A stretch of 64,000 bases of DNA from Crambe crambe (lineage: Eukaryota; Porifera; Demospongiae; Poecilosclerida; Crambeidae): assembly GCA_963924555.1 (NCBI GenBank), contig OZ004596.1, forward strand, positions 5,652,139 to 5,716,138, in the 5' to 3' direction. The position numbers and the translations under genes are program-made. Shown piece by piece: positions 1 to 64,000 of the stretch. The notes under the pieces are model-generated. The model did no database searches and had not been told where the DNA came from. It was given only the letters and a program-made list of their open reading frames with translations. How positions within the stretch are numbered: the stretch's first letter is position 1; the number at the start of each line of letters is the position of its first letter.

Positions 1-3000
1 TGGTTGCTTGCGACACAAGTGGTGGTGGAGTCCCAGGGCTGCTGCATACTGATTGTGATGCAGCCACCAACAACTTGTGCGAATCGGGTGTTGGGGCCAA
101 CTGTGGAGAGGGATTTATGCTTTCTGATGCTGCCATAGAAAGAGGGAGATTTTGCTTCCCTCCTTCGGTGTGCAGCACATAAGGAGAGGTATTTACAGGA
201 GGAGGAGGCAAAAGTGAAGGTTGAGTTGCATGTGTGATGGATGTTTGGTGAGGATGGTTTGTCAGGGAATGTGAAGAGGTGGTTGTCATGGGTGTGATGT
301 TGGATTGATGCGTTGAAAAAACCTGGCATAAAAAATGGCCACTGCTTGTGGTAGTAACTGGGGAAGAAGAATCTTTCATCATGGATGTGCTTGTAATTGC
401 CGTCAAGTTGGGAAGATCTACACCATCACCCAATCCTGGTATGGTAAAGGATCTCACTTTAGCAGGTTCCAGATCCTTCCCTAGGCCTGGAATTGGCACG
501 GATTTCCCTCTGAACCCATTCACCGGAGAAGCCTGAGTGCTGGACCCCGGGGTATTCTGATTGGTCGAACCAGGTGATCCAAGAAGGCGAGAGTTTTCTA
601 ACATCTCAGCGAGCTTTGTAGAAGAGTGTGAAGAGACCAGGGAACTACACTCAGATGCATCTTTATACAACAGGGCTTTTCCAGAGTCAGTTCCAGTCTC
701 CATTGATGTAAGAGGAGTTCCTCCTGATTCTTCTTCAAGAGCAAAAGATAAAGGATTTCCTTGATCTACCATTGATGGTAAAGGGGCAGTGACGTTCTTG
801 GGAGAGGCTGCGATTGAAGAAGAAGGCGACTTGGAACCATTCTTGCTATTGATGGGACTGAGGTCACTCAAGTCACCCTCGCTGATGTTGGAAGCACCAG
901 ATATGACTGGAGAAGGGATACCATCCTTTGGGTCATTATTGAAGACGCTATCATCACTACTACTACTATTACTCCTATCCCCTGGTGGCACATCTTCCAT
1001 CGCTTCTTCAGGATATTTGACTCTTGCTGTAAATCGAAGCAGGAAAGTATTCAAAACTGATTGAGCTTTGGTCAATGATGGACGATCGATGAGACCCTTC
1101 AGCCCATCAAATTCCTTTTCAGGGTTATAGAATGCACCCTCGGGCAGTGTCTGACACGAGGCATGCTCAGTCTGTCTTGACAGTGTCTGCACGGACTTCT
1201 CCTTCACATGGGGAGCATCCGTCTGCAAACGTTTGGAGTGGGTCCTGGGGGTCACTTGAGAACCAACATTGAACTTCATAAGGGGGTGTGTCTGTGTTGT
1301 CCGATTCCTCAGTTTGAACCCCGACCCCGCCTGCAATGCACGGGTGTCCATCTGAGGAGTAGCTTGGACACTCGCATCATGTGGGATTAGGTTCGGATCT
1401 TCCAAGTTTTGTAGGTCCTTCAACATCCTCGAGGCATTGACAATCCTTTGAAAGAGGATCTTGCGTTGCATCTGGTCAGGGCCACTGGAATGGCTACCGG
1501 GACTGGAACTTCGGCTCCGAGTCCTACTCCGACTAGAGGATCGAGAGCGAGGGGAACGAGGACTTGGAGGGGAGGGTTCGGGGGAGTGAGGTGGCAGTGG
1601 AGGATGGATGGTTGCATTTGATGTGTATTGACTAAAGAAGTCGATCGTTTTAGAGGAGAAATGTTGCTGAGTTGTTGATCCGTGATGGTTGGAGTAGACA
1701 CCCCCATAATTACCCCACACCCCCTGCTGGGGTTGGGGAGGAGGAACTTGGGGGCCAAAGAAATTGGCAGAAGCACCTGGGATTGCGGGGGATGGAAACC
1801 AAGGGTGCTGTGGGATCCCAAGAGCTGATGTGATAGAATGGTGACTAGTATGAGGAAGAGGGGGAGGGAGGGGAACATGAGGAGGGGGTGGTTGCAGAGG
1901 GTGGTGTATTGAAGGTGGATAGTATCTATTCTGGACCAAAGTGGAGAGATAAGCAGATTCTGCAGCTTTGCGGAGTTCGTTGGAGTCACCACCAGACGGT
2001 TTCTCACCCTCTCCACCCTTACCTGTTGAGATTTTCTTGACGACCTCTTGCTTCTTTGTGGAAGGGGACTTGGCATCACCATCTGTATTCTCCTTGGCCA
2101 CTGAGACCTTCTTAACAACCTCCTTCTTCTCAGACCCCTTACTGACTATATCTTCCTTTCCCCCTATGCTAGCCTCTTCTTTAGGATTTTGCTTTTCCAC
2201 AAACAAAGCTGAATCATCCTCTTTTGGCTTTCCATCTGAAGTGGAAGAAGATGATTTCAAAGGTACTTCCTTATCTTTGAGTTCGGAAGGATCTTGCATG
2301 TCTTCATTCTTCTCTTGTACATCAGCTGAAGATTTTTCTTCAGTGATGGTACCTGTCGAGGAAGAAGTGGAGACTTCTTCCTTACTTGCCTTGAGGAGTT
2401 GAGATGATTGGCCACCATCTTTGCTCGAGTGATGATTGAGTGCATTGACTGCACTCCCCAGAATGTTCAACACCATTAAGGCTTGGTTCTTCCTCTCCAC
2501 GTTGGCTGGCGTTATCCGAGCGCTACTGCCAGTGATTGAGGCCTTGGCAGACACAGAAACTTGCAGAGGTGCAGGAACACCTTGGACAGTGCTTGAACTG
2601 CTAGAAGTAGAAGCAGTAGACACCTGTGAACTAGGAGGGATATCAGATGTCCCAATTGTAGTCTGAATGTTGCTAGAAGTGTCAGCAGAAATCTGAACGT
2701 TAGTGTTAGTGTCAGCAGAAATCTGAACGTTAGTGTTAGTGTTAGCAGAAATCAATGACTGAATGTCAGTGTTAGTAGATGCTGGAATCTGAATTTTGCT
2801 AGTAACAGTTTTATTCAACTTAATACCTTCAGCAGCCTGCACCTGATCTTTCGATTCATTTGAAGAAGACTTCTGTGATCCAGCTGCAGCGTCATGGAGA
2901 TCTGAAGGAAGCACAATCTTTGTCTTTGGCTCCTTTGTTGATTTAGTTAACTCGGATGATGGCACAGTAACCATGGGGGGATGCATGACGATGGATTTCT

Positions 3001-6000
3001 TATTGGCCACTTTCTTGAAAAAAGTCTCTTCTTCTGTCTCACTTCCTTCCAGGTCTATGACCATGTCTCTTGGAGAACAAACACTCCCCTCGGCATCACT
3101 CCCCTCAGACTGGACCAACACTGAACTCAAAGGGAGCAGTTTAGAACTCATCTCTGCCTCGGCTATAGCTTGTTCTGCCACTTTGACAATCTCGCTCCCC
3201 GACACATTGCCCCACCCATCACTCCTCCCACCACCACTCCCACTTCCCCTACTGCCACTCCCACCACTCCCCTGACTCGGGTGGGCACCTCGTTCCTTCA
3301 CTTTCACCTCTTCCTCCAGATCAGAGCCACTTTGAAGAGTCTCGTCAACAGTCGAGCGTCGACGTTTGTAGTCCGCCAAAGACATCTTCTTTGTAGGGCG
3401 CACAAGATGACCCCCAGAACCTTCGATGACTACAAATTGGTCCATCCCCAGGTCCATGTCATGTGACACCACTTCCTCCTCTATTTCAGGACTGTCCGAC
3501 AACAGCTGTTCCATGAGTAAAGCATTGTCATCCATTGTGATGGGGGAGACGACACACGAATCAGGTGACAAGGGGGTGCTGGCACCTGATCTTTGAGCAT
3601 TCCTGTCAGGCTCTCTGGGAGAAAGAGGGAGTACCAATGCTGCAGGTTTTGTACTGACACTCTCTTGACGTTTTGGGGGTGGGGGCTCAGCTACTTTTGA
3701 GGCTTCAGGTAGTTTTGAGGGTTCAGGTAATTTTGATTCGGAGCGGATAGCTTTGGAGAGAGGGTGAGATTCTTGTCCTTCATTGGACAATGAGCGAGAG
3801 ACACTATCTCTGGTTTTAGTTTTAGATTTGGGGGTTTCTTTCGGTTCCACGATAAGTGAAATTTCACTAGGTTCTGCACTATCACAGGAAGGAGGCTCCT
3901 CTGTACGGAGTGGCTGTATTGACATACACTTTATAACACACACCTCACCACTGTACTCCTACCCCACACACCTCACCACTGTACTCCTACCCCACACACC
4001 TCACCACTGTACTCCTACCCCACACACCTCACCACTGTACTCCTACCCCACACACCTCACCACTGTACTCCTACCCCACACACCTCACCACTGTACTCCT
4101 ACCCCACACACCTCACCACTGTACTCCTACCCCACACACCTCACCACTGTACTCCTACCCCACACACCTCACCACTGTACTCCTACCCCACACACCTCAC
4201 CACTGTACTCCTACCCCACACACCTCACCTCACCACTGCACACGTACCTTTGCAACATAAGCTTTGTTTGAGACTTTGCTAATGGAGTATTGGCATTCTT
4301 CAAGAGCTCTATACAAATACTTATGCATTTCTATATCTAGATAAAGAGATTAAGAAATGATAACTTCCTCCTGAATATAATGACTAACCCTTTGCAGTGC
4401 TCTCTTCAATTGTGCCTATTCCTGTCAGCTGAATCCATCCTCCATCAGACTCCACTCTCTTTCTCCTTGTAGCCACACCCTCTTCAGCAATGATCTCTAC
4501 AGTACCCACGTCTGTTTCTCTCTTGTTCTCCCCACTGACCTTTACACCTGCATCTTCAGACCCTGCTTCTGCCTTGCTCCCCCAGACCTTATTCTTTGCC
4601 CCACGTGGCCTGCCCCGTCGCTTGCTGGATCGGCTGGCCAAGACGTCTGTCTGGGACGAGGGAGAGTTCTCACAGGCTGACGTCACACTGGATATGCTAC
4701 TGCTCACGCTCTCCTCGTCACTCAACCTCTCTCGAGGCACAGGTACAAGAAACGACTGATCAGTCCCTGTCTGGCCTTCAAGGAGAACTTGAGGCACCTC
4801 CCCCACAGTCTTCCCATAAGACGTTGAGACACTACTCTTGGGGGTAGCCATCTCACTTTCAGCACCATCTTTTTGTTGCTTTGCAACATTTTTCCCTCTT
4901 GATGAACTCCGTGTAGTTCGACGTGTTGCTGGTTTCCTGGGGGCATCGTCATTAGAGGAGGTGGCTGGAGCAAATGAGACTTTCCTCTTCTTCCTGAGAT
5001 TGATGTTGTGAGGGGTGGATGGAGGAGGAGGAGGAGGAGGAGGAGGAGGAGGAGGAGGAGGAAGGGGAGGAGGAATGAAGGAAGAGATGTCGGGATCTTC
5101 CATCTTGCATTGGGCAGGTCTGTTGACCATAGTGCTTCCTTGGGACAGTGCCATTGAGACTGCTGTGGAATATAGAATTTGGAATGAAGAATCAGAACCT
5201 TGCCCTTAACAAAATTTCTGAAAGCCAATTCATTTGGAATCTCAAAATCAACATAGAATGAATAATGAATAGAATCAACCACCAACCTTTCTTTATCAAC
5301 AACCCATGACACATACGGGGGTAGTTCTCATTGGTCAGTCCTATAAAGATGGCAGATAAACAATGGCAACTGGTTTCCATTGACAACTACTTACCTAGGT
5401 CATGTGATAGTGGTGATGTTGGAATTAAGTAGATCTTAGCTCCGTCCGATAAGTGAACCATACCCACCTAAGTTAGTAAAATCCAGTTATGTGACCAAAC
5501 CACACCCACTGAAATAACAATCATGCATCTATAGCCCCGTTTACACGGGGGCTCTAACCCGGATTCGACCCGGATTCGCTTCGCGTGTGAATGGTACCAA
5601 CCCGGATTCCAATCCGGGTAGCCCAACCCACATCAATTAGGTGGATTGGAATCCGGATTGAATCTCAACCCGGGTTGGGCGCCCGTGTAAACAAGGCTTA
5701 TGAGCGATGTATATGTACGTACCCATTCCTTCATTTTGAGATATTCCACCGTCTTTCCAATGTTTAAATTTGTATCATTTACGCCACGAACCTCACAATA
5801 ACTGACCCAGTGGTTGTTCCAGTTCACTGCACACGGGAGAGAATAAATAGATTCCCTGGAATGCTATTATTAAGGATATGACCACACTACACCACCTCTT
5901 TCTGAAGCATTGCACCCATCCCCAACCTTATATTCTCATATTGGACAACAAAAAACTTGTGCTTTCACACCATCGACATGATTATCTTGGTGTGTCATCC

Positions 6001-7129
6001 AATTTATTTATCAACGCCCTGGATACCACATTGTGGTTTACAACCATATCTCTAGAACTGTTGATCTTGTGGGTTGAAGGAGAGAAAGTTTGAAGACTGC
6101 AAGCCAAATTTGCTCGCAACAATCAGATCCACTTATTTCTGATTGATAAGTGGAAGTGTATGCTCAGCAAATCTGCCATGCATATGCTAGGTGGTGGCAT
6201 TTTGTATCATCATTATCTTACCTTTGGGTACACCCGAGAAAGCTGGGAGGTTCTGAAATATGGGTGCTTGGAATTTCTCTTTCACTTTGGCGAAGGTTAC
6301 CTTTCCTGTCATTATGAGCTGTTCGTCACTAAGGAGGAAGAAGAGGGATGATAAAAAGTAAGGAGGGGGTGGGGAAAGGGAGAGGAGAGGAGGGGGAGGG
6401 AAGGAGGGAGGGGGAGGGAAGGGGAAGAGGGAAAGGAAGGAGGGAGGTCATGTTTAACACTTACACTTTAAACATGAACTTCTCATTCTTGCCGAACCAC
6501 ACAAGTTCCACTTCAGATAAATGGTTGGCTTTATTGTACAGGGTAGATTTGCACAGAGCACTGCTTCCATTATGGTGAGCTGTATAAAATCAGTCTCTTT
6601 TAATGGCACAAACTCTACACCAGGAACAACTGAACTCTACATCTCTTACACACATTCTTGTACCATAAGTTGGAAGTTTTGTAATTATAACTACTCATAT
6701 ATCATAAGATCACCTTGGTGAAAAAATTCACACAATTGGGTTAGATATCACACATGTAACATGAAAGATGTACCCGAGACACAGTTGAATTTCGAAAATA
6801 GAGCAAAATTGTGTTAGTTTACCAATTGAAACATGCAAAAAGGAAATATCTAATCTGTTAATCCTAGTTAAACAGGCAAAGGAGTTCAATAATTGTTCAG
6901 TTATACACTGTGATGTGCTATTTACACACACACTCCACCATAGCTAGGGACACTCAAAGTTTAAGCACTCACTTCTTATTTCAATGGCACTCTTGGGTTG
7001 CTGGACAGGAAAGAATGAGTATATGAATCCAATCAAAATTAATTCATGAATCTAATTTGTGAACTTCACGTGTATATCTGATTCTAGTACAGGGCCTACC
7101 TGAGTCACTTCAGCAACAGCTGCCATCAT
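1..7129 (-). CDS. Large AT-hook, proline-rich, RS-like nuclear protein; family not recognised (3' end beyond window)
   Basis: Exons by splice signals and phase: 7100-7129, 6973-7000, 6465-6579, 6222-6328, 5723-5826, 5287-5326 (weakest), 4389-5162, and one giant exon from 3900 running open off the left edge; about 1,700 residues are visible. The first ~130 residues are globular-looking (WFGKNEKFMFKV; FQNLPAFSGVPK). Next come a poly-proline run, an AT-hook (KRRGRPRGAKNK), acidic and serine-rich stretches, a basic LADYKRRR motif, three imperfect 10-residue repeats near 2660-2760, a short RS-like stretch (RSRSSSRSRTRSRSSS) and a cluster of QT motifs. This composition suggests a chromatin or RNA-processing scaffold in the nucleus. 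SETD5/KMT2E-like proteins have similar basic motifs, but I see no SET or PHD domain. The coding character of the giant exon is clear; joining the 5' exons to it is less certain. Confidence 0.6.
3935..4240. repeat. 28-base minisatellite, about ten copies
   Basis: Near-perfect head-to-tail copies of a 28-base unit (CACCTCACCACTGTACTCCT plus ACCCCACA). It lies inside the 488-base intron 3901-4388 of the large nuclear-protein gene. The unit is not a multiple of three, and the open frame it creates is not a gene. Confidence 0.95.
5532..5700. mobile_element. Palindromic MITE-like element
   Basis: The outer ends match in inverted order: TAGCCCCGTTTACACGGG at the left and the complement of CCCGTGTAAACAAGGCTTA at the right. 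Internally the element is a chain of inverted CCCGGATT/AATCCGGG words. There is no coding capacity. It is inserted in an intron of the large nuclear-protein gene. A TA target duplication is possible but not clean. Confidence 0.8.
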
Positions 7130-7373
7130 GGCTAGTTATTCGGTCCAAGATCTCTATTTTAGCTTGCCAGTCTTGTGGAGCTGGATAAGACACTGCCTTG
7201 ATGAACAGTTCTTATGCTAGTGGATCCCATGCAAGAAACCTTGTCCCGTCAGGGTCCGTATAATCGTCCGGAGGCTCCCGGATACGTATGTACGTCTAGC
7301 TAGCTTGTCGACCCTTTACCATATTTTCTCCCATGCGGTAAAGGATCGGCTACGCCAACTTTGTCGGTGCATA
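7130..7373. promoter_or_regulatory. Divergent promoter interval, nuclear protein / renalase
   Basis: 244 bases between opposed start codons. It includes one GACCCTTTACC motif at 7310-7320 and a nearby related GGTAAAGGATC. No clear TATA box. Shared promoter inferred only from spacing. Confidence 0.45.
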
Positions 7374-8465
7374 ATGTCCAACATGAAAGAGCTATTGATA
7401 GTTGGAGCTGGTGCAACTGGCTCCATTACTGCGTCTCTTCTACACAGCCACCCCAATCCTCCCACTGTAACTGTATGGGATAAGGCCAGAGGTGCCGGTG
7501 GCCGCATGTCTACTCACAGACAACCCAATAACCCTGGACTACATGTTGATATGGGTGCCCAATACTTATCGAGAACCAAGGTAGACCTGGCAGTGATGTC
7601 AGACTATGACAGATTGAAGGAGAATTTATATGAAGATCTACTTTTGAATCAAGTCCTCTGTCCCTTTAGCGGCAAGATTGAAGGTGTTAACAAGAAGTTA
7701 ACGGAATCTGTTATCCAAAACTATGTAGCCCCTAACGGGTTCAACAGTATTGTAAAATACTTTCTAACAAAATCTAAAGCTAGCATTCTATTCCAGCAGC
7801 AAATTTCAGAAGTACTTTTGGAACCTGCTTTGGCTTTGAATCCTGATAGAAAGAGGGTAATTTGTACACCCTTGAACGGAGACATAAGAGGGTTTGATGG
7901 TCTTGTTCTCACACTCCCCATTCCACAGCTGCTTCAAATAGCTGGAAATTTCTTAAAATCTGTTAGCAAGGAAGACCTCTCAAAGATGTCTGCTGTGAAG
8001 TATTCCTCACGATATGCTCTAGGTTTATTTTACAAGGAGGATGTCCCTGTTAATTGGTCGGCCAAGTATTTTGATAATCCAATCATACGATTTGCATGCT
8101 GGGACACGGCAAAGAGAAATTGCACATCAGGAGGAAGCACTCTCTTACTTCACACTTGTGTGCCATTTGGAATACAAGAGTTAGAAAATGACAAAGAAAC
8201 TGTAAAAGGAATGATGATCCAAGAAGCGGAAAAACTGATTCCCTCTCTTCCAAGTCCAGTCCACTCCCATCTGCTAAGATGGAGGTATTCTCAAGTCTCC
8301 CAAGTATTTCCCGGTTCACCAGGATGCCTGGTCTTGTCACATGACCCTCTGGTTGTTGCTACAGGTGACGGATTTTGCGGGTCTAACTTTGAGAACTGCA
8401 TCAAAGGTGCACAGGTCACAGTACAAACTATATTGGAGCATAAAAGTCAACATTCTGCCTATTAA
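7374..8465 (+). CDS. RNLS: Renalase-like FAD-dependent oxidoreductase
   Basis: Single-exon gene of about 363 residues, close to the usual ~340 of renalase. The N-terminus carries the FAD-binding Rossmann motif (LLIVGAGATGSITASLL), followed by a WDKARGAGGRM segment typical of the renalase/amine-oxidase fold, and DMGAQYLS. The C-terminus has the flavin-contacting VVATGDGF...NFENCIKGA block. Renalases oxidise aberrant dihro forms of NAD(P)H back to NAD(P)+. Two start codons, 7374 and 7383, lie in frame; both leave the Rossmann motif intact, and the second gives the more typical N-terminus. It is head-to-head with the large nuclear-protein gene (244 bases between starts). Its stop lies only 11 bases from the stop of PTRH2 on the other strand. 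The lack of introns is unusual for this window. Confidence 0.85.
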   Translation: MSNMKELLIVGAGATGSITASLLHSHPNPPTVTVWDKARGAGGRMSTHRQPNNPGLHVDMGAQYLSRTKVDLAVMSDYDRLKENLYEDLLLNQVLCPFSGKIEGVNKKLTESVIQNYVAPNGFNSIVKYFLTKSKASILFQQQISEVLLEPALALNPDRKRVICTPLNGDIRGFDGLVLTLPIPQLLQIAGNFLKSVSKEDLSKMSAVKYSSRYALGLFYKEDVPVNWSAKYFDNPIIRFACWDTAKRNCTSGGSTLLLHTCVPFGIQELENDKETVKGMMIQEAEKLIPSLPSPVHSHLLRWRYSQVSQVFPGSPGCLVLSHDPLVVATGDGFCGSNFENCIKGAQVTVQTILEHKSQHSAY

Positions 8466-8476
8466 GTTGATGATGA

Positions 8477-9438
8477 TTAATAGAGTTTCAGGTCTCCAGT
8501 AACACTGTTAATTGCTTTTCCTTCCCCTAATATAATGTAATTTCAGTTGATAACATTATAATTATTTAAATGCAGTTTGCTTATACCAACCTGGTCCTAT
8601 GCATAAAACTGTCTTGGAACCTGGGGCAATCTGGGTTCGTCCTGCATCCATAACTACATGAGTGTTCAAACCAAGCCTTGAGGCTTCTTTAGATACAGAG
8701 TGGCTGATAAATAAAATATACAATAAATCTTCAAGTTATTGCTATACATAATGTTCCACTTACAACACTTCTTCATCTGGTGCTTTTACAGTGACTTTTG
8801 TACACCCTGAGGATTCCCATTCATGCAATAGCTATAAATGAATATAAAAATCTCCTTTAGCAGTGTGTGTGTGATATGTGTGACATGCACCTGTGGGTTG
8901 GTTCGCTGAACCTGCTTATATGCTGCTATGGCTGCATGTCCGCACTAAAGTGAGTGAAGGTAATAATGTATAAAGGACAGTTATCATGATACAATCATAT
9001 CGAATTTCACACTTAGATGGAGGAAGAACCTGTACTCTCCTTACCTGTGCTGCAACTTTGCCCTTTCCCATCTTCAAGTCGCCCCGCACCACAAACACCA
9101 TTTTATAGTCTTCTGACCCATCACGGGCTATAACTTCATTCTATCAATGAGAGACGAAGGGTCACAGTTGATACAACACTAGACAGTGGAGAGGCATTAT
9201 TACTTACTGCAGATGAAAATGGTCTCACTCGTCTTCTGGATAACATAGCCCCTATGATGACTCCACAACCAATACCAGCCGTTAAGGCGAGAGTTAACTG
9301 GACAGCATTAACAACGTCCATACCCATCTCACAAGAACAGTTCCTCATAAGGCATCTCATGGCATTTCTGGCATTATTCAATGTCGGACGGACTTCTTCA
9401 CTAGTGGGCGGGGACACTCTTTTAGGTTCAAAGGTCAT
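8477..9438 (-). CDS. PTRH2: Peptidyl-tRNA hydrolase 2, mitochondrial type
   Basis: Six exons: 9208-9438, 9045-9140, 8891-8944, 8764-8831, 8591-8703, 8477-8526. They join into 203 codons plus stop. The protein has an N-terminal hydrophobic segment ([19 protein letters not shown]), as in the outer-mitochondrial-membrane Bit1 proteins. The Pth2 domain follows: [19 protein letters not shown], then [18 protein letters not shown], and the [15 protein letters not shown] signature. It ends VTGDLKLY, matching the family terminus. Pth2 enzymes release peptides from stalled peptidyl-tRNA; in animals the protein also takes part in anoikis signalling. It shares a 108-base divergent interval with mevalonate kinase, and its 3' end abuts renalase. 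Confidence 0.93.
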
Positions 9439-9546
9439 TGTACTTACTCGATAATATACTGATATGCCGCGGAGAGAATCCTGATTTCACGTGGCTATGC
9501 GATGTATATGTACGTCGTATGATAGGTGGGTGTGGTCATACCAGAA
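9439..9546. promoter_or_regulatory. Divergent promoter interval, PTRH2 / MVK
   Basis: Only 108 bases separate the opposed ATGs, so both transcription starts must lie within this span or inside the first exons. A bidirectional promoter is the simplest reading. Confidence 0.55.
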
Positions 9547-11323
9547 ATGTCTCTAGTAATTTCTTCTCCGGGGAAAGTCATTCTCCATGGGGAGCACGCC
9601 GTAGTCTATGGGAAGGTGGAAAATCAGCTCATGAAGGTGCAATTCTTTATTGTGGATGTGGCTTGTTCATTCTGCAGGCAGCTTTGGCAACCAGTGTGAA
9701 TTTGAGATGCTATGTCATCTTCACACCAACACAGGATAGAAGGGTAACTCTCCACCTTCCAGACTTTGTTCCTGACTCTGACTCAGAAATAAAGAGAACT
9801 TGGACTATTGAAGAACTTGAGAATGTTCAAAAAATGGACGATCAGGAAGTCCAACTTAAAACTCTGAAGATGTTACCAGGTGTTTCCTATATAGACACAG
9901 TGTTATGATAAGATTCACCAGAAAGGCTGTGTAGCTATGGAGAAAATTAATTTACACACTTGAAAACTATTTACTACGTGCAGATGTGAAAGGAAGTGAT
10001 GAGAAAGCCACATCATCGATCCTCTCAATGGCAATATTGGTATTTCTCTACTTGCTCATCAGAATATATGATAGGCAGTTGAGGTAAAATAATTTCTACC
10101 CTTCTTGATCTATGAACTTCTCTTTTTTTATTTTAGTGAATTATCAGGCTTAACAGTGACTGTGATATCTGCATTACCAGCTGGTGCTGGTCTTGGGTCT
10201 TCTGCTGCCTATTCTGTGTGCCTTGCAGCTGGCTTTCTCACTAGCTCCAGAAGGGTTTCTGTGACTACTTCAAGTGAACCTGGACTCACTATACCAAGTG
10301 AAGTGGAAGCCAGAATGAGAGAGGCTGGTGTTGAAATTGATGGTTGTGCTGGACCCCAGCAAGGATGGAGTAAGGGAGATTTAGAAGAGATAAACAAGTG
10401 GGGATTTGAGGCTGAGAAATTGATTCATGGCACTCCTTCGGGTATTGATAATTCGGTTAGCACTTATGGTGAGTAGACATGATAGATTTATTGTGCAGTG
10501 TTCATATGATTTCACTATAAGGTGGTGCTATTTGCTTCCAATCTGGTGAAATTGAACATCTCAGAAAGTAGGTGATCATTGCATTTTCTGGTCTAATTTA
10601 CTTGGGACTCTGACTATAGAATGCCCAGCATTCGGATCATGCTTATTAACACTAAAGTACCTCGTAGTACGAAACGTATGGTAGCTGGTGTGCGTGAAAG
10701 ATATGACAAAGTAAGTGTAGGCACTCTTCAAAGTCCAATCTTTATTCTTACCTACCTCCTTGAAATAGTTTACTTCAGTGATTAATCCCATATTGGACTC
10801 CATTGAGAATATCAGCAAAACATCCCAACACTTGCTCGAACAGCTCAGCGAGTGTTACTCATGTGATCAATCATGTGACGATTACCAGTACAATCAGCTC
10901 CACTCTAAGCTAGAAGTGAGTTATAACAAGATGAAGAATTAATAATAAACTAGTTGATGCAGGGACTCTTTCATTTGAATCAACACTTGTTGAATGCCCT
11001 TGGGGTTGGACATCCAGCAATAGATACGGTGTGTGGTTTGGCAGAGTCTCAGGGACTCTGTGCGAAGCTGACAGGGGGAGGAGGAGGAGGGTGTGTGATT
11101 GTTCTTATTCCACCAGGTATGCATGTGGTGTTGTCCATGGTGTGGCTATGCTATGTAATTATGCTACGTAATTATGCTACGTAATTATGCTACAGGCATG
11201 TCGGATCATAAACTCTTGCAAGCGAAGGATGTTTTTAAAGCTGCTAGTTTTGACTGTTGGGAGACTGTTATTGGTAGTTATGGTGTGAGTCTCCACTCAG
11301 TCACTGTAAAATTGACCAGTTAG
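9547..11323 (+). CDS. MVK: Mevalonate kinase
   Basis: GHMP kinase that phosphorylates mevalonate in the isoprenoid/sterol pathway. The N-terminal motif SSPGKVILHGEHAVVYGK ends at 9615; a 62-base intron follows, and the exon from 9678 continues AALATSVNLR. The ATP-binding GHMP loop PAGAGLGSSAAYSVCLAAG lies in the exon 10137-10468, which ends HGTPSGIDNSVSTYG. Later exons carry NTKVPRSTK, HLNQHLLNALGVGHPAID and the C-terminal KLTGGGGGGC glycine motif. The gene ends in GVSLHSVTVKL and a TAG at 11321-11323. The start at 9547 is supported because the canonical SPGK motif begins six residues later. Its 3' end is 61 bases from that of sedoheptulokinase on the other strand. An intron at about 11150-11195 holds a short 15-base tandem repeat. 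Confidence 0.94.
11148..11193. repeat. 15-base tandem repeat, three copies
   Basis: TAATTATGCTACG repeated in an MVK intron. Three copies with the first slightly diverged. Confidence 0.85.
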
Positions 11324-11384
11324 CTTATAATTAATAACCTGAAAAATTAATATTCATTCTTATTGTAATGGAGCATTCAGTGAT

Positions 11385-12998
11385 TCAACTTTCAAGGAGT
11401 TTTTTTGTTGCTGCAGCAGCTCCAAATGGAGCGTCTGCTTTATCACGCAATTCTAGAGGGAGATTAAAAATAGCCTTTGTGTGTTGCTGTAGCACCAAGT
11501 TCCTCTGCAGAGCACTTCCACATCCCAATATCTGTTTTACCTAGAAAAAAAATGATATCATTACATTACAGCAAATTGCATATCCTATTGCACCTGTAAA
11601 ATATGGAGTAATTCTTTAGGCATCATTGCCTGCAGGTTTTCTACCATGCCCCGAAACATGGCACTGCTAACATCACCAAGACTGAGATTTTCCAGCTTAA
11701 TGTTTGATATGGTGCCAGTTAGTGCAGTATCATGTCTTTCACCCCACAAGTTCACTCCAATTTGCAGTGATGTGTCCAATCTGGCACCAGCTAGTTCAAT
11801 CAACTTCTCATACATTTGAGAGTCAGGTGGAATACTTTCTCTGCTGATACAGAGTTCTTCCATCCATCCTTGAAGTGTTTTCACTAAAGTACTGAAGATG
11901 TTAGCGCCAGTTAGTGAAGCTGCCACAACCAGTGTGTCTTTCCCAAAGTATGGGACCTCCATAACACTAGATGGTAGAACAAGGGACGATTCTTGTTTTA
12001 ACTTGGCAGATCGAATTACACCAAACTGACTTGCACTGCCAACATTTAAAACTGTGTATGATAATGATGGAACATCAGCTTGATGGGTGTTGGTATAGCA
12101 ATTATTCTCTTACTGGCATCATTGGTGGATGGTTGAGTAGCAAGAACAGAGCACTGGAGGTCTCCCATGCCCACAGCTACCAGTGCTCCCTTAGGAATCC
12201 CATACCAGGTCCTTTGCAGCCCACCAGCAAGTGATGGAACACATACCACCTTGGGAAGAAGTCGCACAGGGAAATTGGTACTACTCAATCTAAAAAGGAC
12301 AGTCATTTTTAGGTGTTATGATTAAATATTAAAGTACTCTCCACTCACAAATCTAATTCCCATTCCATTTTTTCAATGTCAAAATAACCCCAACTGGTTG
12401 CATTTTGCGATGACATCAACACTTTCTGAGACGGGTTTGTTTCTCCAGCTGTACAGAATATCCATGTTATTAAGTCCATGATCGTGCCGGCTCTATCAAA
12501 CTTCTCAATCACATTGGGTTGGTGGTGCTGCAGCCAAGCCAGAGTGGCACAGCCATACCCTGTGCTGACTGAGATAGGTTGGTGGCTTGTGGGAAGGGAA
12601 GAAAGAAAGTCTTCATCACAGCGGCCATCTTGCCAAGTGATGAGATTCGAGCATGACCTATTTGGAAAGGTTTCTGGTATTGTGGTGTGATCAGAAACAG
12701 AGAGTTTCATGTTGCTGTTCCATAAGACGGAGCCATGCATCTGCCCACACACACCTACAGCACACACTCTCTCCAGCATTGAAACACCCAGACCTTGAAT
12801 GCATCCCTGCAAGCATGCCATGATTACATCCACCTTTCGTTCGTGAAATGCACCCTTGACTTCTCCACCTGTGACTTCTGCATGCTTGCTGCCCAATGAT
12901 TGATAGTTTTCCTGGACTATTTTCCCACTCTCTTTATCTGTCAGCACTGCTTTGACTGTGCTAGTACCAATGTCTATTCCAAGCACATAGGAAGACAT
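11385..12998 (-). CDS. SHPK: Sedoheptulokinase (FGGY carbohydrate kinase)
   Basis: Four exons (12349-12998, 12114-12289, 11594-12051, 11385-11540) join into 479 codons plus stop, the normal length. The N-terminus has the FGGY phosphate-binding motif LGIDIGTSTVKAVL, followed by VCGQMHGSVLW and ITWQDGRCDEDFL. Later exons read IPKGALVAVGMGDLQCSV and ALTG/SLTGANIFSTLV, then LWGERHD, LSLGDVSSAMFRGMVENL and the final ILGCGSALQRN...ADAPFGAAAA. This matches sedoheptulokinase (CARKL), which makes sedoheptulose-7-phosphate for the pentose phosphate pathway, better than glycerol or xylulose kinases. It is divergent from the DUF4291 gene, with 163 bases between starts. Confidence 0.9.
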
Positions 12999-13161
12999 TA
13001 CGGTGCACTCACCAATGGAATGGGTGTGGTTAAACGATAAAGTGGGCGGAGCTGATCAGACATTGCACCACAAACTCCAATCAATTGCAATCAATTGCTA
13101 TAAACGATAACGTCGTAACGTGCAGAGTTAAAATAGCAGTCTTCGAGAGTCCAGAAAAATT
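12999..13161. promoter_or_regulatory. Divergent promoter interval, SHPK / DUF4291 gene
   Basis: 163 bases. It contains two AAACGATAA words and a tandem CAATCAATTG pair near 13078-13098. A bidirectional promoter is inferred from position. Confidence 0.5.
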
Positions 13162-13936
13162 ATGGCTTCATCAGCAACTTCTTGCAAGCAATGGAAAGTG
13201 AAGTCCTATGTCGAGCAGAGGGACAAGGACTGGCCTAAAGAAGGAAGGCACATTTTAGCCCAATATGATGATGATAGTATAGTAGTATATCAAGCATACT
13301 GCCCTGAGATAGCAGACTATGCCGTGAAACATCAGAAGTATGGTTGTAGAAAATAGCAGCACTTGGCACAATAGCTATATAAATGCTGTTACTATGTTTC
13401 TCAGATTTGGTGGGGAGAGGTTTTCATACGGTCGAATGTCCTGGATTAAGACAAATTTCCTTTGGATGATGTATCGTTGTGGATGGTGCACGAAGAGGAA
13501 CCAAGAGCGAGTTCTGGCTGTGAGAATCACTCGTGAGGGATTCAATACCATCCTGTCCAAGGCATTGACTGGTCATGATGAGAAAACTCTTGGAATGCAG
13601 GAGAAATCAGAAGTGCGTCTACAATGGGATCCCGATCACTCCCCCAATGGAGGTGCTGAACTGAGAAGAGCCATCCAACTTGGCTTGAGGAATGAAGTAA
13701 GTCCAGTATACCTTTAACAGTTAATGATCAGCGTAGTATTCTACTTCTAGATATTGGAACATTATGGAAAAGAATGGATTGTGGAGATTAAAGATATCAC
13801 TGATTTTGTACATGAGCAGTACCAGCATGTCAAGTCTGGACAATATGATGCACTGCTTGTAGCCGAAGAGCATGTCTTCCCTGTCACAGATAGAACCACA
13901 GCATTGCAAATAAGAGTGGATAGCTATGAGAGATGA
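13162..13936 (+). CDS. DUF4291 domain protein
   Basis: Three exons (13162-13337, 13405-13696, 13751-13936) give 217 residues, the whole DUF4291 length. Signature segments: HILAQYDDDSIVVYQAYCPEIADYAV, a split FGGERFSYGRMSWIKTNFLWMMYRCGW, then VLAVRITREGF, VRLQWDPDHSP and the C-terminal block beginning ILEHYGKEWIVEIKDITDFV. The family is common in bacteria and scattered in eukaryotes; its biochemical role is not established, so I assign none. Conserved charged and aromatic residues (QYDDD, YxAYxPEIA, SWIKTNFLWMMYR) suggest an enzyme. The spliceosomal introns show it is a resident gene and not bacterial contamination, whatever its origin. Confidence 0.85.
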
Positions 13937-13999
13937 ATAGAGTCAAAAATACATAAATAATGATGATCTGAATGAATGGCTAACTAGCTAGCTAACTAG

Positions 14000-14815
14000 T
14001 CAGGTATAATATTTGAGCTTGTTAGAACCATGAAGTGAAAGCGCTGCCTTTTTCTCTAGGAGTGCATTTTCATAACGTTTTCTTCTATTTTCCTTATAAA
14101 TTTCTATCCTCTCTTTCTCCTTTTCTTCGTCAGAACATTCGTGATCCCACCTCAAACTATCAGTAGTTTCTTTGTTATTTGTGGTGCTGTACGATGCAGA
14201 GACGTCACTAGCTGGAATGCTTGCAGAGACTGACATGTTCAGTTTGGATGCTGTGAATAAATGACTTGAATCTCCATTTGTACCTGTCTCCATGACAGTG
14301 GAGCTACTTGCACTGTTGCATGTTGTGTGACCACTAACACTCATAGCATCAGATGAAGAATAGTCAAACCTGCAAATAAATAAAAAATACTAAATTTATG
14401 ATTCCTGTTAGTGTTGACTTACCGTCCAATTTTTACTTTGGGTTTACTATTCTCTATGCTGCTGCTACTGCTGCATCTGTCTTCCTTGAGCTGAGTGGAG
14501 GACAACTGATGAACCAATTTACCAGAATCTGTTGAGATTGTTTGGGTGTCGATACTGCCATTGGAATCTATGAATGCATAGGTTATATTTCAATCAATAT
14601 GAAAAATTTATATAATTACCAGATTGAATGCTGTCTCTTATCATGGCATGTGTTGAATTAGTTTTTTCTTTCACACCTCCAGTATTTAGAGCTTCAGAGA
14701 TTTTCTCCTTTTTCTTCTTTTTCCTTTTCTTTCCAGCTAAGCTGTTTAAGTCTTCACCACTTTCTGATACTCTCTTTGAGTTCTTATCGATCTCTTTTAT
14801 CTTTTCCATGGGCAT
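14000..14815 (-). CDS. LIAT1-like protein (lysine-rich; ligand of ATE1 family)
   Basis: Three exons (14620-14815, 14423-14567, 14000-14369) give 236 residues. A poly-lysine block (KKRKKKKKEK) lies near residue 30. A long serine/threonine-rich disordered middle follows, then a conserved-looking C-terminal segment: SLRWDHECSDEEKEKER, IEIYKENRRKRYENALLEKK. Vertebrate LIAT1 has the same layout: an N-terminal lysine-rich stretch that drives nucleolar targeting and JMJD6 binding, and a short C-terminal domain with an RLxxYKxNRRxRY motif that binds the arginyltransferase ATE1. The assignment rests on this short motif plus architecture, so it is moderate. It is divergent from EXO5 with 94 bases between starts. 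Confidence 0.6.
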
Positions 14816-14909
14816 GTCTAAAATCCTTAGCTCTAGGCAACGCCCCCAAACGGATATTATTAAAATACCGTAATCTCACAAACATTACTCCGCATTCTGT
14901 GTAAAAATA
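14816..14909. promoter_or_regulatory. Divergent promoter interval, LIAT1-like / EXO5
   Basis: 94 bases between the opposed ATGs. It is relatively GC-rich beside the LIAT1-like start (CAACGCCCCCAAACG). A shared promoter is inferred. Confidence 0.5.
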
Positions 14910-16455
14910 ATGTCAGAAGAAGAAGATGAGATCGAAGAGTTTGAAGATTCAGAAGATCCTGGTGTATTTGGCAATGGTGGAAAGCGTAGCATCGAGACAG
15001 AAGTATTAGAAAATGATGAGTTTGATTTTTTGAATGGAATCTCCGAGTTAGCTCTTTTACAAAGTGGTAAGTATTAAGATGCTTCCATTACAATATTCTA
15101 TAGTTTAATTTCATTATAAATCCACTTCGTCCCATTCAAGAAGTCCCTTTTCCATTTCCAATAAGACCCATCATAATTTTTGATTAGTGCCATGGATGCC
15201 ACCTCTAAATGCATGTAGGAGGGCTATAATTAGAATCATTTCATTTCAGAGCTGTATGATGTGCGTGGAAAGTTGGCCTTCTCCAGAAGCAATGGAGAGT
15301 ATGTTCCTTTGAAACTCTACCGCTCAAACTGTCGCAACTCCCTCAGTGTCAGTGATATCCAGTCGTCTATGTGGTGTGAGCGGCAGTTGGAGTACAGGTA
15401 TCTCTATCCACACATGAAAAAGACAAGTCAGTGGAAAAAACAGGAGGAGAAAAAAGGGGAAGAGATCAAGAAAAAAACTGAAGTAATGTTAAAAGGGTCC
15501 AGCCTTCACCTCATAAAAGGTGTGATTCTATGGGTTTCGTATCAAGAGTTTAAATTTTCTGCTATCCAGAGTTCTGCATGAGGAAAGAATTTGCTCTGTG
15601 AAGCAGTGGCGCTAAGCCATAGTCCATCTCTTGATGATTTTCTTCTTTCGTGTAGAACTTGAAGTACATGAACCTGTTCGTGTCCGAACTGTGACACGTG
15701 AAGACAAATGGGCAGTTAAACTTGTCAACACCTACAGCCAACTTGCCATCATCAAGGAAGGCAAACTTGAAAGAGAAATATCAGTGTTTGGGGATCCTTT
15801 TAAATCCGGCATACTTCTCAATGGCGTGATAGACCAAGTGGAATATTCCACAGATGCACAGAAACTAACAGTGACAGATCTTAAAACACGTCGCACAAAG
15901 TCACTGCCAGGCAAGAGCCAAGCTATGGGCCACAAGATACAGTTAATGATATACAAACTCTTGCTGGATGGTTTTACAAGAGGCACTACAGATGCAAATT
16001 TACTCTCGAATCATCTCGATCTGAACTTGTCTTCAAACTTATCGGTCAGTGTTACAGACTATATTAATGATTTGGGCCTTGGCAGTCTTTTTAGTTCACC
16101 AGGAGTCTCTGATAGCAGGGAATCAAGATTGAGTTTTGGTCATGTTGCTGACACAGTGAGGATGTTGATTGTGGGGCTAGATCTTCCTCCTGTGAGCTCC
16201 ATGGAGATACATTACGAGTTTCAAGAGACTAATGAAGTGCTTGGAACAGAGTCTGTTGAATATGACGAGTCATTAGTGAAGGAGAAGCTTGAATCTTCCA
16301 TCAAGTTTTGGAAGGGTGGTAGAGAACCCACTGGACCCGACATAGAAGACCTTTGGAAGTGTGAAACTTGTCAATTTAAGGACGTCTGTACTTGGAGAAA
16401 ACAAAAAACCCTAGAGTCCTCCCCAGCTGCAAAGTTAAATTCTCCACTGTGCTGA
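14910..16455 (+). CDS. EXO5: Exonuclease V (EXO5/DEM1 family), Fe-S nuclease
   Basis: Exons 14910-15066, 15250-15519 and 15656-16455 join to 408 residues, close to human EXO5 (373). An acidic N-terminus leads into SDIQSSMWCERQLEYRY, which holds the first iron-sulfur cysteine. The nuclease core includes NGVIDQVEY and TVTDLKTRRTKSLP (the DLKTR catalytic motif of the PD-(D/E)XK fold) and GHKIQLMIYKLLLDG. The C-terminal CETCQFKDVC supplies three more cluster cysteines. EXO5 is a single-strand DNA exonuclease acting in nuclear interstrand-crosslink repair and replication-fork restart. An AATAAA signal lies near 16490, just past the stop. Confidence 0.92.
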
Positions 16456-16671
16456 AAGTAAAGAACACTCTTTCCTTCGTTTTTACAAAGAAATAAAGAT
16501 TTTCTCTCATGCATGACCACCAAGTGAGCATAATTATATATTTTTCAACTTTTTAGCTTCAATAATGATGAAATTAATTAAATTCACTAGCTCAGTATAA
16601 TATAATAATTATGCTATATAGGTGCCTGATTCAATCATGCCATGGCTTTATAGCTAGCTACGTAGCTACAG

Positions 16672-17976
16672 TTACCTCACTCTACATAAACAGAACAGAA
16701 CTGGCAAGAACACAGCAATGGCTATAGTAATTGGCATAAACCAGCTATCGTCTGATGCATAAGGGTCCTTGATTCTTGGCCCAGAGGTCCTGCTAAACTT
16801 TTGCTGAGCTTCCTCTTCCTCTACATAATCAGTATCAGAATCACTAGGGGTTTCCTCTTTTCGAACTGGTGGGGGGATTGCTGGAATTTCTATTGTAACA
16901 GTGAAAAAGAAAAATGGCTTATAAAGCTATTTTAAATAATATGTTGCTGACCTGTGTCTCGAATAGGTCCTTTCAATAATGTGATTGCATTTATTTTTGG
17001 ATTGTCACTACGACCCTATCAAACCAATAATCACAAATTAAACTATCCTAGGCCTCGTTTTAGCATAAGAAATTTACCTTAGAGAATTTGACAGATAACA
17101 TTCCATCAAAATCACTTGTTTTTCCTCCCACTTTAAGTTGTCCATCTGCCACAGAAAATTTAGTTACCACGTCATATGCAGTTGCCATCCCAACTTGAGC
17201 AAAAATGTCCAAATCTGGTATTATGGTTTGGTCATTTAAAACCACATCAAAAACCTACGAGATAATAACAGTGCTTGTCATCAATTTTTAATGAGGTGCT
17301 AAATTTGGTAAACATAGATACAAGCAGCTGCCAGTCTTGAGTGGAGAGCTAGACAATGCAGCTGCCAAAACTCCTAATTATTCCACTTCTAAACTCTCAT
17401 TCAACAAGCTATATATATATATCATTCAATGGTTTGCCCAGAGGGAAACAATTACACTAATGGGGGGAAATGCAGCAATTCATTGGATGATTTCATTCGA
17501 GCAACATTGCAATGAAACTGAAATGGAAATTATGATAAGATCATAAAGAAAATGTGTAGGTTTTTATAAGCACCATAACACAACTGCTATAGCTGGCTTA
17601 CTTTTCCACCTGGATGTCGGAAATACACTTCAGAGTACTTGGTGATCAAGATATATTCACCTTCCTCTTCAAGTGGGATATCATAGTTGAAAGTCTTGGT
17701 GTGATAGCGTTCTGTTTGGTAGAGAATCATATCACTTTCATGAACTCGAGAGATTGTCAGAGAGCGACCAAAATCAGAGGGTATTCCAACTGGATTCGTA
17801 TCTGCCATATAACGGATTCCAAATCGGTCAGTGTGCCTGGGCCCACCACAGTTCACAGCAAAAACCACATCATAGGCATATGAGTGAAGAGGATAGTGGG
17901 CCAGAAGGAGGACTGCAGGAAGGAAGAACCATGACAGAAAATGGAGGCTGAGTGATACCAGGAGTGAGGAAACCAT
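16672..17976 (-). CDS. MLEC: Malectin, ER membrane lectin
   Basis: Exons 17602-17976, 17078-17254, 16952-17015 and 16672-16889 join to 277 residues. An N-terminal signal peptide ([21 protein letters not shown]) is followed by the malectin domain opening VVFAVNCGG, then [24 protein letters not shown] and the [24 protein letters not shown] block that lines the di-glucose pocket. VFDVVLNDQ and FSK follow. An acidic proline-rich linker leads to a C-terminal membrane helix ([18 protein letters not shown]). Malectin binds Glc2-N-glycans in the ER and works with ribophorin I in glycoprotein quality control. It shares a 190-base divergent interval with CCT6. Confidence 0.92.
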
Positions 17977-18166
17977 GGTGGTCAGTCACTAAGAGTCGTT
18001 GGCTAGAGGCAGCTGCAGCTATTCTCAGACCAAGTTTACATCTACTGTGAACAAATTTGTGGCTAGCAACGGAACTGAAACCGAAAAGTTAAAATTTCTA
18101 AATAATGAGCACCATAATTTTGTTAATGGGCATGCGCATAATCTTCCACGTGTCAAGAAGCTCACA
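17977..18166. promoter_or_regulatory. Divergent promoter interval, malectin / CCT6
   Basis: 190 bases with no start codon in frame with CCT6. The open frame upstream of CCT6 is 5' untranslated. A shared promoter is inferred from spacing. Confidence 0.5.
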
Positions 18167-21145
18167 ATGGCAGCTGTGAAGTCTCTAAATCCTAAAGCCG
18201 AAGTAGCCAGGGCCGCCCAGGCGCTCCAGTTGAACATATCCGCTGCGAGAGGTCTTCAGGATGTTCTTAGAACGAATTTGGGCCCAAGAGGAACCATGAA
18301 AATGTGATTATTAATAACTGATGAAGTGGTATGGTTCTACAGTGTTTGACTATGCACTGCAGGCTCGTATCTGGAGCTGGGGATATAAAGTTGACAAAAG
18401 ATGGGAATGTACTATTACATGAAATGGTATGTTGATTAAGGGTGTGTTGCTACACAACTGATATAGGTTATTCGTCTTTCTTTCTCATAGCAAATTCAAC
18501 ATCCCACAGCATCACTAATAGCACGTGTGGCCACTGCTCAGGTAGGAACACAGTATCAAAATGGAAGAAATTTGACTTGCATTCACTCGATAGGATGACA
18601 TTACGGGAGATGGGACCACTTCCAATGTCTTGATCATAGGCGAACTCTTGAAACAATCTGATCTCTATGTATCTGAAGGCCTTCATCCTAGAATTGTTGT
18701 AGAAGGTTTTGATAAAGCAAAGGAAAAGGCACTGAGTGTAAGTAGTGCGTAGTTTGTATTGTAACCATTGAGACCATCTCTCTTTGTAGGTTCTTGAGGA
18801 AGTCAAAGTGGAGAAGAAGATCAACCGTGAGACATTGATTGATGTTGCTCGTACCTCCCTATGCACTAAAGTCAACAAAGATATTGCCGAAATCCTCACT
18901 GAGGTAATCCAGTCCCTCATAAAGAATCTCTTTCATCATGATTATCTCCCCCCTTTCAAGATTGTAGTGGATGCCGTGCTGGCAATCAGAAAGAGTCCGA
19001 AGGAGCCAATAGACCTGCACATGGTGGAAGTGATGGAAATGATGCATAGGATGGATGCAGAAACAAGGCAACTAGATTCCTCCATCCAATACCCTCCTCC
19101 CTTTGTTACTCTTTCTTCTTGTTCTTCCAGACTGGTAAAGGGTCTAGTGTTGGACCATGGTGCTAGACACCCCGATATGAAGAAGAGAGTGGAGAATGCT
19201 TACATATTGACTTGTAATGTATCAATGGAGTATGAAAAAAGGTAACATTCTTTCTCTATTGATTCTCCTGTTGAGAGCGGCTTCACTGTTATTTTAGTGA
19301 GGTGAATTCTGGATTTTTTTACAAGACAGCAGCTGAGAGGGAAAAGCTTGTCGTTGCTGAGAGGAAATTTGTGGATGACAAGGTCAGACAAGTCATAAAG
19401 CTAAAGAATCAGGTAAGTCACTGGAATGGAATGGATTTGATTTGTTCCTATGCTTCTTGCTCTCTGCCTCCTAGGTGTGTAATGGCAGCAACAAGAACTT
19501 TGTCGTCATAAACCAAAAGGTAGAGAGGAGAGAGAGAGAGAGAGAGAGATTTTTCTTGGAATGTGTACAAGCATTATCCATTATCTACAAATTTTGAGTA
19601 TGCAGCTGTATTATGTCATTGCATATAATATTGTATAGTGTTTATGTCAAATCCATACATTTGTACAGGGGATTGACCCAATTTCACTAGACATGTTGGC
19701 CAGGGAAGGAATAATTGCTCTGCGCAGGGCAAAGAGAAGAAACATGGAAAGGTACTGAATTAAATGGGAGAAGCCCCTACGATTTGGAGACCATTATTGG
19801 TTATTAGATTGACTTTGGCTTGCGGTGGTATTCCTGTCAACTCATTTGATGATCTCACGAAAGAGTGTCTTGGCAATGCTGGGCTGGTCTATGAGCACAT
19901 ACTGGTGAGTTATACGCACACACCTTCCCTCCTCCTCCTTTCCTTTTTACACCCTCCTTGTCCTTGGCTGCCCCCCTCAAACGAACTTGTCTATAGCAGC
20001 AGCCATGTTCCAGTCAATGGTCTTATAAGAGAGGTCTTCACCATTGATTTGATCAGTCTGGAAACACTGGTCTTATTAATATAAAAACTGTTTGTAACCG
20101 AGTGTGACATCCCTTACCCAATAGGGGGAGGACAAATATACCTTTGTGGAGGAAGTGCTGAATCCTCGGTCGGTCACCATCTTGATCAAGGGGCCCAACA
20201 AGTTTACCCTCACCCAGATCAAGGATGCAGTCCATGATGGCCTGAGGGCAGTCAAGAATGCGATCGAGGACGGGAGCGTCGTGCCTGGGGCCGGGGCCTT
20301 TGAAGTGGTGGCCCACTCAGCTCTCACTGCTCCAGAGTTCATGAACACTGTTACAGGAAGAGCCAAATATGGAGTCAAGGTGTGTGTGTGTGTGTGTGTG
20401 CATCCATTTGACTTTTGATCTTGTTTTAATATAAATGATAGGCTTTTGCTGATGCTCTGATGATCATTCCCAAAGTCTTGGCCCAAAATTCTGGTTTTGA
20501 TCCTCAAGAATCCATAGTCAAACTCCAGGTGATTGTATAAAAGTGTTGGTGTTGATAATGCATACATTCCCATGATGAAGTGAGTCTCTTGTACCTGTGA
20601 CCATATATCTAGTTCCAAGAAATCTTGTTCACTACTGAAAAGAGTTTTTGGCAGAATTTAGTGTCCCTTGTGTCTGTGACTCTCTCTAGTTTCGTTGACA
20701 CTTCAAGTGTTTTTCATTTTTATGATCTTTTGTGTGTTGGCTGTTTGCTTTCAGGAAGAGTATGTGAGGTGTGGAAAACCTGTTGGTATTGATGTTAGTA
20801 CTGGTTAGTCAGCAAGTCCTTACTCTGTGACTTTGACTCTAGTGATGTTGTTTTTGCATGTAGGTGAGGCCATTTTACCTGCGGATGAAGGCATTTGGGA
20901 CAATTATAGAGTGAAGAAGACACTTCTGCATTCATGGTAACTGTAATTAAGAGTTGAGAGACCCTTTACCTGCTTTATTGGGTTGCATTGACAGCTAAAG
21001 AGACCCTTTACCTGATTTGTTGGGTTAACAGCTAAAAGGTTGTGTTAACTTGATTCTCTCTCTTTCTAGCACTACCATTGCTGAAAACCTTCTGCTTGTT
21101 GATGAGGTGATGAAGGCGGGCATGTCATCTTTGAAAGGCAACTAG
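18167..21145 (+). CDS. CCT6: T-complex protein 1 subunit zeta (CCT6)
   Basis: Many-exon gene encoding a full CCT zeta subunit of the cytosolic TRiC/CCT chaperonin. It opens [19 protein letters not shown], with [20 protein letters not shown], then the ATP-binding segments [18 protein letters not shown] and [20 protein letters not shown]. Zeta-type features follow: [102 protein letters not shown] and [19 protein letters not shown]. The end is [21 protein letters not shown]. The ATG at 18167 matches the family start; the upstream in-frame extension has no ATG. Introns carry GA (19530) and GT (20380) microsatellites. Confidence 0.96.
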
Positions 21146-21402
21146 ACACTCTTAGACTTATTATAAATTAACAGCAAAGAGCAAGATGTATTTATGATGT
21201 AAAGTTGTGACTTGTCTGTCTCATTTTGTGCCATTTGATGAGAATCATTACTACATTCTATGAGGTTGAAGTGTAAATTTTTTTGAGGTTCCCCGAGCAA
21301 ATTAATTACCTGAAATGATATGAACACGTTAGCTAACTGAATGAGTATTTTAAAAAAAGTATACATGTTTAAAAATATTTGAGTAGAAATAATATGCTTC
21401 AG

Positions 21403-24400
21403 TCAAGTATATAGTTCAGCACTTTCCTGGAGATTTTTTTCACAGTCCGTTTTGCAGCCAGTTTGAAAGTGGTCTTGGACCGAGCCCTGGTGTCCTGCGA
21501 GTGATGTGCTTGCTTGTATGTGATCCAGTGCTGCAGGAGACACCTCCATTAATTTACCCTTCTAGCAAGTTGAATTGTATACCTTGATCTCATCTTTGTA
21601 CATCAGCGAGTGGATATCCTCCTTCGTGTGTGGTCTGCGTCCTTGAAACTTCACACTCTGATTCTGGATTGCGGGGGAAAAAGAAAAAAACCATTAGAGT
21701 TATTGGTCAAGCACTACACTGCAAAACAAGTTCTGAATCTTCTGATACCTTCAAATCAGCAAGATCTATCCTCCTCCATCGCTTTATCAGCTTATTGAGT
21801 GAGAGTTTATGGTGTTGCTCCTGCTCGTCCAGGTAAACTATCTCGTATCTTAGCTTGGCTATATCCTCTTCAACCAAAGTGATCTTTGTTGTCTTCTTTT
21901 TAGCTGTAGAGTCATGTATTAATGCTATGTATTATTCTCCCTCCCCAATGTATTCAATCTTCTTTTGCTTTTTGGCCCAATTGCCAACACAGTGGACATC
22001 TCCTACCTCGATTGCAGCTGCATGAGTAGGAATCTGGGTGCTTGGTACATGTTTGCCTTCTCTCTGCTGCCTTTATCTTGAACACGAAAGCCTCGACTAT
22101 GAATGAAATGGCAACTTGAAGCACCACCTATGAAGTCAAACAACATAATTATTTATAATGATGTATACCACAAAGCCCAACCCATTTGGAGTCAGTTCTC
22201 ACCAATGAGACAATGTAGAAGCTCATAAAGTAGATTCGTGCTAGCCAATCAACTTTGGACTCTGATGCAAACCCTTCCTGCAGAATGTAAAAATCGGCAT
22301 CAGTGTAAAAAATGCTCTCTGCAAAGCTTCCATCCACTTACCATGATGACGTACCAGTTGTTCACCACCATTAATATGAACAGTGTCACTGAGGGGGAAA
22401 AACAAGCAAGCAAACAAACAAAAACAACAACAGTGATTTCATGACTTTGGCCAATTAAACAGGTTAATCTATCTGAGCTCAGTGCTACATGTTAACTGAA
22501 TAGGCAGATGTTGACCGACTCACCATAGCTTCTGAGTATGTTATCGAAATTGTTGAGGTAGTAGACCTTAGGAGTGTTGGTATCATTGAGAGCGCCTGGA
22601 GGGTCCACTTTAGCTGAATAGAACTCACCCACGTGATACCAACTTGTGTTGCAGCAGCCTTGCTCGACTTTGAAAGCGAAGAACTCGAGACCGATTATGG
22701 CGAAGGCATAGTAGATGATCATGAAGAGGATGAACAAGCTCACGAAACGAGGCCTCAACTCTATCAGAGTGTTCATCAGGTTCCTGTACCGACCTTTGAG
22801 CCGAATAAGCCTGCAAGCAAAGCAAGTCAAGCACATTGTTACAGGATGTAAACAGATGACGAACACAGACAAACGAAACATGAACACACAGTTTCACTCC
22901 ATTATTGATGATGGGTGCAATGAAAATCTTTTTTTGTGGTTTTGCAATGATGTAATATTATTCACCGTAACAATTTTAAAGGACGAGCAATGGCAAGGTA
23001 TTGATACATGGGGTTGGCTTCCAAACAGAGGCAGAGGAAACTGAAGAGGATCATAATCACATCAGCCCTAAAAAGGTATGTAGAATCAAAGTGAAGACCG
23101 GAATGGAATGGGATTAAGAGACTTACACATTCCAAAATTTTCTGAAGTAGTTGTAAAGGCCGTAACCAATGATGTTGAGTGATACGTCCACAATGTAAAC
23201 TGAAATGAGGTTATGAAAACAAGTCTTTGGTTTATCTAACTAGCTGGCCTGTATAGTCTTATCTCCATTTCCTTAACTAGCACTAATCTTACTCACTGCT
23301 CAAAAACACAAATGATACTGGCAACACTCTATGCAATTCCGGAAAACGACGGCTGCTATCTGTATAATATAATTTATGATTGATAAGCATCACCAAAGCA
23401 ACCAAACAAGTTGTTTTTTTTTTTTGCATATTAAAAACATGTACCTTTTATTTGAGATATGAATATGACGAGGAAGAGTAGATTGGCCAGCACAATAACT
23501 CCTATATATATTATATGAAGATAATTAGTGTTGCTATAGATAGAACATAGCAACACCCACTCACTCACTCACCCATAAAGAATTTATAGACTCTGTGGCC
23601 CACTATAATGCGTAGAGCTGAAACATTGAAAAGAAGAAGAAGAAGAAGCTCAATAGCACTCCAAAAGTGATCCATGCTGAATCCTTATAGCTTACCTTGC
23701 AGTGGTTTTCTAACAGGTTCTGGAAAGCGTGTAAACCATTCTATCACATCCCCACTTGCACTCATCTAGTGATTAACACCAATTGACCATTAATTAGCCC
23801 TGAGGGACACTCGAGTAGACATGTGCAACTCCATACCTGGTTCCACCTGTAATTAATCACGTCATAGAAATTATAGAATTCCTCCAGATTGAGTCCCTGG
23901 TACTGTTCTTGCGGGTTCTTGTGGAGAGCTTTGAAGATGCACATTACTTGCCACTCAGCTACAGTTGTTCATAAAGAGATCGTTAATCCATGGAATATAT
24001 AATATCAGGGTTCTACCCAGTGAGTAGTTACAAGGAGTGGGCCAGCCCTTAAGTGGGATATTACTTGTGGTCTCTTTCATGACAACAGTATTACATATCA
24101 TATTGCTTACGTATGCGTGGCTTGTAGTGGTGCATGAACCGAAGGAAGTCATGAAACTGGATGGCAGCAACATCAGAGTCTGGACCACTTCCCAAGATTT
24201 GAAATGCTCGTCGCAAGGCATCTCTGGGAAATGAGTGGTATTATCACAGTCACTGAATAGTTCTTTTTTATGGTCGTGATTAATTTTTTGTACCGTTTAT
24301 GAAACAAAAGTTTTTTGAATTTCTTCTTGTCTGCTTTGCTGAAAGAACTGTACATAACGGCCAGAAGCTACGAAAGAAGTCATCACATCACTATTATAAA

Positions 24401-26807
24401 ACACTTTATTTAGATGCAACACAAGCTAGCCACATACCACGTTAACGGCAAAGTAGAGGGTGACAATCATGTATGCTATGAAGAAGAGGGCAGAAGCAGG
24501 GCTGTCTCCATAGGCCTCCATCATGACGTCAGGATGACTATAACAACATTAACACTGCATAACTCATCTGGCAACAATAACAATGATATTGATACTTATT
24601 ATATTGGTATCAACATCAATCTAACAAAATGATATTGATTTGTGTTATTTTGATACACCAACACTAACACTGAGAGGTTTAATCATGGCATAATGATACA
24701 GTCCAGCCATTAAACTCACTTGGCTGTTGTTTGAGTGATGAAGAGGCTCACGAATGCTCTGCTGAAACTGCTGAAGTACTGAAATTAAAGCAATAAATAA
24801 CATAATGTCATTTAAAAATTAATGACGTACATCTGGATCCACTTCTGAAAAGATCAGGTAACCTGAACAAGGAGAGGAAGACACTTCATAATACCTGTTC
24901 TCAAGAAGTGCCTCAAGTGCAACATACCAAATAAAGCGAAGAGAACAATGAAGAACAGTAGGAGGACCAGCACATCCAGTATTGGTCTCAAACTTAAAAC
25001 AAGTTGGCGTAGGACTCTGCAATGTAACAATATGCAATGTACTGTTATTCCCCACTCTGTTATGATGTGAGTGTGAGAAGGTGGAAAGATTGGACCTGGG
25101 TACGAGGGCTAGTAAGGATCAGGGTACGAGGGGTAGTAAGGACCAGGGTATGAGGGGACCTGGGTACGAGGGCTAGTAACTAGTTGTCTCACCTTCTTAC
25201 TCCTCCCATGTAGTATGTATCCAGAATGAAGATGGGTCTGAGAACACGAGTGATACGAATGTGATTCTCCTCACTCTGTCGAATGATCACAGTCAATGCC
25301 TCCACATACATCACCACAAGGATCACAGTCTATAGACAGTAAGTATTTTATATAGCAATAGGTGGAATGATTCACTCCCACTCACGATAACAATTGTTCT
25401 CTTGTGTTGCAAGAAACGTGAACAACCGAACCAAAAAGCCCTCAGGATGATATCTGCTCCCAACAGTGCCAGAAGCAAGAGCTCCACAACTGCATGTACC
25501 TGCAGTATGCAGTTGTTGGCATCACAAAGAATAGTAGGACCTTAAAGTGCCTCTGACTGTGGTTAGCTAATAGTTATTATTATGACCATGTGAGTTTATT
25601 TTGGCGATGACAGCTAAAACAGGAGTTCCATATCCAGGCCTGGTACATATTGTTACTGCTATGTTCACTCACTGATATTAGAATTTTCTCCTGGCTTTTA
25701 TTGAGCCTGTCCTGCCCCACAGCTGGGTGTTCAGCAAACACCAAAAGAAGTAGCAAGATGCAAACCAAGAGGTGATACACATGGTAGGCTGCATGGTGCA
25801 GGATGTCATATGCTTTCTTGGACCACTTGTTCGTGGGATGGTGGTAAAACTTTGCGTCATCCTCTCCCTCCTGAATGTAAAGGGCAGCCTCCTGCAATCA
25901 ATAATCATGACCTTTAAGTAGCACTCTTGGCCCAACACCCCCAAGACCGACAATTCTCACCTGCCATTTTGTTCTGCTTCTGTCACCTTTGCAGACCACA
26001 GAGTCCAGTACTAATAAGAAGAATATTCATAGTATTAGCTACAATCAGCATTAGAGCTGCCAATGAATATGAATATTAGCAGTGACAGATGCAAAGCATT
26101 ATTTTTCCCGGGTCTGGCATGCACCATCACCATAATTGGAAGCTAGGTCTATGAATTTTATAGGTTACTTCAACTCTGAAAATCAGCATACCAATGAGAA
26201 GTGTTTTCAAGAGTGAAGCCATAACGTAAGGGGGTGAATTAATTAACCCTAGGCCATAGCAACCAGGCAGGACTGTGCAGGAAGTAACAACAAAATGACT
26301 AAACTAAAGGCTAGAATACATGGCCCATGCCTGACACTGTCTATACACAGCTCAATTTCCCCATGTCTAGGATTTATATACAGCACTGAAACTCCACAGC
26401 ATTGGCACACCTGGATTGTATGGGTTGGGGACAGCTTGGTAACCCCTAGCTTTATTGATCAATCTCGACGAGAAGTCATCATCATCAAGCAGTAGCTCAT
26501 CTATTTCATCTCCATTGCTGAATGACATTCTACTGTCTCCAGCCTCAGACGTGTGCCTGGATAATTCAACTATTATGCCCTGACCAAAAGCCCTTTCTCT
26601 GGAACTTTCAGCAACGGGGTTGTACTGGTTCAGCGATCTGCGACTGGAGTCCAAATTGTTGTATGATGAAGTTAGAGCAGCTACACCCTCTTCTTCGTTC
26701 TGCAGAGGTTGCAATGATTCCGGAGCTCCGTCTTGTCTCTCGTCTGTTTGGCGGGATTCATCACTTGCGAGCAGTTTTTCTTTTAGTTGGTCACTTTTTG
26801 TTGACAT
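21403..26807 (-). CDS. TPCN: Two-pore channel (endolysosomal cation channel)
   Basis: About twenty short exons encode a two-domain channel. The N-terminus (26372-26807) is acidic with a DELLLDDDDF stretch. QEAALYIQEGEDDAKFYHHP and the S1 helix follow near 25580-25897. S4 of domain I near 25200-25300 reads HIRITRVLRPIFILD and VRRVLRQLV. Pore loop I carries TTAN followed by a proline-aspartate-valine block; the cytosolic linker has YSSFSKADKKKFKKLLFHKR and EEFYNFYDVI; pore loop II reads LMVVNNWYVIM, with the VNN filter triplet. C-terminal exons 22010-22130 (VVLQVAISFIVEAFVFKIKAA) to a stop at 21403 add a coiled basic tail. TPCs release endolysosomal Na+/Ca2+ in response to PI(3,5)P2 or NAADP. 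TPC1, 2 or 3 type cannot be fixed by eye. Confidence 0.92.
25088..25190. repeat. Short imperfect repeat of GGGTACGAGGGNTAGTAA words
   Basis: Four imperfect copies of about 30 bases in a two-pore-channel intron. The word CCTGGGTACGAGGGCTAGT closely resembles the terminus of the 733-base transposon (CCTGGGTACGAGGCTAG), so this may be decayed transposon-end sequence. Confidence 0.6.
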
Positions 26808-26945
26808 ACTAAACCTATAGCAGGTTGAGTTATCGATTAATTAAAACCACTGCAAAAAAAGGTGAAATGACAAGCCACTCCCCCTCTCTATAATTAATGA
26901 CGTCACAGTACAGGTTTTTAGGTAATGATCGTTAACTTAAGTGAG
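26808..26945. promoter_or_regulatory. Divergent promoter interval, two-pore channel / MMAB
   Basis: 138 bases including a CRE-like TGACGTCA at 26898-26905. If the alternative MMAB ATG at 26925 is used, the interval shrinks to 117 bases. Confidence 0.5.
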
Positions 26946-28322
26946 ATGGCTTCAATTTTGTTGTGGAGGAGGATCTCCCTTCCAATTATCAGACCAGCAT
27001 TAGGGTGCTTTAATAACCAGTGGTATGATATAAAGGTGGCTGATTGTTGTCTTTTTTTGCATAATGTAATTATTCATCCCAGCAGCCATTTCTCTAATGA
27101 TAAAGATGGCATCGAGGACAATACTAAGCTGAAAATATATACCAGGACGGGTGACAAAGGTGAATGTTCATCTTAATTGATCCATGCATCATAGTAAAAC
27201 CTCCATCATGTACTACACCAGGTGTCTCCAGCAACTTTGCTGGTCAGAGACTGCCAAAAGATGATCAAATATTTGAAGCATTGGGTAGCAATGATGAGTT
27301 ATCATCTCATATAGGGTTCGTGTGCTTTGCAATGAGCAAAAAGACTATTTAATGATCTTATCTATTAGTTTGGCACGAGAATATTGTTTGGAATCTGAAC
27401 ATTTCAGTTTAGCAGATACTTTACAAGAGGTATGTTAAGTATGTGATGGGATCTTTAACAGTAGCAACAACATCTCATGTCTTAGATTAACTTATGCAGA
27501 TTCAATGTGTGCTTCAAGATGTGGGGTCTCACATAGCCACTCCCAGAAGCAAAGCCACAGAGACAAAACTCTGTACGTATTCATAGCAACACTAAGAGTT
27601 ACGATTTTGATGAATGATTTGTGTTTAATATAATATGTAGCTCGAACAGCCTTCAGTGGAATAAATGTTGACAATCTAGAGAAGTGGATAGATGAAATGG
27701 ACACTGAGCTGCCACCTCTAACGGCTTTCATACTTCCTGTGAGCATAGAGAATGCTCCAATGAGCTCTGTTTCTAATGTACTGTACTTATTCAAGTCAGG
27801 GGGGAAGGGCAGCTCATTCCTGCACGTGGCACGTACCATTTGTAGGAGGACAGAGAGAAGGTGAGTGAGCTCTGTATAAATTGTGCTCGTGCAACCAATC
27901 AGGACATGATGAGTTGTTCTCTGGCTTTGTAGAGTGGTCCCTCTTTACAAATCTGGTGAAGTGGAGCATGATGTAGCCAAATATATCAACAGGTGTACTG
28001 TAAATACAGTGGAACCTCCAATAAAGGACCCTCCAAGAAAAGGACAACCTCCCAACTAAGGGGGCCCTTTTCCATAGCATTTAGTGCATTTTAAACCTCC
28101 GAGAAGAGAAGAGGACAACCTCTCTACTCTACAAAGGACAAAATGGTTAATCCCTGTATCCTTTACTCTCAGAGGTCCCACTGTAAACATTCTTGTGTTT
28201 CAATTATTATTATAATAACTATCAACAGGTTAAGCGACTTTCTCTTCACTGCAGCAAGATTAGTAGCTCACAGAGAAGGCAAGAAAGAAATCATTTACAA
28301 AAAAGTGGATAGTAAATCTTGA
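26946..28322 (+). CDS. MMAB: Cob(I)alamin adenosyltransferase (MMAB, PduO type)
   Basis: Seven or eight small exons encode the mitochondrial ATP:cob(I)alamin adenosyltransferase that makes adenosylcobalamin for methylmalonyl-CoA mutase. A basic/hydrophobic leader ([15 protein letters not shown]) suits mitochondrial import. The ATP-binding signature [10 protein letters not shown] is followed by a split block [23 protein letters not shown], then [60 protein letters not shown] and [11 protein letters not shown]. An alternative in-frame ATG lies at 26925. The intron near 27990-28200 holds a TA-flanked palindromic element. The start is 138 bases from that of the two-pore channel. Confidence 0.93.
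28007..28183. mobile_element. TA-flanked inverted-repeat element, CAGTGGAACCTC family, copy 1
   Basis: Begins CAGTGGAACCTCC and ends with the inverse GGTCCCACTG, with TA on both sides. The inside repeats AAAGGAC / GAGAAGAGGACAACCTC words. TA duplication and a CAGTG terminus fit a pogo/Tc1-type non-autonomous element. It lies in an MMAB intron. Confidence 0.75.
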
Positions 28323-28429
28323 AAGAATTTGACAGACATTTGAGAGTGTGTGTGTGTGTCAAGTTTGGTAATTCTTGTCATGATGATTTGGAAGAGTTGT
28401 CGATTCCTAGTTGAGAGTTTGAAATCTCT

Positions 28430-29039
28430 TCAAGAGCTTTCCTTATCTTCTTCAATAACATTTCTGGGGGGTGGGGAGTCACGTATGCATAGGTAATTAG
28501 GTGCCATAATTGTAGGGGGTTCTCCTTTACCTCCTTCTTCTACAGCTCTCCTGAGCTTTTCAGCTGCAAGGCGATTCTCGGCTTCTAACTTTCTGTGAGC
28601 AGCATCTTGGCGATCTTGCGTGTATTCTTGGTTGGGGAGGGAGTCAATCAGAATGTCAATGTCCTGAGCTGTTCTTGCTATCAAGTTGGAGAACAGAGTG
28701 GTGTTATCTGTGCACAAGAGGGAATACAGAGCTTAAATGTAAAAGAGGATGCATCTGTAATGTTTTAGAGCTATAGAAATGGGCCTTTCATGACAGAATT
28801 TGATATTACCTTCTGGGCCTTCCTTTGAGCCTGTGAAATTTAATGATTAGTTGAATTTTTAAGTTACGATGTCACTTCACTGTTTTGTTGAGAGGATCCT
28901 GGATTTGCTTGGAGAACTCCAACACTATTACAGAAATACTCCCCCAGCTGTATGGTGTGCAGTATATAGAGATAATTATGAACTACAAAGAGAGTACCTG
29001 ATTCACAGCTTCTTGTAGTTGTGTTAGCCTATCAGCCAT
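28430..29039 (-). CDS. MED21: Mediator complex subunit 21
   Basis: Four exons. The first, 28998-29039, reads MADRLTQLQEAVNQ, almost the exact family start. The second gives LGEYFCNSVGVLQ; a tiny third exon (GSKEGPE) follows. The last exon carries LFSNLIARTAQDIDILIDSLPNQEYTQ and a helical DAAHRKLEAENRLAAEKLRRAVEEG segment. About 140 residues in total, as in other animals. MED21 pairs with MED7 in the hinge of Mediator's middle module, between transcription activators and RNA polymerase II. It is convergent with MMAB (107 bases) and divergent from ribosomal P2 (243 bases). Confidence 0.92.
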
Positions 29040-29282
29040 GGACTCGATACGGTACAGTATCGTCACCTTCCTAGATTTCTATCTATTAATCTGAAATGCA
29101 CGTGTCTTGAATATGATTTTTCTTTTGGCCTCAACCTCGTGTTAGTCTGTATTAAGCTATAAGTGAAGAATTGGTGTGCATTACGTTTCGTGTCCTTGAG
29201 ACTTAAAGGTGAGCTGCTGCAGACGATGATTGATTTTGTGGGAGTAGAGCTTGAGATTCATTCCTCTTTCTACTCGTAGAAA
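29040..29282. promoter_or_regulatory. Divergent promoter interval, MED21 / RPLP2
   Basis: 243 bases. Pyrimidine-rich TTCCTCTTTCTACTCG just before the RPLP2 start resembles the 5'-TOP-like leaders of ribosomal-protein mRNAs, but no transcript start is known. Confidence 0.4.
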
Positions 29283-29736
29283 ATGCGTTACGTAGCCGCC
29301 TATTTGTTGGCAGTTTTGGGTGGGAACAAGAACCCAACAAAAGGTGATGTCTCCAAAATCCTTGAGAGCATTGGTCTGGACATAGAAGATGAAAAAATTG
29401 ATAAGGTGAGCTATTCAATCAACCCATCCAGCCTTTTTGACTTATTTGGTGTGGGCAGGTCATGAGTGAGTTGGAGGGCAAGGACATTAACGAAGTGATC
29501 GCTGAAGGAAGCTCAAAACTTGCTGCAATGCCGACTGGTAAGGGGGAAACTCGTAATGAAACGAGGCCACCCTGCCTGTTTGATAACTTCAATGTTGTTA
29601 TTCTGAAGGTGGAGCCGTGGCAGCTGCTGGTGGCAGTGGAAGTGCAGAGGAGGCTCCTGCTGAGAAGGAAGAGGAAAAGAAGGAGGAGTCTGAGGAGGAA
29701 TCGGATGACGATATGGGCTTCGGTGGCCTATTTTGA
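29283..29736 (+). CDS. RPLP2: 60S acidic ribosomal protein P2
   Basis: Exons 29283-29405, 29459-29537 and 29609-29736 join to 109 residues. [46 protein letters not shown] and an alanine/glycine hinge lead to a glutamate-rich tail. The tail ends ESDDDMGFG then GLF and stop. The usual eukaryotic end is [11 protein letters not shown], so this copy has an extra glycine and lacks the last aspartate. P2 dimerises with P1 on the stalk of the large ribosomal subunit and recruits GTPase translation factors. Confidence 0.95.
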
Positions 29737-29871
29737 ACCAGTTCTTCATGCAGCTTAAAAATCTCTTTCTTGTTTGCACTGAAAAAATTTATCAGTTAAA
29801 TTATATGATTTCTGATGAATTGCACTGTCTTAGTCATTTTGCATTGTAGGGGAGAAGCCAATGGCACCAGT

Positions 29872-30884
29872 TTATTGACTGCCTGTCTTGCCTGTCTTGC
29901 TCAACTGCAAGGCATAATATTAAATGGTGACCACTTATCAGAGCAGTGATAATTATAGTACACAACTCACATGCTATTGATCAAATAGTATCCAGCATTC
30001 AATAGGTTTCATAGAACAAAATTAATAGTAAATGATTTGATGACCCCTTACCTTAACCACATCCACCCAATTCCAGCCTCGGGCCCTCTCCCCTTGAGCA
30101 TCTATTAGTAATCCATAACATGGTATCCACACACCACTAAATGGAGGTAATCTTTATACTCACTCAACTTGTCGGCAAGTCTTCTCTTCTGCTGCTTACT
30201 TAATACTTCTTTCTTCTTCTTTTTCTCCACCTTGGAGGCTTGTACCTGAAGCACAAAAAAAGGGGACTGAATGAGGAAGGCTGTTCAAGATCCAAAACCT
30301 ACGGGTGTAGACTCCGGTGCAGTGTCCACAATCAATTCCTCCGCTCTTTCCTTAGCTAGTTCAAAGAGTGAGTAAGTCATGGGGGAGCCTAAAAGACTTT
30401 CTCCCTAAGATAAAGGGGATAAAGCAACACTACAGAAAACACAAAGTTTCACCTCTTCCTTCAGAGCTTTCATGATTGAGGCCTTTGAATCAGAATTCCT
30501 GAAAATAATAATAATAAAAAACTTTTTTTTTTCCCCAAATTTTTTTCCCCTTACAAATGTTTGTTGTAAAATGCATCCAGGTTAATGGTGGGAAGTTCAT
30601 CAGGATAAGAATCACTCCACGTGAGTTCCACTAGAAATGACTTAGGCTCTCCAGCCTCACCTACCTGCATCAATTCAAGACTCAGGCAGTGTTATTAGCT
30701 ATGCATACAAGTAAGAACATACCCTATATGTGAAAGAAACATCACCAGTTTGCTTGAAACACTCATCACAGTCATATATAGAAGCAAGAACTTCTTTCTC
30801 CTCCTACAAAAGAGACCACATGGTGATACTAAGTAACAATCTTTTGTGTTTCGTACCTACCTCTTGTAATTCTTGATTTGACAT
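29872..30884 (-). CDS. RWDD4: RWD domain-containing protein 4
   Basis: Small multi-exon gene. The RWD domain runs from MSNQELQEEEKEVLASIYD through GDVSFTYRVGEAGEPKSFLVELTW, the conserved YPDELPTINL turn, and ALKEEGESLLGSPMTYSLFELAKE. A lysine-rich linker (KVEKKKKKEVLSKQQKRRLADK) and the family's C-terminal motif RARGWNWVDVVK follow, with a last exon LSKTGKTGSQ. The layout matches RWDD4 end to end, including the WNWVDVVKHLSKTGS terminus of the human protein. Its molecular function is not well defined. The start lies only 72 bases from that of NAA25 on the other strand. Confidence 0.92.
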
Positions 30885-30956
30885 GACCCCTAGGCCCTTT
30901 AAAGGGCCACTGATTTACTCCGCGCATGCGTGCTAATAACCCGCGTGGACGTGAAG
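30885..30956. promoter_or_regulatory. Very short divergent promoter interval, RWDD4 / NAA25
   Basis: 72 bases between opposed ATGs, the tightest pair in the window. It contains CGCGCATGCGTG, a near-palindromic word resembling an NRF1 site (GCGCATGCGC). Confidence 0.55.
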
Positions 30957-37948
<6,992 letters not shown>

Positions 37949-38121
37949 CCCTAGCCCTAGCCGGCCATGAGGTGCATAGTTTCTATAATCAAGGGTTCTT
38001 TTTTCAAATTTTTGAGTTTTGTTTCGTCTGTTTTTTCTTTAATATTAAAGTTACTGAGCTGAACTTCCTGGAAAGGTGTGGTAATTTATAATTGAGCTCT
38101 TCGCTAGCTACAGAATTAGAA

Positions 38122-41100
38122 ATGGAAGAGATAAGGACCAAACCAGTTGCCCCGCCGCGCAAGGGCAGAAAAAAGAGGCAGCAATCCAGGGATGATGAAG
38201 AAATGCAGAAGAAAATTCCACTTACTCCAACAAAGCAAGCTTCCCCTACAGAAAACGCAGAGCATACTTTCTCCGCTGATGCTATGACAACAAAGCAAAA
38301 ACCTCCCAGGCCACAACCTCCTTCCAAGTACAGTAACTCGCGTTCCTTCTCCAAAATCAGTGCCAGTGCACCTCAGACCCCAAGCAGGTACGATGCAAAA
38401 CACAATGTGCTCAAAGAATCAAAATCTTCTCCAGACACTGCACTAGCAAAGCATTATTATAACTCTGACAGTGGTAGTACTGCAGAAGACACAGGTGGTC
38501 ATCGCAAGAAGAGACATGAGAGTCTGCAGGAAGTAGAGACTCAAGAACCAGGCAGTTCTCCAACTATTATCAATTCCAGGGGAAATGCAGGTGGAGTTTA
38601 TCTCAATGTAGCACCAAAAGCTCCTCAAGGCAAAGGTGCAACAGGGAGCTTAAAGAGAACAAAAAAAACCTTTCAAATTTCACCAACTGAGCATAGAGAT
38701 GGAAGTATGATACCTTCTAGACTGGCTAACTCAAGGGTGAAACTGCAGGATGTGTCAAAGCAACCTGCTCCTTCTGCAGGTACTAGAAGGAGTGCATCTG
38801 ATTCTTCTTCTCCAACCAAACGTGATGCTACTGCTCTTAGCTCAAACAAGAAGACCGGTCATAAACTGACAACAGCTCAGAGTGTTCTCCCACAAATGCA
38901 CCAAGAGCAGTCACATCCCTTTACAAAACAGAATTCCACACCAGACTCAAGACAGTCTTCTGGATATGCTAAAAGACCAGTTCGACCTGCTCCACCTTGT
39001 CCGAGAAAGTTGAAAAATAAGAATTACACGAATGTTACTTCACAGAACATTTCAGGTGGTGGTCCTAGTACGCTCGATTACATGTACGTTGATCCAAGTA
39101 AAATTCGCTATCCTTTACCGATGAGACCAAGTCAAAATGTGGATGGGCTGGTGGACTTGAAGATGGAACGTTATCAGATTGATGAAAAGTTGAGCAGCGA
39201 GGAAGACTCATCTCCTATGATTGATGATGACGATCCCCCTTACGTCATGGACAGTAAGTTGATGTTTTGCACTCAGAGGGTGCTACACTATCAAAAGGCA
39301 AACTTAATCCTTAATTAAAACCCTGATAACCCTTTATTGACTGCATTACTACAGCATTAACCCCATGGGGTGGCCTTTATTGATTAATAAGCCATTGTAA
39401 CGTTTATCCTCTTCAAATTAGATAAACAAATAACTTTCGGTCCTAATTATAGAGGTGATCAAAAGTGTTTACCTTAAGGAGAGTTTGGGGAAGGGGAAGA
39501 CTGAAGCCCGCAAAGTTGCCCAATGGACAGCCTTTGTTATCACCTGTTACATGATGCTATCACTTTTCAATCAGGCTTCATCCCTTTGAGTTCATTATTT
39601 GTGATACCTTAAGTGTGTGATGTGTTGCTACATACAACAGTTGAGCGTTGTACAGACACCTGTCTCAGATTATAATTCTCCACAATTTCATTAGAATTCA
39701 TAACATTAATTTTAACTGTAACAGTTGGACTTTCTTTTGACAAACTAACCAAGGGGAGTTTTGTGATGGTGTAAGTACGCATCTTCTTTTTTTTGCAGTT
39801 TTTTCTCCACCACGTCCTCCTGGGACAACCAAGTCCAACATCTACACCTCACTCGACCCCAAAACCATAAGAGGTATCTAATTATGTGCTGACAACTGAG
39901 TCTTTGGGGGTGTGCAATTGAAGGCCCTGCATGTGTTTGTTCATTCATCCAACCCCAATCCACTTTATCACTTCCAATTCCCACCCGTAAGCTCACCTTA
40001 TAAACTGTTTACCAGATGACACATTAAGCTGGTCAGTTGTATTCTTCTTATGTTGGTGTGTTTACAATAGCATTAAGGTTGCAATGAATGTATTCCCCAT
40101 CTCTTTCCTGTCTTTAGAAGGGATATATACTGTTCCTAATCAGCAGCAGACAGGTGAAGCTCTTTCATTGAACTCAGCCTCGCAAGACAAGAGCAAGGAC
40201 TCAAGACAAAGGTCACATGAGGAGGTGCAACGGTCACATGAGGAGAAGTACACAGCATTTGATGATCTAAAACCACAGAAACCATCAGCTCCATCAAGTA
40301 AAGAAACTATTCAATGATGGTTCAGGGGGAAAATAATGCATTACAAGTTTAGATATCCAACTAGGAGTTGTTTGGTGCAAGGGTTGGAGTTCTTGGAAGT
40401 GAAATTGCTTCTAGATGAACTAAATGGTTCATTTTGTCACCCTACAAGTTTATGCATTGTTTTAAGTTGTTTAACAAACTACAATCTTGCAAATTTTGAG
40501 TAGGGAGTAAGGAGAACTCACATGTGGTATATAATTTTTATATCAGTCTCTATCATTCCCAAATTCATGTGTGGAGGCACTACTTTATGATCAGGTTGCA
40601 TTATGAGCCTATTCCAGTCAGCTAATCTATGTACTGCACTGCAATTCACACATCACTTTTGCAGGTGCTGTGTACATGAATGTGAAGGTGAAGCCAATGG
40701 GCAAGAGCGAATCCTTCACTCTCGATACCTCCTCCTCCTCTCTCACCTCCTCTCCCCCTAACCCCCTGAGCGATGAGGAGGTAGAGTCACCTCAAATGGA
40801 AAATAACTACGTGGCAATTTCCATGGATACCTTGGAAGACCGTGAGTAATTATTATTATCCACACATGCAGCAGGGTTCTCCCCATAATATAATTGTAGT
40901 GGTCAAGCTTACAAGGAAGTGGTTTATACAACTATAAGCTGGCAAAACCTACAAGTTTCTATTCCAGACTTAAGAGTCCTTTATAAGGACAGGGTTAGAT
41001 CAGCACAAAATAGTCTTCCTGTGCACACTTCTTTCAAGTTCTCAAAAATCAATTACAATTGCTGATTCAGCTGTTAGATCTTTGTGGGAGGGTTTAGCTA

Positions 41101-41260
41101 ATACTATACTGTACTATAGCCTTCCTTGTCCAGGCTTTTGATGTAGTTCTGGTGATGTAGTTCTGATGTAGTGGTGCCAAAGTTAAATGCTGCAACCACA
41201 TCCCTTGCTTGACCACCTGTTATTTGTATTGCAGCATCCATCTACCAAGTACTGGCTTGA
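38122..41260 (+). CDS. Disordered docking/adaptor protein with SH3-ligand and tyrosine motifs
   Basis: Exons 38122-39253, 39799-39873, 40118-40297, 40665-40841 and 41235-41260 join to exactly 529 residues, every intron in phase 1. No globular domain is visible. The N-terminus has proline/basic SH3-ligand motifs (KPVAPPRKGRKK, PPRPQPPSK, RPVRPAPPCPRK). Tyrosines sit in short docking-like contexts: VYLNVA, NYTNVT, VYMNVK (three YxN, the Grb2-SH2 type), DYMYVD, NIYTSL, GIYTVP, KYTAFD, NYVAIS and a terminal SIYQVLA. I infer a soluble scaffold phosphorylated by a tyrosine kinase. A TAA also follows the GTGAGT donor at 40842; reading through it would end the protein eleven residues earlier. Similar in design to the tails of the DED proteins at 50-60 kb, but it has no DED. 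Confidence 0.7.
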
Positions 41261-41422
41261 TGTGTCATGTCAGCAGCAAAATGAACTTACTTCATCCTCA
41301 CATAATAGAAATGGTCATTTTTTTTATTGTCTATAAATCAAATCACTCAAATAAGTTATGAGCCTTCACTTCTTACTTATCAATAATAATAATTATACTC
41401 TTCAAATTTGTTATGAATTCCA

Positions 41423-44400
41423 CTATCTTACATCTTCCTCTTTGGTGTTCTGTTTATGTTTCTCTGTCTCCTTACCACTGAGTCTCTCCAATGAGGCAAA
41501 CTCCTCCCCTCGGCCTCCAGCTTCCTCCTGGGCGCGGGCAAGCTCCTCCTGGTTATTCTGTCTGTTTTTCTCAGCCTCCTTTCGTGCTTCTTTCTCACTG
41601 AGTCTCTCCAGCAAGATGACCAGTTCACAGTGAGGGGTATGGGGGAAGAGATCCACTGGGATGGCACGCACGGGTCGAAAAGGAAACCCCTTAATCCAGT
41701 TGGACTTCCTACGACACAAACTGAAAACAAACAAAAGCTGGAAGATAATACTGCATTTCCAATTCTCAATATTTGGGACTGGAATGTGATAAGCTTATTG
41801 TTGAATTGGGGGTATATATAAAGAACATACTCAACTATGTTGCCTTTTGCAGCATTCGGCTTGCAGGAGATGTAGATCAGCCTCTGTATAGGGTAGCACT
41901 TTCGGATGGTTTGGATGACCTTGGGGTCTATGGATGCAAAAGATAATAGTGAGTGAGTGAGTGAGCAAGTTACGATCATGGTGGGTTAGTATCAAAGACC
42001 TTGGTACATACAGTGGGACCTCTGATACTTGGGACCCAGCCTTTTATCCTTTGTAGAGAGGTTGTCTTCCTTTGGAGGTTATTTTGTATTAGTGTATAAT
42101 GATTCATTTGTTGAGAGGTTTGTCCTCTTCTCTATTAGAGGTTCCACTGTAACTGGCTGCCCAACTGTTGACTCACGGAGGCCAGCTCTGGGAGGGTCCA
42201 CTATGCCAACCACCTTGCCATAACTGGAGGCTGGGAGTCGAATGTCTTGCATCACATCCTCAGCCCTCCCACACACAAAGTTCACATTAGACACACCTGG
42301 ACACACAGACACAAGAGGAAAACAACACATTGAAAATTTGGTAAAGGGTCATCAACCATTTAGGCTAGCTTGGATGATGATTTGGTAAAGGGTCATCAAC
42401 CATTAAGTGAACAGCTGGCCGGCCGGCTAGCTGGGATGATGATTTGGTAAAGGGTCATCAACCATTAAGTGAACAGCTGGCTAGCTTGGATGATGATTTA
42501 ACACACCATTGATTCCAGCATTTACTCTGGCATCCCTCACTGCCTCTTCCACCATTTCAACCCCTACCACTTTGGAAGCAGACATTGCCTATCGTAAAGA
42601 AGAAAAAAGAGTGGCCGGGGGAGGGGGGAGGGAGAAGTTCTTAAAGAAATACTGTAGAACTCTTACTTTGGCCAAATAGAGTCCGATTGTACCTGTGCCA
42701 CAGCAGATATCTACACATTATAAAGAGTACAAATCAGTCTGAGGCCCGAAAATAAGATTATGTGTAGATCGGTACCATATATCAAAGGATGTTCCACCCC
42801 TTCAACTGTGGCAAGCTCTTTGATGACAGAGTAGAGGACCTCACATGCTTGAGTGTTTACTTGAAAGAAAGAAGGTGGGGAAATTCTGAACTTCAAGTCA
42901 AACAAGTTCTCATGGATATGCTGCATAAAAATAATTATTTTCCAAGGGTACATCTATATAGCTATCACTACGGTATATATTTGGTAAGGGGTCACCTTCT
43001 CTCCAAACAAGTGATCATAGGAAGGTTTTACATTGGCCTCCCTGCAATAGAAGAAGGATCACAGAACGGATAGACTAGCTATACCACTCACAAACGTCCC
43101 AACGCTTGGAAATAAAGGGAAGTGGGAGGAGCCTGAGCACCTTCTCCTGTTTTGAAGAACTCTACAAGTCTAGCTTTCTCTACTTCAATGGCATCCTGGA
43201 ATCTGAAACTGAAATTTAGACCAATTTACTGAGTTAATTGGGTACCATGGTGAGGTCTTGAGGGTGGATCTGAAGAATGGCCATACTTTCCCCGCTTTCA
43301 TGGCAACGGAGGGTCAGCATTCTCCAATACCTGTCAACATCATGCGTAAACATCACCATGGAGATCAACTGTGTTCTACGAGCTATGCTAGCATCTTGTG
43401 GGTTCTGTTTGAGATGTAATTTTCTTACAAGGGACATCAGGACTACCCTATAACATTACATCAATAGGGATATAATTAAACAGCTTTCCACAGTCCCCAG
43501 AGGCCCACTATCCGTTATTTCACTGAAAAGGATACTTGAACAACTGCTGTATCAAAGGTAAACTTTCATTTCAGGACTACTTCCAGTTTTAGCAGCCCCT
43601 GTTGTTAATTAAGTAATGATTCCTTACCCTTGTTCGTTTTTGTCTGAGTAAGGAGGCAAGTGTGAGCCTCTGAGATACTTCTCAAATAGCTGGGGAATGT
43701 TCAGATAAAGTAAACCACACCCCTTGCCCTTCTTTTGTGACCACCTTAGCTAGTTCTTTTGCTCTCTCTGGAATGTGCACACAGTCTTCTGCAGACACGA
43801 TAGTCAAGTACGAGTCACCTTCTTCGAAAGATCCCAACCTAAATCCTACCACTACCTGACCACTTGTGATACCAGTGCCTATTGAGAATTCACACTTGTT
43901 ACGATAACCTTCAAGACACGGCTGAATGAACAAAACAAACAAACAAACAAACAAACAAATAAGCTTATTTACATGATGTTATGGTTACATGAAAAAATGG
44001 CTCACTGATTTCCGGACAGGGTCCAAAGGACATATCAAACCACCATGTCTCTTCAGATGCTGATCAAACCACTCCCCCTGTTGATCCAAAGAGGTTGAGC
44101 AAGTTAACCCTAATTCTCCCCCAAGGAATCCCAGCACATATGAGAGTGCTCCAGTTTGCTCTCTCCTCAAGATGCTATCAGTAATTATCCAAGGTGGTGG
44201 CATGTCTTGTACCTAGCCTCGTACCCAGGCGCCTTATTAAATTAAAAATAAGGGCCTGGTATCTACTGTTTGCGCATGTGCTGGTTTTTCACGGTTTTCT
44301 GTGAATTTGTGCACTTTTGGAAATTTTAGGATACGTAACACGTCACAATATATTGGGCGGGGCCTTGTTTCTATGACGGCTAGTTACTTCTCCAGCTAGT

Positions 44401-46310
44401 TTCAGCTACGCCACCAATGTGGCTACCAGCGGCAATGATACTTGTTTCTCTGACGCCGTCGCTTTCCAAGGCTTGGAGACGTTGGGCTTGCCTTATGTGG
44501 AGGAACAGAGCTTGGCCCATCAGGTCTGTCTACGAAGTATTTTTATGTCTGCCGACTGGTTTTGGGAAGAGCTAAGTTTTGCCGTTTGTAGTGGACCACC
44601 AGAACTTCCATTTGGAAAGGTCTGGCCGCGCGAGATTCTTTAATAAGAAAAAGAGGTGGTAGCTAGCTGGAGAAGCGCAGTTCTTGCTCCAGATGGAGGA
44701 TCAGGTCAGAGGATTGAGAAAGAAGTATGTGAAGGCCTCCATAATCACCTCTTTAAAGTCTGCTTCCAAGGAGAACTTGGCTACTGAGTCTTGTTCCTGC
44801 GGCAAAGATCGAGTCATCAAATTAGCACCTCCCACTCTACGGCGTCATCCGCACACTATAATGATATTCATAGATGCTGGGATCACGCACGCGCAAACAG
44901 TGGATACCAGGCCCTTATTTTAATAAGGCCTGGGTACGAGGCTAGTCTTGTACCCAGACCACTTCCCCTCATTAATGGATGAGGTAATGGCATATACCCC
45001 CCTCCCCTCATTTAATGTCACATACTGGATGAGACTCTCTGCGGGTGATCATTCTTCCCATTTGTTTCAGCATTTCCTCCAAATGCTCGTACTTCTGCTG
45101 CAGCTGCTTATGATATGGCTGGCTCAGAAGAGGAGTCACTTGACCAGCAAGTCTAAAAGCACAATGATGGATAATGCATACTTACTATCGCAGCTAGGCC
45201 TTGAACTGGTCTACAACTATCCTACGAGTACCTCTCCTTCAGAGTCGTCGGATCTATCTTGGCCCTCTTAGCATCCACAGAAGCTGCATCTTGCTCAATG
45301 GGTCGCTTCCTTTTTTGCATAGGGTTGGGGGTGAGGTCAGCTCTCTGAAAGAGTTGGTTTGGAAACATTAACAGGACCCTCTGTTTTCCTTAATTAAATG
45401 GTAGTACTAGAACCCAACCTTTGCCATTAGAGTCTTCTTCTTCCAGATTCTACCATTCAAAACTTCCAAGGCAACCTTCAGATCAAAACACCAATAATCT
45501 CAGAACAGCTGCTGTGAGAAAAGTACTTCAGTAAATATGAGATACCTTTCTGTCTTCCTCACAGCGGAAGTTAATGAAAGCTGTTCCTGGTTGGTTCCCT
45601 GGTTTCTTTACCCTGCCAGGCTTGAGGTTGAGAGAATTGAGATATTTCTTCAAGTTCTAGAAACCAGAGAAGGTGAGTTAGGTTTGTTTTTATACTTCTG
45701 GATGGTGACAGGAATAAGGAAATTTGAAAGTAAGATATCAACAGTCACCTGATAGCCCATACGAGCGGGAATGTTGTTCAACTTGATCTTGAATATCTCC
45801 CCCAACTTGGGACTTGGTTGATCATGAGCAGGAGAGGACAGGGGCGTGGCTCCCCGACTCGCCTGATCCTGTGATTCTTGTAATGATGGATCGTGATGAA
45901 GGGCTGTGGTTTGATCATGTGATAGTGTGTCACTAGCATCATCGGAACTCATCTGATCCTGTGACGTGAGCAATGTTGCATCCTCATGACAGGATGTGGT
46001 TTGATCCTATGATAATAAAGTGAAGGACAAATATAACTAAAACAGGAAATGGTGCATAGCATACAACCTTTTTATCTTCCTCAGTCAGTTCCTTTCCACA
46101 TGTGGAACCATTTGTTCTGCAAGAACTTGGATCCTCCATGATATTAGTAGTGAGATGACGAGACTGGATTGGTAGAGTTGGACAAGCTGTCTTGTTCAGA
46201 TTTACCAAGCTTTTCCCGAGCTTTAAGTTGCTTAAAAGTGCAGGGCAGCTCTTGGACTTCTCTATGAATATAGAACTATACTGCAATAACTTCCAAACCT
46301 TTAACAACAT
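41423..46310 (-). CDS. TRMT2A: tRNA (uracil-5-)-methyltransferase homolog A
   Basis: Multi-exon SAM-dependent enzyme that makes m5U54 in tRNA. N-terminal exons (from 46310) include a possible mitochondrial leader. An RRM-like domain follows (FKIKLNNIPARMGY, KNLKKYLNSLNLKPGRVKKP, GTAFINFR, ALEVLNGRIWKKKTL). Then come HLKRHGGLICPLDPVRKS, EGYRNKCEFSIG, RISPPSFFQVNTQACEVLYS, DICCGTGTIGLYLAK (SAM motif), VNFVCGRAEDVM, VGIVDPPRAGL, YISCKPNAAKGNIVE with the catalytic cysteine, and FPFRPVRAIPVDLFPHTPHCELV. A charged C-terminal extension carries a twice-repeated LERLS(E/G)KE motif. The intron between the exons near 44090 and 45015 holds a 733-base inverted-repeat element. Confidence 0.9.
42011..42149. 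mobile_element. TA-flanked inverted-repeat element, CAGTGGAACCTC family, copy 2
   Basis: Begins CAGTGGGACCTCTGATA and ends TAGAGGTTCCACTG, TA-flanked, in a TRMT2A intron. Internal words (TTTGTAGAGAGGTTGTC, GAGAGGTTTGTCCTCTTCTC) match copy 1. Diverged relatives without clear ends lie near 48040-48115 and 59250-59360. Confidence 0.75.
42338..42500. repeat. ~63-base tandem repeat, about 2.5 copies
   Basis: Units start TTGGTAAAGGGTCATCAACC and continue through a GCTAGCT(T/G)GGATGATGA segment. Located in a TRMT2A intron. Each unit contains the complement of GACCCTTTACC. Confidence 0.9.
44213..44945. mobile_element. Non-autonomous DNA transposon, 733 bases, 8-base target duplication
   Basis: Perfect 18-base terminal inverted repeats (CTAGCCTCGTACCCAGGC) extend imperfectly to ~65 bases (AATAAGGGCCTGGTATC, CACTGTTTGCGC). 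They are flanked by identical TCTTGTAC at 44205-44212 and 44946-44953. No transposase is visible; the inner 74-residue open frame shows no family I know. Eight-base duplications fit hAT or P-type transposition. Inserted in a TRMT2A intron. Confidence 0.9.
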
Positions 46311-49300
46311 CCCTAGCTAGCTAACTAGCTAGCCAGCCAGCCAAGACCCCACGTGGCTTATTATTGTTCTAATTAAATGCCACCAATAACAAAAACAACG
46401 GAGAGGGACCAGTACTGTAGTCTTGCAAGCCAGCCTAGAGAATAGGCTGGCTGGCGAGACTATTAAGTGCTCACGGGGGTGACTTGGAATGTGATGACAT
46501 ATGACATAGCAGGAGCCTTGAAGGTTTTTCCTTGTTCTAGATGTAAATAATAACTTGTCTGTAAGCCCATGCCATGGTAAGCCCATAGAAAACTGTTTTA
46601 TATACAGGGGGAATTGGCCAGTGTCACATTAAAATGATGGATCAACATATGACGACATGAAAAGGTTTGTGAGATTCGGTAACTCGATGCATAGTTCTGA
46701 ATGTATTATGTTAATGAGTTAGTTCCTTATTGTCATAACATGTCACCATTATCACTATGGATACATCTCAGTAAACAGTTACTATTATTAGCACACTTGA
46801 TTATAATAGAATTTGTGATTATCAGCTATTGCAGTGACTACTCTGATAACTTATGTACTGAATAAATTACCACAGCCTGCCATAGGTTGTGGCAGTACAC
46901 ACACTCAGAGGCGCAGATTGCCTTTGATAGAATATTATCAAAAGATTTATAGGAAGTTACCTTTTCCTCCATAAATTCTCCTGATAATTACAGGCATAGT
47001 CCAAATAAGGGAAGTACTAGGCTTGGCTCTTCAATTGAAAAGCAATTATTTTGGGCTTAGCCACAAAGTTCACTACAAAAAGGAAGTCACATGCTCTCAA
47101 TTGACACTCAGAAAATCAAGTCCCTAATTAGAGATAACTGGATGTGGGGTGAGTGGGTGGATAACACTAGTAAGGTTTGTTAGTGCAAGAAGGAGAAGAT
47201 AAAGTGAAAAGTAATTAGGGACTGTTGATTTTTTCCCCCCTCCTCACTCTTCTGAAATTCAAAGTGGCCATCCCTCAGGTCAGTGGCACACTTGCATGCA
47301 TACTTGATGGATAGATAACCTAATTACCTTTAATCACCCCTGGGATTCCCTGAGATTGTTGGTTTAATGTTATCGTTTAGAGTGTGTAGTAGTTATCAGT
47401 TGTTTATTTGGGATCATGTGTTTGACGTCAGATTTGATCGTATTCCTGTGAAATCATGTGTACTTATTATTTGTGTACAAAAGAATGTTTATCAAAATAT
47501 GACGAATGTTTATACTTTTCACCCTTGAATAAAGTACCCTCTAGCTGTTCTGATACGGTCAACAACAATCTTTTAAGTCAATAAAAGTATTCCAATATTA
47601 TTGTGGTCACCTTTTGGGCAAGCAGTATAGAACGCAGGGTAGTTCTTATTGCAAATAGTTCTCCATTAATGGGTGGAGTGGTCTCCAGGACACTGGTATT
47701 TCCTGCCCACGCAATCATGCTCATGACAGTTATGCTGAGTCATTGTGTGACCTCCTATGAGTAGGTGTAGGGGACTTTATATGGCACATCATCTGATCAA
47801 GCTTTTTCCTCTGATAGTTGACAGTGTGTGGTGACTGTATTAGGAATGTTAACTTTATAAGCTTCTGAAATGTTAACCTTATAAGCGAAAGGAGTATCAA
47901 TGCTAAGTGTGTGTAGGTTAGCCTAATTGATTATAATAGGATACTGAAAAGTGTCAAGATTCTCTCTTTCTCCTAGTCTACTTCCCCCCCCCCCCCTTCC
48001 CTCTCCTTTGTGCGTTCATTTTATGAGAAGTCTAAGACTAAAGGACCCCATTAATTAAGACATCCTTATTAAGAGATATCCTCATTAAGTGGACTCCTTA
48101 TTAAGAGGTTCCATAGATGTATGTATGTATGTATGTATGATGGGGCTTCATTAATTATTCTAAGTGTCAGAGGAATGGTGCTGAGGGGGAGTTGGAGAAA
48201 CTCCAGCTAATAATGAATCTCTCCTCTTTGTGCCCAGAGAGTAACACAATAGCTTTCAGTGATAAATTGGGAAGATTTAAGACTTAGTGATCCCCCAAAA
48301 GATGTGATTGTGTGCATGACACAAGAGCTGGATGCAATGTGCATGCAGGCTGTTTTCAATAAAGCACTTTCAGTGTGCTAATTTTTTGCAAAAAAAAAAA
48401 AAAAGAAAGAAAGAAAAAATCTGGGAATGAGATTAGAATCAGAGAAGTATTTGTTTAGGTCTCTATAGCCTCATAAACAATCACATGTTGAGTGTGTTGT
48501 TTAAATCTCTTCTGGGAACTTGGAGTATTGGATTCTTAATCTCTCATTAGGATCTTGTGCTTATAGCAACAATAAACATGTCCTATTATCATGAGTGCAC
48601 GTAGATCGTCAGGGTTATCTCCCAGGATTCTCTTTGCGCTGGTTATAAATAATGTATCTTGTGCTGTTTTGACCAGTAATGTGAGGATCATGTGACATTC
48701 AAGGGGTAGCATAGCTTTATGCTATGATACTGCAGAGGATAACTACCCACTCTTAATGATGAAGAAGCACAACACCCAGCTGCTATCGTCATATATGGAT
48801 AGTGACCTACCAACTTCCCCAATTGTTGGAGCCATACTGACAGAAGCCTGTTAACTGCAACTTGTGTGGAGCCATTAGAACACTTGTTTCCCCAACAGTC
48901 CAGCATGAGAGTCTGTTGATAGATTCCCCAGACCCCTAATAGGTCATAATAATGTATTCTGTACACCATTGCAACTAATGCTACTAAGCTAACAAACTAT
49001 TGCCTTTTATTATACCAAATTAATAAGCCTTGCTGGTAAAAGTTAATGGGCCCCTAATAAGCTTATCTGTAGCTGTGTTGTCATGCATGCACTCGTAATT
49101 ATGTGACAAGTCTCATAAAAGTCTTAACTTTGATTGAATGCTAGGCAAGCAGTGCACCGTCCCTGTCCATTGGCAAGATAATTAGGATATCCATGGGGAT
49201 AAATTAGGGATGCCTGGCAAGTGTCTGCTTAGTCTGCACGCAACATTCTTCAATTAAAACACTGTGTGAAACTGCATACTCAGTTATGCACAGGCATACG

Positions 49301-49873
49301 TGATCATACCCCATAGCTAGCTACTTCAGGGCAAAAGAAAAAACAAAGCTACATGTACAAGCTTTTATTTTCTCCTTGTTCAATCCTGGACAGTTCTATC
49401 AAGCCATTTTGTTTGCAACCTGCCCACACGTGTGCACAGTGGGCAAATGACACAACCCTGTTGTGTGTGTGTGAGGGGAATCATGGCCCATTGCTTATCT
49501 CCTTCTCATTGTGGGGAAGCCATCTCCTTTTGCAGTCCCATCAAAGTGTGTGCATGGAGAATGTATGCCTTTATATGGGAAGATGAGAAACCATGTTCCA
49601 GCTGTGTGGTTTGTGGAGAAGAACTACTTATGAAAGCAAGTGATTTGTTAATGTGATCAGTTATTATTTAAATGGTGAAATCAGAGGATAAAGATTAAAA
49701 TGAACTGAGATATAATTTTTGATTTTAGTTTTTGAAGTGAATTGAGCAGTAGAGACCAATGAGCAAGGCATGGAATTAAGAGATGATGAGATGATTAAGC
49801 AGGTTGTAATCATGAGAGATAAAAAATAACTGTGCTTTTGGAGGTGTGTGAGAGTTTAGAGATCACCTGACTT
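46311..49873. other. Gene-poor interval between TRMT2A and adaptor A
   Basis: 3.5 kb in which I can support no gene, tRNA or rRNA. It contains a poly-C run (47983-47996), an ATGT repeat (48117-48140), a relic of the CAGTGGAACCTC family near 48040-48115, and an AATAAA (48358) followed ~30 bases later by an A-rich run (48391-48418). The last may be a retroposed 3' end. Short open frames at 48688-48969 and 49353-49656 show no coding character. Confidence 0.7.
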
Positions 49874-51606
49874 CTACTTCTCACGAGGTTGTTGTGGAAG
49901 GTTCTGGTATATTGGTTCTTCCTTCATCAATTCTGTAGAATGCAAATATTAGCTCTGTATGATCGTATGGATCAAGATGGTTTTTGGTATAATAATAACG
50001 ATAGAGTTAATCATGTGGGCTATTCTTCCTGTTGTGAAATCCCCTCAATTAATTAGAGGAATGTAGACTCATTATGATTCTAGCACATGTGTATACCGGT
50101 CTCACCTTGGAAGAAATTATTGCTCTCCCTATCAGCACTCTTGTAATAGGACGGCACTTGAACTTTCTCTTGATCTATTGGGCAGTAAGGACTTGCTGTC
50201 TCTTTAGGAGACTTCTCAAGTGGTCTCTTTAGGAACTCCCCGACCTCTGAAAAGCCACTGTCTCCAGTGCTGCTTGATCCTCCTGTGTGGTCTTCTTCTC
50301 TGATAGCTTCTGTTCAAAGGAAGAAAAGGACATCACAATGAGTGTGTGTGTGTGTGCGTATGCATGGGAATTTCACTTTTATGGACTCTCTGTTTACATA
50401 ATAAATGTGTTTATGGTAATCACATTAATCCTGATTTCCGCATTATCAACTGGTTCTTTTTCCCCCAGTAATCCTCTAGGTCAGAGCTGAGGTGATACTT
50501 ATGTGTGTGTTTAACAACTAAGTGAGACTCAAGACAAAACATCTTGGATTCATAGTACTCACCTAAGAAGTTCTCTTCGGATTTAACCCTTTCTTTCAGC
50601 TTGTCTGGTTTCGGCAGAGGGACAGGTTTATCTCGTTTTGGTGGAGGCAGTGGTGATTTCTTAGCTAGGGGGTGTTTGAGGGCACTTATGACGAGTGCAT
50701 TGCTCTTTGCGGTGGCTGTGTTTTGGGTTTCTGCTGCTATCAGATCTGCAGAGCTGTAGTAAAGTGATTGTGAGGATTTTGGATGGAGAGCTGGTGACAC
50801 TCGTGTTCCCACTTCGATATAGTCACCACTATCGTCTTGTTCAACAGGAATGGGTTTCTTCACAGGTGGAGGGAGAAGAGGCTGTGCTGGATCAGTTGAA
50901 GATGTTTGCTTTCCTGGTGGACTCTTTGAATACTTTTTGGGGGCTATACAAAGGAGATAATTTTATGAACAAGAAGTTGTAAGATTGCAATATTTTAATT
51001 CTAACCTTTTTGTTTGCTGAGAGCTTCAGCTGCCAAGTGCTGCTGCAGTTTCTGATCAAGAGGATTATTTCTCTGGAGGGTGGCAGGTGGTGAGGGACTC
51101 CCTTCTGACTCACTTGAGTCTGGTGAAGTTTGATCATATGCTGCTTTGGCTTCCTTTAACTTAGCCTCCACTTTTACTGCAGCTTCTTCTGCTTCTAACA
51201 ACATCGAACTCAGTGATTTTGGTCCTGCTGCTTCCTTTGCTTTTTCGATATGCTCATTGAGCAGCTTTGCAAATGCCAATGCCACTTCAAGATCCACCAT
51301 TGAATTGGATGTTTCAGTGGATTTAGAGCTCCCCTTTTTGTTGCCTTTCTTTTGTGACTTTACAAAGTCTTTGACTCTCTTCACTAAGTCCATTCTGTTC
51401 ATTGTCCTGAGCAGGTCCTCCAAGCTAGAAGGATCTGTGATTCTTCCTCGTGCCTGCAAGCTGATCAGTACTTGCAACTTTCCAGAGATGTTCTTTGGCA
51501 GTTCCTCTATGAAGGCTATACTTTGTATTTCTTCTTCATGCAACAGATGAGCTATTTCCACCAGTAGCTTTCTGAACTCTCTTTCAAATTCTCTTTCAGA
51601 GGCCAT
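49874..51606 (-). CDS. DED-containing docking adaptor A
   Basis: Exons 51006-51606, 50563-50943, 50106-50309 and 49874-49932 join in one frame to 414 residues, all introns phase 1. Residues ~5-80 form a death effector domain: FRKLLVEIAHLLHEEEIQSI at the start and LLRTMNRMDLVKRVKDFV with the RxDL signature at the end. A charged helical segment (LEAEEAAVKVEAKLKEAKAAY) likely forms a coiled coil. The tail has SH3-ligand stretches (LLPPPVKKPIP, SPLPPPKRDKPVPLPKP) and tyrosine motifs GDYIEVG, SLYYSSAD, SPYCPID, PSYYKSAD and PIYQNLP (YxN) near the end. The third exon carries STGDSGFSE, shared with adaptor C. A cytosolic signalling scaffold is inferred; no caspase, kinase or membrane segment is present. 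Confidence 0.75.
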
Positions 51607-52649
51607 GCTGAAGGTGGACTATAGGATGGCTTACTCTTCTTTTTCGATGTAGAACTTTTTTTTAGCAAGGTAGTGGGACTTCCAGGTATGCATGCAAGCA
51701 CTACTCCAACAGAACATCTATAGATTAGCTATAGCTACTGTGCTGGAGCTGCTCAGAGTGGGCAAACTAGCAACAAAATAATTATGCTCAGGACTATTGC
51801 AACAATGAATTTTATAGTTTGCAAAAACAGGAAATATATTTTAAAAATTTCCCTTATCTGAAGTCCCGTGCTGAACTATGATTGCTTTCCTTATCATGGC
51901 AGATCACACCATTCACGTGAGAGTTTACATAGTAGCCATGCACCACCTACTTATGTCCATAGCCTCAATAACCACAACTATAATTGCAAAAACAATTGAT
52001 TATACTCATTTGTAGTCATATACATCCCATTGCTGCAAATGCTCATATTGAGGGGTTGGAGAGGTAAGGGGTAGAGGGAGATGTGTTAAGGATCCCATTG
52101 TATGCAGCATAATCGTATAGCTACTCTACAAATGCTCATATCGAGGGGTTGGAGAGGTAAGGGGTAGAGGGAGATGTGTGCAGCACAATTGTATAGCTAC
52201 TCTACAAATGCTCATATTGAGGGGTTGGAGGGGTAAGGGGTAGAGGGAGATGTGTTAAGGATCCCATTGTATGCAGCATAATTGTATAGCTGCTCATATT
52301 GAGTAAGAGTTGTTATATTCCTGAAATGTAAAAAAAAAAAAAGAAGAAAAGCTGTTGTAGCTAGCACTATTTCCTTAGACGTCATTTGGTAATGAATAAT
52401 TTTAAGTTTTATTCACGAGGTATGAGATCAGAACAGTCATGAGACAAAGGAAAAGAGAAATGAATTCATAGCTCAAAAAGGAGGAAAGAGATGAGATGTG
52501 TAAGGGAGATTAGCACATGGCGTGAATTATAAGTTTTAAAAAGCTAAAGGGAGCATATAGTGGCTGGTTTTATAAGTATAAACAGGAGATTAAAAATTTT
52601 TTGGCTGAAGGACAAACAATGGAGAACGAATGAAGTGTAAAAATGTTCT
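51607..52649. other. Intergenic region between adaptors A and B
   Basis: 1 kb that must include the promoter of adaptor A and the 3' flank of adaptor B. Apart from the ~100-base minisatellite and a short A run at 52330, nothing is recognised. Confidence 0.6.
52035..52310. repeat. ~95-110-base minisatellite, nearly three copies
   Basis: Repeats of a unit starting AAATGCTCATATTGAGGGGT and containing AAGGGGTAGAGGGAGATGTG and GTATAGCTACTCTAC. The middle copy lacks an internal ~20 bases (AAGGATCCCATTGTATGC). It lies between adaptors A and B. Confidence 0.9.
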
Positions 52650-55600
52650 TTAGTGCTGACTTCCAGGGTCAGTGTATTGGACAGCTGTGTACACTACAGG
52701 AGGGATAGAGAAAGTATTATCAAACATAAAGGTCACCTGACTCACATGAAAGCAAGGCTCAAATGAAAGCAATGCTCACATGAAAGCAAGGCTCACACTC
52801 TTTTAAAGGAGTGTGAGCCTTGCTTTCATATGAGTCAGGTGACCTTTAATATTTCACTGTAGCTTTCTATAATGGTAACCCTTTACCAATTGCAGAGACC
52901 TATGAATGTAGCTACTAGTAGAATATTTACCATCTGGTGCGTCCATGTTGGTTCTGTCCAGTGGTTTGTAAAAATTCAGATCATCAGTATCTGCATGAAA
53001 TAAGCACAATCACCCAGATTTGATCACCATGACCACAGTACATGTCTCCACTGCACACATGCACAAAAGGAATTCCTATTCTAACATTGGACCTTTGGGA
53101 ACTTTAAGTCTGTAGCCATGCAGTCAGTAACTAAGTAGTCAGTATTAGCCTTATACCCAGGTCATCTGTCATGGTCTCCTGTGGATACACACACTGTCCA
53201 TAGCTATATGGGAAATACAGTGTGCAATAGGATTTCCTCTATGGAATCACATGGGAAAGATATCAGAGGGTGGAGCTAGGGGGTTGGCCCATGAAATCTT
53301 TATGTATCTTGGAATATGGTCCCAAATCAGAGGCAAGGATAACTACCTGCTGCACAACAGCAAAAATGAATTATTTGCTCCTTTTGTGTTCAGAATGCCT
53401 TCCTCATTGAACAGTTTAATTTCTGGTTTGGTTGGGGAAGCCTATTCCTACACTTATGCAATGTTTATAAGAATGCATTCCTTGGTAAGCTTCATAACCA
53501 AAACTATTATCTTTGTGGTTACTTATCATGCACCCACATGAAAATATATACTCTGAAGAAGAAGAAAGATGATTAAGAATTAGGTATATAGGGTGTATGG
53601 TCATAAACTATAAAATTGGTCAGTTTTTCCTTGAGTCTATCATCTCAGTCAAGAGCCACCCATGCACTCACCTTTGGTTGGATGGAGAGTGGTATAGTTG
53701 TCATCCATGGCAGGATGCTGTGAAGAACGCTTGACTGAGACAGACTGTGATAACTTGTCTAATTTACTAGGGGGTTTCTTTCTGGGTATGGCCACAGGTG
53801 TGGGAGTGGAGAGCTGCAGGCTTAGAGCTGCATGTGGAAGATAATTATGAAACAGGACAGACATAGAGTAGGTAAGTCAACAAACATTTAAAAAAAGACA
53901 TTTGAGACAGAGAGCTAAGTCAATAACAGTGAGAAATTCCAAAAAAAATTTTTCCATTTAGGAAACCCAAATTGAAAAGCACTGATACTCTAAAAGTAAT
54001 AGTGCAATAACGGAAGCCTTTTCAATTAGCCTGTTATTTAGCACCGGTTGGACTTTCTTCAGCAGATTTCAAGACCAAGGCCATGACTAGCTAAACATGA
54101 AGACAGATGACTCCATCACATGAAAGCCATAACTTCACCTGGTTTTATGTAGTTTTCAGTGTTTTGTGGTTTGGCCCACATATGACTGGCCACTTTCATG
54201 TCTGATGACGTAGTCTCAGCAGCAGCACATTCTTCAGTCGGCTCTTGAGGTATCTTTGTCCACCTTTTGGGGACAACCCCTTCCTCCCTTGTCCTGTCCC
54301 CTGGTCCTGCTTGTTTGTCTTTGTGTAGTCTCGGAGTGAAATAATCCTCTGGTCCCAATGGGAGTACAACGGTGGAGTACTTCACTGGGGCAACATTTTG
54401 CTTCTTCTTTAAGAAAAGTCTTGGGGTGGAATAATCATTGGACTCAGTCGGAGGATTAACTCTGGACTCCTGCCATGATTGTACGTCTGCAGTAACCCCT
54501 GGTTTCATGTGTTCATAGTCATCTTCCTCATCATCGTCCTCTTCTGCGATATCACCTTCTCTCAATTTCTGGAGGGTTTGTGTTGTTTCTGGAAGGGCTG
54601 CTTGTCCACTGCCCTTGTAAAAGTGCACCAGATTGGTGGGAACTGAGGCTGACATCATTGCACTGTAGTAATCTGTAGTTTGTGATGACATTCATAATAA
54701 TATACTGAGATAAAGTATGATGTTTGCTTCCTGCATGCAAACATGTGAAAAACAATTGGTTAATGTGCTCTTGGTATATATTTGTGAAGGTCACGACATT
54801 TCCTCAAAGCAGCTATTCCCATCAAGAAGTAGATAATAATTTTTTTGTGTGTGTGTGTACTGCAGTTTTAGGGAATCATGCAAAAATTAATCATCAGGTA
54901 TCATCCGTAAACTGACTACTACGCATGCGCACTGCTTAAAATTTTGAATTGCACTCAGATTAGAAAGAACTTTAGAGAAGTAAGCTTTGAAGAGCTATCT
55001 AGTGACTGTTCTAGTATAGTTCTAACCTATTAGCATGCCATTCACCTTCTCCGGTGAGATTTTCAAGGCTCGCGAGAATGCACACTCAGCAATTTGCAAG
55101 ACCGCAGTATGTGTGCATATTGCTGATCTAATGGGAATAAATGATATCATTCAGGTTGTTTTCCAAACCAAAACCTCTCCCCCCCACTACTGATAAGGCA
55201 ACTGCGTTATGATCACACCATACAGTATACCAGTCCGAGTTTCGATGCTGACCAAATAGAGCCATTGACCTATTGCTAGTTTATGCCACACTCAAAAGTG
55301 GTGTGATTTGGCGTAAGAAGTTTTTCATGGCACACATAAACCGTAACTCTTTGGAAAATATTCCTGTTTACAGATTTGAGTGTGCGTGAGGTACGTATGA
55401 GTGTGTATGTATTTTAAACTTTGTGGTTACAAATGGAGGTTCTTCACTTGTGAGTATACTAAAGGACTTGCACATAAAAAAGCTATTTATCACAACAGTC
55501 ATCCCAAATAAGGTTGGATGTTTATTCATAAAATACTATCAGTGGAAATACTATCATTGCATTGGGAAGGAGATAACAAGCAGACTGACAAATAAAAATA

Positions 55601-56725
55601 ACGCTGTTAGTGTGCTTCCTACACACTCAATACCACTGCAGCTACACTGACAAACAGCTGAATGAGTATCACTTGTGTCATGGGTAACTGTAGTAATGGA
55701 TAATTGTGTGTCTTTGAGGGTAAGTGAGATATGATAAGGTGCCCAAAGAATACAATCACTGAGTACTTGAATATCTTAAAACAATAACAATCACATTATG
55801 CTCCAATATACAAATACAATAATCTCAATGTTGTGTGTTTTGGCTAGCTAACTGCAAGCCCTGATAACTATTACAGCTAGCACCTATTCATTTGCCATTG
55901 TGTTGGCAAACAGTAAAAGATGTTCTGGGAAGGGGGAGGTTGATATTCTGCAGTTTGATTAGCTGCTTTTCATCATTTTGGAAACCCTTCACCATAGAAC
56001 ACTATAGTGGAGACATTTACAGCTCCAAAACTGTCTAAGAGTTAATTTTTAGTCTCCAATGCACTTAATATATGTATAGCCATGATCATACCTGAACGGG
56101 AAGAATTGATGTAGCCTAATCGTCCACTTCCGGTAGCTCCTTGGTCAGATCCACTGGACAAATGAAAGCTCTCTCTCTCTGGGTTTGCCTTCACCTCTGC
56201 TCTTCGGAGTCGCTCAGCTAGCGCCTCGGATGTCTGGGCAGCCTCTGTGATCAGCTGCATGATCCTGTCTCTTTGTATGGTAATTCCCGACGTAGCAATT
56301 TGGAGTCTTTCCATCTGCTGCAAGAGAACGGTGGCCTGCACAAATGCAGCTTCAAGTGTAGCTCTCAATACCAGATCATCTTCACTCTCATCATGAACTC
56401 TACCACTGTCTGGCTTGTTAGCCTTTTTTTCTGGTGATTTTTTCCTTTTCTTGAAGAAATCTTTGACTTCATTGACCAGATCTTGTCTTTTTAGGTCTTT
56501 CATCAACTCTAGGAGTTTCTCTGGGTGGCTGGCAGTGATAATTCCATTTGATTCTAGTTTGCAGAAGATTTCAAGTGGAGTGCAGCTCTTGTACTGATCC
56601 TTTTGGTTGTAGAAGTGGATGTACACTATAGCTTGTGCTTCTTCCTTCTTGAGTTTTTTAGACAGACTGTAGATCAAACGTCTGAAGGCCAGAAATTGTT
56701 GATTTGACTCAGCTGTGACTTCCAT
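52650..56725 (-). CDS. DED-containing docking adaptor B
   Basis: Exons 56092-56725, 54139-54672, 53672-53827, 52931-52990 and 52650-52693 join to exactly 475 residues, all introns phase 1. The N-terminal DED runs from FRRLIYSLSKKLKKEEAQAI to LLELMKDLKRQDLVNEVKDF (RxDL motif). A helical region (LLQQMERLQIATSG, AAQTSEALAERLRRAEVKAN) follows. The tail has at least twelve tyrosines in docking-like contexts: GYINSS (YxN), DYYSAMM, DDYEHMKP (YxxM, the PI3K-SH2 type), NDYSTPR, KYSTVV, EDYFTPR, ENYIKPG, DNYTTLH, NFYKPL, VYTAV and QYTDP. A proline/basic segment VAIPRKKPPSKLDK also occurs. The ATG at 56725 is preferred because the DED starts soon after; an in-frame codon further upstream adds an unlikely 21 residues. 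Middle member of the cluster. Confidence 0.75.
52728..52847. repeat. Long hairpin (perfect 21-bp stem, 8-base loop) with outer arms
   Basis: 52780-52800 is the exact inverse of 52809-52829 around the loop TTTTAAAG. Outer arms 52728-52760 and 52815-52847 (AAAGGTCACCTGACTCA...) pair over 33 bases with one mismatch. The left side carries three direct copies of ATGAAAGCAA(G/T)GCTC. It lies in the last intron of adaptor B. Either a small palindromic element or a folded RNA. Confidence 0.85.
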
Positions 56726-57157
56726 GGTGTAGCTAGCCAGACCAAGTTGGAATACACCTTTAGAAGTTAATTCAACCACATATAGCACTGGTTTATAGTC
56801 CTTGAGTACTCAGACTAATTCTGTAGTTCTAGCTGGTTTAAGATGATATGCTATGGCTTAGCCTAGCTAGCTGTTGTCAATACTCTAGCTATTCTATTTT
56901 GAGAAGTGTTTTTGAGGGGGTGGAGTTAAAACACTATGAATATCATTATAGCATACAATTATTATGGCTAGCCTATTACATCATCATTGCCAAGTTCATG
57001 CCTTATCCAGTGCATGCATGCTTATGAACCCCTCTCCTCCCCCCATTCCTGTATTGCATTATATTATTATTATAATTATGGTTCAGTAATATTGTTTATT
57101 GCATTGAGAATGGATCTGAGTTATAGTTAGATGAGATATCTGCATGGCTGTTCTTCA
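56726..57157. other. Intergenic region between adaptors B and C
   Basis: 432 bases, AT-rich, with no gene seen. It presumably holds the adaptor B promoter and adaptor C 3' flank. Confidence 0.6.
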
Positions 57158-60100
57158 TCACCTGAAGTCTCTCTTTGGAACTGAGTAGATATTTGGTGCT
57201 GTAGAGATGAAGAGAAAAAAAATCATGCTTTGAGTCATTAGAAACTGAAGAACATGGCCGGAGGCACTACTGTGAGCCAGCTGGTACGGCCATGGCTGTA
57301 CCAACATTCAGAGTTGTTTTTTTTTGTTTTGTTTCGTTGTGTGTGTGTCTGCACGTGTCTGTGTGTAACGTTTTAGTTCATTGTACCAGATACCAGATTA
57401 AATCTAATATTGGAAGGCTTTCCCCAGACCCCCCTTCAAGATGGTAGCTATAATTATGGCTGTACCACTATAAATGAGCTTCTCTGGCTTTCAGAATGCT
57501 GGCCAGAGGGGGGAGCATAAGACTCATGAATGACAACCCCTCTGTAATGCAGTTGATTTTAAGTGCTATAATGTATCAGTTGTTCTTTGAAGCCTTTCTT
57601 ACAATAGTAGCTGTCATTGCCCAGTACCCACACTCTGCAAAACCTTTTGGCTTCTGTAAAAAGGACCATTTCATAAGCTGGAAGTATGTATGAGCCCTCT
57701 GGCGAGCTAGACTAATGTAAACAACCATCTCTGTGTGTGTACTGTTAAACTGCTGATCTGTTACAGCTTTCTGTGCTCACCGTTAGTGAATTTATTTGGT
57801 GTGGTATAGATGTGTTCTTGGCTCAATGACGATCCTACAACAATAAAAGGGAGAAAAGTAAATTAACAGGAGTCCTTTAAAAGAGTTGGTAGTTATTTTG
57901 CTCACTTTGATCGGTGGTTTCTCTTAGGAATTCAGTGGGATCACTGAAGCCACTGTCTCCTGTGCCACTAGTGTGGCTTGCTTCGATGTCTCCACTTCTT
58001 GTTAGTGATGATTCACTGCTTCTTGTAGACTCAGTGCTTTTTGGCAGTGATGTTTTCTTTCTCAGAACTGGAATGTTAGAGCCCTGATGTCCTCCAAGCA
58101 GGTTGTCCACTGAATCGATAGGTTTTGTGAGGGAGATACAGAAAGAAAAGATAAATGTCTTGTACTGTGCTTTGGCTTGTATTTCAAGATCACATTATGT
58201 AACACTAACTACTAGCTAACTCTGATTTCCGATTGCACCTGTGACCATACATGTATCACTTCAAGGCAGAGCTGTGGTAAGCGAAATTGACCACTCTGTC
58301 CAGGAAATGGGTGTGGCTACAAATGTTACGATCGATCTCAACACCACAAGGCACCCGTGGTATGCACGGCATTGCAGTTTTGGCTCAGGTGTCCAAAGGG
58401 ATGAGAGCTACCCATGGTGAGGGGGTTTTAAGGGCTACACATACCTCAGACAAAAGGATAACTCTTCTACAAAAGAACTAAGTGGTTTTTCTGCTTATCT
58501 CTATGTATCGATGTCCTTTATGAAACTTCTATTTCTAAACTTGCCAGGCACTTTGGCACCCTCAGAAATAACAATTAGGTAAATAGCTGTAACCTTATTT
58601 AGTTCTTCTTAACTGCTTACTTTCCTTGTTGATTTATAGTAACATAAAGGTCAGCTGCACACAATCATTCTTGTTTTTACCTGATCTGGACTGAAAATCA
58701 GATAATTTCCTCTGCACAGATGGTGTAGTTGGAACGGAATTGCCTGAGTTTGTCTCGTGAACTCTATCACCTAGTCGTATGTTCAAAGGAAACGTAATTG
58801 ATCCTTCACTTAGTTTGTGCTTCTGCTTTGAGTGATGCTGGTGGCTGTTGTGCTGTGTTTCCAAGTTGGAACCGACAAAGTAATGTGCTCTGCTTTCATC
58901 GACATCCAACACCAATTGAGAAGATTCTTGTTTGCTTTGGAGTGGGCAGAGATTATCATAGTCGCTTTCACTTGCCACTGCAGGGTGACTTCGCATTTGT
59001 TGGAGGTGACTAGTGTTTTGGTAGACTTTTGGCGTTGCTGAGACCTGGTATGGTCCTCTGGCTTGTTGTGACTTAAGAATGTGTGTACTGGAATGGGACA
59101 TCTTGGAAAAATTCCCTCCTTGCTTTGAACTAGCTGGTCTGCTGCCAGGTCTGGCAAGAAACGGTTTCTCTTCATCTGCATACAGGCAATAATACCACAT
59201 AAACAAAAAAAAATAATATAAACAATGTAGCTATGGCTACTGCATTATATAAGGGGCCATAGATAAATAGGTGACCACACCTATAATGAGACCACCTCTC
59301 TATTAAGGCCAACAGCACCCATTACAAGCTATTTCGACCTCCAAAGAGACCACCCACACCTTGTTGTTCCTCAGGTTTCACTATCATGATTCACCCAGTA
59401 AGGGCAGCACTGATATTTTCACTCAATATAATGGGCAGTACCAATATTTTCATGGTGGCTGCCATGGTCTATGGAGGTTAGCAATATAATGCAGCACAAC
59501 AGCTGGCATGCAGGTATCGAGTAAACAGAACATTCCTGCATGCATTAGTTTGATTGTACGCATTATCTTTACTTCCTTGAATGGGAGAAATGGGTGATGC
59601 ACGACCAGTGGCTCTGGCACAAAAAGGGCAAACTCCACTCTTTGAGTTGTAGTGATATAATAATCATTACCATAAAGATATGCATGTTTCTGGCTATATC
59701 ACCTTTTTAGAACAAAAAAGTTATGGAACTTGATTTCCTCATTCGAATCGTGCATTTTAATCCTCGTACACAAGCTCTATAGTTATTGAGTCTGTGTATG
59801 AGGCTACATGCATCTCAACATACACATACACACTGGTCTTCCTAATCATCATCCTTCTTACTTGATTTTCTCCTCTGTTGCATTTCTGAAAGGGGTTGGA
59901 TGAGAAAACTTTTAGCCTCGCTCTGCACCTTTTCCACTCTTTCGCTGATTTTGCTGCAGAACAGTCTTTCAGTTGGAGAGCACTCTTGCTTGCTGCAGAA
60001 ATCAAGCAGGTCATCTCTGATGGATGCCAGTTGCTTCTCAATTGAGATAGCCTGGATATAACAAAGTTCTAGTCTTCCTTCATCTGGATATTTGATTTTA

Positions 60101-60318
60101 TCTAGCAAGTCACATCTCTGTATGTTCTTAAGAACATCTTTTAGTCCTTCAATATTTCTTGAAGAAAACTCTCCTCTGCTTTCCAGTATCCTCAAGATGT
60201 GCAAATTTGAGGCCTTTTCTGCAACTATTCCATAGATATATGTCAACGCTTCAATATTTTGTGGGGTTAGCTGCTGTGAGATGTTGAACACTAGCTTTGA
60301 AAACTCATCTGCACTCAT
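57158..60318 (-). CDS. DED-containing docking adaptor C
   Basis: Exons 59862-60318, 58681-59175, 57906-58109, 57781-57834 and 57158-57198 join in frame to 416 residues, again with only phase-1 introns. The DED runs from FSKLVFNISQQLTPQNIEAL to LKDVLKNIQRCDLLDKIKY (RxDL motif). A helical stretch (ISIEKQLASIRDDLLDF, KISERVEKVQSEAKSFL) follows. The tail is histidine-, serine- and glutamine-rich, with tyrosine motifs GPYQVS, KVYQNTS and SDYDNLC (both YxN), HYFVGS, HIYTTP and NIYSVP. The third exon is 204 bases, the same length as the third exon of adaptor A, and carries GTGDSGFSD followed by EFLR. Likely a paralogue of A. No catalytic domain is visible. Confidence 0.74.
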
Positions 60319-60766
60319 TATTGCAATGTAAATATACCACTATTATCTCAGCTCCTCTATTATTAACTTTAGCACTGCAGCTGTGGTTTTCAACTCAGAG
60401 AGCTAGCTACTTAAATGCTGACTAACAGTAGTTCTGATGGGTGTGGCAAGATGTCCTAATAAATAACTTTGGCATGTGTGAGCAACTCCTGATGCAAAAG
60501 GAAATTGAACAATAACAGCCAGAGCTATTCCTGGAAACTTCATTCACACATAATGTTGATTCACAGCTATAGCTAATTATTATTTCTACATCAAGGAAAT
60601 CGTCCAACATGCACTTGTCATTTTGCCAAATAAAGTTTCACTAATATCGTGACTAGCTAGCTATACCAGCTTCTCATATGAACACGAAGTTTATGAACTC
60701 AAAAATGCATCAGAATCATAATGATAGGAGTAGTAAAAAATATAGTCCATATCAAAGGATTGTATA
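60319..60766. other. Intergenic region between adaptor C and PITP copy 1
   Basis: 448 bases with no recognisable feature. The adaptor C promoter is expected here. Confidence 0.6.
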
Positions 60767-63050
60767 TTATTGTTCAGAAGTACCTCGAACTTCTCCCTCA
60801 GTTCTTGCCTGAAAGAAAGAGAGGGAAAAAACCAAATCCTTCCTATATACCCCTCCTACTTCATGGTGCATGTCATTGGGACAATTCTTAGCTATAGTCA
60901 ATCCTTTACTGGCTATTACATTACTACTCAATGTGCTGGAGAAACACTTTTGATCTACACTCCCCACACTCCCCCCTACCTTGTCAAGGTCTGCCTTAGT
61001 TTTTTCTTCTAGTTGGCGAATGTCTTCCATTGTGAGACCATACCACTCGTCCAACCAACAGTAGACTTGGCGATGGAAGTTACGAAAGAACCGTGGGTAC
61101 ACCTAGGGGAGAGGGGATTAGCAAAGTGAGAGGGTGGGGTCTTCCCTTTTGAGGGTCGGATGAGACCCTTTACCTAGCTCAAGATCAAGTAGTGGTGGAG
61201 AACCTCTACAAATTTGATCATTGAATCCCAACCTTTTGGATCCTGGACTCGACTGTTCCCTGCAACCCAAACCACTTGAACTCGCATTCCACCAGCTTAT
61301 AACAGCACATGATTGGATCCGAGGTTTCCTTCCAATCCTTTTCTAGAGGGCCTCTCCCAGTCTTCTCAGAATGGAATTTATTAGGATCCCATTCAGGCTT
61401 GTAGTCCTACAATCACAGAGAAAGGTGAATCATTATTAGCTAAGGCTATGTGTGTCCAATAAAGCCACCAGCATGTGATTTCTGGGCTTATGTTTGGGAG
61501 TGCCGCCATTATATGATAAAGAATACTGTTCCATTCTATCATAGAATGGCTCAAATTTCCAATAAGAGCACAATTAGTGCATGTACTTATATAAATATGC
61601 ACTTACCGATGATGACACAGGATCATTAGCAATATCTATGTGCATAACATCTCTCTTGGCAAGCTTATCTGGGGGCAAATTGTGGACCTGAAAATATCAT
61701 CATAACTGACTGGGGTGAGGTTAACACATACACGTACATTCTCCTGCTGTCCTCTGTCATTCTGGACATGTATTGTCTCTATGGTGATGTGAAACCCATC
61801 CTTCATGTAATCTGGATTCTACAGAAACATAATTTAATTTACACACCATTCAAGAATTATGGTTACAGGTTCCAGAGTATAATAGTCTAGCTCACTACGT
61901 GACCCTTTACCAACACAAGAAAGTATGAAATATTAGGCCAAGCCAAAAGAAATTTTCTGTTTCTCACTCCCTCCCCAATTTTACTGGAAATTGACAAAAA
62001 TATACGCACATTTTCTCAGGCTAGACCAATTAAATTTGCTGTTAATACACAAAAATGTAAGAAGAAAAGTTCTTAGTACTGTTTACTTCAGCCTGGAGCA
62101 TGTAGTTTATAGTTGTAGTCATCTGCTGTGAAATGGTCATGTACAAGCTCCCTCCCTCATTGTTTTTTTGTTGTTGTTTTTTTTGGATGATTTAGGAATG
62201 AGGAACAGCAAATTTATTTGGTCCAGCCTTTTATTTTATGCACAAGTGAAGTCACATGATAAGAGCTATATCCAATGAAATAGCCTCATAAAATCATGTG
62301 TTAGATGCAGACATTGTGTAATGAATTACAAAAGAGACTCACTGTAAGGACAGTCTTGGAATGAGGATAACAGTTCCACGACTTTTCATGGATTTCAAAT
62401 GCTCCCCGAGGTGCTAGCATCCGGATAAGCCTAGGTACTTTGCTGCAGGCAATGTTAATGTACTCATTCAAAATCAAGGATCACTCCACCACACAACACA
62501 TACCTGGCCAAATGGTAGATCTTGTGAGTGAATTGACCCTTTCCCATTTTTTCATCTTCAAAGGGTTCATTTTTGAGGACTTCCACACCTTCACCACCTC
62601 CTGTTTCATTCTTGCTGGCTTCTGCCACAGAGTACAGCTGTCCTATTTGGTACTGTGTGTGTGCACAGTTGTTAAGTGGGTTTAAAAAAATTGCACTCAG
62701 TTTAAGATAATACACACAGTACACACATTAGAAATGGTTGACCCTAAAATTTGGGTCACCTCACTGTTCCTTGCCAACCCATTTATGTGGGAACTAATAA
62801 GTCATTGAGTTAACGAATCACCTGAGGACAGTTGTATTCTTGTATCTTATAAACACTTACCTCCTCCAAACTAAGAGGTAGAACCACTCGACTGCAATAA
62901 TAAAGATAAAAGGATTAGAAAAACACACCAGTTTACCCCTAGTCCTGAGGAGCCACAAGGGTATTATATAGTTGGTAATATAATAGCTAGCTGGATAACT
63001 ACCAGCTACACCATTTAATAACAACAAACTTACAATTCTCTAATGAGCAT
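60767..63050 (-). CDS. PITPN: Class I phosphatidylinositol transfer protein, copy 1
   Basis: About nine short exons give a full single-domain PITP. The start [16 protein letters not shown] is spread over exons 63034-63050 and 62861-62891. [20 protein letters not shown] and [12 protein letters not shown] follow (62504-62652), then [68 protein letters not shown] with [17 protein letters not shown], and [20 protein letters not shown]. The end is EVRGTSEQ, comparable with the C-terminus of vertebrate PITP-alpha. It carries PI and PC between membranes. The exon 60980-61102 is nearly identical to 63746-63868, which belongs to a second copy upstream. Confidence 0.93.
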
Positions 63051-63521
63051 TACCGGTATACCTTGCACCACGCCCGCGCTTCAGATCAGGACGCTGTCAC
63101 GTCATCATGCATGCATGTAAAGCGTTTCTTACGTTAAATTAGAGCGGAATTAATGAAGGTATTATTATGCTACGGCATGGCATAGCATGGCAACAGCTAG
63201 CTAGTTTAGGCACGTCTGAACTGCTCAGCTCAATGACCTGTGGAGAAGTACGTAGAGCAGCAAGACTAAAGGGGGTGGGGCTCATCAACCCCACCCATTA
63301 AGTTTGCCTCTTCCAACAACACTTGTTCCACATTACGACCACCTACATTATTGTTATTATTATTATAGAACACAAAATTAATACTTATGCTTCAAACAAA
63401 GATGAATTTTTTTACATACACTAATAATAAATATTTATACCAATAAAATAAAGTTTGTTATAAACCAGCCCCAAGAGCATTGGTCCCTTAGAGCAAGTTG
63501 AAGGATTGTAGGACTGCATAG
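63051..63521. other. Intergenic region between the two PITP copies
   Basis: 471 bases between the start of copy 1 and the stop of copy 2. It holds CG-containing sequence near 63063-63100 (CACGCCCGCGC, CACGTCATC), likely promoter, then AT-rich DNA with TTATTATTATTATAG at 63352-63366. Confidence 0.6.
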
Positions 63522-64000
63522 TTATTGTTCAGAGGTACCTCGAACTTCTCCCTCTGCTCTCGCCTGAAAAGTAAACCAAAATTAACTAATTCCTGTATAG
63601 GAAGATTGTTATCCTACTACCAATGGCCAAAGACCAGCAACCTGGTGAAGTAACCACAGTCAACACTTTATAGGGCCTAGTACTCATTACTACTAGATAA
63701 GGAGAAACAGGGTGGGCCTGTACCTTAATTAATACTCCCCCCTACCTTGTCAAGGTCTGCCTTAGTTTTTTCTTCTAGTTGGCGAATGTCTTCCATTGTG
63801 AGACCATACCACTCGTCCAACCAACAGTAGACTTGGCGATGGAAGTTACGAAATAACCGTGGGTACACCTGGGGAGAGGGGATTAGCAAAGTGAGAGGGT
63901 GGGGTCTACTTAGCTCAAGAATATATAAGTAGTGGTGGAGACCCTTTACCCTCTCCTTTATAAACCTCATTGAACCCCAACCTTTTGGATCCTGGACTCG
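63522..64000 (-). CDS. PITPN: Class I phosphatidylinositol transfer protein, copy 2 (5' part beyond window)
   Basis: The last three exons of a second PITP gene: 63522-63563 (ending EVRGTSEQ), 63746-63868, and an exon entering the window edge at about 63980-64000. Exon lengths (42 and 123) equal those of copy 1. The 123-base exon differs from copy 1 at a single base (one Phe to Leu change), and the adjoining ~40 bases of intron are almost identical too. I infer a recent tandem duplication or gene conversion. Whether the copy is intact upstream cannot be seen. Confidence 0.85.

Follow-up and report, generated by a model that had tools for sequence, protein, structure and literature searches.

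What would a protein that begins with a death effector domain (DED) do with a long tail rich in tyrosines? The question is raised by three neighbouring genes, A, B and C, on the minus strand of a 64,000-nucleotide stretch of the Crambe crambe genome (the window). A preliminary description read them as DED scaffolds coupling death-fold assembly to tyrosine-kinase signalling, an interpretation that is, overall, partly supported by the analysis reported here. Are the N-termini DEDs? Do the tails belong to the same genes? And could the tyrosines in them serve as docking sites? The cluster lies exactly where it had been placed: gene A has its start codon at 60318, and the stop codon of gene C ends at 49874 (Table 1). 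A docking-like gene free of a DED is its neighbour at 38122-40841. The genome holds a silicatein-like exon with the active-site motif CGSSYAFS, whose best PDB match is silicatein alpha (E 1.2e-13), followed by cathepsin L (3.4e-12); this single exon is in keeping with a sponge origin.

Table 1. Features of the three-gene cluster, in positions of the window
Feature	Positions	Strand	Details
Gene A	57158..60318	(-)	5 exons: 60318-59862, 59175-58681, 58109-57906, 57834-57781, 57198-57158; 416 aa; 4/4 introns GT-AG, phase 1
DED of gene A (RCDLL)	60091..60303	(-)	PF01335 43.0 bits (genome scan), 42.0 (hmmscan)
Gene A helical hairpin after DED, residues 80-149	59872..60081	(-)	AlphaFold2 model
Gene A tail exon 2	58681..59175	(-)	YQNT (codon 59023-59021), YDNL (58960-58958)
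Gene A tail exon 3, 204 bp	57906..58109	(-)	has the TGDSGFSDPTEFL motif; homologue of exon 3 in gene C
Gene A exons 4 and 5	57158..57834	(-)	HIYTTPN and NIYSVPK
Gene B	52650..56725	(-)	5 exons: 56725-56092, 54672-54139, 53827-53672, 52990-52931, 52693-52650; 475 aa; 4/4 introns GT-AG, phase 1
DED of gene B (RQDLV)	56456..56686	(-)	PF01335 40.4 bits (genome scan), 38.5 (hmmscan)
Gene B tail exon 2	54139..54672	(-)	YSAM, YEHM (codon 54517-54515), YSTP, YFTP, YIKP
Gene C	49874..51606	(-)	4 exons: 51606-51006, 50943-50563, 50309-50106, 49932-49874; 414 aa; 3/3 introns GT-AG, phase 1
DED of gene C (RMDLV)	51358..51576	(-)	PF01335 37.3 bits (genome scan), 34.7 (hmmscan); predicted fold match
Gene C two long helices after DED, residues 99-160	51127..51312	(-)	AlphaFold2 model
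Gene C tail exon 2	50563..50943	(-)	YIEV; proline-rich basic segments
Gene C tail exon 3, 204 bp	50106..50309	(-)	has the TGDSGFSEVGEFL motif; homologue of exon 3 in gene A
Gene C last exon	49874..49932	(-)	EEPIYQNLP (codon 49909-49907)

A six-frame scan of the genome (143.1 Mb, 119 contigs) for PF01335 found one match in each of the three genes, all above the cut-off, in line with the RxDL-type signatures from which the domain had first been recognised. In hmmscan of the exons (cut-off 35.9), A and B were over and C, at 34.7, slightly below. Profile comparison of the DED matched cFLIP, caspase-8 and FADD; all 24 members of the alignments matched PF01335 at E<=0.01, and the R-x-D-[LF] signature is present in 24 of 24 aligned DED-exon rows, once as RRDF. 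As for the six-helix death fold, a DED fold is predicted for the N-terminus of gene C, with PEA-15 among its closest folds; a plain Foldseek search with this model returned nothing at E<=0.001 (best 0.049). The fold search with the gene A model placed the DED on top, yet with weak matches. The charge triad of DEDs includes an acidic residue in helix 2. Aligned to FLIP by eye, this position is Glu in B and C, Asp in a fourth paralog (gene D, see below) and Asn in gene A, with Asp in six of nine A-type relatives. As far as sequence can tell, the N-termini of A, B and C are certainly real DEDs, and that of gene C is predicted to adopt the DED fold.

The helical second part that had been ascribed to these proteins reappears in the AlphaFold2 models of A and C, where two long helices are predicted after the DED (residues 80-109 and 115-149 in A, 99-126 and 128-160 in C). 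The KQECSPTER stretch of the gene A hairpin is retained in seven of the nine A-type relatives in the alignment. When the A-type alignment was compared by profile with a mostly D-type one, the DED alone aligned and the hairpins did not, and the region past the DED matched no consistent Pfam family in the family alignments, apart from isolated weak hits, each in one member or two. TRADD-N, the corresponding feature of DEDD and DEDD2, had no Pfam match there, where only helices are predicted, and a remote TRADD-N could escape Pfam.

Does the tail belong to the gene that encodes the DED? All 11 introns of the three models are GT-AG and all are phase 1. Under a generic matrix the splice sites mostly score well, the acceptors of gene A exon 3 (-0.8) and gene B exon 2 (0.2) being weak. 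Scored with codon usage taken from nine other open frames, the eight internal tail exons (A2-A4, B2-B4, C2, C3) all give a positive score without stops when read in the modelled frame, while their remaining frames on both strands are negative; the DED exons A1, B1 and C1 are also coding in their frame; the introns scored (10 of 11) are negative in all forward frames, and the last exons are too short for such scoring. Among 45 cross-gene exon pairs compared against shuffles, A3 and C3, 204 bp each, align over HTxG...TGDSGFSxxxEFL with a score of 63 (maximum 47 in 300 shuffles). One other pair, B4-5 with C3, reached p<0.02, its score of 33 against a shuffle value of 31 being as by chance. A search of the genome with C3 found only C3 itself, so the A3-C3 homology is a result of the pairwise shuffle test alone. 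Since A and C have this homologous tail exon, the tails are tied to the DEDs, and because all introns are phase 1, the coding frames are kept and A3 and C3 are homologous, DED and tail are, on these gene models, one gene in A, B and C. It is highly improbable that the tail exons come from other genes, the DED exon forming a short gene by itself that ends in the first intron. The proteins returned by DED-exon searches do look, by eye, like single-exon frames running into introns, as this alternative would have it, but against it stand the phase-1 junctions in all three genes, the equal exon order in A and C, the absence of a Pfam domain from the five tail exons scanned, and the relatives of gene D, in which the D1-D2 junction sequence is, by eye, uninterrupted.

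The tails themselves are 214-264 residues long and, judged from composition only, disordered. Their proline-rich and basic character (P 6-14%, K+R 12-15%) is as first described, and so are the 6 to 12 tyrosines (6 in A, 12 in B, 8 in C), with an additional YINS at the end of the first exon of B; YINS, YQNL, YQNT, YDNL and YEHM all fall within the gene models. No Pfam family but the DED was found at E<=0.01 by hmmscan of exons A1-A3, B1, B2 and C1-C3; the remaining exons (A4, A5, B3-B5 and C4) are short, of at most 52 residues each.

Are the tyrosine motifs more frequent than chance would give? Tail sequences were shuffled globally, or locally with composition kept in 20-40-residue blocks. YxN and YxxM together occur 5 times in the tails of A-C against 1.3 expected from global shuffling (p 0.007), 6 against 1.4 with YINS counted (p 0.001), and 5 against 1.7-2.1 under local shuffling (p 0.02-0.04). 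With gene D included there are 7 against 1.7 (p 0.001 global, 0.004-0.009 local); the YQNV of the gene D linker, which is not kept in D-type relatives, was left uncounted. The reversed motifs number 3 in A-C (p 0.15) and 4 in A-D (p 0.09). Gene by gene, the excess is significant in A (p 0.044) and in D (p 0.047), and not in B (0.15) or C (0.24). YxN/YxxM motifs in the A-C tails are modestly above chance, and what had been claimed about SH2 docking motifs holds for the pooled excess, not for B or C singly. Taken together, A-C carry several SH2-consensus tyrosines in a candidate disordered tail. The further claim of SH3 docking does not survive: PxxP occurs 8 times against 7.1 expected from shuffling (p 0.43), which is no excess.

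A wider motif set including YxxP, which joined after the sequence had been read and was absent from the preliminary description, gives 11 against 3.8 in A-C, and its reversed counterpart 10 against 4.0 (p 0.004). Because the reversed control matches YxxP, the wider set overstates the docking case, and YxxP was dropped as docking evidence. Under this set A (p 0.003) and B (0.006) are enriched, and C (0.76) and D (0.34) are not. Its controls were twelve rows beyond A-D. Four of them, the C-terminal regions of tandem-DED proteins, show no excess (p 0.52-0.91), and four window frames whose coding status is uncertain give p 0.50-1.0. The others are a DED exon 2 and the docking-like candidates L019, E2 and the DED-free neighbour at 38122-40841, this neighbour being enriched (p 0.006). 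These controls are weak because the wider set is unspecific. Two candidates for further DED genes with docking tails, E (L011 7350, DPIYSEPYTAV) and L019 (VYENIPPP), were rejected, their tails not being enriched (p 0.44 and 0.49).

What, then, are the tails for? The reading we put forward, tentatively and at slightly less than an even chance, is that A-C form a sponge family of DED adaptors with a phosphotyrosine docking tail, on the plan of BCAP except that the assembly domain is a DED. The N-terminal DED would join or nucleate DED assemblies, its likely partners being the DED-caspases of the same genome, and the helical hairpin would space or dimerise the protein. Src-type kinases would phosphorylate the disordered tail, and its YxN and YxxM sites, once phosphorylated, would recruit Grb2- and p85-type SH2 proteins. 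A death-fold platform would in this way gather survival or growth signalling as well, much as BCAP does with its TIR domain. Is the machinery for this present? The genome has at least 135 SH2 exon matches (150 of 166 candidates scored), three open frames on contig C15 (2906819-2913224) with an SH2 followed by a kinase domain, and, on C16, caspase-domain exons directly preceded by tandem DED exons, of which there are two pairs. Caspase-domain matches number 46 in the genome and none in the window, the nearest lying 52 kb outside it (C19, 5599735). The docking proposal is supported because both the motifs and this machinery (SH2-kinase frames, SH2 exons, DED-caspases) are present; a docking function of the tails is a plausible guess from their sequence. 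The SH2-then-kinase order on C15, where the SH2 and kinase domains only were read, is that of Src-type kinases.

Is the cluster alone? Gene D, the fourth paralog, lies on the same contig 3.2 Mb away. Its DED is followed by a helical-looking stretch, then by a proline-rich exon that holds VIYMNT and VDSGLG, and then by the last exon; of its three introns the first is phase 0 and the others are phase 1. The last exon of D reads ENQYMNLP and that of C IYQNLP, YxNLP being common to both. A protein-collection search with five DED exons as queries (E<=0.1, 8000 candidates scored) returned at least 23 proteins. Two of them, P0002 and P0004, come from the window itself, and P0003 equals gene D of the same genome over 196 residues. 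The other 20 among the matches listed comprise nine A-type relatives, of which P0021 is at 34% and the rest at 53-62%, ten D-type relatives at 42-62% and a single C-type relative at 42%, with no clearly B-type relative among them. The C-type P0001 and the A-type P0020 may be linked in another genome too, because the longest contig given for both has 2,545,390 bases. No relatives of the A- and D-type DED exons were confirmed in viral contigs, nor of the A-type exon in prokaryote contigs. That these genes form a family is thus upheld by paralog D and by DED-exon relatives in other assemblies.

Whether tyrosine-rich tails accompany these DEDs elsewhere is a different matter: tail exon A2, searched in a large protein collection, found only P0024, a 98% identical copy, among 14 candidates. 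The strongest point against docking is that this search, with A2 as the one tail exon covered, gave no sign of tail sites conserved between species. A DED exon conserved between assemblies beside a tail exon found only as a near-identical copy suits another view, in which A-C are FLIP-like or PEA-15-like decoys that only cap DED filaments and the tails are disordered, evolve fast and hold tyrosines by accident; the clustering of Y near P and N, which lifts the reversed motifs too, points the same way. Yet coding frames are maintained across the internal tail exons, and paralogs still share one homologous tail exon as well as last exons that resemble each other, which makes decoys unlikely. Could the tail instead regulate the DED protein itself, through Ser/Thr phosphorylation or turnover as in PEA-15? 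The tail element best conserved between A and C is the DSGFS exon rather than a tyrosine site, and this exon would then be the working element (degron-like or kinase-docking, for example); gene D carries VDSGLG, PEA-15 is close in fold to the gene C DED, and the tyrosine-motif enrichment is modest. Such self-regulation is nevertheless rather doubtful, as the YxN/YxxM excess is directional, the reversed motifs not being significant, and YxNLP stands in the last exon of both C and D.

Which known proteins do these genes recall? PEA-15 also has a single DED and a C-terminal tail; its tail is short and Ser-phosphorylated, whereas those of A-C are far longer and carry tyrosines. FADD has a C-terminal death domain, and none was found in exons A1-A3, B1, B2 and C1-C3. 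Caspase-8 and FLIP combine a tandem DED with a caspase-like domain; A-C have one DED, no protease and many tail tyrosines. To our knowledge no vertebrate protein has a single DED and a multi-tyrosine disordered tail, and for this form the initial claim that vertebrates lack a DED joined to a docking tail still stands. Taken more broadly it has to be qualified in view of caspase-8: in the portion of the paper available, Src phosphorylates Y380, tyrosine-phosphorylated caspase-8 interacts with PI3K, and a YXXM retained in one of the isoforms is described as a potential SH2 site, so that a DED protein is linked to tyrosine kinases there too (PMC11853578).

The docking-adaptor reading takes its model from BCAP (PIK3AP1). 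BCAP has TIR, DBB and ankyrin parts; A-C carry instead a DED followed by a helical hairpin, and neither TIR nor DBB had a Pfam match in the eight exons scanned. Common to both is an assembly domain, of innate immunity in BCAP, joined to tyrosine motifs and proline-rich regions, through which BCAP binds p85, NCK and GRB2 according to the accessible text (PMC6937578). The same text shows that motifs can mislead, because the YPNT of BCAP, favoured by peptide arrays, proved not to be the Grb2 SH2 site in the protein (PMC6937578). Engineered chimeras of a DED with an SH2 or PTB domain can redirect kinase signalling to apoptosis and likewise couple tyrosine-kinase to DED/caspase signalling (cited in the part seen of PMC2575513); they carry the binding domains, whereas A-C are natural and have candidate docking sites instead. 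In sponges, as far as the excerpts available go, FADD and CASP8 of Amphimedon were tested as part of a basal DISC, in which work the sponge adaptor proved supersaturable (PMC13012725), seven DED proteins are given for Dysidea avara (PMC12909245) and "many" for two haplosclerids (PMC4704026), and DED-TRADD-N proteins are known in other animals (PMC8195603). The available parts of the last three accounts describe no tails of the A-C kind. Nor was a DED with a phosphotyrosine docking tail found in the open-access literature, as far as its texts were available; most subscription journals lay outside this scope.

What is new here may be, on present sequence evidence, DED adaptors carrying possible phosphotyrosine docking tails. 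A bolder version, which is possible though doubtful, is that a system of several genes occurs naturally in sponges, with a DED joined to a docking tail so that death-fold and Src/PI3K/Grb2 signalling meet on one protein; the tails would be made of interchangeable phase-1 exons, the short ones in many cases with one tyrosine motif, in a design common to the DED-free gene at 38122-40841. If the docking reading is true, these genes would show death-fold assembly wired in nature to tyrosine-kinase signalling, in an early-branching animal lineage. The DED-SH2 chimeras made by engineering would have their natural counterpart, BCAP would have its DED version, and the timing of the coupling between death platforms and kinase signalling would become testable with peptides and recombinant proteins.

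Docking-type motifs in the window also occur outside the genes that carry a death effector domain (DED, PF01335). A DED-free gene has VYLNV, NYTNV, IYTVPN and VYMNV, and its motif excess (p 0.006) was obtained with a wider set of YxN, YxxM and YxxP motifs that is not specific. It lies on the strand opposite to gene C, one of the three adjacent DED genes with tyrosine-bearing tails (A, B and C), which is 9 kb from the last exon found; the DED-free gene may extend past 40841. Genes A and C have in common a TGDSGFSxxxEFL motif, degron-like in appearance; gene D, the paralog 3.2 Mb away on the same contig, has VDSGLG. Gene A is adjoined by a phosphatidylinositol transfer protein exon.

Features in the window and at loci elsewhere in the genome (L numbers, own coordinates)
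Feature	Location	Strand	Remarks
TGDSGFSxxxEFL motif	window 58109-57906 (A), 50309-50106 (C)	-	
Phosphatidylinositol transfer protein exon	window 61102-60770	-	PF02121 E 7e-13
DED-free gene, docking-type motifs	window 38122-40841	+	motifs on phase-1 exons
Protein kinase frame directly upstream of DED exon	L011 3634-4629, L010 208-1236		both copies of duplicated C14 stretch
Three tandem DED exons, cytidine/dCMP deaminase-like exons after each	L013 1229-6733 (C17:2355001-2364500)		
DED exons, then disordered exons and MATH/TRAF-like exon	L011 4693-7171, L016 1074-5672, L017 6615-7499		
DED exon, then phase-1 exon with DPIYSEPYTAV	L011 7350-8203		
853-aa frame, DED and long tail with VYENIPPP	L019 3080-5638	-	PF01335 31.1 bits, below cut-off

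Which other DED genes carry such tails? The DPIYSEPYTAV gene is a further candidate for a DED-docking gene, its tail showing no enrichment of docking motifs with the same wider set. In the 853-aa frame a second DED was seen by eye. Tandem-DED proteins at five loci (L002 and L003, near-identical copies on contig C15, and L005, L006 and L007) have about 315-366 residues more (four measured), with no docking-tail signal.

Elsewhere DED exons stand beside exons of other kinds. The kinase frame at L011 matches PF00069 (E 4.9e-36) and that at L010 is near-identical, judged by eye. The MATH/TRAF-like exon reaches MATH_2 E 2.3e-4 at L011, below the family cut-off, was recognised by eye only at L016 and has no Pfam match at L017. 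At L013, two of the three DED exons come from the PF01335 genome-scan list and the third was found by eye; in the first gene, the scan covered two exons and gave PF00383 at E 6.8e-6 (26.3 bits, cut-off 25) in one and E 0.017 in the other. These genes are possible DED-deaminase fusions.
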